From an uncultured Craurococcus sp. (GTDB taxonomy: Bacteria > Pseudomonadota > Alphaproteobacteria > Acetobacterales > Acetobacteraceae), in NCBI GenBank assembly GCA_902805545.1, contig CADCTD010000164.1, positions 1-40,143 on the forward strand: a DNA stretch of 40,143 nt, in the 5' to 3' direction. A model generated the notes under the pieces. The model was given only the letters and a program-made list of their open reading frames with translations. It was not told the DNA's origin and searched no databases. The first letter of the stretch is position 1. Every line of letters begins with the position of its first letter. Both the position numbers and the translations under genes were made by a program. Below, one piece after another: positions 1 through 40,143 of this stretch.

Positions 1-75
1 GGCCGGCACGGCCGGGCGGGGCGCCAGGCTCGGCGTGGCGGGGGCGGCGTTCGGCTTCGGGGCCATCGACATCAT
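1..75 (-). CDS. 5' end of an unidentified gene, runs off the left edge
   Basis: On the minus strand an ATG at 75 (a second ATG follows directly) opens a frame that stays open for all 25 codons to the window edge. An AAGGA Shine-Dalgarno sequence sits about 7 bases upstream of the start, in a stretch of lower GC that looks intergenic. The visible peptide (MMSMAPKPNAAPPRRAW and onward) is basic and proline/alanine-rich and gives no family. It is read in the same direction as the EI24 gene, about 345 bases downstream of it. The call rests on the ribosome binding site and open frame alone and could be chance. Confidence 0.35.
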   Translation of the reverse strand, partial: MMSMAPKPNAAPATPSLAPRPAVPA

Positions 76-307
76 GGGCGTGTCCTTAAGTGTTGAGCGG
101 AAGGGCGGCACACCGAAATCGGCATCGCGTGCGGCGGAGGTGCCACCGGTTCCCTCGGAGCCAGGCGCCGGGTTCGTAGCCTCGACCGACCCTGGGCCCG
201 TTCCTGGGTCGATGGCCGGCGTGGCCGGCGCGTCCTCGCGTTTGCGGCCGAAGATGGCCATGCTGTCCCCCAAAGATCCACGGCGCTGCGCCACGGCGGC
301 GCATCGG

Positions 308-340
308 CGGGCCGCCCGTATTCCCCATACGACCGGCCCG
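308..340 (-). terminator. Nested hairpin, candidate terminator after the EI24 gene
   Basis: CGGGCCG (308-314) pairs with CGGCCCG (334-340). Inside it, CGTAT (317-321) pairs with ATACG (327-331) around a five-base loop, separated from the outer stem by a 2x2 internal loop. It lies about 80 bases past the EI24 stop codon. No clear T-tract follows on the minus strand, so factor-independent termination is not certain. Confidence 0.4.
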
Positions 341-370
341 ACAGCACCGGGCTAACATGCCGCATTGTGC

Positions 371-397
371 CAACACAACGGCGTGTTGCATTACGCC
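371..397 (-). promoter_or_regulatory. Two overlapping, mutually exclusive inverted repeats
   Basis: CAACAC (371-376) can pair with GTGTTG (383-388), and GGCGT (380-384) can pair with ACGCC (393-397). The two hairpins share bases 383-384 and cannot form together. They lie just past the EI24 stop and upstream of the hairpin at 308-340. The arrangement resembles an attenuator leader for the gene at 75, but the arms are short (6 and 5 bp). Confidence 0.25.
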
Positions 398-419
398 TGC
401 GGAATTCTTCAACTGTTAC

Positions 420-1085
420 TTATGTGGTCCGTTTGCTGTCTCGATGCAGCAGATGCGTCATCGCCGCGGTACCGAGAACCGGAACCAGAAGGTTGAGCCC
501 GGGAACGAGCGAGAGCGCCGCCAGCACTGCCCCGATCAGCAGCACCGGCACCTCGCGCCGCCGCCGTTCCGTCCGTGCCCCGGCGACCGGCATGCGGCGC
601 TGCGCCACGCCCTCGAACAGCCCGTGGCCGAGCGCGATCGTCGAGACCAGCCAGAGGACGACGGCGCCGACGGGCGGGGCGAAGGCGAGCAGCGGCAGGG
701 CGGCGAGCGTCACCACTCCCGTCTTCAGCGCGAAGCCGAGGTTGAAGCGTAGCTGGGCCATCAGCGGGGCCCCTTCCGGCGGCGGCAGCTGCGGGTAGAA
801 GCGCCGTTCCACCGCCGCCGAGACCGGGTCCAGGAACAGGCCGGAGAGCGCCAGCATCACCGGCACGAAGAGCCAGACGGCGAGCGCCAGGACCAGCAGC
901 CCGCCGAGCGCCCCTGCGACACCCGCCAGCCAGCCGCTGCCGCCCGCGACCCCGGCGACCGCCCAGGCCGAAAGCGCGGCGAGGCCGAGGAAGGCGAGCA
1001 GCGCCGCACCGAAGCTCTTGGCGAGTGGGCCGAGGAAGGCCGGGTCCGCGAGCTGGCGGAGGGCAAGCAGGCAGGCGGCGATCAT
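420..1085 (-). CDS. EI24 domain-containing (CysZ-like) membrane protein
   Basis: This is a 221-residue polytopic inner-membrane protein. Hydrophobic segments lie near residues 22-48, 55-85, 115-155 and 175-205, matching the EI24/CysZ family, whose best-known member CysZ mediates sulfate uptake. The segment MLALSGLFLDPVSAAVERRF after the second hydrophobic block is typical of the family. Many alphaproteobacterial members have no proven substrate, and no sulfur-assimilation genes are nearby, so sulfate transport is not claimed. The start at 1085 has GAGAGGA a few bases upstream. The gene diverges from the sugar kinase at 1200 across 114 bases, which should hold promoters for both. Confidence 0.8.
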   Translation of the reverse strand: MIAACLLALRQLADPAFLGPLAKSFGAALLAFLGLAALSAWAVAGVAGGSGWLAGVAGALGGLLVLALAVWLFVPVMLALSGLFLDPVSAAVERRFYPQLPPPEGAPLMAQLRFNLGFALKTGVVTLAALPLLAFAPPVGAVVLWLVSTIALGHGLFEGVAQRRMPVAGARTERRRREVPVLLIGAVLAALSLVPGLNLLVPVLGTAAMTHLLHRDSKRTT

Positions 1086-1199
1086 GCAGGGGGTCCTCTC
1101 CGTGGTTGCGGCAGCCAGGGGTGGGGGCTATGGGCGGGGGGCTATCCCGGCCCGGCCCCTGGCACAATGCCCCGGCCCCAACGCCACTGATGAGGTCCC

Positions 1200-2213
1200 A
1201 TGAGCGAGCCCACCCTCGACATTCTCGGCATCGGCAACGCGATCGTCGACGTGCTCGCCCGCGCCGAGGATGACTTCCTTGCCGCCGAGGGGCTCGACAA
1301 GGGCGCGATGCGGCTGATCGGGCCAGCCGAGGCGGAAGGCCTCTATGGCCGGATGGGGCCGGGGGTGGAGAGCTCCGGCGGCTCGGCCGGCAATACCTGC
1401 GCGGTCGCCGCCGCGCTCGGGGCGCGGGTCGGCTATTTCGGCAAGGTGGCGGACGACGCGCTGGGCCAGGTCTTCGCCCATGACATCCGCGCCGCGGGCG
1501 TGCACTTCCCGACCGCGCCGCTGCAGGGCGGGGCGCCGACGGCGCGCTGCCTCATCCTCGTCACGCCGGATGCGCAGCGGACGATGAACACCTTCCTCGG
1601 CGCCTGCGTCGCCTTCTCGCCCGCGGACGTGGACGCGGCCGAGGTCGCGCGGGCCAAGGTGACCTATCTCGAGGGCTATCTCTTCGACCCGCCGGCGGCG
1701 CAGGAGGCCTTCCGGGCCGCCGCCCGCGCCGCCCATGCCGCGGGCCGGCAGGTGGCGCTCAGCCTCTCCGACGCCTTCTGCGTGGAGCGGCATCGCGAGG
1801 CCTTCCGCCAGCTCGTCCGCGAGGAGGTCGACATCCTCTTTGCCAACGAGGCCGAGGTCACCGCACTCTACCAGACCGGCTTCGAGGCCGCGGCGGCTCA
1901 GGCGGCCGAGGAGGTGGCGCTGGTCGCGCTGACGCGGAGCGAGCGCGGCAGCCTGATCCTCGCGGGGGGCGAGCGGCACGAGGTCGCCGCCGCGCCGGCC
2001 GCCGTGGTCGACACCACCGGGGCGGGCGACGCCTATGCCGCCGGCTTCCTCGCTGCGCTGACGCGTGGCCTGCCGCTGCCGGATTGCGGGCGCTGGGGTT
2101 CCATCGCCGCGGCCGAGGTCATCTCGCATTTTGGTGCAAGGCCGCAGGCCGACCTGAAAGCCCTGGTTGCGGCCGTTCCGGGGAACCGCCCCGTCTCCTC
2201 CGTGTTGGGCTGA
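1200..2213 (+). CDS. PfkB-family carbohydrate kinase, adenosine kinase type
   Basis: The 337-residue product has the ribokinase fold. It begins with the LGIGNAIVDVLAR substrate-side motif (about residues 9-21), has the GGSAGNTCAVAAALG glycine-rich element near residues 61-75, and ends with the DTTGAGDAYAAGF signature. In that signature Asp277 is the predicted catalytic base and the surrounding residues form the anion hole. The overall layout resembles the cytosolic adenosine kinases annotated in alphaproteobacteria, which phosphorylate adenosine to AMP. A related sugar such as ribose or fructose cannot be excluded from sequence. GAGG lies 5 bases before the ATG. It stands as a single gene, followed 53 bases later by the secreted repeat protein. 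Confidence 0.85.
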   Translation: MSEPTLDILGIGNAIVDVLARAEDDFLAAEGLDKGAMRLIGPAEAEGLYGRMGPGVESSGGSAGNTCAVAAALGARVGYFGKVADDALGQVFAHDIRAAGVHFPTAPLQGGAPTARCLILVTPDAQRTMNTFLGACVAFSPADVDAAEVARAKVTYLEGYLFDPPAAQEAFRAAARAAHAAGRQVALSLSDAFCVERHREAFRQLVREEVDILFANEAEVTALYQTGFEAAAAQAAEEVALVALTRSERGSLILAGGERHEVAAAPAAVVDTTGAGDAYAAGFLAALTRGLPLPDCGRWGSIAAAEVISHFGARPQADLKALVAAVPGNRPVSSVLG

Positions 2214-2266
2214 GCAAGGCCAGGCCGCGCCCCCTTCCGGCCGTTGGCCACAAAGGAGACGCCGCC

Positions 2267-3205
2267 ATGAACCTGAAAACCACGCTCCTCACCTCGACGC
2301 TCGGCCTGGCGCTGCTCGCGGCGCCGGCCCTCGCGCAGTCCGGCCCGGCGACGATGTCCGGCTCCCAGCCCTCGGCTGAGGGCGGCATGATGCATCAGCG
2401 CCATCACGGCATGCAGAGCGAGCGCCGCGCCGAGCGGCGGGCCATGCGCGAGGAGAGCCGCCAGGATGCCGCTGGCCTGGTGGAGGAGGCGAGCGAGGCG
2501 CTCCGCCGCGGCCGCACCGCCCAGGCCAACGAGTTGCTCGAGCAGAGCGAGACCCGGCTGCTGACCCGCAGCATCCCCGCCGACCGCGCCGGCCAGCCGA
2601 TGCGCAGCCCGGCGATCGACAGCCTGGCCGCCGCCCGCAGCTCCATCCAGTCCCGTGACCGCGCCGGCGCACAGGCCCAGATGCAGCAGGCCATCGCCAT
2701 CCTCCGCAGCGAGGGGCCCAGCATGGGCAGCGGGGCGGATTCCTCCTCGATGCCGATCCAGGGGTCCGGGATGGGGCAGGGTGGCATGTACCAGGGCAGC
2801 ATGTCCCAGGGCATGCCGGGCCAGGGTATGTCCGACCGGGGTATGTCCGACCGGGGCATGTCCGGCCAGGGCACCTATGGCCGCGGGACCATGCAGGATG
2901 GCGGCACCGCCGGCCGCTCGATGAACCGGGCCGATGGCATCCTCCGCGTGCAGGGCACCGGGATGAACGCCCCGCGGGACCCGCAGACCCGGCGCGACGG
3001 CCACCCGGCGACCAATCATGGCGCCACCAACCATGGGCCCGGCGGCGTCGGCGCCGCGCCGACGCCCGGCACCACGCCGGCGCCGCAGGTGACCGGCAGC
3101 AGCCGCAGCAGCAACGGCGGCGCCGTCACCACGGGCACCCCGAGCAGCGGCAATGCCAGCGGCACGCCGGCGCAGCCGGCGCCCAACCAGTCCTACGGCC
3201 GCTGA
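2267..3205 (+). CDS. Secreted Gly/Met/Ser/Gln-rich repeat protein, unknown function
   Basis: This 312-residue product starts with a clear Sec signal peptide: MNLK, a leucine/alanine core and ALA-Q, with likely cleavage after residue 23. The mature part is first charged and probably helical (residues about 45-150, rich in Arg, Glu and Ala, with ERRAERRAMREESR). From about residue 165 it becomes a low-complexity tract rich in Gly, Met, Ser and Gln, including GMSDR, GMSDR and GMSGQ in tandem at residues 187-201. The C-terminal 80 residues are Pro/Thr/Gly/Asn-rich with repeated ATNHG units. An AAAGGAG site lies about 7 bases before the ATG at 2267, ruling out the longer upstream frame. No catalytic motif is visible. 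Met and His density could suit metal binding, but that is speculation. Confidence 0.75.
   Translation: MNLKTTLLTSTLGLALLAAPALAQSGPATMSGSQPSAEGGMMHQRHHGMQSERRAERRAMREESRQDAAGLVEEASEALRRGRTAQANELLEQSETRLLTRSIPADRAGQPMRSPAIDSLAAARSSIQSRDRAGAQAQMQQAIAILRSEGPSMGSGADSSSMPIQGSGMGQGGMYQGSMSQGMPGQGMSDRGMSDRGMSGQGTYGRGTMQDGGTAGRSMNRADGILRVQGTGMNAPRDPQTRRDGHPATNHGATNHGPGGVGAAPTPGTTPAPQVTGSSRSSNGGAVTTGTPSSGNASGTPAQPAPNQSYGR
2825..2869 (+). repeat. 15-bp tandem repeat, three copies, in the secreted protein gene
   Basis: The unit ggtatgtccgaccgg occurs exactly at 2825-2839 and 2840-2854, and a diverged copy follows at 2855-2869. The unit is in frame and encodes GMSDR, GMSDR, GMSGQ. The two identical copies suggest recent slippage or duplication. 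Confidence 0.85.
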
Positions 3206-3398
3206 GGACCGGGCGGGGGCGGGCCTCGATCCGCTCCCGTCCGCCTTTCCCACACTCAGCCCTCGCTTTTTGCCCCGCGAAGGCCTATGTGTGCGCCGCA
3301 ACAAGCCGCCAGCCTGCTCTGCCCGACCCCAGCCGCATCAGGCTGCAGAGGCCGGGCTTCGCTTTGCGTTGCGGCGGCACCGGAATTAAGGCCCCGCA

Positions 3399-5228
3399 AT
3401 GGAAATCCGTAACGTCGCGATCATCGCGCATGTCGACCATGGCAAGACCACGTTGGTCGACAACCTGCTGAAGCAGGCCGGCGCCTTCCGCGCCAATCAG
3501 GCCGTCGCCGAGCGCGCCCTCGACCGCAACGATCTGGAGCGGGAGCGCGGCATCACCATCCTCGCCAAGTCCACCGCGGTCGAGTGGAAAGGCGTCAAGA
3601 TCAACATCGTCGACACCCCGGGCCATGCCGATTTCGGTGGCGAGGTGGAGCGCATCCTCTCCATGGTCGACGGCGCGATCGTCCTCTGCGACGCCGCCGA
3701 GGGGCCGCTGCCGCAGACCAAATTCGTCCTCACCAAGGCCCTGGCGCGGGGGCTCCGCCCGATCGTCGTCATCAACAAGGTGGATCGGCAGGACGCCCGC
3801 CCGGACGAGGTCCATAACGAGGTCTTCGACCTCTTTGCCGCCCTCGGCGCGACGGACGAGCAGCTCGACTTCCACACCCTCTTCGCCTCCGGCCGCCAGG
3901 GCTGGGCCGACCTCGAGCTGGAAGGGGCCCGCAAGGACCTCTCGCCGATGTTCGACCTGATCCTGAGCCATGTCCCGGCGCCGAAGGTCGAGCTCGACAA
4001 GCCCTTCGCCATGAACGCCTCGATCCTCGAGAGCGACAACTTCCTTGGCCGCATCCTCACCGGGCGCGTCGAGCAGGGCACGGCGCGCGTGAACATGCCC
4101 GTCCGTGTGCTGCGCCAGGACGGCAGCGTGGTCGAGAGCGGCCGGCTGACCAAGCTGATGACCTTCTCCGGCCTCGACCGCGTGCCGGTCGAGGAGGTGC
4201 AGGCGGGCGACATCATCGCCATCGCCGGCCTCTCGGATGCCACCATCCCGGACACCATCGCCGCGCCTGACGTGACCGAGCCGCTGCCCGCCATCCCGGT
4301 GGACCCGCCGACGCTCGCCATGACCTTCCGCATCAATGACGGCCCACTCGGCGGCCGCGAGGGCAAGAAGGTGACGTCGCGCCAGATCCGCGACCGGCTG
4401 TTCAAGGAGACCGAGGGCAACGTCGCCATCAAGGTGAAGGTGTCCGAGGAAGTGGACGCCTTCGAGGTGGCCGGCCGCGGCGAGCTCCAGCTCGGCGTGC
4501 TGATCGAGCAGATGCGCCGGGAGGGCTTCGAGCTCACCATCGGCCGCCCCCGCGTCCTGACCCGCGACAATGCGGAGACGGGCGAGCGCGAGGAGCCCTT
4601 CGAGGAGGCGCTGATCGACGTGGACGAGGCCTATTCCGGCGTCGTCGTCGAGAAGATGTCGCAGCGCAAGGGCCAGATGCAGGACATGCGGCCCTCGGGC
4701 GGCGGCAAGGTCCGGCTGACCTTCCACATCCCCTCGCGCGGCCTCATCGGCTACCACGGCGAGTTCATGACCGACACGCGCGGCACGGGCATGATGAACC
4801 GCCTCTTCCTCGGCTACTTCCCCTGGGCGGGGCCGATCGAGGGGCGGCGCAACGGCTCGCTGATCTCCAACTCCGATGGCGAGGCGATCCAGTACGCGCT
4901 GTTCTACCTGCAGGAGCGCGGCACGCTCTTCGTCGATCCGGGCGTCAAGGTCTATGTCGGCATGATCCTCGGCGAGCACAGCCGGGACAACGACCTGGAC
5001 GTGAACCCGATCAAGGAGAAGAAGCTCACCAACATCCGCGCCGCCGGCAAGGACGAGGCGCTGCTGCTGATCCCGCCGCGGCGGATGAGCCTCGAGCAGG
5101 CCATCGCCTATATCGAGGACGACGAGCTGGTAGAGGTGACGCCGGGCGCCATCCGGCTGCGCAAGCGCTACCTCGACCCGCATGAGCGGAAGAAGCACGC
5201 CCGCCGCGCCGACAGCGAGGCGGCGTAA
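3399..5228 (+). CDS. typA: Ribosome-associated translational GTPase TypA/BipA
   Basis: The product is 609 residues, the usual TypA length. The GTPase domain opens at once with the G1 motif AHVDHGKTT (residues 10-18). It continues with RGITILAK (switch I), DTPGHADFGGEVER (G3) and INKVDR (G4). Domain II, the EF-G-like domains III and V, and the TypA-specific C-terminal domain (for example RGLIGYHGEFMTDTRGTG) follow in order. TypA binds the ribosome in an EF-G-like way and supports 50S assembly and growth at low temperature or under stress. The start is preceded by a modest AAGG about 8 bases away. No partner gene is cotranscribed in an obvious way, and the next plus-strand gene begins 163 bases downstream beyond a hairpin. 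Confidence 0.96.
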   Translation: MEIRNVAIIAHVDHGKTTLVDNLLKQAGAFRANQAVAERALDRNDLERERGITILAKSTAVEWKGVKINIVDTPGHADFGGEVERILSMVDGAIVLCDAAEGPLPQTKFVLTKALARGLRPIVVINKVDRQDARPDEVHNEVFDLFAALGATDEQLDFHTLFASGRQGWADLELEGARKDLSPMFDLILSHVPAPKVELDKPFAMNASILESDNFLGRILTGRVEQGTARVNMPVRVLRQDGSVVESGRLTKLMTFSGLDRVPVEEVQAGDIIAIAGLSDATIPDTIAAPDVTEPLPAIPVDPPTLAMTFRINDGPLGGREGKKVTSRQIRDRLFKETEGNVAIKVKVSEEVDAFEVAGRGELQLGVLIEQMRREGFELTIGRPRVLTRDNAETGEREEPFEEALIDVDEAYSGVVVEKMSQRKGQMQDMRPSGGGKVRLTFHIPSRGLIGYHGEFMTDTRGTGMMNRLFLGYFPWAGPIEGRRNGSLISNSDGEAIQYALFYLQERGTLFVDPGVKVYVGMILGEHSRDNDLDVNPIKEKKLTNIRAAGKDEALLLIPPRRMSLEQAIAYIEDDELVEVTPGAIRLRKRYLDPHERKKHARRADSEAA

Positions 5229-5328
5229 CACGCGCCCCGCGGCACCGCTGCGCGGCGTCGTGGGGACCCCGTTCCGGAATTGCCTTCGCCGCGAGGCGGT
5301 GCGGCAAGGCAGCGCTCTTCGTCCATGA

Positions 5329-5370
5329 ATCGGGAAGGCATTCCGGGTATGATGCCGGAACCTTCCCGAT
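5329..5370 (+). terminator. Long inverted repeat between typA and the 62-aa gene
   Basis: ATCGGGAAGG-CA-TTCCGG (5329-5346) pairs with CCGGAA-CCTTCCCGAT (5355-5370): 16 perfect pairs interrupted only by a two-base bulge, around an eight-base loop. It lies 100 bases past the typA stop and 22 bases before the next start. No T-run follows. It could end typA transcription or act as an operator or 5' UTR element for the small gene. Confidence 0.5.
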
Positions 5371-5391
5371 CCGGACCGAGGACGCCCATCC

Positions 5392-5580
5392 GTGACCATG
5401 CCTATCGCCGAGGATTTCGCCGCCATCCGCGCCCGGCTCGAGGCCATCCATGCCGAGGAGCGTGGCCCGGCCGTAGAGCCCGCCCCGGCACCCCAGCCGC
5501 GCCGGAGTCAGGCCGTCGACTTCTACGGCTGGCTGACCGGCGGCAATCTCTGGTCGGTCGGCGGTCCGGTCACAGGCTGA
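5392..5580 (+). CDS. Small protein of unknown function (62 aa)
   Basis: This short frame begins with GTG at 5392. A GAGGA Shine-Dalgarno sequence (5378-5382) is spaced 9 bases from it, which favours this start over the ATG six bases later. The peptide has an acidic/amphipathic N-terminal helix (AEDFAAIRARLEAIHAEE), a proline-rich linker and a hydrophobic, Trp-containing C-terminus (DFYGWLTGGNLWSVGG). It has no signal peptide and no domain I recognise. Its last 11 bases overlap, tail to tail, the end of the Yip1-like gene. The upstream 16-bp inverted repeat may control it. Confidence 0.55.
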   Translation: MTMPIAEDFAAIRARLEAIHAEERGPAVEPAPAPQPRRSQAVDFYGWLTGGNLWSVGGPVTG

Positions 5581-6139
5581 TCGCCAGCCCCGCCACCATG
5601 GCGACCAGGAAATTCACCACGATCCCCACCACCACCGCGGCCAGGGTGAAGGTCATCACCCGGTCCTGCGGAATCCGCAGCACGATCGGGGCGCCCTTAT
5701 AGAAGGTGTAGAGGCTGTAGAGGCCAAGCACCGCGAGGATGGCCAGCGGCGGGATGATGGCGAAGATGCCGGCGAGCCAGGCCGCGGTCGGCGTATGCAC
5801 GGCGAGCTTCATCGCCGGCGTCTCCTCCGCCACGCCGCCGAAGCGGGGCGAGAGTGCCTGCACCACCTTGCCCCAGAGCCACAGGCCGAAGAGCCCCAGC
5901 AGGTAGCCCAGCACGGCATTGATCAGCAGCCGGAAGATGCTGACCGGTGCCCCGAGCACGCTGCCCAGATAGCCCGCGAAGATCGCGGAGCCGATGAAGC
6001 CCGCCACCGCCGGCAGGGCGGAGAGCGGCACGGCATAGCCCTTGAAGAGGCTCGCGGTATCCGCGGGTTCCGCGGCGACCACTCGCCATTCCTGCTCGGG
6101 CCGTTGCAGCAGGGCCTTCGCCCGTTCGAAGAGCGCCAT
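5570..6139 (-). CDS. Yip1-family integral membrane protein
   Basis: The 189-residue product has a short cytosolic N-terminus (MALFERAKALLQRPEQEW). About five hydrophobic segments follow, near residues 35-60, 68-90, 118-145 and 160-188. The N-terminal RAKALLQRPEQEWRVVA followed by a membrane core is characteristic of bacterial Yip1/YIPF-like proteins (Yip1 domain family), whose function in bacteria is undefined. The ATG at 6139 follows the stop of the flavin monooxygenase gene by two bases, so the two minus-strand genes are probably cotranscribed. The functional link is unknown. Confidence 0.75.
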   Translation of the reverse strand: MALFERAKALLQRPEQEWRVVAAEPADTASLFKGYAVPLSALPAVAGFIGSAIFAGYLGSVLGAPVSIFRLLINAVLGYLLGLFGLWLWGKVVQALSPRFGGVAEETPAMKLAVHTPTAAWLAGIFAIIPPLAILAVLGLYSLYTFYKGAPIVLRIPQDRVMTFTLAAVVVGIVVNFLVAMVAGLAISL

Positions 6140-6141
6140 GG

Positions 6142-7644
6142 TCAGCGGTACACGAAGGCGGCGTCGTCGAGGTCGATGGCGGCGAAGGCGTCCTTCTCCG
6201 TCCAGTAGTCCTGGGTGTGCTGCCATTCCGGCTTGTCGCCGCGCTTCGGCAGCAGGTGCATCCCCCGCATCAGGTAGCCCGGGTTGAAGTTCTCCGGGTC
6301 GATCCAGGGCAGGATCGGCATGTCGCGGTCCTCCGGGCGCAGCGCCACCTCGACGCGCTTCGCGCCCTTCGCCTCCATGTGCTTCAGCAGCCGGCAGACG
6401 AAATCGCCGACGAGGTCCGCCCGCAGCGTCCAGCTCGCGCGGAAATAGCCGAAGACCCAGGCCAGGTTGGGGATACCGGTGAACATCATCCCGCGATAGG
6501 TGACGGTCTCGTGGAAGGCGAGCGGCCTGCCGTCGATCTCGAAGGCGATGTCGCCCAGCACGTTGAGGTGGAAGCCGGTGGCGGCGACGACGATGTCCGC
6601 CTCCAGGTGCTGGCCCGACTTGAGCCGGATGCCCGTCTCGTCGAAATGCTCGATCTCGTCGGTGACGACCGAGGCATCGCCGCGCGCCACCGCCTGGAAC
6701 AGGTCGGCATCGGGGACGAAGGCGATGCGCTGCCGCCAGGGCCGGTAGCTCGGGGTGAAATGGGTGTCGAGGTCGTAGTCCGGTCCCAGGATGGAGCGGA
6801 GGTTGGCGAGCATCTCCGCCTTCACCTTCTCCGGCTCGGCGAAGCAGCGCTCGGTGAAGACGGTCTGCTCCAGCAGGATCTTGCGGCGGACGATCTCGTG
6901 GATCCAGGTCTCGTCGACCTGCAGCTTGCGCAGCTCCTCCGCCAGCTCGATGGCGTTGCGGCCGGTGCGGAAATAGGTCGGCGAGCGCTGCAGCATCGTC
7001 ACATGCGCCGCCTTGCCCGCCATGGCCGGCACGATGGTCGCCGCCGAGGCGCCGGAGCCGATGACGACGACGCGCTTGCCGGCATAGTCGAGATCCTCCG
7101 GCCAGGTCTCGGTGTGCACGAGCGCGCCGCGGAAGCGCTCCTTGCCCGCCCAGTCGGGCATGTAGCCATGGTTGTGGCGATAGTAGCCCTGGCACATCCA
7201 GAGGAAGCCGGCGGTCATCGTCACTGCCTCGCCGGTGTCGCCGCGCGTCGCCTCGATGGTCCAACGGTTCTCGGCGCCCGACCAGCGGGCGGAGTGGATG
7301 GTGTGGCGGTAGCGGATGTGGCGGTCGAGGCCGTTCTCCTCGATCACATCGCCCATGTACTTGCGGATCTCGTCGGCGGTCGCGATCGGCGTGCCGGTCC
7401 AGGGCTTGAAGCGGTAGCCGAAGGTGTGCAGGTCGCTGTCGGAGCGGATGCCGGGGTACTTGTGCGTCCACCAGGTGCCGCCGAAGGTCTCGGCCGCCTC
7501 GAGCACGGCGAAGCTGGTGCCCGGGCACTGCACCTTCAGATGGTAGGCGCCACCCACGCCGGAGATGCCGGCGCCGACGATGAGCACGTCGACATGCTCC
7601 GCCTGCTGCGGAGAAGGCTTTTCGAGGGTCGCGGCTTCGGACAT
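6142..7644 (-). CDS. Flavin-containing monooxygenase of the Baeyer-Villiger type
   Basis: The product is about 500 residues. The N-terminal FAD dinucleotide motif is GAGISG (Gly24, Gly26, Gly29). The Baeyer-Villiger fingerprint FxGxxxHxxxWP is present exactly as FRGALVHTETWP at residues 171-182. A second, NADPH-binding Rossmann motif (VVVIGSGASA) follows directly. Such enzymes insert oxygen next to a carbonyl, giving esters or lactones from ketones, using NADPH, FAD and O2. The substrate cannot be read from sequence. The start at 7644 is chosen because AGGAAGAGCAGGGA precedes it and the N-terminus then aligns with the family. The frame upstream to 7686 is not needed. It is the first gene of a pair with the Yip1-like gene and diverges from the nitronate monooxygenase. 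Confidence 0.88.
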   Translation of the reverse strand: MSEAATLEKPSPQQAEHVDVLIVGAGISGVGGAYHLKVQCPGTSFAVLEAAETFGGTWWTHKYPGIRSDSDLHTFGYRFKPWTGTPIATADEIRKYMGDVIEENGLDRHIRYRHTIHSARWSGAENRWTIEATRGDTGEAVTMTAGFLWMCQGYYRHNHGYMPDWAGKERFRGALVHTETWPEDLDYAGKRVVVIGSGASAATIVPAMAGKAAHVTMLQRSPTYFRTGRNAIELAEELRKLQVDETWIHEIVRRKILLEQTVFTERCFAEPEKVKAEMLANLRSILGPDYDLDTHFTPSYRPWRQRIAFVPDADLFQAVARGDASVVTDEIEHFDETGIRLKSGQHLEADIVVAATGFHLNVLGDIAFEIDGRPLAFHETVTYRGMMFTGIPNLAWVFGYFRASWTLRADLVGDFVCRLLKHMEAKGAKRVEVALRPEDRDMPILPWIDPENFNPGYLMRGMHLLPKRGDKPEWQHTQDYWTEKDAFAAIDLDDAAFVYR

Positions 7645-7696
7645 CGTCCCTGCTCTTCCTTGGCTGAGGCGCCGTCTGCCGGGCACCGATGGGCCG

Positions 7697-7725
7697 ATAA
7701 TGGTAGCAGCCTACCGGTCGGGCAA
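7697..7725 (-). promoter_or_regulatory. Candidate promoter of the Baeyer-Villiger gene with internal palindrome
   Basis: Reading the minus strand, TTGCCC (7725-7720) and CATTAT (7702-7697) are spaced by 17 bases, a reasonable sigma-70-like match. Between them lies GGTAG-GCTG-CTACC (7715-7702), a 5-bp inverted repeat placed where a repressor would block polymerase. The start codon is about 53 bases downstream. Confidence 0.4.
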
Positions 7726-8030
7726 GCAGGATCGCCTCCGCCTGTCGGAACGGTCCCGCGGCACTGCCGGAAGGCGAAGACCATCCCATGCGCCGCGGAC
7801 GGCGGCACGGCGAGGCCGAGCCGCCCCTTCATCGCCCTCGTCCTTGCGGCCAAGCACAGCGCGGCGGAGCGTCTGGCGACCCGCACCGCCAGCGTCACCG
7901 GCGCTCGGCCGGCAGGCCGGCGAGGTCGAGGCCGGGACAGCGCCCGGCGAGCTGCACCGGCACCACGCCATGGTCGATCCCGCCCGGATGCGCCAGCATG
8001 ACCGCACAGTCCTCCAGCCCCAGGGGCGTC
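7726..8030. other. Noncoding gap upstream of the nitronate monooxygenase
   Basis: About 300 bases between the divergent promoter and the next gene hold no frame with a ribosome binding site and a family-like product. A 45-codon minus-strand frame (8032-7895) reads plausibly but its start lies inside the neighbouring gene's start region and lacks a well-spaced Shine-Dalgarno sequence. I leave it unannotated. Confidence 0.5.
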
Positions 8031-8996
8031 ATGTCCTACGCCATCGAAACCCGCGTCACCCGCCTGCTCGGCATCCGCTACCCGATCGTGCAGGGCGGGC
8101 TGGCGCGCGTGGCCTTCTCGGACCTCGCCGCCGCCGTCTCCAATGCCGGCGGGCTCGGGCAGATCAGCACGGCGGGGCTCGACGGGCCGGAGGCGCTCAG
8201 GACCGAGATCAGGCGGTGCCGGGGCCTGACGGACCGGCCCTTCGCGGTGAATTTCCCGATCGGCCGCACCGACATCACCCCGGGGCTGGAGGCGGCGCTG
8301 GAGGAAGGGGTGCGGATCATCGCGCTCACCGCCGGCAACCCGGCGCCCTTCATCCGCCGCTGCGAGCAGGTGAGGGCGACGACGCTGGTGCTCACCGCCG
8401 GGCCCGAGCTGGCGCGTAAGGCGGAGGCGGCCGGTGCCGACATGGTGGCGACCGTGGGCTTCGAGGGCGGCGGCCATATCGGCCGCTCCGACGAGACGAC
8501 CATGGTCATGGTCCCCCGCACCGTCGCCGCGGTGAAGATCCCGGTCCTCGCCTCCGGCGGCATCGCCACCGGCGCCGGGCTGCTGGCGGCGCTGGCGCTC
8601 GGCGCCGAGGGGGTGGAGATGGGCACCCGCTTCGTCGCCAGCGCCGAGGCCATCGCCCATGAGGCCTACAAGCAGGCCCTCGCCCGCGCCGCGCCGGCCG
8701 ACACCATGCTGATCAAGCGGACGCTCGGCATGCCCGGCCGCGTGCTGCGCAGCCCGCATGCCGAGCGCATCGTCGCCGCCGAGGCGGCCGGCGCCCCGAA
8801 GGAGGAGCTGATCGCCATGATCGCCGGCGCCGCCAATGCCCGGGGCACGGATGGCGGCGACCTCGAGGACAGCTATGTCTGGGCCGGGCAGTGCGTCGGC
8901 CTGATCGACGGGGTGGAGCCCGCCGGCGCCATCATTGCCCGCATGGCCGAGGAGGCTTCGGCCGGCCTCGCCCGGCTGCGGGGTATGATGGCATGA
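8031..8996 (+). CDS. Nitronate monooxygenase (2-nitropropane dioxygenase family)
   Basis: The 321-residue product is an FMN-dependent TIM-barrel enzyme. It starts with TRLLGIRYPIVQGGLARVA, the family's N-terminal FMN motif. It carries GFEGGGHIGRSDETT near residues 143-157 (the GxExGGHxG signature), VLASGGIATGAG (phosphate-binding loop) and GAEGVEMGTRFVAS near the C-terminal side. Members oxidise alkyl nitronates such as propionate-3-nitronate. Several paralogues are annotated only by similarity and may act as other FMN oxidases, so the reaction is likely but not certain. AGGGG lies a few bases before the ATG. The stop overlaps the amidase start (ATGA), which implies translational coupling and perhaps a shared nitrogen-compound pathway. 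Confidence 0.85.
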   Translation: MSYAIETRVTRLLGIRYPIVQGGLARVAFSDLAAAVSNAGGLGQISTAGLDGPEALRTEIRRCRGLTDRPFAVNFPIGRTDITPGLEAALEEGVRIIALTAGNPAPFIRRCEQVRATTLVLTAGPELARKAEAAGADMVATVGFEGGGHIGRSDETTMVMVPRTVAAVKIPVLASGGIATGAGLLAALALGAEGVEMGTRFVASAEAIAHEAYKQALARAAPADTMLIKRTLGMPGRVLRSPHAERIVAAEAAGAPKEELIAMIAGAANARGTDGGDLEDSYVWAGQCVGLIDGVEPAGAIIARMAEEASAGLARLRGMMA

Positions 8997-10387
8997 GCGA
9001 GGACCCCGCGCTCCTCTCCGCCACGGCGCTGGCCGGCCGCTTCGCCCAGGGCCGGCTCTCCCCCACCGAGGCGCTGGAGGCGGTACTCGCTCGCACGGGG
9101 CGGCTGAATCCCCGCCTCAACGCCATCATCGCCCTCGACGAGGCCGGCGCCCGCGCCGTCGCGGCGGCGAGCACCGCCCGCTGGCGCGCCGGGCTGCCGC
9201 TCTCGCCACTCGATGGCGTGCCCTTCACGGTGAAGGACAACATCGCCATGGCCGGCCTGCCCTGCGCCTGGGGCAGCCCGCTCTTCGCCGGCAGCGTGCC
9301 GGAGCGGGACGAGCTGCCGGTCGCCCGGCTGCGCACCGCCGGGATGGTGCCGCTCGGCAAGACGAACGTCCCGGAATTCACCCTCCAGGGCTATACGAGC
9401 AACCCGGTCTTCGGCCCGACCCGCAACCCGTGGAACCTGGCGCTGACGCCGGGTGGCTCCTCCGGCGGGGCGGTGGCGGCGGTCGCGGCCGGGCTCGGGC
9501 CGCTGGCGCTCGGGACGGATGGCGGCGGCTCCATCCGCCGGCCGGCCTCGCATGCCGGGCTGGTCGGGCTGAAGCCGACGCCCGGCCGGGTGCCGCGCTG
9601 CGACGGGCTGCCGGCCATCCTGCTCGATCTCGAGCAGATCGGCCCGATCGCCCGGACCAGCGCGGACCTGGTCGCCCTCCTCGCGCTGCTCGCCCCGCCC
9701 GATGCGCGGGACCCGCTGAGCCGTGCCGTGCCGCCCTTCGTCGTGCCGGCGGCGCCGGGGCGGCAGCGCATTCTCTTCGTCCCGCGCTTCGGCGCTCATC
9801 CGGTCGATCCGGAGATCGCCGCTAGCACCGCGGCGGCAGCGGCACGCTTGGCTGCGCTCGGCCATCAGGTGGAGGAGGGCGCACCACCTTTCGACACCGA
9901 ATTGCTGCCCGCGCTGTTCAACCCCGTCGGCCAGGCCGGCCTCGCCTGGCTGCTGGCCACCCGCGGCGGCGAGGCGAGCGCGCCCATGCTGCGGGAGATG
10001 GCAGAGGCCGGCCGGGCGCTGCCCGCCACCGCGCTCTTCGCGGCGCTGGACGGCATCGCTGGCTTCCGCCGGCGGATGGCCGGCTTCTTCACCACGACCG
10101 ACCTCATCCTGACCCCGGCCGCCGCCGCCCTGCCCTGGCCGGCGGAGGAGGTCGCGCCGCCGGTCATCGACGGCCAGGCGGTCGGGCCGCGCGGCCATGC
10201 CGTCTTCACCAATTTCGCCAATCTGGCCGGACTGCCCGGGCTGGCCCTGCCGGGCCGGCCCTCGGCGGCCGGACTGCCCATCGGCTTCCAGCTCGTCGGG
10301 CCGGCCGGGTCGGACGGGCTGCTCTGCGCCCTGGCGCGCGAATGGGAGGCAGCGGAGCCCTGGCCGCTCTGGCAGGAGGCCGGCTGA
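8993..10387 (+). CDS. Amidase signature family hydrolase
   Basis: The 464-residue product has the complete Ser-cisSer-Lys catalytic set of amidase-signature enzymes. Lys81 lies in TVKDNIAMAG, the cis-serine in PGGSSGGAVAA (Ser156/157) and the nucleophile Ser180 in TDGGGSIRRPAS. The family hydrolyses carboxamides to acids and ammonia, or transfers the amide in GatA. No gatB or gatC is adjacent and the C-terminus is not GatA-like, so a free-standing catabolic amidase is more likely. It overlaps the upstream nitronate monooxygenase by four bases. The two may release nitrogen from nitro and amide compounds in one operon, though the shared substrate is unknown. Confidence 0.88.
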   Translation: MSEDPALLSATALAGRFAQGRLSPTEALEAVLARTGRLNPRLNAIIALDEAGARAVAAASTARWRAGLPLSPLDGVPFTVKDNIAMAGLPCAWGSPLFAGSVPERDELPVARLRTAGMVPLGKTNVPEFTLQGYTSNPVFGPTRNPWNLALTPGGSSGGAVAAVAAGLGPLALGTDGGGSIRRPASHAGLVGLKPTPGRVPRCDGLPAILLDLEQIGPIARTSADLVALLALLAPPDARDPLSRAVPPFVVPAAPGRQRILFVPRFGAHPVDPEIAASTAAAAARLAALGHQVEEGAPPFDTELLPALFNPVGQAGLAWLLATRGGEASAPMLREMAEAGRALPATALFAALDGIAGFRRRMAGFFTTTDLILTPAAAALPWPAEEVAPPVIDGQAVGPRGHAVFTNFANLAGLPGLALPGRPSAAGLPIGFQLVGPAGSDGLLCALAREWEAAEPWPLWQEAG

Positions 10388-10812
10388 GGGCTGTAACCGA
10401 TGCGCGCACAATTTCGCCAGAGATCGCGCATCCAGTTGTTGCGCTGCGACGTAGCACCGCAGGAAGGGCAGTGATGCTGTCCTTTTTCGACACACTCCTG
10501 CGGTCTGGAACGATGCCGACATCCCTCTTCATGCTGCTTCCCTCGTTCGATGGCCTGGCGGATCCCGCCTGGGGCCTGAGCTGGCACAGGGAGCTGTGCA
10601 GCGTCCTCGCCGCCTCCCCAGACGAGGCCAGGCGGCTCGCCGCCGGGCCAGTACACGGTCGCGGTGCATCCGGACCCGGTGCTGGCCGCCTGACATTCGC
10701 CCTGGCTCAATACGCGGCTTGTGGCGGTGGAGCAGGATTCGGTGGCGTAGCGGCGCCGCGAGCCGGCATCCGCCGCATTCCAAAACGCGGCCCGCATTCC
10801 CATCTGCGGGAC
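10388..10812. other. 425-base region of atypical composition, possible gene remnant
   Basis: No intact gene is convincing here. GC is lower, especially at 10400-10530. An ATG at 10474 has a good AGGAAGGG site 5 bases upstream and opens a natural-looking frame through about 10667 (ending in SPDEARRLAAG). In the next frame a natural-looking segment (GQYTVAVHPDPVLAA) continues to a TGA at 10691-10693. That pattern suits a short gene broken by a one-base frameshift near 10668. Perfect 9-bp inverted repeats ACCGCAGGA (10456-10464) and TCCTGCGGT (10496-10504) flank the putative start. On the minus strand a Cys-x-x-Cys-containing frame is visible but has no start signal. Confidence 0.4.
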
Positions 10813-11508
10813 ATGAGCAAGCTGCCCACCGCCCCGGGCTCCACCGCCGTCACCGAGTTCCTGCGCCAGGTCGCAAGCCTGCCGGCCCGTCCGGCAAGCC
10901 ACCGGCCCGGGCGGCTCGTCATGGCGATCGACGCCACCGCCTCCCGCCAGCCGAGTTGGGACCGGGCCTGCCAGATCCAGGGCGAGATGTTCCAGGCGAC
11001 ACGCGCCCTCGGCGGCCTCGTCATCCGCCTCGCCTATTTCCGCGGCTTCGAGGAATTCGCCGCGACTCCCTTCCTCGCCGATGCCGCGGAGCTCACCCGC
11101 CGCATGACCGGGCTGCAGTGCCTCGGCGGCCAGACCCAGATCGGCCGCGTCTTCCAGCATGTGCTGGCGGAGACGCAGCGCGACCGCGTGCATGCCCTGA
11201 TCCTCATCGGCGATGCGATGGAGGAGCCGCTCGACCCGCTCTGCCACCAGGCCGGCCAGCTCGGCCTGCACGGCACGCCGATCTTCGCCTTCCACGAGGG
11301 CGGCGACCCGCGCGCCCGCGATGCCTTCCGGCAATTCGCCAGGCTCTCCGGCGGCGCCTATGCGCCCTTCGATGCCGCCAGCGCCGCGACGCTGGCCGAG
11401 CTGCTGCGCGCCGTCGCCGTCTATGCCGCCGGCGGCCGCGCGGCCCTCGCCAGGCTGCCCAGCGAGGCGGCCCGGCGCATCGCCGGCCAGCTGCCCGCGC
11501 CCCGCTGA
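10813..11508 (+). CDS. VWA-domain protein
   Basis: The 231-residue product reads as a single von Willebrand factor A domain. The first strand ends in the metal-ion-dependent adhesion site (MIDAS) motif as DATAS (Asp40, Thr42, Ser44). A conserved Thr/Gly segment (QTQIGRVFQHVL) and a second acidic loop (ILIGDAME) follow. VWA proteins usually mediate metal-dependent protein-protein contacts. There is no signal peptide, so it is cytosolic. The ATG at 10813 is chosen because the sequence downstream is clean and the frame upstream is low-complexity, but its Shine-Dalgarno sequence (GGGAC) is weak. The stop overlaps the start of the J-domain gene (TGATG), so the two are translationally coupled and probably work together. 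Confidence 0.75.
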   Translation: MSKLPTAPGSTAVTEFLRQVASLPARPASHRPGRLVMAIDATASRQPSWDRACQIQGEMFQATRALGGLVIRLAYFRGFEEFAATPFLADAAELTRRMTGLQCLGGQTQIGRVFQHVLAETQRDRVHALILIGDAMEEPLDPLCHQAGQLGLHGTPIFAFHEGGDPRARDAFRQFARLSGGAYAPFDAASAATLAELLRAVAVYAAGGRAALARLPSEAARRIAGQLPAPR

Positions 11509-12185
11509 TGGCCTGGCTCGCCCTCGGCGCGCTGGCGCTGCTGCTCGGGCTCTGGCTGCTGCGCGCCTTCGCCGAGGCCTCCCCGGCGACCATCCGCAAG
11601 GTGGGGCTCTGGGTCCTTGGCCTGCTCGGCGGCGGGGCGCTGCTGCTCCTGCTGCTGACCGGCCGCGGGGTACAGGCGCTCTGGGCGCTGGTCTTCTTCG
11701 GCCCGGTCGTCTGGCGGCGCATCAGCGGCTGGATCGCCGCGCGCCGCTTCGCCCGCCCGGCCGGCGATGCCAGCACCGTCGAGACGGCGACGCTCGCCAT
11801 GAGCCTGGACCATGCGACCGGCACCTTCACCGGCCGCATCCGGCAGGGGCGCCAGGCGGGGCGGGACCTGGCGAGCCTCGACCTCGCCGCCCTCCGCGCC
11901 CTGCTGGAGGAGTGCGGCGGAACCGACCCGGAGAGCGTCCCCCTGCTCGAGGCCTGGCTCGACCGCACCCATCCCGGCTGGCGCGATGCCCCCGCCGAGC
12001 CCGGCAGCAGCGGCCCGATGACGAGGACGGAGGCGCTGGCCATCCTCGGCCTCGCCGAGGGCGCCGATGCCGAGGCGATCCGCACCGCCCATCGCCGCTT
12101 GATGCGGAGCGCCCATCCCGACAGCGGCGGCAGCGACTGGCTGGCGGCCCGCATCAACCAGGCCCGCGACATCCTGCTCGACTAA
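11508..12185 (+). CDS. Membrane-anchored J-domain (DnaJ-like) protein
   Basis: The 225-residue product has hydrophobic segments at residues about 1-20 and 34-68. A middle region follows, then a C-terminal J-domain from about residue 171 with the essential HPD tripeptide at 203-205 (SAHPDSGGSDW). The arrangement, with an N-terminal anchor and a C-terminal J-domain ending in QARDILL, matches DjlA/Tim14-like cochaperones that recruit DnaK (Hsp70) to a membrane site. No dnaK or grpE lies in the window, though hrcA is 3 kb away. It overlaps the VWA gene by one base (TGATG), which suggests the VWA protein is its client or partner. Confidence 0.8.
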   Translation: MAWLALGALALLLGLWLLRAFAEASPATIRKVGLWVLGLLGGGALLLLLLTGRGVQALWALVFFGPVVWRRISGWIAARRFARPAGDASTVETATLAMSLDHATGTFTGRIRQGRQAGRDLASLDLAALRALLEECGGTDPESVPLLEAWLDRTHPGWRDAPAEPGSSGPMTRTEALAILGLAEGADAEAIRTAHRRLMRSAHPDSGGSDWLAARINQARDILLD

Positions 12186-12244
12186 CGAACGCCCATCGCC
12201 CGGCCCGCGTTGGCCTTCCTTCAATCCATCGAGGGAGCAGCCCC

Positions 12245-12457
12245 ATGACGAAGCCCAAAGGCAGCGACGACCGCAACGGCCAGCTCGGCGAGGCCGAGTT
12301 CCGCCAGGGCAATCGCGGCCAGCCCGAGACCGGCGAGAAGGATGCGCGCGGCCTGACCCGCGACAGCACCCTGCTCCAGGAGGAGGACGAGGCTCCCGTC
12401 CCCGGCGACGCCGCCCGCGGTCCCTGGGCCGTGGACACCACGCCGAAAGGCGACTGA
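12245..12457 (+). CDS. Small hydrophilic protein of unknown function (70 aa)
   Basis: The product is highly charged, rich in Gly, Asp, Glu and Lys/Arg, with no hydrophobic core, signal peptide or cysteine. It is probably disordered. A GAGGGA ribosome binding site lies about 8 bases before the ATG, which supports expression. It follows the J-domain gene by 59 bases and precedes galU by 117. Composition resembles the small stress-related hydrophilic proteins common in this group, but I recognise no family. Confidence 0.55.
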   Translation: MTKPKGSDDRNGQLGEAEFRQGNRGQPETGEKDARGLTRDSTLLQEEDEAPVPGDAARGPWAVDTTPKGD

Positions 12458-12574
12458 TCGGGAAGCGCAGCGGGGTGGCGGCGGGCATAACTTGCCCCGC
12501 CCCCACCCCGCATGGCATCCCTCCCCCTGCGCCGCAACCACGGCACACCCATCGCCACCGCCAGGGAGAGCCCC

Positions 12575-13450
12575 GTGCCCGCCAAGAAGCCGCTGAAGAA
12601 GGCCGTCCTGCCCGTCGCCGGCCTCGGCACCCGTTTCCTGCCCGCCACCAAGGTGATGGCGAAGGAAATGCTCCCCGTGGTGGACAAGCCGCTCATCCAG
12701 TATGCGGTCGAGGAGGCGCGCGCCGCGGGCATCGAGCAGTTCTGCTTCGTCACCGGCCGTGGCAAGGTGATGCTGGTCGACCAATTCGACGTCGCCGTCG
12801 AGCTGGAGCGGACGCTGACCGAGCGCGGCAAGCAGAAGGAGCTCGACATGCTCCATGCCCAGGCGCTGCAGCCCGGCTCCATCATCACCACGCGCCAGCA
12901 GGTGCCGCTCGGCCTCGGCCATGCGATCTGGTGCGCGCGGGCCTTCATCGCCGATGATCCCTTCGCCATCCTGCTCCCCGACGACCTGATGCAATGCGAG
13001 GTCTCCTGCACGAAGCAGCTCGCCGAGGCCTATGACGAGACCGGCGGCAATGTCGTCGCGGTCGAGGAAGTGCCGCGGGAGATCGTCAACCGCTACGGCG
13101 TCATCGACCCCGGCGCCACCTCCGGCAGGCTTGTGGAGGTGAAGGGCCTGGTCGAGAAGCCGCCGGTCGACAAGGCGCCCTCCAACCTCACCGTCATCGG
13201 CCGCTACGTGCTGATGCCCGAGGTCATCGGCCATCTCGCCAAGATGGAGCGCGGCGCCGGCAACGAGATCCAGCTCACCGACAGCATGGCGAAGCTGATC
13301 GGCACCCAGCCCTTCCACGGCGTGCTCTACGAGGGCAAGCGTTTCGACTGCGGCGACAAGGCCGGCTATCTCGAGGCGCAGGTCGCCTTCGCCATGGCCC
13401 GGCCCGACATGGCGCCCGCCATGCGCGAGATCATCAAGCGCTACGCCTGA
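12575..13450 (+). CDS. galU: UTP-glucose-1-phosphate uridylyltransferase
   Basis: The enzyme makes UDP-glucose from UTP and glucose-1-phosphate for exopolysaccharide, lipopolysaccharide and glucan synthesis. The product is 291 residues with the nucleotidyltransferase signature [19 protein letters not shown] from residue 15, the family element [24 protein letters not shown], and [10 protein letters not shown]. The GTG at 12575 is preferred: AGGGAGAG lies 4-10 bases upstream, and the length then matches the family. The ATG at 12512 would add 21 unconserved residues. It is 10 bases from the phosphohexomutase gene, so glucose-1-phosphate production and use are paired. Its product also fits opgH at 26.8-28.4 kb. 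Confidence 0.93.
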
Positions 13451-13460
13451 GGAACCCCCG

Positions 13461-14888
13461 ATGTCCGTCTTCCATCACGAATTCCACGGCACCGTCCTCC
13501 GCGAATACGATATCCGCGGCATCATCGGCGAGACGCTGCAGCCCGAGGATGCCTTCGCCATCGGCCGCTGCTTCGGCTCGATCGTGGCGCGCGCCAAGGG
13601 GGACAAGGCCGGCGGCAAGGTCGCGGTGGGCTATGACGGCCGCCTCTCCTCGCCCGACCTCGAGCCGCAGCTCGTCGCTGGCCTGCGCGCCTGCGGGCTC
13701 GAGGTGCTGCGCATCGGCCTCGTCGCCACGCCGATGCTCTACTTCGCCAGCCATGCCCTGGCCGCCGATGGCGCGGTGATGGTGACGGGCAGCCACAATC
13801 CGCCGAACTACAACGGCTTCAAGATGATGCTGGGCCAGAAGCCCTTCTACGGCCCGCAGATCCAGGAGATCGGCCGCATGGCGCGGGACGGCGATGTCGT
13901 CCCCGTCGCCACCGAGGGCAGCGACCGCCAGGTCGAGATCATGGAGGACTACGTCGCCCGCGTGCTGCAGGATTACGACGGCGGCGAGCGTCGGCTGAAG
14001 GTCGTCTGGGACCCGGGCAACGGCTCCGGCTGCGAGGTGACGAAAGTGCTGGCCGGCAAGCTTCCCGGCGAGCACACCGTCATCAACGGCGACGTGGACG
14101 GCACCTTCCCCAACCACCATCCCGACCCGACGGTGGCCAAGAACCTCGAGCAGCTCATCGCCGAGGTCGCCCGCACCGGCGCCGATCTCGGCATCGCCTT
14201 CGATGGCGATGCCGACCGCATCGGCGTCGTCGACAATGAGGGCCACATCCTCTTCGGCGACCAGCTCCTCATCATCCTGGCGCGCGACGTGCTCAAGTCG
14301 AAGCCGGGCGGCACCATCATCGCCGATGTCAAGGCGAGCCAGGTGCTGTTCGACGAGGTGGCCAAGGCGGGCGGCACGCCGCTGATGTGGAAGACCGGCC
14401 ACTCGCTGATCAAGACCAAGATGGCCGAGACGGGCAGCCCGCTCGCCGGGGAGATGTCGGGCCATATCTTCTTCGCCGACAAGTGGTACGGCTTCGACGA
14501 CGCGCCCTATTCGGCCCTCCGTCTGCTCGGCATCGTCGCGCGGATGCAGGAGAGGCTGAGCGAGGTCCGTGCCGCCCTGCCGCAGGTGATCAACACGCCG
14601 GAGCTGCGCTTCGACTGCGCCGAGGATCGCAAGTTCCAGGTGGTGCAGGAGGTGAAGGGGCGCCTCGCCGCCTCCGGTGCCCAGGTGCAGGATGTCGACG
14701 GCGTCCGCGTGCTGACGGAGGATGGCTGGTGGCTGCTGCGGGCCTCCAACACCCAGGCGGTGCTGGTGGCGCGCTGCGAGGCCTCCTCCGAGGCCGGGCT
14801 CGACCGACTGAAGGCGCTGCTGGCCGAGCAGCTGACCGCCAGCGGCCTGCCCGTGCCCGACTTCTCGGCCGAGAACGCCGGCCATTAG
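13461..14888 (+). CDS. Phosphomannomutase/phosphoglucomutase
   Basis: The 475-residue alpha-D-phosphohexomutase interconverts the 1- and 6-phosphates of glucose or mannose. The phosphoserine loop is [14 protein letters not shown] with Ser111 as the phosphoryl carrier. The metal-binding loop is FDGDADR (Asp248, Asp250, Asp252). The sugar-binding loop is GEMSGH and the C-terminal phosphate-binding loop is [13 protein letters not shown]. Length and loops match the bifunctional AlgC/ManB type (pgmG in some alphaproteobacteria). It lies 10 bases after galU with AGGA before the ATG and supplies glucose-1-phosphate to GalU or mannose-1-phosphate to GDP-mannose synthesis. Confidence 0.92.
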
Positions 14889-14895
14889 CCAGGGC

Positions 14896-15219
14896 GTGCT
14901 GCTCTTTCTCTACGGCAGCCTGCTCGACCCGAAGGTGCTCGCCCGGCAATCGGGCGAGCCCGGCCTCGCCCGCCGCCTGCGCCCCGCGGTGCTGGCTGAC
15001 CATGCCCGCCGCCCGCTGCGCGGCACGCGCTACCCGACGCTGATCCGGCAGGCGGGCACCTTCACGGAGGGCGCGCTGCTGCGCCCCGGCCCCGCCGCCC
15101 TCCGCCGCCTCGCCGCCTATGAGGGCGCCGAGTACCGCCTCGCCCCGGTGCGGCCGTTGACCGCCCGCGGCCCGGTCCGCGCCCGTGCCTGGATCGCGCC
15201 GCGCTGGCGGGCCGGGTAG
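14896..15219 (+). CDS. Gamma-glutamylcyclotransferase-like (AIG2-like) protein
   Basis: This 107-residue product has the small beta-barrel fold signature LFLYGSLLDP at the N-terminus (YGSL at residues 6-9 binds substrate). Glu76 in AYEGAEYRLAPV sits where the catalytic glutamate lies. Family members cyclise gamma-glutamyl amines to 5-oxoproline, but many bacterial paralogues are uncharacterised. The start is GTG at 14896, 7 bases after the phosphohexomutase stop, with AGGG just upstream. This makes it probably the third gene of the galU operon. Why it sits with sugar-nucleotide genes is unclear. Confidence 0.75.
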   Translation: MLLFLYGSLLDPKVLARQSGEPGLARRLRPAVLADHARRPLRGTRYPTLIRQAGTFTEGALLRPGPAALRRLAAYEGAEYRLAPVRPLTARGPVRARAWIAPRWRAG

Positions 15220-15236
15220 GGGGGCCGTACGGCGCA

Positions 15237-15266
15237 TTGACGCGGGGCATCCCCGGTCCCTACCTT
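15237..15266 (+). promoter_or_regulatory. Candidate promoter of hrcA
   Basis: TTGACG (15237-15242) and TACCTT (15261-15266) are 18 bases apart, about 33 bases before the hrcA start. No CIRCE operator (TTAGCACTC-N9-GAGTGCTAA) is present here, so HrcA autoregulation through this promoter is not supported by the sequence. Confidence 0.4.
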
Positions 15267-15298
15267 GTTCACTGGATGTACAAGGGTTCAAGCCATTG

Positions 15299-16372
15299 AT
15301 GTACCCGCCGAAAACCCCGCTCGGGGCGGCCGTCGGCACGTCCCTGGCCGGGCTCGACAGCCGCGCCGCGACCATCCTGCGCGAGCTGGTCGAGATCTAT
15401 GTCACGACCGGGGAGCCGGTGGGCTCGCGCACCCTCTCGCGCCGCCTGCCGCTCGGCCTCTCCCCGGCCTCCATCCGCAACGTCATGGCGGATCTGGAAG
15501 AGGCCGGGCTGCTCTATGCCCCGCATACCTCCGCCGGCCGGCTGCCGACCGAGCGGGGCCTGCGCCTCTTCGTTGACGGGCTGCTGGAGTTCGGCGACCT
15601 CAGCGAGGAGGAGCGGAGCGAGATCGCCGCCCGCTGCGCCGCCTCCGGCCGCTCGATGCAGGAGACGCTGGGCGAGGCCGGGCAGATGCTCTCCGGCCTC
15701 GCCGGTGCCGCCGGCCTCGTCGTCGCGCCCAAGTCGGAAGGCACGATCCGCCACATCGAGTTCGTCGGCCTCGGCCCTGGCCGCGCCCTGGTGGTGCTCG
15801 TCACCGCCGATGGCCGGGTCGAGAACCGGGTGATCGACGTGCCCCCCGGCCTGCCGCCCTCCGCCCTGGTGCAGGCGAGCAACTACCTGAACGCCCGCCT
15901 CGCGGGCCGATCGCTCGACGAGGCGCGGCTGCATGTCAGCGACGAGATCTCCGCCAACCGCACCGCGCTCGACGCGCTCACCAACCAGGTGGTCGAATCC
16001 GGCCTGGCCACCTGGACCGGCGGCGGCGGCGGCAGCCTCATCATCCGCGGCCAGGCGAAGCTCCTGCAGAACCTCGACCAGGCCGCCCGCCTCGCCGAGA
16101 TCCAGGCGCTGTTCGAGCGGCTGGAGGCGCAGGAGACGGTGCTCCGCCTGCTGGACCTTGCCCAGCGCGGCCAGGGCGTGCAGATCTTCATCGGCGCCGA
16201 GAGCGGCCTCTTCGACAGCGCCGGCCTCTCGATGGTCGTCGCCCCCTTCCGCAACGGGCAGGAGCGGATCGTCGGCGCCATCGGCGTCATCGGCCCGACG
16301 CGGATCAACTACGGCCGCGTCATCCCCGTGGTGGACTACACGGCACGTGTGATCGGTCGCCTGCTGGGTTGA
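15299..16372 (+). CDS. hrcA: Heat-inducible transcription repressor HrcA
   Basis: HrcA binds CIRCE operators and represses chaperone genes such as groESL, with GroEL as its cofactor. The 357-residue product has the N-terminal winged helix (AATILRELVEIYVTTGEPVG, GLSPASIRNVMADLEEAGLL, the TSAGRLPTERGLRLFVDGLL wing). A GAF-like middle domain and the C-terminal IGVIGPTRINYGRVIPVVDY block follow. Length is typical. The start ATG at 15299 gives the usual short extension before the winged helix. Its Shine-Dalgarno sequence is weak. It is not followed by grpE, as is common in alphaproteobacteria, but by a glycosidase gene. Confidence 0.94.
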   Translation: MYPPKTPLGAAVGTSLAGLDSRAATILRELVEIYVTTGEPVGSRTLSRRLPLGLSPASIRNVMADLEEAGLLYAPHTSAGRLPTERGLRLFVDGLLEFGDLSEEERSEIAARCAASGRSMQETLGEAGQMLSGLAGAAGLVVAPKSEGTIRHIEFVGLGPGRALVVLVTADGRVENRVIDVPPGLPPSALVQASNYLNARLAGRSLDEARLHVSDEISANRTALDALTNQVVESGLATWTGGGGGSLIIRGQAKLLQNLDQAARLAEIQALFERLEAQETVLRLLDLAQRGQGVQIFIGAESGLFDSAGLSMVVAPFRNGQERIVGAIGVIGPTRINYGRVIPVVDYTARVIGRLLG

Positions 16373-16459
16373 TCCGGGGGCGGGAACGCTTCCTGCCTCG
16401 GGGCTTTGTGGCAGCGGTTTCTTGTCAAGGAGTGGGCAAGGCGTCCATGCGACACCCTA

Positions 16460-16473
16460 CCCGTCCGGACGGG
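16460..16473. promoter_or_regulatory. 14-bp perfect palindrome upstream of the glycosidase gene
   Basis: CCCGTCCGGACGGG reads the same on both strands and ends 20 bases before the ATG at 16494. A half-site-plus-half-site arrangement suits a dimeric repressor. As RNA it could form only a very tight hairpin. No factor is assigned. Confidence 0.35.
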
Positions 16474-16493
16474 GACCCGCCCCGCCACAACGG

Positions 16494-17669
16494 ATGGACC
16501 CGATCGTGACCTTCCGACCCAGCCTGTTCCGCAGCTTCTTCCTCGGCGGCTTCGAATGCTCGACGCATCGCCGCAACGACGGGCGCCGGCTCGACCTCAT
16601 CGCCGCAACCCGGCACGACCTGCTGGCCGAGGAGGATTACCGCCAGGTCGCCGAGCACGGCATCCGCGCGGTGCGCGACGGCGTGCGCTGGCACCTCGTC
16701 CAGGCTGCGGGCCCCGGCCAGTATGACTGGTCGCCCGTGCAGCCCATGCTGCAGGCAGCATCCCGCACCGGCACCCAGGTGGTCTGGGACCTCTGCCATT
16801 ACGGCTGGCCGGACTGGCTCGACTTCTTCTCGCCCGACTTCGCCTCGCGCTTCGCCGAATACGCCGTGCGCTTCGCCGAGCTGGCCCGCGCCGAGACCGG
16901 CCAGGCGCCGACCCTCTGCCCGCTGAACGAGATCTCCTTCCTCGCCTGGGCCGGCGGCGAGACGGGCCACTTCAACCCCTGCACCCGCGGCCGCGGGCCG
17001 GAGGTGAAGCGCCAGGCCGTCGCCGCGACGCTCGCCGCCACGCGCGCCATGCGCCAGGCCGTGCCCGGCACCCGCGTCTTCGCGGTGGAGCCGCTGATCA
17101 ACACCGTCGGCCGCCCCAACGTGGTGGAGGACATCGCTCCCTCCGAGGCGCGCAACGCCGGCATGTGGGAAGCCTGGGACATGCTGCTCGGCCGGCAGGC
17201 GCCGGAGCTCGGCGGCAGCGAGGACGTGCTCGACGCCATCGGGGTGAATTTCTACTGGAACAACCAGTGGTGGCTGCATGAGGGCCGCGACGCCGCCCCG
17301 CTCTCGGTCTTCGACGAGCGCTGGGTGCCGCTGCGCGACCTTCTGGCCAAGGTGTACGCGCATTTCGGGCGTCCCATCTTCGTCGCCGAGACCAGCATCG
17401 AGGGCGATCGCCGCGCCCTCTGGCTGCGCTACGTCGCCGAGGAGGTGCGCGAGGCCATCCGCGCCGGCGTGCCGGTGGAGGGCATCTGCCTCTACCCCGT
17501 GCTCAGCCATCCGGGCTGGGACAATGACCGCTACTGCCCGAACGGCCTCCTCGAAATGGAGCCGAAGCACGGCCGCCGCCCGGTCCATGCCCCGCTGGCG
17601 CGGGAGCTGCGGCGGCAGCAGCAGGATTTCGCCGAATTCTTCGGCGAGCGGTCCGAGGCTGCGGCCTGA
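16494..17669 (+). CDS. Glycoside hydrolase family 1-like protein
   Basis: The 391-residue product looks like a TIM-barrel retaining glycosidase. Glu146 in CPLNEISFLAW occupies the acid/base position (compare TxNEP), and Glu299 in IFVAETSIEGD occupies the nucleophile position. Aromatic substrate-pocket stretches (NFYWNNQWW, LCHYGWPDWLDFF) are present. It is shorter and more divergent than classical beta-glucosidases (about 450 residues) and has no signal peptide, so it probably acts on an imported glycoside in the cytosol. Some relatives are annotated only as beta-glucosidase-like. The start is uncertain: ATG at 16494 or GTG at 16506, neither with a good ribosome binding site. Confidence 0.7.
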   Translation: MDPIVTFRPSLFRSFFLGGFECSTHRRNDGRRLDLIAATRHDLLAEEDYRQVAEHGIRAVRDGVRWHLVQAAGPGQYDWSPVQPMLQAASRTGTQVVWDLCHYGWPDWLDFFSPDFASRFAEYAVRFAELARAETGQAPTLCPLNEISFLAWAGGETGHFNPCTRGRGPEVKRQAVAATLAATRAMRQAVPGTRVFAVEPLINTVGRPNVVEDIAPSEARNAGMWEAWDMLLGRQAPELGGSEDVLDAIGVNFYWNNQWWLHEGRDAAPLSVFDERWVPLRDLLAKVYAHFGRPIFVAETSIEGDRRALWLRYVAEEVREAIRAGVPVEGICLYPVLSHPGWDNDRYCPNGLLEMEPKHGRRPVHAPLARELRRQQQDFAEFFGERSEAAA

Positions 17670-17694
17670 GTCGTTCGGCTCGGGCGGCATGCCC

Positions 17695-17720
17695 CACGCT
17701 TCGTCGCTTGCGGAAGCGTG
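17695..17720 (+). terminator. Hairpin between the glycosidase and sapC-like genes
   Basis: CACGCTTC (17695-17702) pairs with GAAGCGTG (17713-17720) around a ten-base loop. It lies 26 bases past the glycosidase stop and 40 bases before the next start. No T-run follows. Confidence 0.4.
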
Positions 17721-17759
17721 ACAGGCCAGGGCACAACCCTGCCCGAAGGAGCTGATCAC

Positions 17760-18524
17760 ATGTCCGAGAGTACGAATGCCCAAGGCGCGGTGAACGGCGC
17801 CGCCGCGTCCGCGCCGGTCCTGCCGCCCCTCTACCGCCAGCTCGAGGGGCTGACCGCGGAGCGGCATGCCGCGCTCCGCCTGCGCGAGGCCGGCTACGGC
17901 TTCGCCGCCGCTGCCAACGCGGTGCCGCTCGCGGCGGAGGAATGCGCCATCGCCGCGCGCAGCCTCGCCATCGTCTTCGCCGCGCAGGCGCCGCACATGC
18001 CGGTCGCGCTGACCGGGCTGACGGCGGGGAACAACCTCTTCGTCGACAGCGGCGGGGCCTGGAAGATCGGCGCCTATGTGCCGGCCTATCTGCGGCGCTA
18101 TCCCTTCTTCCTGCTGCGCGTGGCGGAGGGCTCCGAGGAGCTGGCCCTCTGCATCGACCCGAGCGCGCCGCAGGTGAGCGACAGCCTGGGCGAGCCGCTC
18201 TTCACCGCCGACGGCAAGCCGGCGCCGCAGCTCGAGCGCGCCTTCGCCTTCACCAAGTCGGTGGAGGAGGCGATGCTGCGCACGCGTGCCATGACGCAGC
18301 GCCTGGCCGAGCTCGGCCTGCTGAAACCCTCGGTCGTGCAGTTCGAGCAGCATGGCAAGCCGGTGCGCATCGACGGCTTCTTCGCCATCGACCGGCCGAC
18401 CCTGGCCGCCCTGCCGCCCGAGCAGCTGGCGGAGCTGCGCGACCGCGGCTGGCTCGAGGTGATCTACGCCCATCTCCTCTCGATCGGCGGCATCCCGGAC
18501 CTGGCGCGCGGCATCGGGGGGTAG
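17760..18524 (+). CDS. SapC family protein
   Basis: The 254-residue product matches the SapC family (named from Campylobacter S-layer loci; function unresolved). Recognisable parts are the N-terminal LYRQLEGLTAERHAALRL, the central PVALTGLTAGNNLFVDSGGAWKIGAYVPAYLRRYPF with the characteristic WxxxYxPAxxRRYPF pattern, and the acidic C-terminal half. There is no signal peptide. AAGGAG lies 9 bases before the ATG at 17760. No S-layer protein gene is visible nearby. The next gene, tctC, follows after 56 bases with its own Shine-Dalgarno sequence, so cotranscription is possible but a functional link is not evident. Confidence 0.82.
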   Translation: MSESTNAQGAVNGAAASAPVLPPLYRQLEGLTAERHAALRLREAGYGFAAAANAVPLAAEECAIAARSLAIVFAAQAPHMPVALTGLTAGNNLFVDSGGAWKIGAYVPAYLRRYPFFLLRVAEGSEELALCIDPSAPQVSDSLGEPLFTADGKPAPQLERAFAFTKSVEEAMLRTRAMTQRLAELGLLKPSVVQFEQHGKPVRIDGFFAIDRPTLAALPPEQLAELRDRGWLEVIYAHLLSIGGIPDLARGIGG

Positions 18525-18580
18525 ATGGACGAGGTCGGCCGGGAGGAGTAGCAGACGGTCAAGGTCCAGTGGGAGGAACC

Positions 18581-19546
18581 ATGACCGGACGCCGTCATCT
18601 GCTGGCCGTCGCGGCCGGCCTCCTCGCCGCCGCCACGGCCGGCGAGGCCCATGCGCAGCAGCGCCTCGCCAACCTCTACATGTTCATCCCCGCCGGGCCT
18701 GGCGGGGGCTGGGACGGGCTCGGCCGGGCGATCGAGCAGGTCGCGCGGCAGGCGGGACTGGTCGGCAGCTTCCAGTTCGAGAATGTGGGCGGCGCCGGCG
18801 GCTCGGTCGGGCTGCCACGCTTCGTCGGGCAGCGGCGCGGTCGGCCGGATGCGCTGATGGTGGCCGGCTCCATCATGGTCGGCGCGACGCTCACCAACAA
18901 GACGCCCATCGGCATGAAGGACGTGACGCCGATCGCGCGGATGACGGAGGAGGGCGGCGTCATCGTCGTGCCGGCAAGCTCCGACATCAAGGACATCCGG
19001 GGCTTCCTCGACGCGCTGAAGGCCAATCCGGGCGGCACCTCGGTCGCCGGCGGCTCGGCGGGCGGGACGGACCACATCACCCTCGGGCTGATCCTGAAGG
19101 CGCTCGGGCGCTCGGCGAAGGAGGGCTCCTACGTCGCCTTCGCCGGCGGCGGGCCGGCCCAGGCGGCGGTCCTCGGCGCGCAGGTGAAGGCGGGCATCTC
19201 CGGCCTCTCGGAGTTCGCCGAGCAGATCAAGTCCGGCCGCATGCGCGCGCTGGCGACCACGGGCGATGCGCGCGCCGAGCCGGGCCTGCCGACGCTGAAG
19301 GATGCCGGCATCGACGTCGTCATCAGCAATTGGCGCGGCGTCTTCGCCCCGCCCGGCATCCGCCCGGACGCGCGGGAGAAGCTGGTCGCGCTGATGACCG
19401 AGCTGCACGCCCTGCCGGCCTGGAAGGAGATGCTGAAGACGCGCGACTGGGGGGATGCCTTCCTCACCGGCGAGGCTTTCAGCGCCTTCCTCGCCCAGGA
19501 CGTGACGCAGACCGAGGCGGTGCTGAAGGAGATCGGGCTCGCGTGA
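18581..19546 (+). CDS. tctC: Tripartite tricarboxylate transporter substrate-binding protein TctC
   Basis: This periplasmic receptor of a TctCBA importer is 321 residues. The signal peptide ([10 protein letters not shown], alanine-rich core, AHA-Q) is likely cut after residue 25. The mature protein shows the Bug/TctC hallmarks: [18 protein letters not shown] near the N-terminus (ligand carboxylate loop), [14 protein letters not shown], and the [23 protein letters not shown] hinge segment. The ligand in a true TctCBA system is a di- or tricarboxylate such as citrate, but Bug receptors vary widely. GGGAGGA precedes the ATG. The stop overlaps the tctB start (GTGA), as expected for one operon. 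Confidence 0.93.
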
Positions 19547-20055
19547 TCCGGCGCGGCACCGGCCCCGATCTCGCGGTCGGCGGCTTCGTCCTCCTGCTCG
19601 GCCTGCTGGCGCTCTGGCAGACCAGCATCATTCCGGTCTCGCCGATCTATGCCCAGGTCGGGCCGAAGGCGGTGCCCTATGTCGTCAGCGCCGGCCTGCT
19701 CGCGCTCGGCGCGGGGCTGGCGGCGACGGCGCTGCGCGGCGGCTGGTCGCACAGGCTCGAGGAGGTGCGGGAGGCGCCGCCGACCAACTGGCGGGCGCTC
19801 GGCATGCTGCTGGCGGGGCTCGCGGCCAATCTCGTGCTGATCGGGCCGCTCGGCTTCTCCATCGCGGCGAGCGCGCAATTCGTGCTGGTGGCGGCCGCCT
19901 TCGGCTCGCGCCGCCTGCCGCGGGACCTGGTGCTGGCAGTGGTGCTGACGCTGCTCGCCTGGTTCCTTTTCGTCGAACTCCTTGGCGTCAATATCGGCGC
20001 GGGCGTGCTCGAAGGCCTCGTGCTGCGCGCCCTTGGCCGGGACGTCATGGAATGA
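19543..20055 (+). CDS. tctB: Tripartite tricarboxylate transporter small membrane subunit TctB
   Basis: The 170-residue polytopic protein has four hydrophobic segments (about residues 10-30, 45-62, 83-125 and 130-160). That matches the poorly conserved small subunit of TctCBA sodium-coupled transporters. It starts with GTG inside the tctC stop (GTGA) and ends overlapping the tctA start. Sequence identity alone would be weak, but position between tctC and tctA makes the call secure. Confidence 0.9.
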
Positions 20056-21548
20056 TGGACACCATCGCGGGCCTCCAACTCGGCTTCTCCCACGCGCTGA
20101 CGCTCACCAATCTCGGCTGGGCGCTGCTCGGCTGCTTCCTCGGCACGGCGATCGGCGTGCTGCCGGGCATCGGGCCGGCGCTGACCATCGCGCTGTTGCT
20201 GCCGATCACCTTCCAGGTGGAGGCGACAGGCGCCTTCATCCTGTTCTGCGGCGTCTTCTACGGCGCGATGTATGGCGGCTCCACCACCTCAATCCTGCTG
20301 AACACGCCGGGCGAGTCGGGCTCCATCATCACCGCGCTTGAGGGTGCGAAGATGGCGCGGAACGGCCGGGCGGGGCCGGCGCTGGCGACGGCGGCGATCG
20401 GCAGCTTCGTCGCGGGCACCATCGGCACCCTCGGGATCAGCTTCCTCGGGCCGGTCGTCGTCGACCTCGCGCTGAGGCTCGGGCCGGCCGAGTATTTCTC
20501 GCTGATGGTGCTCTGCTTCGTCACCGTCTCGGCCGTGCTCGGCGGCTCGGCGCTGCGGGGGCTGACGAGCCTCTTCTTCGGGCTGCTGCTGGGGCTGGTC
20601 GGCATCGACCTGCAGACCGGCCAGCCGCGCATGACGCTCGGCGTGCCGGAACTGCTGGACGGGGTCAACGTCGTGCTCGTCGCCGTCGCGCTCTTCGCCG
20701 TCGGCGAGACGCTCTACATGGCCTGGCGGCATACGGATGCCAAGGCGCAGGTGCGCAAGGTCGGCAGCATCATGATGTCGCGGAGCGACTGGAAGCGGAG
20801 CATCGGGCCCTGGTTCCGCGGCTCGCTCCTCGGCTTCCCCTTCGGCGTCATGCCGGCGGGCGGGACCGAGATGCCGACCATGCTCAGCTACTATGCCGAA
20901 CGGAAGCTGGTGAAGCCGGAGCATGCAGGCGAGTTCGGCACAACGGGCGCGATCGAGGGCGTGGCCGGGCCGGAGGCGGCGAACAACGCGGCGGCGGCCG
21001 GCATACTCGTGCCGATGCTGACGCTCGGCCTGCCGACCTCGGCGACGGCGGCGATCATGCTGAGCGCCTTCCAGAGCTACGGGATCAATCCGGGGCCCCT
21101 GCTGTTCGAGCAGCAGGGGGCGCTGGTCTGGACGCTGATCGCCAGCCTCTACATCGCCAACATCATGCTGGTGGTGCTGAACCTGCCGCTGGTCGGGCTC
21201 TGGGCACGCATCCTCAAGATTCCGCAGCCCCAACTGTATGCCGGCATCCTGGTCTTCGCCACGATCGGGACCTATGGCATCAGCAACTCGGTCACCGACC
21301 TGGTGCTGCTCTATGTCATCGGCATCATCGGCATGTTCATGCGGCGCTTCGACTTCCCGACCGCGCCGGTGGTCATCGGCATGATCCTCGGGCCGATGGC
21401 GGAGCAGGCGATGCGCCAGGCGCTCACCATCAGCGAGGGGGACTGGACGACCTTCGCCACGCGCCCGGTCTCGCTGGCGATCCTGCTGCTGGCGCTCGCG
21501 GCGCTGGTGGGGCCGCGGCTCTACGGGCGCTTCGCGGGCGCCAGGTAG
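20052..21548 (+). CDS. tctA: Tripartite tricarboxylate transporter large membrane subunit TctA
   Basis: The 498-residue permease subunit has the two conserved glycine-rich signature loops. The first is [17 protein letters not shown] (about residues 35-51) followed by [18 protein letters not shown]; the second is [23 protein letters not shown] in the middle, with [24 protein letters not shown]-type residues after it. About 11 to 12 membrane helices can be traced. It carries out sodium-coupled uptake of the ligand delivered by TctC. The ATG overlaps the tctB stop by four bases. The gene ends just before a strong hairpin at 21556-21585. Confidence 0.94.
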
Positions 21549-21555
21549 GGGCGAT

Positions 21556-21585
21556 GGCAGGCGGCATGCTACTCCGCCGCCTGCC
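21556..21585. terminator. Convergent terminator between tctA and the luciferase-like gene
   Basis: GGCAGGCGGC (21556-21565) pairs perfectly with GCCGCCTGCC (21576-21585) around a ten-base loop. It starts 8 bases after the tctA stop and lies over the end of the convergent gene (its stop at 21569). It could stop transcripts in both directions. T-tracts are absent, as often in very GC-rich genomes. Confidence 0.6.
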
Positions 21586-22927
21586 CCATCCGCCAGTCGC
21601 CCCGCACCGAGCGCGGCAGGCCGAGATGGTCGCGCAGCGTCGGGCCCGTATAGTCCCGCCGGTACAGGCCGCGGCGCTGCAACTCCGGGACGACGAATTG
21701 AACGAACTCGGCATAGGTTCCGGGGACATGGGTTGCGGAGATGACGAAGCCGTCGCAGGCGCCGCCCTCGAACCAGGCCTCGAGCTTGTCGGCCACCTCC
21801 TTCGGGCCGCCGACCATGTCCATCCGCGGCCGGCCGCGGCCGCTGCCGGTGATGAAGTCGCGCACCGTCGGGTTGCGCTTGCCCGTCGCCTCCACCACCC
21901 GGTCGCGGATCGCCTGCAGGCCCTGGATGCCGGCCATCTCCTCGTCGGTGAAGGGCTCGTCCATGCCCTTGCTGGCGAAGTCGAAATTGAGCGCCTCGGA
22001 GAGCAGCGAGAGCGCGTCGATCTCGAGGGGAAGCTTGTCGATCAGCGCCGCGCGGTCCTCGGCCTCGGCCCGGGTCGCGGCGCAGATCGGGTTGCAGAGC
22101 GTCGCCACCTTCACCGAGGCGGGGTCGCGCCCGGTGGCGGCGACCATCGCCTTGAAGGCATCGTAGTCGCGCTTGCCGGAGGCGATGTCGTGATAGGCGA
22201 CGAAGACCAGCTCCGCCCAGCGCGCCGAGAAGCGCTTGCCCCGGCCGCTGCTGCCGGCCTGGATCAGCACCGGCCGCCCCTGCGGCGAGCGCGGCACGGT
22301 GAAGGGGCCGCGGGAGCGGAGGAACTGGCCCCGGTAGTCCAGCCGATGCACCTTGCCGCCGTCGCCGAAGCGGCCGCCTGCCTTGTCGAGGATCAGCGCA
22401 TCGTCCTCCCAGGCATCCCAGTGCCCGAGCACGACCTCGACGAATTCGTCGGCGCGGTCGTAGCGGGCGTCATGCGCCATCATCTCGGCATGGCCCATAT
22501 TGGCCGCCTCGCCGTCGTTCAGCGAGGTGACGACGTTCCAGGCGGCGCGGCCGTCGCTCATCAGGTCGAGCGTCTGGAAGGCGCGGGCGACGTGATAGGG
22601 CTCGTAATAGGTGGTCGAGGCGGTGGAGCCGAGGCCGAGGCGCGCCGTCGCCGCCGCCATCATGGTCAGCACCACCACCGGGTCGAGCTTCACGCAGCGG
22701 ATGCCGTGCTCGATCGTATGGTGGTGGTCGGAGCCGAAGCGGTCGGGCATGGAAAGCCGGTCGTCGAAGAAGGCGAGGTCGAATTTGCCCGCCTCCAGGA
22801 TGCGGCCGATCTCCTGGTAGTAGTCGGCGCGGAGGAAATCCGTCCGGCTCTCCGGATGGCGCCAGGACGAGGCGAGGTTCGTGCAGTTCTGCGCCTGCAG
22901 GAAGCCGACGAGATGCATCTGGCGCAT
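21569..22927 (-). CDS. FMN-dependent luciferase-family monooxygenase (NtaA/SnaA/SoxA type)
   Basis: The 452-residue product is a two-component flavin monooxygenase. The family's N-terminal block is MHLVGFLQAQNCTNLASSWRHP. FDLAFFDDRL, the ARLGLGSTASTTYYEPYHVAR strand-loop, and SDGRAAWNVVTSLNDGEAANMG (FMN site) follow, with GRPVLIQAGSSGRG and VKVATLCNPICAAT further on. Relatives oxidise nitrilotriacetate, pristinamycin precursors, alkanesulfonates or dibenzothiophene sulfone with FMNH2 from a separate reductase, which is not visible here. Substrate is therefore unknown. AAGGAGGG lies 8 bases before the ATG at 22927. It diverges from the isomerase gene, with a long inverted repeat between. Confidence 0.88.
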   Translation of the reverse strand: MRQMHLVGFLQAQNCTNLASSWRHPESRTDFLRADYYQEIGRILEAGKFDLAFFDDRLSMPDRFGSDHHHTIEHGIRCVKLDPVVVLTMMAAATARLGLGSTASTTYYEPYHVARAFQTLDLMSDGRAAWNVVTSLNDGEAANMGHAEMMAHDARYDRADEFVEVVLGHWDAWEDDALILDKAGGRFGDGGKVHRLDYRGQFLRSRGPFTVPRSPQGRPVLIQAGSSGRGKRFSARWAELVFVAYHDIASGKRDYDAFKAMVAATGRDPASVKVATLCNPICAATRAEAEDRAALIDKLPLEIDALSLLSEALNFDFASKGMDEPFTDEEMAGIQGLQAIRDRVVEATGKRNPTVRDFITGSGRGRPRMDMVGGPKEVADKLEAWFEGGACDGFVISATHVPGTYAEFVQFVVPELQRRGLYRRDYTGPTLRDHLGLPRSVRGDWRMGQAAE

Positions 22928-22960
22928 GGGCCGTTCCCTCCTTGGTTGGCGGGAAGCCTC

Positions 22961-23001
22961 GCCCCCGGGCGGGCGGCGGTCAATGCTGGCGCCCGGGGGC
23001 A
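22961..23001. promoter_or_regulatory. Long inverted repeat in a divergent promoter region
   Basis: GCCCCCGGGCG (22961-22971) is repeated inverted as CGCCCGGGGGC (22991-23001): 11 perfect base pairs with a 19-base spacer, about 30 bases from each divergent start. It could be a shared operator or a hairpin in the isomerase leader. The arms are wholly G/C, so chance is more likely than for a mixed sequence. Confidence 0.4.
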
Positions 23002-23038
23002 GGGGTGGTAGCATCGCTTCCGGGTGGAGAAGTCCGGC

Positions 23039-23914
23039 ATGCGATTGGCCCTGTGCAACGAGGTCCTGCGCGAGCTGCCCTTCGCCGCGCAATGCGCGCG
23101 GGCGGCGGCGCTCGGCTATGCCGGGCTGGAGGTGGCGCCCTTCACCCTCGATGCGGAGGCGCCGCACCTGCTGCCCGCAGCGCGGCGGGCGGAGCTGCGC
23201 CGGGCGGCGGCGGAGGCGGGCATCGCCATCAGCGGGCTGCACTGGCTGCTGGTCGCGCCGAGCGGACTCTCCATCACCAGCGCCGATCCGGCGGTCCGTG
23301 CCCGCACCCTCGATGTCATCGAGCGGCTGGTCGGCCTCGCCGCCGATCTCGGGGCCGGCTACCTGGTGCATGGCTCGCCGGGGCAGCGCCGGGTCGCGGC
23401 GGAGGCCGATGCGGCGCGGGCCGAGGACTGCATGGCGCGCATCGCCGGCTGGGCCGAGGCGGCCGGCGTCACCTATTGCCTGGAGCCGCTGGCGGCGCGG
23501 GAGACCAATTGGGCGACGACCGTCGCCGAGGCGGCCGCCATCGTCGGGCGCATCGGCAGCCCGGCGCTGCGCACCATGCTGGATGTCTCGGCCGCCGGGA
23601 ATGGCGAGGCGGAGCCGGCCGATGCCCTGCTGGAGCGCTGGCTGCCGGGCGGGCTCGTCGCCCATGTGCACCTGAACGACCGCAACCGGCGCGGGCCGGG
23701 GCAGGGGAGCGACCGGTTCGGGCCGATCCTCGCCGTGCTGCGCCGCGAGGGCTATGCCGGCTGGTGCGGCGTTGAGCCCTTCGACTACGTGCCGGACGGG
23801 CCGGGCGCGGCCGCCTTCGCCGCCGGCTACCTGCGCGGGGTGTGGGAGGGGCTGGCGCCCAATGCTCGTGGCGCCGAAGGGCGCGAAGAGCCGAAGCGGT
23901 CGCCCGGCCCATGA
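23039..23914 (+). CDS. Sugar phosphate isomerase/epimerase-like TIM-barrel protein
   Basis: The 291-residue product belongs to the xylose isomerase-like TIM-barrel superfamily. It has the four metal-ligand positions of that fold: Glu149 in YCLEPLA, Asp182 in TMLDVSAAGN, His209/His211 in VAHVHLNDRNRRGPGQG, and Glu246 in CGVEPFDYV. Relatives include hydroxypyruvate isomerase, 2-keto-myo-inositol dehydratase and D-tagatose or allulose epimerases. The exact reaction cannot be read. The ATG at 23039, 9 bases after GGAG, is preferred to the GTG at 23024. The stop overlaps the enolase-superfamily gene by four bases (ATGA), so the two act in one operon, probably on a sugar acid or keto sugar. Confidence 0.82.
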   Translation: MRLALCNEVLRELPFAAQCARAAALGYAGLEVAPFTLDAEAPHLLPAARRAELRRAAAEAGIAISGLHWLLVAPSGLSITSADPAVRARTLDVIERLVGLAADLGAGYLVHGSPGQRRVAAEADAARAEDCMARIAGWAEAAGVTYCLEPLAARETNWATTVAEAAAIVGRIGSPALRTMLDVSAAGNGEAEPADALLERWLPGGLVAHVHLNDRNRRGPGQGSDRFGPILAVLRREGYAGWCGVEPFDYVPDGPGAAAFAAGYLRGVWEGLAPNARGAEGREEPKRSPGP

Positions 23915-25314
23915 GCGCGCCGCACTTCCGCATCCTCGAGATCGAGCGGCGGGAATGGCCCTTCCGCCTGCGCATGCCCTTCCGCTTCGGCGTCATCACC
24001 CTGACCGAGGGGCGGCAGGCGGTGGTGCGCGCCCGCATCCGCGACGAGGCGGGGCGCGAGGGCTGGGGCGTCGCCGCCGAATCCCTCGCCGCCAAATGGT
24101 TCGACAAGGATCCCGCGCTCAGCGATGCGCAGAACGAGCACCAGCTTCGCCGCTCACTGGAACTCGCTGGCGAGGCGGCGCTGGCGGCGGGCGGTAATAC
24201 CGGCTTCGGCCATTTCGCCGACGGCTATGAGGCGCATGTCGCAGCCTGCGGGCGGGAGGGGCTGAACCCGCTGGTCGCCGGCTACGGCCGCTCGCTGGTT
24301 GATCGCGCGGCGCTGGATGCCTTGCTGAAGCTGCATGACGTCTCCTTCTTCGCCGGCATGCGGGCGAATATCGGCGGCATGGCGCCGCATGCGGTGGTGC
24401 TGGACCTCGCGGGCTTCGACCTCGGCGCGATGCTGGCGGGGCTCTCGCCCGCGCGGCGCATCCAGGCGCGGCACACGGTCGGGCTGGTCGATCCGATCAC
24501 CGCCGCCGATCAGGTGGAGCGCGTCGGCGACGGCCTGCCGGAGACGCTGGAGGAGGTTGCCGCCACCTACCGCCATGCCTGGTGGAAGCTGAAGGTCGGC
24601 GGCGATGTCGCGGCGGATGTCGACCGGCTCTGCCGCATCGCCGCCGTGCTCGACCGGCTGCATGGCTACCAGGTCTCGCTCGACGGCAACGAGCAATATG
24701 CCGATGCGGAGGGCGTTGCCGCGCTCTGGCGGGCGATGGCGGCGGAGCCGCGGCTGCGGCGCCTCTGTGCCTCCGTCGCCTATATCGAGCAGCCGGTGAA
24801 GCGCGCCCGGGCGCTGGAGACGCGGATGGCAGCGGAACGTCCCGTCATCATCGACGAGAGCGACGGCGCGCTCGACGCCTTCGTCGAGGCGCGGGCGCTC
24901 GGCTATGCCGGCGTCTCCTCGAAGGCCTGCAAGGGCGTCTGGCGCTCGCTGCTGAACCTCGCCCGCTGCCGGCACTGGGGCGAGGGCTGCTTCATGACCG
25001 GCGAGGACCTGACGACGCTCGCCGGCCTCTCGGTGCAGCAGGACCTGGCGCTGGTGGCGCTGCTCGGCCTCGCGCATGTGGAGCGCAACGGGCACCACTT
25101 CATCGACGGCTTCAGCGGCCGGCCGAAGGCGGAGGCGGTGCGCTTCATGGAGGCGCATCCGGACCTCTACGCCGATACGCCGCGCGGTCCGCGCCTTGCC
25201 ATCCGCGAGGGCGTGCTGGAGATCGGCTCGCTCGAGGTGCCGGGGCTCGGCGCCACGGTGGAGCCGGATTATGCCGCGATGCAGGCGATGCCGAAGGCCG
25301 CCTGGCCCGGCTGA
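23911..25314 (+). CDS. Enolase-superfamily (mandelate racemase-like) protein
   Basis: The 467-residue product has the enolase-superfamily layout. An N-terminal capping region includes LRMPFRFGVITLTEGRQAVV. A barrel follows with the paired lysines of WWKLKVGGDV (about residues 228-237), then the metal ligands on successive strands: SLDGNEQYAD, YIEQPVKRA and VIIDESD. A Lys-rich C-terminal loop (SKACKGVWRSLLNL) is typical. It is longer than standard mandelate racemase-group members (about 380). Such enzymes abstract a proton alpha to a carboxylate in dehydration or racemisation of acid sugars. It overlaps the isomerase gene by four bases, in line with a sugar-acid catabolic operon. Confidence 0.8.
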   Translation: MSAPHFRILEIERREWPFRLRMPFRFGVITLTEGRQAVVRARIRDEAGREGWGVAAESLAAKWFDKDPALSDAQNEHQLRRSLELAGEAALAAGGNTGFGHFADGYEAHVAACGREGLNPLVAGYGRSLVDRAALDALLKLHDVSFFAGMRANIGGMAPHAVVLDLAGFDLGAMLAGLSPARRIQARHTVGLVDPITAADQVERVGDGLPETLEEVAATYRHAWWKLKVGGDVAADVDRLCRIAAVLDRLHGYQVSLDGNEQYADAEGVAALWRAMAAEPRLRRLCASVAYIEQPVKRARALETRMAAERPVIIDESDGALDAFVEARALGYAGVSSKACKGVWRSLLNLARCRHWGEGCFMTGEDLTTLAGLSVQQDLALVALLGLAHVERNGHHFIDGFSGRPKAEAVRFMEAHPDLYADTPRGPRLAIREGVLEIGSLEVPGLGATVEPDYAAMQAMPKAAWPG

Positions 25315-25347
25315 CGCCCCGGTTGGGCGCCCCCGGGTCGGGCGTCA
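25312..25347. terminator. Convergent inverted repeat spanning both stop codons
   Basis: TGACGCCC (25312-25319) pairs with GGGCGTCA (25340-25347). The left arm contains the stop codon of the enolase-superfamily gene and the right arm the stop of the phospholipase-like gene on the other strand. A shared bidirectional terminator is the simplest reading, with short 8-bp arms. Confidence 0.4.
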
Positions 25348-26625
25348 CAGCAGGTCGATGAACAGCCGCGAGGATTGCTCGCGGATGCGCTGGCGGAGGC
25401 CGCGGCGTTCCCACTCCGCCAGGCTGATCGCCCGGGCGCGGGCGAATTCCCGGGCGAGGAGGCGCTCGATCGTCGTCGCGGTGTCGCGGCCCAGGATGAT
25501 CGCATCCACCTCGCTGTTCCAGGCGACGCTGCGCCGGGCGAGGTTGGAGGAGCCGACCGCCGACCAGACGCCGTCCACCACCGCCAGCTTGCCGTGCAGC
25601 ACGCCGTCGGTGACCTCATGGATGCGGATGCCGGCCTCCAGCATGTCGTCATAGGCGGCATGCTGGGCGTTCAGCGCCTCCTGGCTGTCGCTGAAGCTCG
25701 GCAGCAGCAGCCGGACATCGACGCCGCGGCGGGCGGCGGCGCGGAGCACGCGGCGCTGCTGCCAGGTCGGCACGAAATAGCCGGTGCTGAGCCAGATCCG
25801 CTCGCGCGCCGCCTCCAGCGCCGTCACCAGGGTGACGTAGTAGCGTGGCATCCGCTCGCCCGGCTCGCTGGCGAGGATGCGGATGCGCGCCGGCCCCACC
25901 TCCGCCAGGCGGGGGAACCAGTCGCGCGGCGGAAGCGGGTCGCCGCGCTCCTTGGCCCAGGTCTCGAGGAAGAGCCGCTGCATGGCGCCGACCGAAGGGC
26001 CCTCGATGCGGATGGAGGCGTCGTGCCAGCAGGCCGCGTCAGGCTCGGTCGACGCCGCTCCGGTGCCGCAGGGATTCTCGTAGACGCGGTCGAGGTTGAC
26101 GCCGCCCAGGATGCCGATGCGGCCATCCACCACCAGCATCTTGCGGTGGTTCCGGTCATTCGGCCTCCAGCTGCGCTTGGCCGCTGTCGGGTCGAGCGGA
26201 TGGAATTCCAGCGTGCGCGCACCAGCCGCGCGCAGCGGCTCGAAGTCCGTGCCCAGCGAGCCGAAGCTGTCATGGATGATGGTGACGGCGACGCCCTGCC
26301 CGAGCTTCATCCGCAGCAGCTCGAAGAGCGAAGGCCCCTCGACGCCAGGGATGCGGACATCCTCGAGGATGTAGAATTCGATGTTCACATGGTCCTTCGC
26401 CCCGGCAATGGCGCGGAAGGTGGCCTGGAACATGGCGGCGCCGCCATCCAGCACCTCGACGCGGTTGCCGCCGAGCAGCGGCGCCCCGTCCTTCACCTCG
26501 GCGAGCAGGGCCAGGCGCTCCATCGGGTCCGCCGGCGCGTCCGGCACCACCGGGATCGCGGCGCAACCCGAGAGCCCCGCTGCCAGCAGCCCGAGGCTGC
26601 GCCGTCCGATCCACCTTCTATCCAT
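25345..26625 (-). CDS. Phospholipase D-like / cardiolipin synthase-like lipoprotein
   Basis: The 426-residue product has two complete HxKx4D catalytic motifs of the PLD superfamily: HRKMLVVDG (His160, Lys162, Asp167) and HGKLAVVDG (His344, Lys346, Asp351). It also has FYILEDV and the SxN element GSSN at residues 359-361. The N-terminus has a positively charged start and lipobox LSGC with Cys21, which predicts a lipoprotein outside the cytosol. Typical cardiolipin synthases are membrane-inserted, so this lipidated form could be a periplasmic phosphatidyltransferase or phosphodiesterase. Relatives in Acetobacteraceae are annotated as cardiolipin synthase B-like. It is convergent with the enolase-superfamily gene and codirectional with opgH, 141 bases downstream of opgH. 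Confidence 0.85.
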   Translation of the reverse strand: MDRRWIGRRSLGLLAAGLSGCAAIPVVPDAPADPMERLALLAEVKDGAPLLGGNRVEVLDGGAAMFQATFRAIAGAKDHVNIEFYILEDVRIPGVEGPSLFELLRMKLGQGVAVTIIHDSFGSLGTDFEPLRAAGARTLEFHPLDPTAAKRSWRPNDRNHRKMLVVDGRIGILGGVNLDRVYENPCGTGAASTEPDAACWHDASIRIEGPSVGAMQRLFLETWAKERGDPLPPRDWFPRLAEVGPARIRILASEPGERMPRYYVTLVTALEAARERIWLSTGYFVPTWQQRRVLRAAARRGVDVRLLLPSFSDSQEALNAQHAAYDDMLEAGIRIHEVTDGVLHGKLAVVDGVWSAVGSSNLARRSVAWNSEVDAIILGRDTATTIERLLAREFARARAISLAEWERRGLRQRIREQSSRLFIDLL

Positions 26626-26766
26626 GCCAGCGGAAACGCCGGCGGGCGGTTCCGGGTGCGTGCCGTTCCGGATCAGCTTGACGCGAGCGTATCGGTCCGG
26701 GATGTCGGCGACGGGCGTCGGATCGGCAATGCCCGGTTGCCGGCCCGACCCGCCGTCCCACCCGAT

Positions 26767-28431
26767 CTAGGACGTGGCCTCGGCCGTCGCCAGCTCCTCG
26801 GGCGTCGCCGCCAGGCCATGGCGGCGGAGGCGCTCCGAGAAGCGCGGCGCCGCCGTCGCCACGCAGAAGGGGATGGCGAGCAGCAGCCCGCCGGCCGGGG
26901 GCAGCGCCCAGGCCAGGGCGCCCGGCGCCGTCGCCAGCAGCAGGCCGAAGACCGCGAGGCCGCAGAGCGTGTGCGGCCAGAGCAGCCGCGCCGCATCCGC
27001 CCAGGCAATGCCGCGCGCCGCCCGGTTCTGCGGCGCCCAGCCCGGCCGCGTGCCGAAGGGCAGCCGCGCCAGGAACAGCGCCTTGTTGAGGATGCTCACC
27101 GGGTCGAGCAGCGTGGTGAAGGCGAGCTCCGCCAGCGCCCCGCGCAGGAAGGCGGCCCGCCCGCCATAGGCCGCGGCGAGGCCGGGCTTCAGCAGCACCT
27201 CGGCATAGCCGCAGAGCTTCGGCGCGTGGAGCATGGCCCAGATGGCGGCCATCAGCGCCAGCAGCGGGGCGCCCGGCGTCCCCGCCGCCCCGCCGGTCGC
27301 TGCATTGAGCGCGGCGAAGGCCAGCACCCCGACCCAGAGCGGCGCGCCGAGGAAGAGCAGGATCGCCTGCAGCAGCTGCCACCGCCCCATCCAGGTCATC
27401 CCCGGCAGGCGGAGCAGGGCGAAATACTGCATGTTGCCGGCCGCCCAGCGCAGGTCGCGGGCCATGAATTCCGGCAGGGCCGGCGGGTTGCCCTCGAGGC
27501 TCCCCTCCTCCTCCGGCAGGCAGCAGACCTTCCAGCCGGCGGCGTGCAGGCGGACCGCCTCCACCTGGTCATGGCTGAGGATCGGGCTGCCATCGGGCAG
27601 CGCCTCCAGCCGGCAGTGGCGGCGGAAGGGCTCGATGCGGATGATGGCGTTGTGGCCCCAATAGGGGCCCTCCGGCCCCTGCCACCAGGCCTGGCCCGTC
27701 GCCCAGGCGCGCATCCCGGCGCGCATGCCGAACTGGAAGAGCCGCGGGAAGGCCGCCGCCGCCGGCCGGCCGACGATGAGTTGCTGGACGATGGCAAGCC
27801 GCGGGTCGGCCTCCATGCAGGCGGCCAGGCGGAGCACGGCGCGGGCCGACATCTCGCTGTCGGCGTCGAGGCAGAGCATCAGCTCGGCGCCGTTGGCATG
27901 GCGGTCGAGGAAGTCCATGACATTGCCGGCCTTGAAGCCGGCATTGCCCTCGCGCCGCCGGTAGCGGGTGGCGGGGTAGCGGGCGCGGAAGGCCTCGATC
28001 GCCGCCGCCTCGGCCGCGGCCAGTCCGGGCTCCTGCGTGTCGGAGAGGAGCCAGAGGGTGAAGCGCCCGGCGGCGCCGGCCTCGGCCAGCCCGTCCAGCA
28101 GCCGGGCGAGGGGCGGCAGCACCTCCGCCATCGCCTCGTTGCGGATGCAGACGGCGATGGCGGTGTGCATCCGCCCCGCGCCTGGCCGGATGCGGCGGAG
28201 CGCCGGCAGCACCGCGGCCGGCGGATGCGGGGTGCGCAGCAGGATGGCGAGGCCGATCAGCGCATTGCCGGCGCAGAGCGCCGTCCAGGGCGCGGTGCCG
28301 GCGAGGCAGAGCAGGGCCAGCACCTCCCAGGCCGTCCAGCCGCCCGGCGCCATCACCTGGGCGGCGAGCCAGAGCTGCAACCCGGTCAGGGCGAGGCAGA
28401 GCAGGGCGAAGGCGAGGCGGCGCAGCGGCAT
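26767..28431 (-). CDS. opgH: Glucan biosynthesis glucosyltransferase H
   Basis: The inner-membrane glycosyltransferase uses UDP-glucose to build osmoregulated periplasmic glucans. The 554-residue product has N-terminal membrane helices (about residues 5-30, 36-66) and a family 2 glycosyltransferase domain with CLDADSEMS (Asp189, Asp191 as DxD). GNAGFKAGN and the RDLRWAAGNMQYF motif of processive enzymes (QxxRW-like) follow, then several C-terminal membrane helices. It is near the short end for OpgH (about 600-850 residues). opgG, the usual partner, is not in the window. The start at 28431 suits the first helix, but a longer start at 28512 cannot be excluded because neither has a good Shine-Dalgarno sequence. 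galU elsewhere in the window provides its substrate. Confidence 0.88.
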   Translation of the reverse strand: MPLRRLAFALLCLALTGLQLWLAAQVMAPGGWTAWEVLALLCLAGTAPWTALCAGNALIGLAILLRTPHPPAAVLPALRRIRPGAGRMHTAIAVCIRNEAMAEVLPPLARLLDGLAEAGAAGRFTLWLLSDTQEPGLAAAEAAAIEAFRARYPATRYRRREGNAGFKAGNVMDFLDRHANGAELMLCLDADSEMSARAVLRLAACMEADPRLAIVQQLIVGRPAAAAFPRLFQFGMRAGMRAWATGQAWWQGPEGPYWGHNAIIRIEPFRRHCRLEALPDGSPILSHDQVEAVRLHAAGWKVCCLPEEEGSLEGNPPALPEFMARDLRWAAGNMQYFALLRLPGMTWMGRWQLLQAILLFLGAPLWVGVLAFAALNAATGGAAGTPGAPLLALMAAIWAMLHAPKLCGYAEVLLKPGLAAAYGGRAAFLRGALAELAFTTLLDPVSILNKALFLARLPFGTRPGWAPQNRAARGIAWADAARLLWPHTLCGLAVFGLLLATAPGALAWALPPAGGLLLAIPFCVATAAPRFSERLRRHGLAATPEELATAEATS

Positions 28432-28546
28432 GGCGGCGGGTCTATTGCGGCAGCGTGGCGGAATTGCGGATCGGCGCACCGGGAGAGCCGCTTGCCCGCC
28501 CCTGCGCCGCATGGCCTCATGGCAACAAGAACGGGGGAAATGCGGG

Positions 28547-30154
28547 ATGGAAGAGGCAGCGGACTACGTGATCCTCGGCGGCGGCTCGGCCGGCTGCGTG
28601 CTGGCGGCCAGGCTTTCCGAGGATCCGGCGGTGAAGGTCGTGCTGCTCGAGGCGGGCCCCTGGGACCGCAACCCGTGGATCCATATCCCGATGGGCTTCG
28701 CCCGGCTCTACGTCACCCGGAAGTTCGACTGGAACTACCAGACCGAGGCGGAGCCGGAGCTGAAGGGCCGCAGCGTCTACTGGCCGCGCGGCCGCGTCAT
28801 CGGCGGATCGGGCAGCGTCAACGGCCTCGTCTTCCTCCGCGGCTCGCCGCGCGACTACGACCGCTGGGCGCAGTCCGGCGCGCGGGGCTGGTCGCATGAG
28901 GACTGCCTGCCCTATTTCCGCAAGCTCGAGACCTTCGCCGGGCCGGACAGCGAGTATCGCGGCAAGGAAGGCCCGGTGCGCGTCGGCGAGGTGCCGGACC
29001 CTTCGCTCGGCTGCCGCGCCTTCGTCGCCGCCTGCGAGGCGCTCGGCTTCCCGCGCAATGCCGACAACAACGGCGCCTGGTTCGAGGGCGTGGCGCCGAA
29101 CCAGCTCAACGTCCATCGCGGCCGGCGCTGGAGCCCGGCGGTGGCCTACCTCCGCCCGGCGCTCGGGCGGCCGAACCTCAAGGTGCATACGGAGCAGGTC
29201 GGCCAGCGCATCATCCTCGAGGGCGGCCGTGCGGTCGGCGTCGCCGTGCGCGGGGCGGATGGGGTGGAACGCATCCACCGGGCGCGGCGGGAGGTGATCC
29301 TCTCGGCCGGCGCCATCGAGAGCCCGAAGATGCTGATGCTCTCGGGCATCGGCGACGGCGCGGCGCTGCAGGCGCTCGGCATCGAGACGCAGGTGCATGC
29401 GCCGGAGGTGGGCCAGAACCTGCAGGACCATTTCATGATCCGCTTCGCCTTCCGCACCAGGCCCTGCGGCACGCTGAACGAGTTCATGGCGAACCCGATC
29501 AAGACCGCGCAGCTCGGCCTCGACTGGGCGATCCGCCGGCGCGGCCAGATGGCGATCGGCGCCTCGGAGGCGAGCCTCTTCGCCCGCGTCCTGCCCGGCT
29601 CCGAGGAGGCCGAGGTCCAGTACCAGTTCGTCAACTACAGCCTCAGCAACCAGGCGGCCTCGGCCGCGTCGCTGGCGAAGTACCCGGGCTTCACCTTCAA
29701 TTTCTGCCAGTGCCGGCCGGACAGCCGGGGCGAGCTGGCGCTCCGCTCGCCGCGCGTCGAGGACAAGCCGCGGATCGAGGCGCGCTACCTCACCGCGCCG
29801 TCCGACGTGCATGTGATGCTGGAGGCGGCGAAGCTGGCGCGGCGCATCTCCTCGACCCAGCCCTTCGCCGGGCTGATCGAGGAGGAGGAGGCGCCGGGGC
29901 CCGAGACCGGCGGCGACGAGGCGATGCTCGACTACATCCGCGCGGCCGGGACCACCGTCTACCACCCCTGCGGCACCAACCGCATGGGGGCGGACGAGCG
30001 GAGCGTCGTCGACACGGAGCTGCGCGTGCGCGGCGTCCAGGGCCTGCGGGTGGTGGATGCCTCGGTCTTCCCGCTCGTGCCCTCCTCCAACATCCACCCC
30101 GCGGTGCTGATGACGGCGGAGAAGGCGGCGGATTTGATCAAGCGCGCGGCCTGA
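28547..30154 (+). CDS. GMC family oxidoreductase (choline/alcohol dehydrogenase type)
   Basis: The 535-residue FAD enzyme oxidises alcohols such as choline to aldehydes. The N-terminal dinucleotide motif is DYVILGGGSAGCVLAARLSE. GMC signature 1 is present as PRGRVIGGSGSVNGLVFLRG and signature 2 as GAIESPKMLMLSGIG. The catalytic pair is His473 in TVYHPCGTNRMG and Asn515 in PSSNIHPAV. GGGGGAA lies about 8 bases before the ATG at 28547. The close relatives in soil alphaproteobacteria are broad alcohol dehydrogenases, so choline is only one option. It diverges from opgH and converges with the MFS gene, overlapping it by 17 bases at the 3' ends. Confidence 0.93.
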   Translation: MEEAADYVILGGGSAGCVLAARLSEDPAVKVVLLEAGPWDRNPWIHIPMGFARLYVTRKFDWNYQTEAEPELKGRSVYWPRGRVIGGSGSVNGLVFLRGSPRDYDRWAQSGARGWSHEDCLPYFRKLETFAGPDSEYRGKEGPVRVGEVPDPSLGCRAFVAACEALGFPRNADNNGAWFEGVAPNQLNVHRGRRWSPAVAYLRPALGRPNLKVHTEQVGQRIILEGGRAVGVAVRGADGVERIHRARREVILSAGAIESPKMLMLSGIGDGAALQALGIETQVHAPEVGQNLQDHFMIRFAFRTRPCGTLNEFMANPIKTAQLGLDWAIRRRGQMAIGASEASLFARVLPGSEEAEVQYQFVNYSLSNQAASAASLAKYPGFTFNFCQCRPDSRGELALRSPRVEDKPRIEARYLTAPSDVHVMLEAAKLARRISSTQPFAGLIEEEEAPGPETGGDEAMLDYIRAAGTTVYHPCGTNRMGADERSVVDTELRVRGVQGLRVVDASVFPLVPSSNIHPAVLMTAEKAADLIKRAA

Positions 30155-31358
30155 GCAGCCGCGCCATCGCCAGGCAGCCGAGCACCGGCCCGGGCGCGAG
30201 CAGGGCGAAGGCCCCGCCGCCCCAGCCGAGATGCGCCTCGACCAGGGGCAGCAGGTGGATCGCCGGCAGGGTAAGGGCGAAGCCGAGCGAGGTCTGCACC
30301 GTCAGCATCGTCCCGGCGAGGCCGGGCGGCGAGGCCTCCGCCACGGCCGCCGAGAATTGCGCGGAATCGGCGACGACGGTCACGCCCCAGGCGAGGCAGA
30401 GGGTCATCACCAGCGCGGGCGCCGCGCCGAAGGCAGGTCCCGCAAGCAGGCAGCAGGCCCCGCTCACCGCCATCGCGCCGATGGTCAGCTGCGCCCGGCC
30501 GATGCGGTCGGCGAGCCAGCCGCCGGCGATGCAGCCGAGCGCGCCCGCCGCCATCACCGCGAAGCTGGCGAGCGCCGGGCTGGCGGCGCTGCCCGCGGCG
30601 GCGAAGCTCGCCGCGAGATAGGCGCCGATCCAGGCCCACATCGCATAGAGCTCCCACATATGGCCGAGATAGCCGAGGGTCGCGAGCCGCGTGCCGCGAT
30701 GGCGGAAGAGCTCGAGCGCCAGCCCCGGCCGGAAGGGCGGCGCCGCGGCATGGCGCGGCCCGGGCCTGGCCAGCAGGATCAGCCCGGCCCCCGCCAGCGC
30801 GGCGAGCGAGGCAAGCCCCACGGCGCTCCGCCAGCCGAGCCCGCCCAGCGCATTGGCGAGATGCGGCGAGGCGGAGCCGAGCGTCAGCCCGCCCACCAGC
30901 AGCCCGACGACGAGCCCCGCATCCCGCGGCCCGGCCCAGCCGGCGGCGAGCTTCATTCCGACCGGATAGACGCAGGCGAGCGCCAGCCCCGTCACGCCCC
31001 GCGCCAGGATCGCCAGCGCATCGCCCGGCGGCAGCAGCAGGATCGCCGCATTGGCCGCGGCGCCGAGCAGGCAGGCGCCCGCGACCAGCCGGCGCGGATC
31101 CAGCCGGTCCGGCAGGGCGAGCGCCGCGCTCGCCAGCGTCCCCAGCACGAAGCCGAGCTGCACCCCGCCCGTCAGCCAGGCGAGGAAGCCGGGCGGCAGC
31201 GCCGCCTCCCGCGCCATCCCCGGCCCCGCCGCGGTGCCGGAGAACCAGAGCGAGAGGGCGAGGACCTGCGCGACGGTGATGAGGGCGAGGTTGCGCGCCT
31301 TCCCCTCAGTAGGCCGAGGTGAGCTCCTGGTCGCGCCGCTCGACGGGGAGGCAGACAT
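30138..31358 (-). CDS. MFS transporter
   Basis: The product is about 406 residues with 11-12 hydrophobic segments, starting with LALITVAQVLALSLWFSGTA. It has the MFS loop-type motif GGWLADRIGRAQL between two of them, so it is a single-polypeptide secondary transporter. The substrate is not identifiable. The start is difficult: the only in-frame ATGs lie upstream (31358 and 31409), inside the gene for the small exported protein in another frame. At 31358 a GGGAAG precedes the ATG, giving a 53-base overlap. The 3' end overlaps the GMC gene tail to tail, over the 7-bp repeat at 30144-30164. Confidence 0.82.
   Translation of the reverse strand: MSASPSSGATRSSPRPTEGKARNLALITVAQVLALSLWFSGTAAGPGMAREAALPPGFLAWLTGGVQLGFVLGTLASAALALPDRLDPRRLVAGACLLGAAANAAILLLPPGDALAILARGVTGLALACVYPVGMKLAAGWAGPRDAGLVVGLLVGGLTLGSASPHLANALGGLGWRSAVGLASLAALAGAGLILLARPGPRHAAAPPFRPGLALELFRHRGTRLATLGYLGHMWELYAMWAWIGAYLAASFAAAGSAASPALASFAVMAAGALGCIAGGWLADRIGRAQLTIGAMAVSGACCLLAGPAFGAAPALVMTLCLAWGVTVVADSAQFSAAVAEASPPGLAGTMLTVQTSLGFALTLPAIHLLPLVEAHLGWGGGAFALLAPGPVLGCLAMARLLRPRA
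30144..30164. terminator. Hairpin at the convergent GMC/MFS overlap
   Basis: GCGCGGC (30144-30150) pairs with GCCGCGC (30158-30164) around a seven-base loop. It covers the stop codon of the GMC gene (30152-30154) and the end of the MFS gene. Likely a shared terminator. Confidence 0.45.
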
Positions 31359-31533
31359 GGCGCTTCCCGGGCTGGGCGGTGAGCTGGGCGATGGCGTCCT
31401 CGCAGGCATTCACGGTCCCATAGAGGTGGAAGCCGACGGTCGGCGCATTCTGCGGGACGACGGCCTGCGGCGGCAGGGTGGGCGAGGTGGCAAGGCTGGC
31501 GGCGGCAGCGACGACGATGACGAAGTCGGTCAT
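31306..31533 (-). CDS. Small exported protein with two cysteines (75 aa)
   Basis: The ATG at 31533 is preceded by AAGGAGG 5 bases away, one of the strongest ribosome binding sites in the window. The peptide begins with a hydrophobic stretch (residues 4-18, FVIVVAAAASLATS) that lacks the usual basic N-terminus but could act as a signal or anchor. The remainder is hydrophilic with Cys44 and Cys61, which could form a disulfide. I recognise no family. Its 3' end overlaps the proposed start of the MFS gene, so the two may be coupled. Confidence 0.6.
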   Translation of the reverse strand: MTDFVIVVAAAASLATSPTLPPQAVVPQNAPTVGFHLYGTVNACEDAIAQLTAQPGKRHVCLPVERRDQELTSAY

Positions 31534-31609
31534 GATGGCCTCCTTGGCGGCGGGCCACCATCGCCTCATCCGGTCGCCGTTCGTGCTGTCGATCCAGACA
31601 TCTTTGTCA

Positions 31610-32581
31610 CTAGTCTATGGAAGCGCCGGAGGCCTTCACCACCGGCGCCCAGGCGGCGACCTGCTGGCGCATGAAGTCGTCATAGGCCGCGGCGGGCAGC
31701 GGCGCCGGCTCCGCGCCGAATTCGCGGATGCGCGCGGCGATGCCGGGATCGGCCAGCGCCTCCAGGATCTCGCCGCCGAGGCGCTCCCGGATCGGCTGCG
31801 GCACGCCGGCCGGTGCGGCGATGCCGTACCAGGAGGCGACGTCGAACTCGGCGATGCCGCTCTCCTGCAGGGTCGGCAGTTCCGGCATGGTGCCCGCGCG
31901 CGCGGCGGTGGAGACGGCGAGCGCACGGAGCAGCCCGCCGAGCACCTGCTGCCGGCTGGCCGGCGCGTTGTCGATGGCGAAGAGCACCTCGCCGTTCATC
32001 ACCGCCGCCATGCTCGGCGCCGTGCCGCGATAGGGGACATGGATGGTCTCGACCCCCGTCCGCAGCCCGAGCAGCACGCCCGAGAGATGCGAGGAGGTGC
32101 CGGTGCCGGCGGAGGCGAAGGTCGCCGCCTGCGGGTTGGCGCGCATGAAGGCGACGAGCCCCGCGACATCGCGGTGCGGGCTGTCGCCCTTGACGATCAG
32201 CACGTTCGGCATGCGGGCGAGGCGGCAGACGCCCGGCAGGTCGCGCAGCGGGTCGAAGGAGAGCCGCTTGTACAGCGTCGGCCCGATGCCGTGCGAGGCG
32301 ATGTGGTTGACGAAGAAGCTGTAGCCGTCCGGCGCGCTGCGGGCCGCAGCCTCGGCGCCCAGCATGCCGCCGGCGCCGGGCCGCGGGTCGATCACCAGCG
32401 GCTGGCCGAGCCGCTCGCGCAGGCGGTTCTCCATCAGCCGGAGGAAGATGTCGGAGACGCCGCCCGCCGCCGCGCCGATGATGAAGCGCAGCGGCCGGTC
32501 CGGCCAGGTGCCGGTTCCCTGCGCCCGCGCCAGGGCCGGCGCGGCGAGCAGGCCGAGCAGCGCCCGCTTTCCGAGATGCAT
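31610..32581 (-). CDS. Orphan TctC/Bug-family substrate-binding protein
   Basis: The 323-residue periplasmic receptor has signal peptide MHLGKRALLGLLAAPALARA-Q (cleavage after residue 20). Bug-family hallmarks follow: FIIGAAAGGVSDIFLRLME, NHIASHGIGP-type ligand loop, GAGGMLGAEAAARSAPDGYS, and SWYGIAAPAGVPQPIRERL. GGGAGGGA lies 6 bases before the ATG at 32581. There is no tctA or tctB beside it, so it must use a shared permease such as TctBA at 19.5-21.5 kb, or act as a sensor. The ligand is unknown. It sits 1.7 kb from the nicX-like operon, which may or may not be relevant. Confidence 0.9.
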   Translation of the reverse strand: MHLGKRALLGLLAAPALARAQGTGTWPDRPLRFIIGAAAGGVSDIFLRLMENRLRERLGQPLVIDPRPGAGGMLGAEAAARSAPDGYSFFVNHIASHGIGPTLYKRLSFDPLRDLPGVCRLARMPNVLIVKGDSPHRDVAGLVAFMRANPQAATFASAGTGTSSHLSGVLLGLRTGVETIHVPYRGTAPSMAAVMNGEVLFAIDNAPASRQQVLGGLLRALAVSTAARAGTMPELPTLQESGIAEFDVASWYGIAAPAGVPQPIRERLGGEILEALADPGIAARIREFGAEPAPLPAAAYDDFMRQQVAAWAPVVKASGASID

Positions 32582-32669
32582 GGTGGTCCCTCCCTGTTTT
32601 GGGTGCGATCCTAGCATCGCGGGCGCCGGTTGACGCAGCCCCGCGCGGATGCTGGCTTGCCGCCCGCCG

Positions 32670-33713
32670 ATGACCCGCCCCGCCCCCCTCCGCCGCCGCG
32701 CCTGGCTGGCCCTCCTGCTGCTCGCCGGCTGCACCGGCGGCGGGCCGCAGCAGCTCGACACCGACCAGGTGGGCTATGCGCAGGCGCTCGGCGACGGGCT
32801 GAAGCGGCAGATGCTGCTGAACATGGTGCGGCTGCGCTATGCGGATGTGCCGACCTTCCTCTCGGTCAGCCAGGTGATCACCGGCTACACGCTGCAGACG
32901 ACGGGGCAGGTCGGCCTGAACTCCTATCCCAACGCCAATCCGGGGAATTACGCCACCATCTCCGGCACCATGCAGTACACGACGCGGCCGACCTTCACCT
33001 TCACGCCGATGACCGGCGAGCAATTCGCCCAGTCCTACCTGCGGCCGCTGGCAGCCGCCGAGCTGCTGTCGCTGGCGCAGAGCGGCGCGCCGGTCGACCT
33101 GCTCTTCCGCCTCGGCGTGCAGTCGGTGAACGGCATGCCGAACGGGGCGACGCGGGGCGGCGAGGCGCAGGAAGCCTCGGGCGGCTTCCTCGCCCTGGTC
33201 GGGGCGCTGCGCCAGGCCCAGGCGGCGGGCAGGGTCGGGCTGCGCTTCGAGCGGCATGGCAGCGCCGGCCGCGTCTTCCTGCTGCTGGAGGGCGATGGGC
33301 CGGCGGTGCGCCAGGCCCGCAGCCTGCTCGGCCTCGGCCCGAGCGACGGGGAGGCGGAGGTGACCTATGGCCAGACGCGCGGCGGGCGGGGCCAGGTGGC
33401 GATCCTGACGCGCTCCGTGCTGCAGGTGCTCTACGAGCTCGGCGCGCAGATCGAGGTGGCGGCGGCGGATGTCGCCCGGGGCGACACGCGGGCGACGGAG
33501 GACAGCTTCGGCGAGCGGCTGATCCGCATCCGCCAGGGCCCGCGCGCCCCGGCCGACGCCTATGCCGCGGTGCCCTACCGCGAGCGCTGGTTCTGGATCG
33601 AGCAGAACGACTACCGCTCCAAGGCGAGCTTCACCTTCGCCTACATCCTGCAGATCCTGGCCGAGAGCGGGCGGGGCCAGCCGACGCCGATGGTCACCAT
33701 CCCCGCCCAGTGA
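32670..33713 (+). CDS. Lipoprotein of unknown function (347 aa)
   Basis: The N-terminus has three arginines, a leucine-rich core and lipobox LAGC with Cys21, so an outer- or inner-membrane lipoprotein is predicted. A repeated type of segment follows: LLNMVRLRYADVPTFLSVSQVITGY at about residues 51-75 and a Tyr/Thr/Asn-rich stretch (TGQVGLNSYPNANPGNY). The C-terminus is acidic/aromatic (YRERWFWIEQNDYRSKASFTFAYILQ). This matches a widespread uncharacterised family that I cannot name with certainty. The ATG at 32670 is preferred since it puts the lipobox at residue 21. No Shine-Dalgarno sequence is clear, and ATG 32649 is the alternative. It ends two bases before the convergent marR stop. Confidence 0.75.
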   Translation: MTRPAPLRRRAWLALLLLAGCTGGGPQQLDTDQVGYAQALGDGLKRQMLLNMVRLRYADVPTFLSVSQVITGYTLQTTGQVGLNSYPNANPGNYATISGTMQYTTRPTFTFTPMTGEQFAQSYLRPLAAAELLSLAQSGAPVDLLFRLGVQSVNGMPNGATRGGEAQEASGGFLALVGALRQAQAAGRVGLRFERHGSAGRVFLLLEGDGPAVRQARSLLGLGPSDGEAEVTYGQTRGGRGQVAILTRSVLQVLYELGAQIEVAAADVARGDTRATEDSFGERLIRIRQGPRAPADAYAAVPYRERWFWIEQNDYRSKASFTFAYILQILAESGRGQPTPMVTIPAQ

Positions 33714-33715
33714 GG

Positions 33716-34180
33716 TCAGCCGCGCCGCGGCCTGTCGTGCCGGGCGAGGATGGCGCGGAGCAGGTTCTTGATCGCCTCCGCCTCGGCGGGCGGGTGGCGG
33801 GCGAGCAGCTCCGCCTCATGCGCCTTGGCGGCCAGCGCCAGGTCCTCCGCCGTCGCCCGCCCGGCCGCGGTGAGGCAGACCCGCACCACGCGCCGGTCCC
33901 GCTGGTCCGGGCTGCGGGCGACCAGGCCGGCGCGGACCATGCGGTCGAGCAGCTTGGTCATGGTCGGCTGCTGCAGCAGGCAGGTCTCGGCAAGGCCGGT
34001 GACCGTCTCGCCCTCGCTGCCCATGAGGCTGCTCAGCACGCGCCACACCGCGACGGAAATGCCACGGCGGCGCAATTGCTCGTGGAATTCGCTGGAAACC
34101 TGGTGTGCGGCCCGCGCGAGCAGATACACCAGGTAGTCATCGATGAAGCGAACCCCAGAGGGCTGGGAGGGGATTTCCAT
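33716..34180 (-). CDS. MarR-family transcriptional regulator
   Basis: The 154-residue product has the winged-helix MarR fold. N-terminal helices (FIDDYLVYLLARAAHQVSSEFHEQL) are followed by the recognition region (GISVAVWRVLSSLMG, LAETCLLQQPTMTKLLDRMVRAGLV) and the wing SPDQRDRRVVRVCLTAAG with the typical DxRxxxVxLT motif. It diverges from the nicX-like operon. In Pseudomonas putida the nicotinate regulator NicR is also a MarR protein controlling nic genes, so a repressor role here is a reasonable inference. The start at 34180 gives a typical length, while the in-frame ATG at 34279 would add 33 residues of poor quality. A candidate operator lies at 34255-34277. Confidence 0.88.
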   Translation of the reverse strand: MEIPSQPSGVRFIDDYLVYLLARAAHQVSSEFHEQLRRRGISVAVWRVLSSLMGSEGETVTGLAETCLLQQPTMTKLLDRMVRAGLVARSPDQRDRRVVRVCLTAAGRATAEDLALAAKAHEAELLARHPPAEAEAIKNLLRAILARHDRPRRG

Positions 34181-34254
34181 ATCGGTATCGCGGCGCCATT
34201 CCAGGGCTTTCGATACGATAGCAAATCCTGTGAGGAAAATCTTCGAAATAATAC

Positions 34255-34277
34255 GACTTAGCGACGAGTGCCAAGTC
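34255..34277. promoter_or_regulatory. Candidate MarR operator between divergent genes
   Basis: GACTTAGC (34255-34262) and GCCAAGTC (34270-34277) form an 8-bp inverted repeat with one mismatch and a 7-base spacer. It lies 41 bases upstream of the nicX-like start. On the minus strand it overlaps a TTGGCA ... TATTAT promoter-like pair (34274-34248, spacing 15) for marR, so autoregulation is plausible. The whole 34181-34318 region is clearly AT-richer than its surroundings. Confidence 0.4.
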
Positions 34278-34318
34278 ATTCAAATTGCGTGACAGAGTCC
34301 GTAAGGTTTAGGAGGATC

Positions 34319-35371
34319 ATGCTCGCCGATCGGATCGAAGCACCCTGGATCGAGGCCTTCGAGGCCGTGCTCCGCCTCTGCGGCGCCGGGCCGGGCCTGC
34401 CCCTCTGCCTGCTCGGGGAGAGCCAGTCCCGCGCCCTCAACCTCGACCTCGCCGAGCTCGCCGCGCTCCGCCTCGGCTGCCGGCCCTTCCGCTGCATCCT
34501 GCCGACGCAGCCCTCCACCGCCCCGGTGCCGGTGCGCTCGACCGGCGCCTCCCGCGCCATCGGCGGGCACCCCGGGGTGATGGCGGCGCTGGCCGCGGCG
34601 CCGCTGATCCTCGACCTGACGGTGGAGGGGCTGCTGCACGCGCCGGAGCTTCCCGCCATCCTCAAGGCGGGCAGCCGGGTGCTGATGGTCTCGAACGAGC
34701 ATCCGGAGGTGCTCGCCCGCCTCGTCCCCCGCCCCGAGGACGAGGCGCCGGTGAAGGCCGCGGTGAAGCGCGCCCGCGCCGCCCGGCACATGCATGTCAC
34801 CTCCGCCGCCGGCACCGACCTGCGGATCGTGATGGAGGGGGCCGCGGTCGCCGGCGTCTGGGGCTGGACCGACCGGCCAGGCACCGTCGCGCACTGGCCG
34901 GGCGGCATCCTCGTGGCCTTCCCGCGCGCCGGCAGCGTCGAAGGAACGCTGGTGCTGGATGCGGGCGACGTGAACCTGACCTTCAAGCGCTACCTCGAGC
35001 GCCCCATCCACCTCACCCTTGCGGACGACCACATCACCGCCATCGAAGGCGAGGGGGGCGATGCCGAGATGATGCGCCGCTACCTCGCCGCCTTCGCGGA
35101 GCATGAGGGGGGCGGCCGCGCCGCCTATGCCGTCTCCCATGTCGGCTGGGGCCTCAACCCGCGCGCCCGCTACGAGGCGCTGGCCTTCTACGACCGGCGC
35201 GACACCAACGGCACGGAGCTGCGCGCCTTCGCCGGCAATTTCCTGTTCTCGACCGGCGCCAACGAATTCGCCGGCCGCTTCACCGAGGGGCATTTCGACA
35301 TCCCCGTCCGCAACTGCACCATCGCCCTCGACGGAGAGAGGGTGGTGGAGGAAGGAAGGCTGCTGCCATGA
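34319..35371 (+). CDS. 2,5-dihydroxypyridine 5,6-dioxygenase-like protein (NicX family)
   Basis: The 350-residue product closely resembles NicX, the Fe(II) extradiol dioxygenase that opens 2,5-dihydroxypyridine to N-formylmaleamate in nicotinate catabolism. The fold is also related to M29 aminopeptidases. Shared elements are AHWPGGILVAFPRAGSVEG, GTLVLDAGDVNL, YAVSHVGWGLNPRA, AFAGNFLFSTGANEF and HFDIPVRNCTI. His274 (in SHVGWG), His325 and Asp327 (in GHFDIP) occupy the metal-ligand positions known for the Pseudomonas enzyme. An excellent TAGGAGG lies just before the ATG. It heads an operon of four genes with overlaps of 4 bases or gaps of 4 bases. The exact substrate may differ from 2,5-dihydroxypyridine. 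Confidence 0.85.
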   Translation: MLADRIEAPWIEAFEAVLRLCGAGPGLPLCLLGESQSRALNLDLAELAALRLGCRPFRCILPTQPSTAPVPVRSTGASRAIGGHPGVMAALAAAPLILDLTVEGLLHAPELPAILKAGSRVLMVSNEHPEVLARLVPRPEDEAPVKAAVKRARAARHMHVTSAAGTDLRIVMEGAAVAGVWGWTDRPGTVAHWPGGILVAFPRAGSVEGTLVLDAGDVNLTFKRYLERPIHLTLADDHITAIEGEGGDAEMMRRYLAAFAEHEGGGRAAYAVSHVGWGLNPRARYEALAFYDRRDTNGTELRAFAGNFLFSTGANEFAGRFTEGHFDIPVRNCTIALDGERVVEEGRLLP

Positions 35372-36150
35372 CCGAGGCCCCGATCCCTGCCTGGCAGGAG
35401 CATGGCGAGGGCCGCCGCGCCATCGTGCTGCTGCACGGGCTCGGCGGGAATGCCGGGCTCTGGGGACCGACGCTGCCCGTGCTCGCCGACTACCGCGTCC
35501 TGGCCTGGGACATGCCCGGCTACGGCGCCTCGGCACCGGTGGAGCCGGGCTTCCCGGCGCTGGCCGCCGCGCTCGCCCGCATGATGGATGCGGCCGAGCT
35601 GGAGCGCGCCGACCTCGTCGGCCACTCGATCGGCGGGATGGTGGCGCTGGAATTCGCGCTCACCTGGCCCGAGCGGGTGCGCAGCCTCACCCTCTATGCC
35701 AGCCCGCCGGCCTTCGGCGGGCGCGACCCGGCCTTCCGCGAGCGCTTCCTCGCCGACCGGCTGGCGCCGCTCGAGGCCGGGCACAGCCTCGGCGACATCG
35801 CCGGGCGGGTGGTCGGCCCGCTGCTCGGCGATGCGCCGGACCCGCGAGCGGCGCCGGCCGCCATCGCCAGCATGGCCGCCGTGCCGGAGGCGGGCTACCG
35901 CGCGGCGCTCGCCACCCTCGTCACCTTCGACCGCCGCGCCGATCTGGAGAGCCTCGACATGCCCTGCCTCGTCCTGGTCGGGGAGGCGGATCCGCTCGCC
36001 CCCTTCCACGTCATGCACATGACGGCGAGCGCCATCCCCGGCGCGCGGATGGCGATCATCGCCGATGCCGGGCACCTCGCCCATCTCGAGCGGCCGGCCG
36101 ACTTCAACGCCATGCTCACCAGCTTCCTCGACCGCGTCGGGGAGGGCTGA
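35368..36150 (+). CDS. Alpha/beta hydrolase, NicD-like
   Basis: The 260-residue product has the catalytic triad Ser87 (GHSIGG nucleophile elbow), Asp208 (VGEADPLAP) and His236 (AGHLAH). The oxyanion-hole motif LLHGLGGNAGLWG is present near residues 23-35. It resembles 3-oxoadipate enol-lactonase and other small hydrolases by sequence. Position matters: it overlaps the nicX-like stop by four bases (ATGA). In the nicotinate pathway the NicX product N-formylmaleamate is hydrolysed by NicD, an alpha/beta hydrolase, to maleamate and formate. So N-formylmaleamate deformylase or a close analogue is the likeliest role, from context rather than from specific residues. Confidence 0.82.
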   Translation: MTEAPIPAWQEHGEGRRAIVLLHGLGGNAGLWGPTLPVLADYRVLAWDMPGYGASAPVEPGFPALAAALARMMDAAELERADLVGHSIGGMVALEFALTWPERVRSLTLYASPPAFGGRDPAFRERFLADRLAPLEAGHSLGDIAGRVVGPLLGDAPDPRAAPAAIASMAAVPEAGYRAALATLVTFDRRADLESLDMPCLVLVGEADPLAPFHVMHMTASAIPGARMAIIADAGHLAHLERPADFNAMLTSFLDRVGEG

Positions 36151-36154
36151 GGCC

Positions 36155-37396
36155 ATGGCCGCCCCGATCTTCGACCCCGCCGCCTTCCGCCTGACGCCGG
36201 AGGAGGCCGCGCTCACCGCCATGGCGCGCGACTTCGGCGAGGGCGTGCTCGCCCCGCGCGCCGCCCGCTGGGACCGCGAGGCGCGCTTCCCGACCGACAA
36301 CTACCGGGACATGCGGGCCAATGGCCTGCTCGGCCTCTGCATCCCGCGCGACGAGGGCGGGATGGGCGCCGGCTTCCGCGCCTACTGCCTCGCCGCGGCC
36401 GAACTCGGCCGGTTCTGCGGCGCGACCGCGCTCACCTGGAACATGCATGTCTGCTCGACGCTCTGGAGCGGTCCGCTGAGCGACGACCTCGAGCTGGAGC
36501 CGGTCCTGCGCGAGGCCCATCGCGCCGCCCGCCGGCTGCACTACCGCCGCATCCTCGAGGAGGGCGCGGTCTACTCGCAGCCTTTCTCCGAGGGTGGCGC
36601 GGCATCGGCCGGCACCGCGGCCTTCGGCACCGTGGCGCGGCCCGTCCCGGGCGGCTGGCGGATCACCGGGCGGAAGATCTTCGCCAGCCTCGCCGGCCAT
36701 GCCGACTACTACGGCATCCTCTGCACCGAGCAGCGCGAGGGCGAGGCGCCGCTCTCCCGCCGCGACACGCTCTACCTCGCCGTGCCGCGCGAGGCGCCCG
36801 GCGTCTCGGTGATCGGCGAGTGGGACCCGCTCGGCATGCGCGGCACCGTCTCGCGCACGCTGGTCTTCGGCGACGTGCTGGTCGGGCCGGAGGCGGCGCT
36901 GATGCCGCCCGGCCTCTACATGCAGGCGGCCAGCCGCTGGCCGCACATGTTCCTGACGCTGAGCCCGACCTATATGGGCATCGCCCAGGCCGCCTACGAC
37001 TTCACCATCGCCTATCTGCGCGGCGAGGTGCCGGGGATGCCGCCGGTGAAGCGGCGGATGTACGCTACCAAACAGATCGCCGTCGCCGAGATGCGTATCA
37101 CGCTCGAGCAGACCAAGGCGATCTGGTTCCAGGCGATCACCGAGGCTGGCCCCGACCCTTCGCCGGAACAGGTGCAACGCGCCTGGGCCGCGCAGTACAG
37201 CGTGATGGAGAATGCCGCCGCCGTTGCCGCCAAGGCTGTCCGCACCTGCGGCGGCCAGGCCATGCTGAAGTCGCTCCCGCTCGAACGCCTCTACCGCGAC
37301 GCGCGTTGCGGGTCCCTCATGCTGCCCTGGACAGCGGAACTCTGCGTCGACCGGCTCGGCCGGGACTGCCTGTACGAGAAAGGCGAGACTGATTGA
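36155..37396 (+). CDS. Acyl-CoA dehydrogenase-family flavoprotein with atypical catalytic loop
   Basis: The 413-residue product has the acyl-CoA dehydrogenase layout. An N-terminal helical domain (LTPEEAALTAMARDFGE) comes first. The middle beta domain follows (WRITGRKIFASLAGHADYYGIL, WDPLGMRGTVSRTLVFGDVLVG), then the C-terminal helices (RTCGGQAMLKSLPLERLYRDARCGSLM). The usual catalytic segment YEGT is replaced by LPWTAEL with Glu395 near the expected position, as in a subset of distant relatives. It may thus act as a dehydrogenase on an unusual substrate or as a flavin monooxygenase-type relative. ATG at 36155 follows the hydrolase stop by 4 bases. The stop overlaps the ligase start. Confidence 0.82.
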   Translation: MAAPIFDPAAFRLTPEEAALTAMARDFGEGVLAPRAARWDREARFPTDNYRDMRANGLLGLCIPRDEGGMGAGFRAYCLAAAELGRFCGATALTWNMHVCSTLWSGPLSDDLELEPVLREAHRAARRLHYRRILEEGAVYSQPFSEGGAASAGTAAFGTVARPVPGGWRITGRKIFASLAGHADYYGILCTEQREGEAPLSRRDTLYLAVPREAPGVSVIGEWDPLGMRGTVSRTLVFGDVLVGPEAALMPPGLYMQAASRWPHMFLTLSPTYMGIAQAAYDFTIAYLRGEVPGMPPVKRRMYATKQIAVAEMRITLEQTKAIWFQAITEAGPDPSPEQVQRAWAAQYSVMENAAAVAAKAVRTCGGQAMLKSLPLERLYRDARCGSLMLPWTAELCVDRLGRDCLYEKGETD

Positions 37397-38865
37397 TCTG
37401 CCGTATCATCCTGCGTCATGCCGAACACAGGCCCCATGCCGTTGCGCTGACCTTTGGTGAGGAGCGGATCACCTATGCCGGGCTCGCCCGCCGCATCCGC
37501 GCCGCGGCCGCCATGCTGGAGGAGCAGGGCTACGGCCATGGCGACTGCATCGCCTATCTCGGCCAGAACCATCCGAGCCAGCTCGTCCTGGCGCTCGCCT
37601 GCGCCGGGCTCGGCTGCCTGTTCCTGCCGCTGAACTGGCGCCTGGCGCCGCCCGAGCTGCGCCATATCCTCGACGATTCCGGCGCCGCCGCGCTCTTCGC
37701 CCTGCCGGAGACGGCGGCCCTCGCCCGCCGCGCCGCGCCGAAGGGGTGCCCCGTCCTCGACGCCGCCGGCGCCTGGCCCGAGGCGGCGGGCCCCGCCGGC
37801 ATGGGCATCACGCTGCTGACCGAGATGGAGGACCCGATGCTGCTGGCCTATACCAGCGGCACGACCGGCCATCCGAAGGGCGTCGCGCTCGACCATGGCG
37901 CAGTGATGACCAACGCCATCAACAGCCAGCACATGCATGCGCTGACCGAGGCGGACCGCGTGCTGACGGTACTGCCGATGTTCCATCTCGGCGGCCTCAA
38001 CATCCAGACCCTGCCGGCGCTGCTCTTCGGCGCCGAGGTGGTGCTGCTGCCGCGCTTCGAGCCGGAGGCCTTCTTCGAGGCCTGCGCCCGGCTGCGGCCG
38101 ACGCTGAGCCTGGTGGTCCCGGCGGTGATGCAGGCGCTGGTCGAGCACCCGCTGTGGAAGACGGCCGACCTCTCCAGCCTGCGCGCCGTCGGCGCCGGCT
38201 CCTCCGAGGTGCCGCTGCCGCTGATCGAGGCCTTTCATGCCCGCGGCATCCCCGTGCAGCAGGTCTATGGCGCGACGGAGACCGGGCCGATCGCCATCTA
38301 CCAGACGCGGGCGGAGGCGCTCACACATCCCGGTTCCATCGGCTTCCAGGCGCTGCACGGCGTCGCGCGCATCGTCGATGCGGAGGGCGAGCCGCTGCCG
38401 CCCGGCGACGTCGGCGAGATCGAGGTGCGCGGCGCGCATGTCGCCCGCGGCTACTGGAATGCGCCGGAGGAGACGGAGGAGTCCTGGCGCGAGGGCTGGT
38501 TCGCCACCGGCGACCTCGGCTGGCGCGATGCGGAGGGGCGCTTCTGGTTCGCTGACCGGCGCAAGCACCTCATCATCTCGGGCGGCGAGAACATCTATCC
38601 GGCGGAGGTGGAGCGCGTGCTCCGCACCGCGCCGGGCGTGCTGGAATGCGCCGTCTGCGGCCGGCCCGACCCGCGCTGGGGCGAGGTGCCGGTCGCCGTC
38701 GTGGTGCCCGGCCCCGGCTTCGACGCGGCGCGGATGCTGGCGCATTGCGAGGACCGGCTCGCCCGCTTCAAGCACCCGCGTGCGGTGGTGACGGTGGAGG
38801 CGCTGCCGCGCACCGCGCTCGGCAAGATCCAGCTGGAGGCGTTGCGACAGCTGGCACGGGGCTAG
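37393..38865 (+). CDS. Acyl-CoA ligase (AMP-dependent synthetase, class I adenylate-forming)
   Basis: The 490-residue product activates a carboxylic acid to its CoA thioester through an acyl-adenylate. The P-loop is YTSGTTGHPKG (residues 153-163). VYGATETGP (A5), WFATGDLGWRD with the hinge FADRRKHLIISGGENIYPAEVE (A8), and the C-terminal Lys in RTALGKIQLE (A10) follow. It resembles medium-chain or aromatic acid CoA ligases. The start is TTG at 37393, overlapping the acyl-CoA dehydrogenase stop (TTGA), with AAAGGCGAG upstream. It is the last gene of the nicX-like operon and ends tail to tail with the sugar transferase in a shared CTAG (38862-38865). Confidence 0.87.
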   Translation: MICRIILRHAEHRPHAVALTFGEERITYAGLARRIRAAAAMLEEQGYGHGDCIAYLGQNHPSQLVLALACAGLGCLFLPLNWRLAPPELRHILDDSGAAALFALPETAALARRAAPKGCPVLDAAGAWPEAAGPAGMGITLLTEMEDPMLLAYTSGTTGHPKGVALDHGAVMTNAINSQHMHALTEADRVLTVLPMFHLGGLNIQTLPALLFGAEVVLLPRFEPEAFFEACARLRPTLSLVVPAVMQALVEHPLWKTADLSSLRAVGAGSSEVPLPLIEAFHARGIPVQQVYGATETGPIAIYQTRAEALTHPGSIGFQALHGVARIVDAEGEPLPPGDVGEIEVRGAHVARGYWNAPEETEESWREGWFATGDLGWRDAEGRFWFADRRKHLIISGGENIYPAEVERVLRTAPGVLECAVCGRPDPRWGEVPVAVVVPGPGFDAARMLAHCEDRLARFKHPRAVVTVEALPRTALGKIQLEALRQLARG

Positions 38866-39452
38866 TCCGCCTCGCCGCGGAAGGCCGGCATCGTGGCATG
38901 GCCCGGCGCGGTGGCGCCGCGGCCGCGCAGCACCAGCTGGGCGCAGCGCAGCATGAGCGCGAGGTCGCCGCCGAGGCTCTGCCGCGCTGCATAGCGCGCA
39001 TCGAGGGCGAGGCGCGGCCCCCAGGGCAGCGCATTCCGCCCCGCCGCCTGGGCGAGGCCCGCCAGCCCCGGCCGCACGCGGAGCCGCATCGCCTGCGCCG
39101 GGCTGAACAGCGGCGTATAGGCCATCGGCAGCGGCCGCGGCCCGACCAGGCTCATCTCCCCGCGCAGCACGTTGAGCAACTGCGGCAGCTCGTCGAGCGC
39201 GCTCGCCCGCAGCCATCGCCCGAAGCGCCCGAGCCGCTGCGCATCGCTGCCGGGCCCTGCGGCCATGCTGCGGAATTTCAGCAGGGTGAAGGGCCGCCCG
39301 CCCTGCCCCGCCCGCTCCTGCCGGAACAGCACCGGCCGGCCGAGGCTCGCCCCCACGGCGAGCGCCACCAGCCCCAGCAGCGGCGCCAGCAGCAGCAGGA
39401 GGATGCCGGCGCCGGCCAGGTCGAGCAGCCGCTTGCCGCCGCGCTCATACAT
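38862..39452 (-). CDS. Small polyprenyl-phosphate sugar phosphotransferase (bacterial sugar transferase)
   Basis: The 196-residue product is a monotopic phosphoglycosyltransferase of the PglC size class. An N-terminal re-entrant hydrophobic segment (about residues 10-34, LAGAGILLLLLAPLLGLVALAVG) is followed by the catalytic core FTLLKFRSM, with the Asp87-Glu88 dyad in ASALDELPQLLNVLRG and EMSLVGPRPL. It transfers a sugar-1-phosphate from a nucleotide sugar to undecaprenyl phosphate, the first step of glycan repeat or glycoconjugate synthesis. The start overlaps the upstream O-antigen ligase-like gene by 8 bases. Both genes are on the minus strand, in the order ligase then transferase. Confidence 0.88.
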   Translation of the reverse strand: MYERGGKRLLDLAGAGILLLLLAPLLGLVALAVGASLGRPVLFRQERAGQGGRPFTLLKFRSMAAGPGSDAQRLGRFGRWLRASALDELPQLLNVLRGEMSLVGPRPLPMAYTPLFSPAQAMRLRVRPGLAGLAQAAGRNALPWGPRLALDARYAARQSLGGDLALMLRCAQLVLRGRGATAPGHATMPAFRGEAD

Positions 39453-39894
39453 GCCGCGCCCGCGCCTCCACCCCGAGCGAGAGCAGCAGGCCGAGGGCGA
39501 ACCAGACCATGCGGTTGCCGAGATCGGTGGACACCATCGCCGTCAGCGCCACCGGCAGCGTCAGCGCCGCGATCCGCGCCGCCCGGCCCGGCGCCACCAG
39601 CGACGCCTGCCGCAGCGCCAGCGCCACCCCGCCGCCGAAGGCCAGCAGCCAGCAGGCGAAGCCCGGCAGCCCGGCCTCGGCCAGCATCTCCAGCGCATGG
39701 TTGTGCGGATGCAGGCTGCGGTCGTCGCCCGTGCCCGCCGCCAGGGTGAAGGCGCCGGTGCCGAGGCCGAAGGGCGCCGCCTCGCCGGCCCAGCGCAGCG
39801 CCTCGCCCCACAGCAGGATGCGCGCCGGGATCGCCTCCACCGGGTCGCCGAAGAGCCGGTCGAGGGTGCGGAGGATGGCGACCTCCTTCGGCAT
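39445..39894 (-). CDS. Short O-antigen ligase-like protein, possibly truncated or frameshifted
   Basis: From the first ATG (39894) the product is 149 residues and matches the C-terminal part of Wzy/WaaL-family proteins: LLWGEALRWAGEAAPFGLGTGAFTL, a His/Asn element HPHNHALEMLAEAG, and membrane helices LPGFACWLLAFGGGVALAL and ALTLPVALTAMVS. The HxHN region is part of the ligase and polymerase active-site loop. In frame the sequence reads sensibly further upstream (LRFWLLRRPRAALGWLAG..., a membrane helix) to a TAA at 40077-40075, but has no ATG, GTG or TTG there. An ATG at 40016 opens the neighbouring frame. A one-base frameshift near 39995-40010 would join them. Even then about 190 residues is half the usual 400. 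Confidence 0.65.
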   Translation of the reverse strand: MPKEVAILRTLDRLFGDPVEAIPARILLWGEALRWAGEAAPFGLGTGAFTLAAGTGDDRSLHPHNHALEMLAEAGLPGFACWLLAFGGGVALALRQASLVAPGRAARIAALTLPVALTAMVSTDLGNRMVWFALGLLLSLGVEARARHV

Positions 39895-40143
39895 CGCCAG
39901 CAGGAGGGCGAGGCCGCCCGCGCCGAGGAGCGCCGCGCCGGCGAGCCAGCCGAGCGCCGCCCGCGGCCGCCGCAGCAGCCAGAAGCGCAGCGCCGGCGCC
40001 CCAGCGGGCGCGTCATCGCCGCAGTGTACACCAGATCGCCACCGGGCACAGCCGCGACCCGGCGCGCGGGGGTATTATCGTCAACCAACCGTACGCTATG
40101 GCGGAAAACGGGCGGTGTTATGTCGCCTGTCGGGACACCCCGG
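39895..40143 (-). other. Upstream region of the O-antigen ligase-like gene, right edge
   Basis: In the ligase frame the stretch to 40074 is open but lacks a standard start codon. Beyond it, 40075-40143 looks intergenic with lower GC. On the minus strand TTGACG is visible near 40082, about 65 bases before an ATG at 40016, but I see no convincing -10 partner. No other gene starts here. Confidence 0.4.

Follow-up and report, generated by a model that had tools for sequence, protein, structure and literature searches.

The window analysed here, a stretch of 40,143 nucleotides from an uncultured Craurococcus sp. (contig CADCTD010000164.1), carries four genes that form a genuine catabolic operon, common to many soil and marine bacteria. 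They encode a relative of the dioxygenase NicX, an alpha/beta-hydrolase, a flavoprotein with the acyl-CoA dehydrogenase fold (ACAD-fold protein) and a CoA ligase. Because the substrate-holding Glu177 of NicX is lost and the host genomes usually contain an anthranilate pathway, the operon probably breaks down an aromatic compound other than that of NicX. We tentatively propose that its enzymes cleave a hydroxylated aromatic ring bearing nitrogen, and that the product enters anthranilate (anthraniloyl-CoA) metabolism.

Organization and conservation of the locus

A sequence-only reading had described a MarR gene diverging from a four-gene operon. The layout, the overlaps, the 4-base gap and the TTG start were all borne out, and the locus and its surroundings are as follows:

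31610..32581, minus strand: TctC-type periplasmic receptor (PF03401 match)
33716..34180, minus strand: MarR-family protein, 154 aa from the ATG at 34180 (PF12802/PF01047 over cut-off)
34181..34318, no strand: divergent intergenic region between the MarR and NicX-like genes
34310-34315: Shine-Dalgarno AGGAGG ahead of the NicX-like ATG
34319..35371, plus strand: predicted NicX-like Fe(II) ring-cleavage dioxygenase, 350 aa, ATG start
35368..36150, plus strand: alpha/beta-hydrolase, 260 aa, ATGA overlap with the NicX-like gene
36155..37396, plus strand: ACAD-fold flavoprotein, 413 aa, 4-base gap after the hydrolase
37393..38865, plus strand: AMP-forming acyl-CoA ligase, 490 aa, starting with a TTG that overlaps the TGA of the ACAD-fold gene

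Among the proteins of the locus, the Pfam models Abhydrolase_1, Acyl-CoA_dh_N/M/2, AMP-binding and MarR were matched over cut-off. The presence of a CoA ligase in the operon, as given in the earlier reading, is supported. The MarR protein, for which an upstream ATG at 34279 is a possible alternative start (187 aa), also has a weak match (E 4e-4) to NF045919, the model for HPAH reductases, in the C-terminal part of that model. In the intergenic region, no inverted repeat serving as a MarR operator was found at the repeat-search settings used. An alignment of six same-genus sequences yielded CTTTCGATACGATA at 34207-34220 as a candidate operator: L030, L031 and L032 carry exactly this sequence, L033 differs from it by one change, and in L034 it is not preserved.

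Other genomes share this gene order to a degree beyond chance. Sixteen of the first 26 loci fetched, L030-L045, have all five genes in the same order, and a MarR orthologue diverges from the NicX-like gene in many related loci. Among 120 related loci (112 distinct), the ACAD-fold gene is present within 9.5 kb in 102, the ligase in 97 and the hydrolase in 93. Scanning a public genome collection produced at least 594 pattern matches, at least 556 of which encode relatives of the NicX-like protein; the best 80 were retained. In 80 loci from named genomes, the ACAD-fold gene was present in 65, the ligase in 62, the hydrolase in 54 and MarR in 48. Genes in fetched loci were called with a simple codon-based caller, so that starts are approximate, and neighbours outside the family searches were named by eye from protein starts. 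As claimed earlier, nicC, nicE and nicF are absent beside the operon; true NicX-clade loci do show such neighbours, judging from protein starts.

A NicX-like dioxygenase with a different pocket

The kinship with NicX put forward in the sequence-only reading is well founded. The protein matches the NicX structure 7cn3 at E 2.7e-61, and Foldseek ranked NicX structures first (7cn3, TM 0.88-0.89, vs 0.54-0.58 for M29 peptidases). Membership of peptidase family M29 was rejected, since a PF02073 search of the genome matched only G000:C40, another gene. For the NicX-like protein itself, searches gave nothing from Pfam up to E 1 or from NCBIfam up to E 0.1.

The iron site is intact. His274, His325 and Asp327, noted earlier as kept, align with the NicX ligands His265, His318 and Asp320; Ser311 corresponds to the fourth ligand, Ser302. 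In the module clade, the equivalents of His265, Ser302, His318 and Asp320 are found in 121, 120, 121 and 121 of 121 sequences, respectively. The equivalents of NicX Arg293, His105 and His189 are also kept in the window protein.

The pocket is changed. According to the part of PMC7910607 available, NicX is the subtype-defining member of its dioxygenase kind, and its Glu177 holds N1 and O1 of dihydroxypyridine, the Ala variant retaining 2.7% activity. This position is V180 in the window protein and V, I, G or N in all 121 module sequences; Glu177 is kept in 11 of 12 NicX-clade sequences. The window protein also has R73-S-T-G, an E103-G104 insertion and W181, Arg73 being invariant in the module clade. 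In the dioxygenase tree, a branch supported at 100/99 sets the eight NicX-clade sequences apart from all others, the window protein included. The tree was read as an unrooted split only, as rooting with the genome's own M29 peptidase gave far too long an outgroup branch and was dropped. Since the iron chemistry is kept with a different pocket, the module clade probably carries out another ring cleavage. The substituted hydroxypyridine suggested earlier as substrate is not supported, given the loss of Glu177 and the genomic association with anthraniloyl-CoA metabolism described below, although the substrate may still be a pyridine.

The ACAD-fold protein as a probable flavin hydroxylase

The earlier label "acyl-CoA dehydrogenase" holds for the fold and domains and fails for the catalytic residues. 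PF02771, PF02770 and PF08028 were matched, and Foldseek confirmed the ACAD fold (model pLDDT 74.8). We take the catalytic Glu of acyl-CoA dehydrogenases to lie either at the C-terminal position or in helix G. The window protein has neither (MLPWTAE and WPHMF instead) and lacks TEPxxGSD. Seven canonical ACADs from the same loci carry YEGT, and six of the seven look glutaryl-CoA-dehydrogenase-like by eye; an eighth, L176_1, has no C-terminal Glu but one in helix G. An ordinary dehydrogenase is therefore unlikely from these residues.

Flavin reductases lie in the fetched neighbourhood of 21 of the 112 distinct loci, often adjacent and about 7 kb away in Bradyrhizobium-type loci, and a reductase-MarR fusion occurs in seven further loci of the 112. 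One reductase and one fusion were scanned, and the best match of both was NF045919, below cut-off. The fusion has the architecture of the HPAH C1 reductase, as described in the accessible text of PMC10816480, and PMC6165268 (in part) describes a domain of ACAD type in group D hydroxylases. Given the missing glutamates and the HPAH-type reductases near some relatives, the protein is probably a two-component flavin hydroxylase. Moreover, L048 and L199-L203 have, beside NicX and the hydrolase, a class A FAD monooxygenase in place of the ACAD-fold gene, so the slot looks like that of a hydroxylase. Against this assignment, both the sequence and the fold of the protein are nearer to those of dehydrogenases than to those of group D hydroxylases, and ETF-like genes, which would suit a dehydrogenase, lie upstream in four loci (L089, L099, L118, L135). 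In the window's operon there is no flavin reductase; two PF01613 proteins are encoded elsewhere in the genome.

Hydrolase, ligase and transport neighbours

For the alpha/beta-hydrolase, a deformylase, a thioesterase or a C-C hydrolase is proposed. Its best NCBIfam models, PcaDC and PcaD, are both below cut-off. A close relation to the deformylase NicD was rejected, as the module hydrolases give partial matches of about 21-34% to a NicD-like protein, a superfamily-level likeness, among the matches listed. The family matches of the ligase are uninformative on its substrate. TctC-type receptor clusters occur in the fetched neighbourhood of 27 of the 112 distinct loci, and by this association the receptor at 31610..32581 is possibly the uptake protein for the module's substrate. 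Anionic-solute importers recur near the module (TctC, and TRAP and TauA-like genes named by eye). Together with the invariant Arg73, they point to a substrate that is an anion, unlike free indole.

Association with anthranilate metabolism

The family NF006101, named by NCBI bifunctional salicylyl-CoA 5-hydroxylase/oxidoreductase, presumably includes the 2-aminobenzoyl-CoA monooxygenase/reductase type. With genomes treated as independent and kinship ignored, it was present in 19 of 19 module genomes vs 52 of 379 others in a phylum sample, and in 16 of 19 vs 21 of 128 among relatives. In NicX-only genomes of the phylum sample it was found in 8/15, vs 44/364 of those with neither, and the module genomes exceed the NicX-only ones under the same assumption (p 0.001). 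The window's own genome encodes a member on another contig (G000:C49:66599-68839), which scores 1115.7 bits and passes the cut-off. It belongs to a cluster that also holds SDR-, ECH- and RidA-like genes, identified by eye, and a gene resembling benzoate-CoA ligase. As this cluster has its own ligase, that of the module would be redundant. NF006101 genes lie within 9.5 kb of the module in 11 of 143 loci from several lineages; in L128 the gene directly follows the module ligase.

The hydrolase tracks this association. Of 50 named genomes, NF006101 was present in 28 of 33 with the hydrolase near, in 3 of 12 with the ACAD gene but no hydrolase, and in all five with neither gene near. Hence, the module can stand without NF006101, as in nine of the 12 no-hydrolase genomes. 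The module genomes G042, G053 and G069 have no member at E <= 1e-250; anthranilate dioxygenase was rejected as their outlet, with no AntA match at E <= 1e-80. In L176, kynureninase, arylformamidase and tryptophan dioxygenase adjoin the module. Kynurenine supply was nonetheless dismissed as a general role, as kynureninase does not co-occur among relatives (3/19 module genomes vs 27/128 others, p 0.76) and is absent from the window's own genome.

Proposed pathway and competing explanations

Each reaction, the reaction order and the substrate are what we infer from the genes and their order, the iron site, the pocket, the missing residues, the reductase neighbours and the NF006101 association. 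The ACAD-fold protein would use reduced flavin from a reductase to hydroxylate the substrate. Like NicX, the NicX-like Fe(II) enzyme would then cut the C(OH)-CH bond beside the ring nitrogen, so that an N-formyl group and a carboxylate result. The hydrolase would take off formate, as does NicD in the nicotinate pathway, where NicC is the hydroxylase. The ligase would form a CoA thioester for the 5-hydroxylase/reductase (NF006101) encoded on another contig. The CoA-thioester part of the variant pathway suggested earlier thus stays possible; its ordinary dehydrogenase step is unlikely.

An indole-type substrate is our favoured guess, with anthranilate itself close behind. Indole or an indole acid would be converted via indoxyl and N-formylanthranilate to anthranilate, the NicX-type enzyme opening the fused, five-membered ring that contains nitrogen, with a group D-like hydroxylase standing among the ACADs; for indole itself, anthraniloyl-CoA would follow. 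In these particulars the route is somewhat unlikely. If anthranilate enters directly, the ligase would make anthraniloyl-CoA, the ACAD-fold hydroxylase would add the 5-hydroxyl, the NicX-like enzyme would cleave beside it, and the hydrolase, as thioesterase or deformylase, would lead to a maleylacetate-type product after ammonia loss. Several neighbours make this possible, if doubtful: the kynurenine genes of L176; NF006101 and RidA-like genes in some neighbourhoods; in L089, L099, L118 and L135, a maleylacetoacetate-isomerase-like gene immediately upstream of NicX (above the model cut-off in L118); a downstream gene of fumarase type in L118 and L135 (Pfam match in L118); and, in L178, a gene resembling gentisate/5-aminosalicylate dioxygenase (below cut-off), which lies upstream of an intermediate-clade NicX and shares its strand. 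The anionic importers and Arg73 fit as well, and the portion of PMC6165268 available counts a 2-aminobenzoate 3-monooxygenase as a group D enzyme. However, the route duplicates the first step of NF006101, yet both co-occur rather than replace each other, and it gives no reason for the hydrolase to track NF006101.

Another aromatic or heteroaromatic acid, tied to anthraniloyl-CoA only through versatile aromatic degraders that share both, is unlikely. The elevated NF006101 frequency in NicX-only genomes and its lack in most no-hydrolase genomes speak for such a substrate; the higher frequency in module genomes and the physical linkage in several lineages do not. Less probable still is a substituted or side-chain-bearing hydroxypyridine that is cleaved, the ligase and a genuine acyl-CoA dehydrogenase serving to oxidise its side chain as a CoA thioester. 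NicX kinship, the ACAD fold and ligase in one operon and the upstream ETF-like genes agree with it, but Glu177 and the known catalytic Glu are gone, flavin reductases recur as extra partners and the NF006101 association is left unexplained. An ordinary nicotinate (nic) operon variant is very improbable: it has NicX kinship in its favour, against the position across the 100/99 branch, the changed pocket and the lack of nic-like neighbours.

Comparison with known systems

The NicX-like protein shares with NicX of Pseudomonas putida KT2440 (7cn3, 7cup) the fold, the four iron ligands and the Arg293, His105 and His189 equivalents. It differs in the residue at Glu177, the Arg73-Ser-Thr-Gly stretch, the Glu-Gly insertion and Trp181. 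The logic of hydroxylase, NicX and alpha/beta-hydrolase is that of the nic system (NicC, NicX, NicD), but the module has the ACAD-fold protein instead of NicC, a CoA ligase in addition and no NicE- or NicF-like neighbour. With the group D two-component hydroxylases (HPAH C1/C2, HsaA/HsaB) it has the ACAD fold in common, and HPAH-type reductases and the reductase-MarR fusion near some relatives; its ACAD-fold protein is closer in sequence to short-chain acyl-CoA dehydrogenases, and its own operon is without a reductase.

The 2-aminobenzoyl-CoA monooxygenase/reductase pathway of Azoarcus evansii and Arthrobacter Rue61a shares the CoA ligase and flavin oxygenase chemistry. In the available parts of PMC4539516 and PMC3534580, no NicX-type ring cleavage is described for it, and the NF006101 enzyme lies on another contig here. 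Under the best explanation, the two-component flavin oxygenase and the anthranilate end product would be shared with the iif/ind indole cluster of Acinetobacter and Cupriavidus. This cluster employs a short-chain dehydrogenase together with an oxygenase that is cofactor-independent, the portion of the review PMC6221969 at hand naming no NicX-like enzyme. The same portion states that iif is not the sole indole-degradation cluster and credits Sakamoto with proposing, in 1953, a route via indoxyl, isatin and N-formylanthranilate. If the product of the module is N-formylanthranilate, it would provide testable genes for this step of indole breakdown.

The operon and its conservation

The window corresponds to contig 164 in a genome of 4.53 Mb, whose nearest named kin is Belnapia (fetched loci L056 and L057; dioxygenase identity 92%). 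The sequence-only reading located and described the operon correctly, as four plus-strand genes with a divergent MarR gene. The junctions between the four are four-base overlaps or one four-base gap.

Genes of the operon in the window
33716-34180, divergent from the four plus-strand genes: MarR gene
34319-35371, plus strand: NicX-like dioxygenase
35368-36150, plus strand: alpha/beta-hydrolase
36155-37396, plus strand: acyl-CoA dehydrogenase (ACAD)-fold protein
37393-38865, plus strand: acyl-CoA ligase

Between a TctC receptor and the MarR gene, positions 32670-33713 encode a protein of 347 aa that begins like a lipoprotein and matches nothing in Pfam up to E 1e-5; an orthologue occupies this position in the other five module loci of the genus (L030-L034). 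Elsewhere in the window, positions 18581-21548 hold a TctC-type receptor (PF03401) and, behind it, two genes that by eye resemble membrane parts of a tripartite tricarboxylate transporter; positions 21569-22927 encode a luciferase-like flavin monooxygenase (PF00296).

The gene order is conserved in other genomes. A dioxygenase match was found in 25 of 147 relatives (own genome included), and the full order of MarR, NicX, hydrolase, ACAD and ligase genes in 16 of 26 fetched loci (L030-L045), with varied flanks and one extra gene inside the module in L041 and L044. Identity to the window in these 16 is 71-92% for the ACAD-fold protein, 64-92% for the dioxygenase, 48-90% for the ligase and 41-91% for the hydrolase. 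Scanning a public genome collection yielded at least 594 pattern matches, at least 556 of them relatives; among the best 80 of these, the ACAD-fold gene is present in 65, the ligase in 62, the hydrolase in 54 and MarR in 48. The total came to 143 loci, 120 of them with a dioxygenase at ≥55% identity (112 distinct). Within 9.5 kb, these 120, taken as they are with loci cut by contig ends included, hold the ACAD-fold gene in 102, the ligase in 97, the hydrolase in 93, MarR in 86 and a flavin reductase in 31. No description of the four-gene arrangement was found among the papers listed from the open literature on dihydroxypyridine, anthranilate-CoA, indole and NicX themes, a scope with most subscription journals outside it.

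Several neighbourhoods vary. A pair resembling 3-hydroxyacyl-CoA and octopine-type dehydrogenases, judged from protein starts, adjoins the module in several lineages (L045, L086, L102, L133, L167, L169-L171). In Tardiphaga and kin (L101, L103, L111, L113, L115, L119, L120, L168), the dioxygenase stands beside a divergent flavin-reductase-MarR fusion; no module ACAD, hydrolase or ligase gene appears over about 7.5 kb, and contig ends truncate several of the loci. L178 (genome G333) and L179 (G469) have no ligase; there an intermediate-clade NicX is accompanied by an ACAD-fold gene, a protein with a hydrolase domain, a flavin reductase and a glutamine-synthetase-like gene. In L178, an FAH-family gene and, with a match below cut-off, a gentisate/5-aminosalicylate-dioxygenase-like gene precede NicX in the same orientation.

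The dioxygenase

Kinship with NicX rather than with M29 peptidases holds. P. putida NicX matches the window's dioxygenase at E 2.7e-61 over nearly its full length, and the modelled fold (pLDDT 88.4) is nearest to 7cn3 in Foldseek (TM 0.88-0.89), with M29 peptidases next (0.54-0.58). According to PMC7910607, NicX binds iron through His265, Ser302, His318 and Asp320 and its substrate through Glu177 and His189. The residue comparison covered 121 sequences of the module clade, 10 intermediate ones and 12 of the NicX clade. The NicX clade forms one side of a branch supported at 100/99. Across the sequences compared, Arg293 and the iron ligands are conserved, with the exception of Ser302 in one module sequence; His189 is conserved in 120/121 module sequences. 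Glu177, present in 11/12 NicX-clade sequences, is replaced by V, I, G or N throughout the 121 of the module clade. Position 73 is Arg in 121/121 against Asp in 11/12 of the NicX clade; the proximity of Arg73 to the pocket is unsure (two alignments disagree on its loop, and the model is poor at 74-76). Trp181 (121/121) replaces Tyr (12/12), and an insertion at 103-104 (Glu in 116/121, Gly in 121/121) is a gap in 12/12 NicX-clade sequences. Given the kept iron site, the changed pocket and the separate clade, NicX-type chemistry is likely and NicX's own substrate is not.

The ACAD-fold protein

The earlier label of acyl-CoA dehydrogenase fits the fold: the nearest solved structures are dehydrogenases (model pLDDT 74.8), and the best NCBIfam matches are FadE16-like and acryloyl-CoA-reductase models, all below cut-off. 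It does not fit the motifs. MLPWTAE stands where seven canonical ACADs from the same loci have YEGT, QPFSEGG replaces TEPxxGSD, and the helix-G segment reads WPHMF; an eighth ACAD (L176_1) lacks YEGT but has Glu in helix G. The slot is read as that of a hydroxylase, which the fold comparison does not show. Of the 112 distinct loci, 21 have a flavin reductase in the fetched neighbourhood, in several as an adjacent gene and in L167 and L169-L171 some 7 kb away; 7 have a reductase-MarR fusion. The HPAH reductase model NF045919 was the best match, below cut-off, for the one reductase and one fusion scanned. The place of the ACAD-fold gene beside the NicX-hydrolase pair is taken by a class A FAD monooxygenase in L048 and L199-L203. 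The ETF-like genes upstream in L089, L099, L118 and L135 count against the hydroxylase reading.

Association with NF006101

The ANTHRANILATE link is seen at the locus level in 11/143 loci with NF006101, the salicylyl/anthraniloyl-CoA 5-hydroxylase family, within 9.5 kb (L046, L128, L167, L169, L170, L177, L187, L191, L195, L196, L197); in several of them the gene is 5 to 9 kb away or sits at the edge of the locus. The match is over the model cut-off in L195, L046 and L128. In L128 the gene directly follows the ligase; in L046 the contig stops right after NicX, and any hydrolase and ACAD genes would lie beyond its end.

At the genome level, full-length NF006101 occurs in a phylum sample of 398 genomes in 19/19 with a dioxygenase match of ≥466 bits against 52/379 others (p 7e-16, uncorrected for kinship). 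Six of the 19 belong to one genus, and six are intermediate in identity or score (G183, with NicX and hydrolase only, G333, G336, G469, G525, G527). NicX-only genomes of this sample have it in 8/15. Among the 147 relatives, it occurs in 16/19 module genomes against 21/128 (p 8e-9, kinship likewise uncorrected); it is likewise missing from the two genomes of the same genus that have no module, G003 and the 75% complete G007. Of fifty named genomes, selected from 80 loci, 36 carry the family at E <= 1e-200, 31 of them above its cut-off. By neighbourhood, it occurs in 28/33 genomes that have a hydrolase nearby, in 3/12 that show the ACAD gene without a hydrolase, and in 5/5 that show neither nearby. 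The no-hydrolase genomes are mostly gammaproteobacterial MAGs, and kinship may therefore explain the difference. In the window's genome, NF006101 is on contig 49. Its cluster there also holds genes judged by eye to be SDR-, MarR-, ECH- and RidA-like, and a benzoate-CoA-ligase-like gene that narrowly misses its cut-off.

In L176, tryptophan dioxygenase, arylformamidase and kynureninase, all over cut-off, adjoin the module; tryptophan-dioxygenase-like genes lie near it in L044 and L102, below cut-off. Kynureninase is not enriched with the module among the relatives (3/19 against 27/128) and is missing from the window's genome.

Separately, in the hydrolase-free modules of L089, L099, L118 and L135, NicX is immediately preceded by a maleylacetoacetate-isomerase-like gene, and ETF-, ETF-QO- and ferredoxin-like genes lie farther upstream; none of the four genomes matches NF006101 at E <= 1e-200.

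Possible substrates

NicX cuts between C(OH) and the CH adjacent to nitrogen, leaving an N-formyl group that NicD removes. Indoxyl has such a bond too, and cutting it would yield N-formylanthranilate; the loss of Glu177 would create space for the benzo ring. The alpha/beta-hydrolase would then release formate, and the module ligase would activate the resulting anthranilate and hand over to NF006101. This route would account for the co-occurrence of hydrolase and NF006101. A route into anthranilate is our tentative reading, held with somewhat less than even confidence; its narrower indole-type version, which makes up most of it, is by itself held with low confidence. The indoxyl route leaves unexplained the anionic-solute importers near the module (TctC in 27, TRAP in 13 and TauA-like in 13 of 112 loci), the invariance of Arg73 and the presence of a second ligase. 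An indole acid as substrate would fit the importers and Arg73 better.

Anthranilate itself as the substrate, a possible though minority explanation, accounts for the importers, for Arg73 and for the maleylacetoacetate-isomerase-like gene of the four hydrolase-free loci, but duplicates NF006101. That some other acid is cleaved seems rather unlikely. The sequence-only reading proposed a substituted or side-chain-bearing hydroxypyridine processed through CoA thioesters; we consider such a pyridine improbable, and a variant of the nic pathway very improbable indeed.

Comparison with known systems

As for the ACAD-fold slot, group D oxygenases, which are two-component flavin hydroxylases, contain an ACAD-type domain, according to PMC6165268. 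The C1 reductase of HPAH, as described in PMC10816480, has a reductase-MarR architecture, the same as that of the fusions at the module loci.
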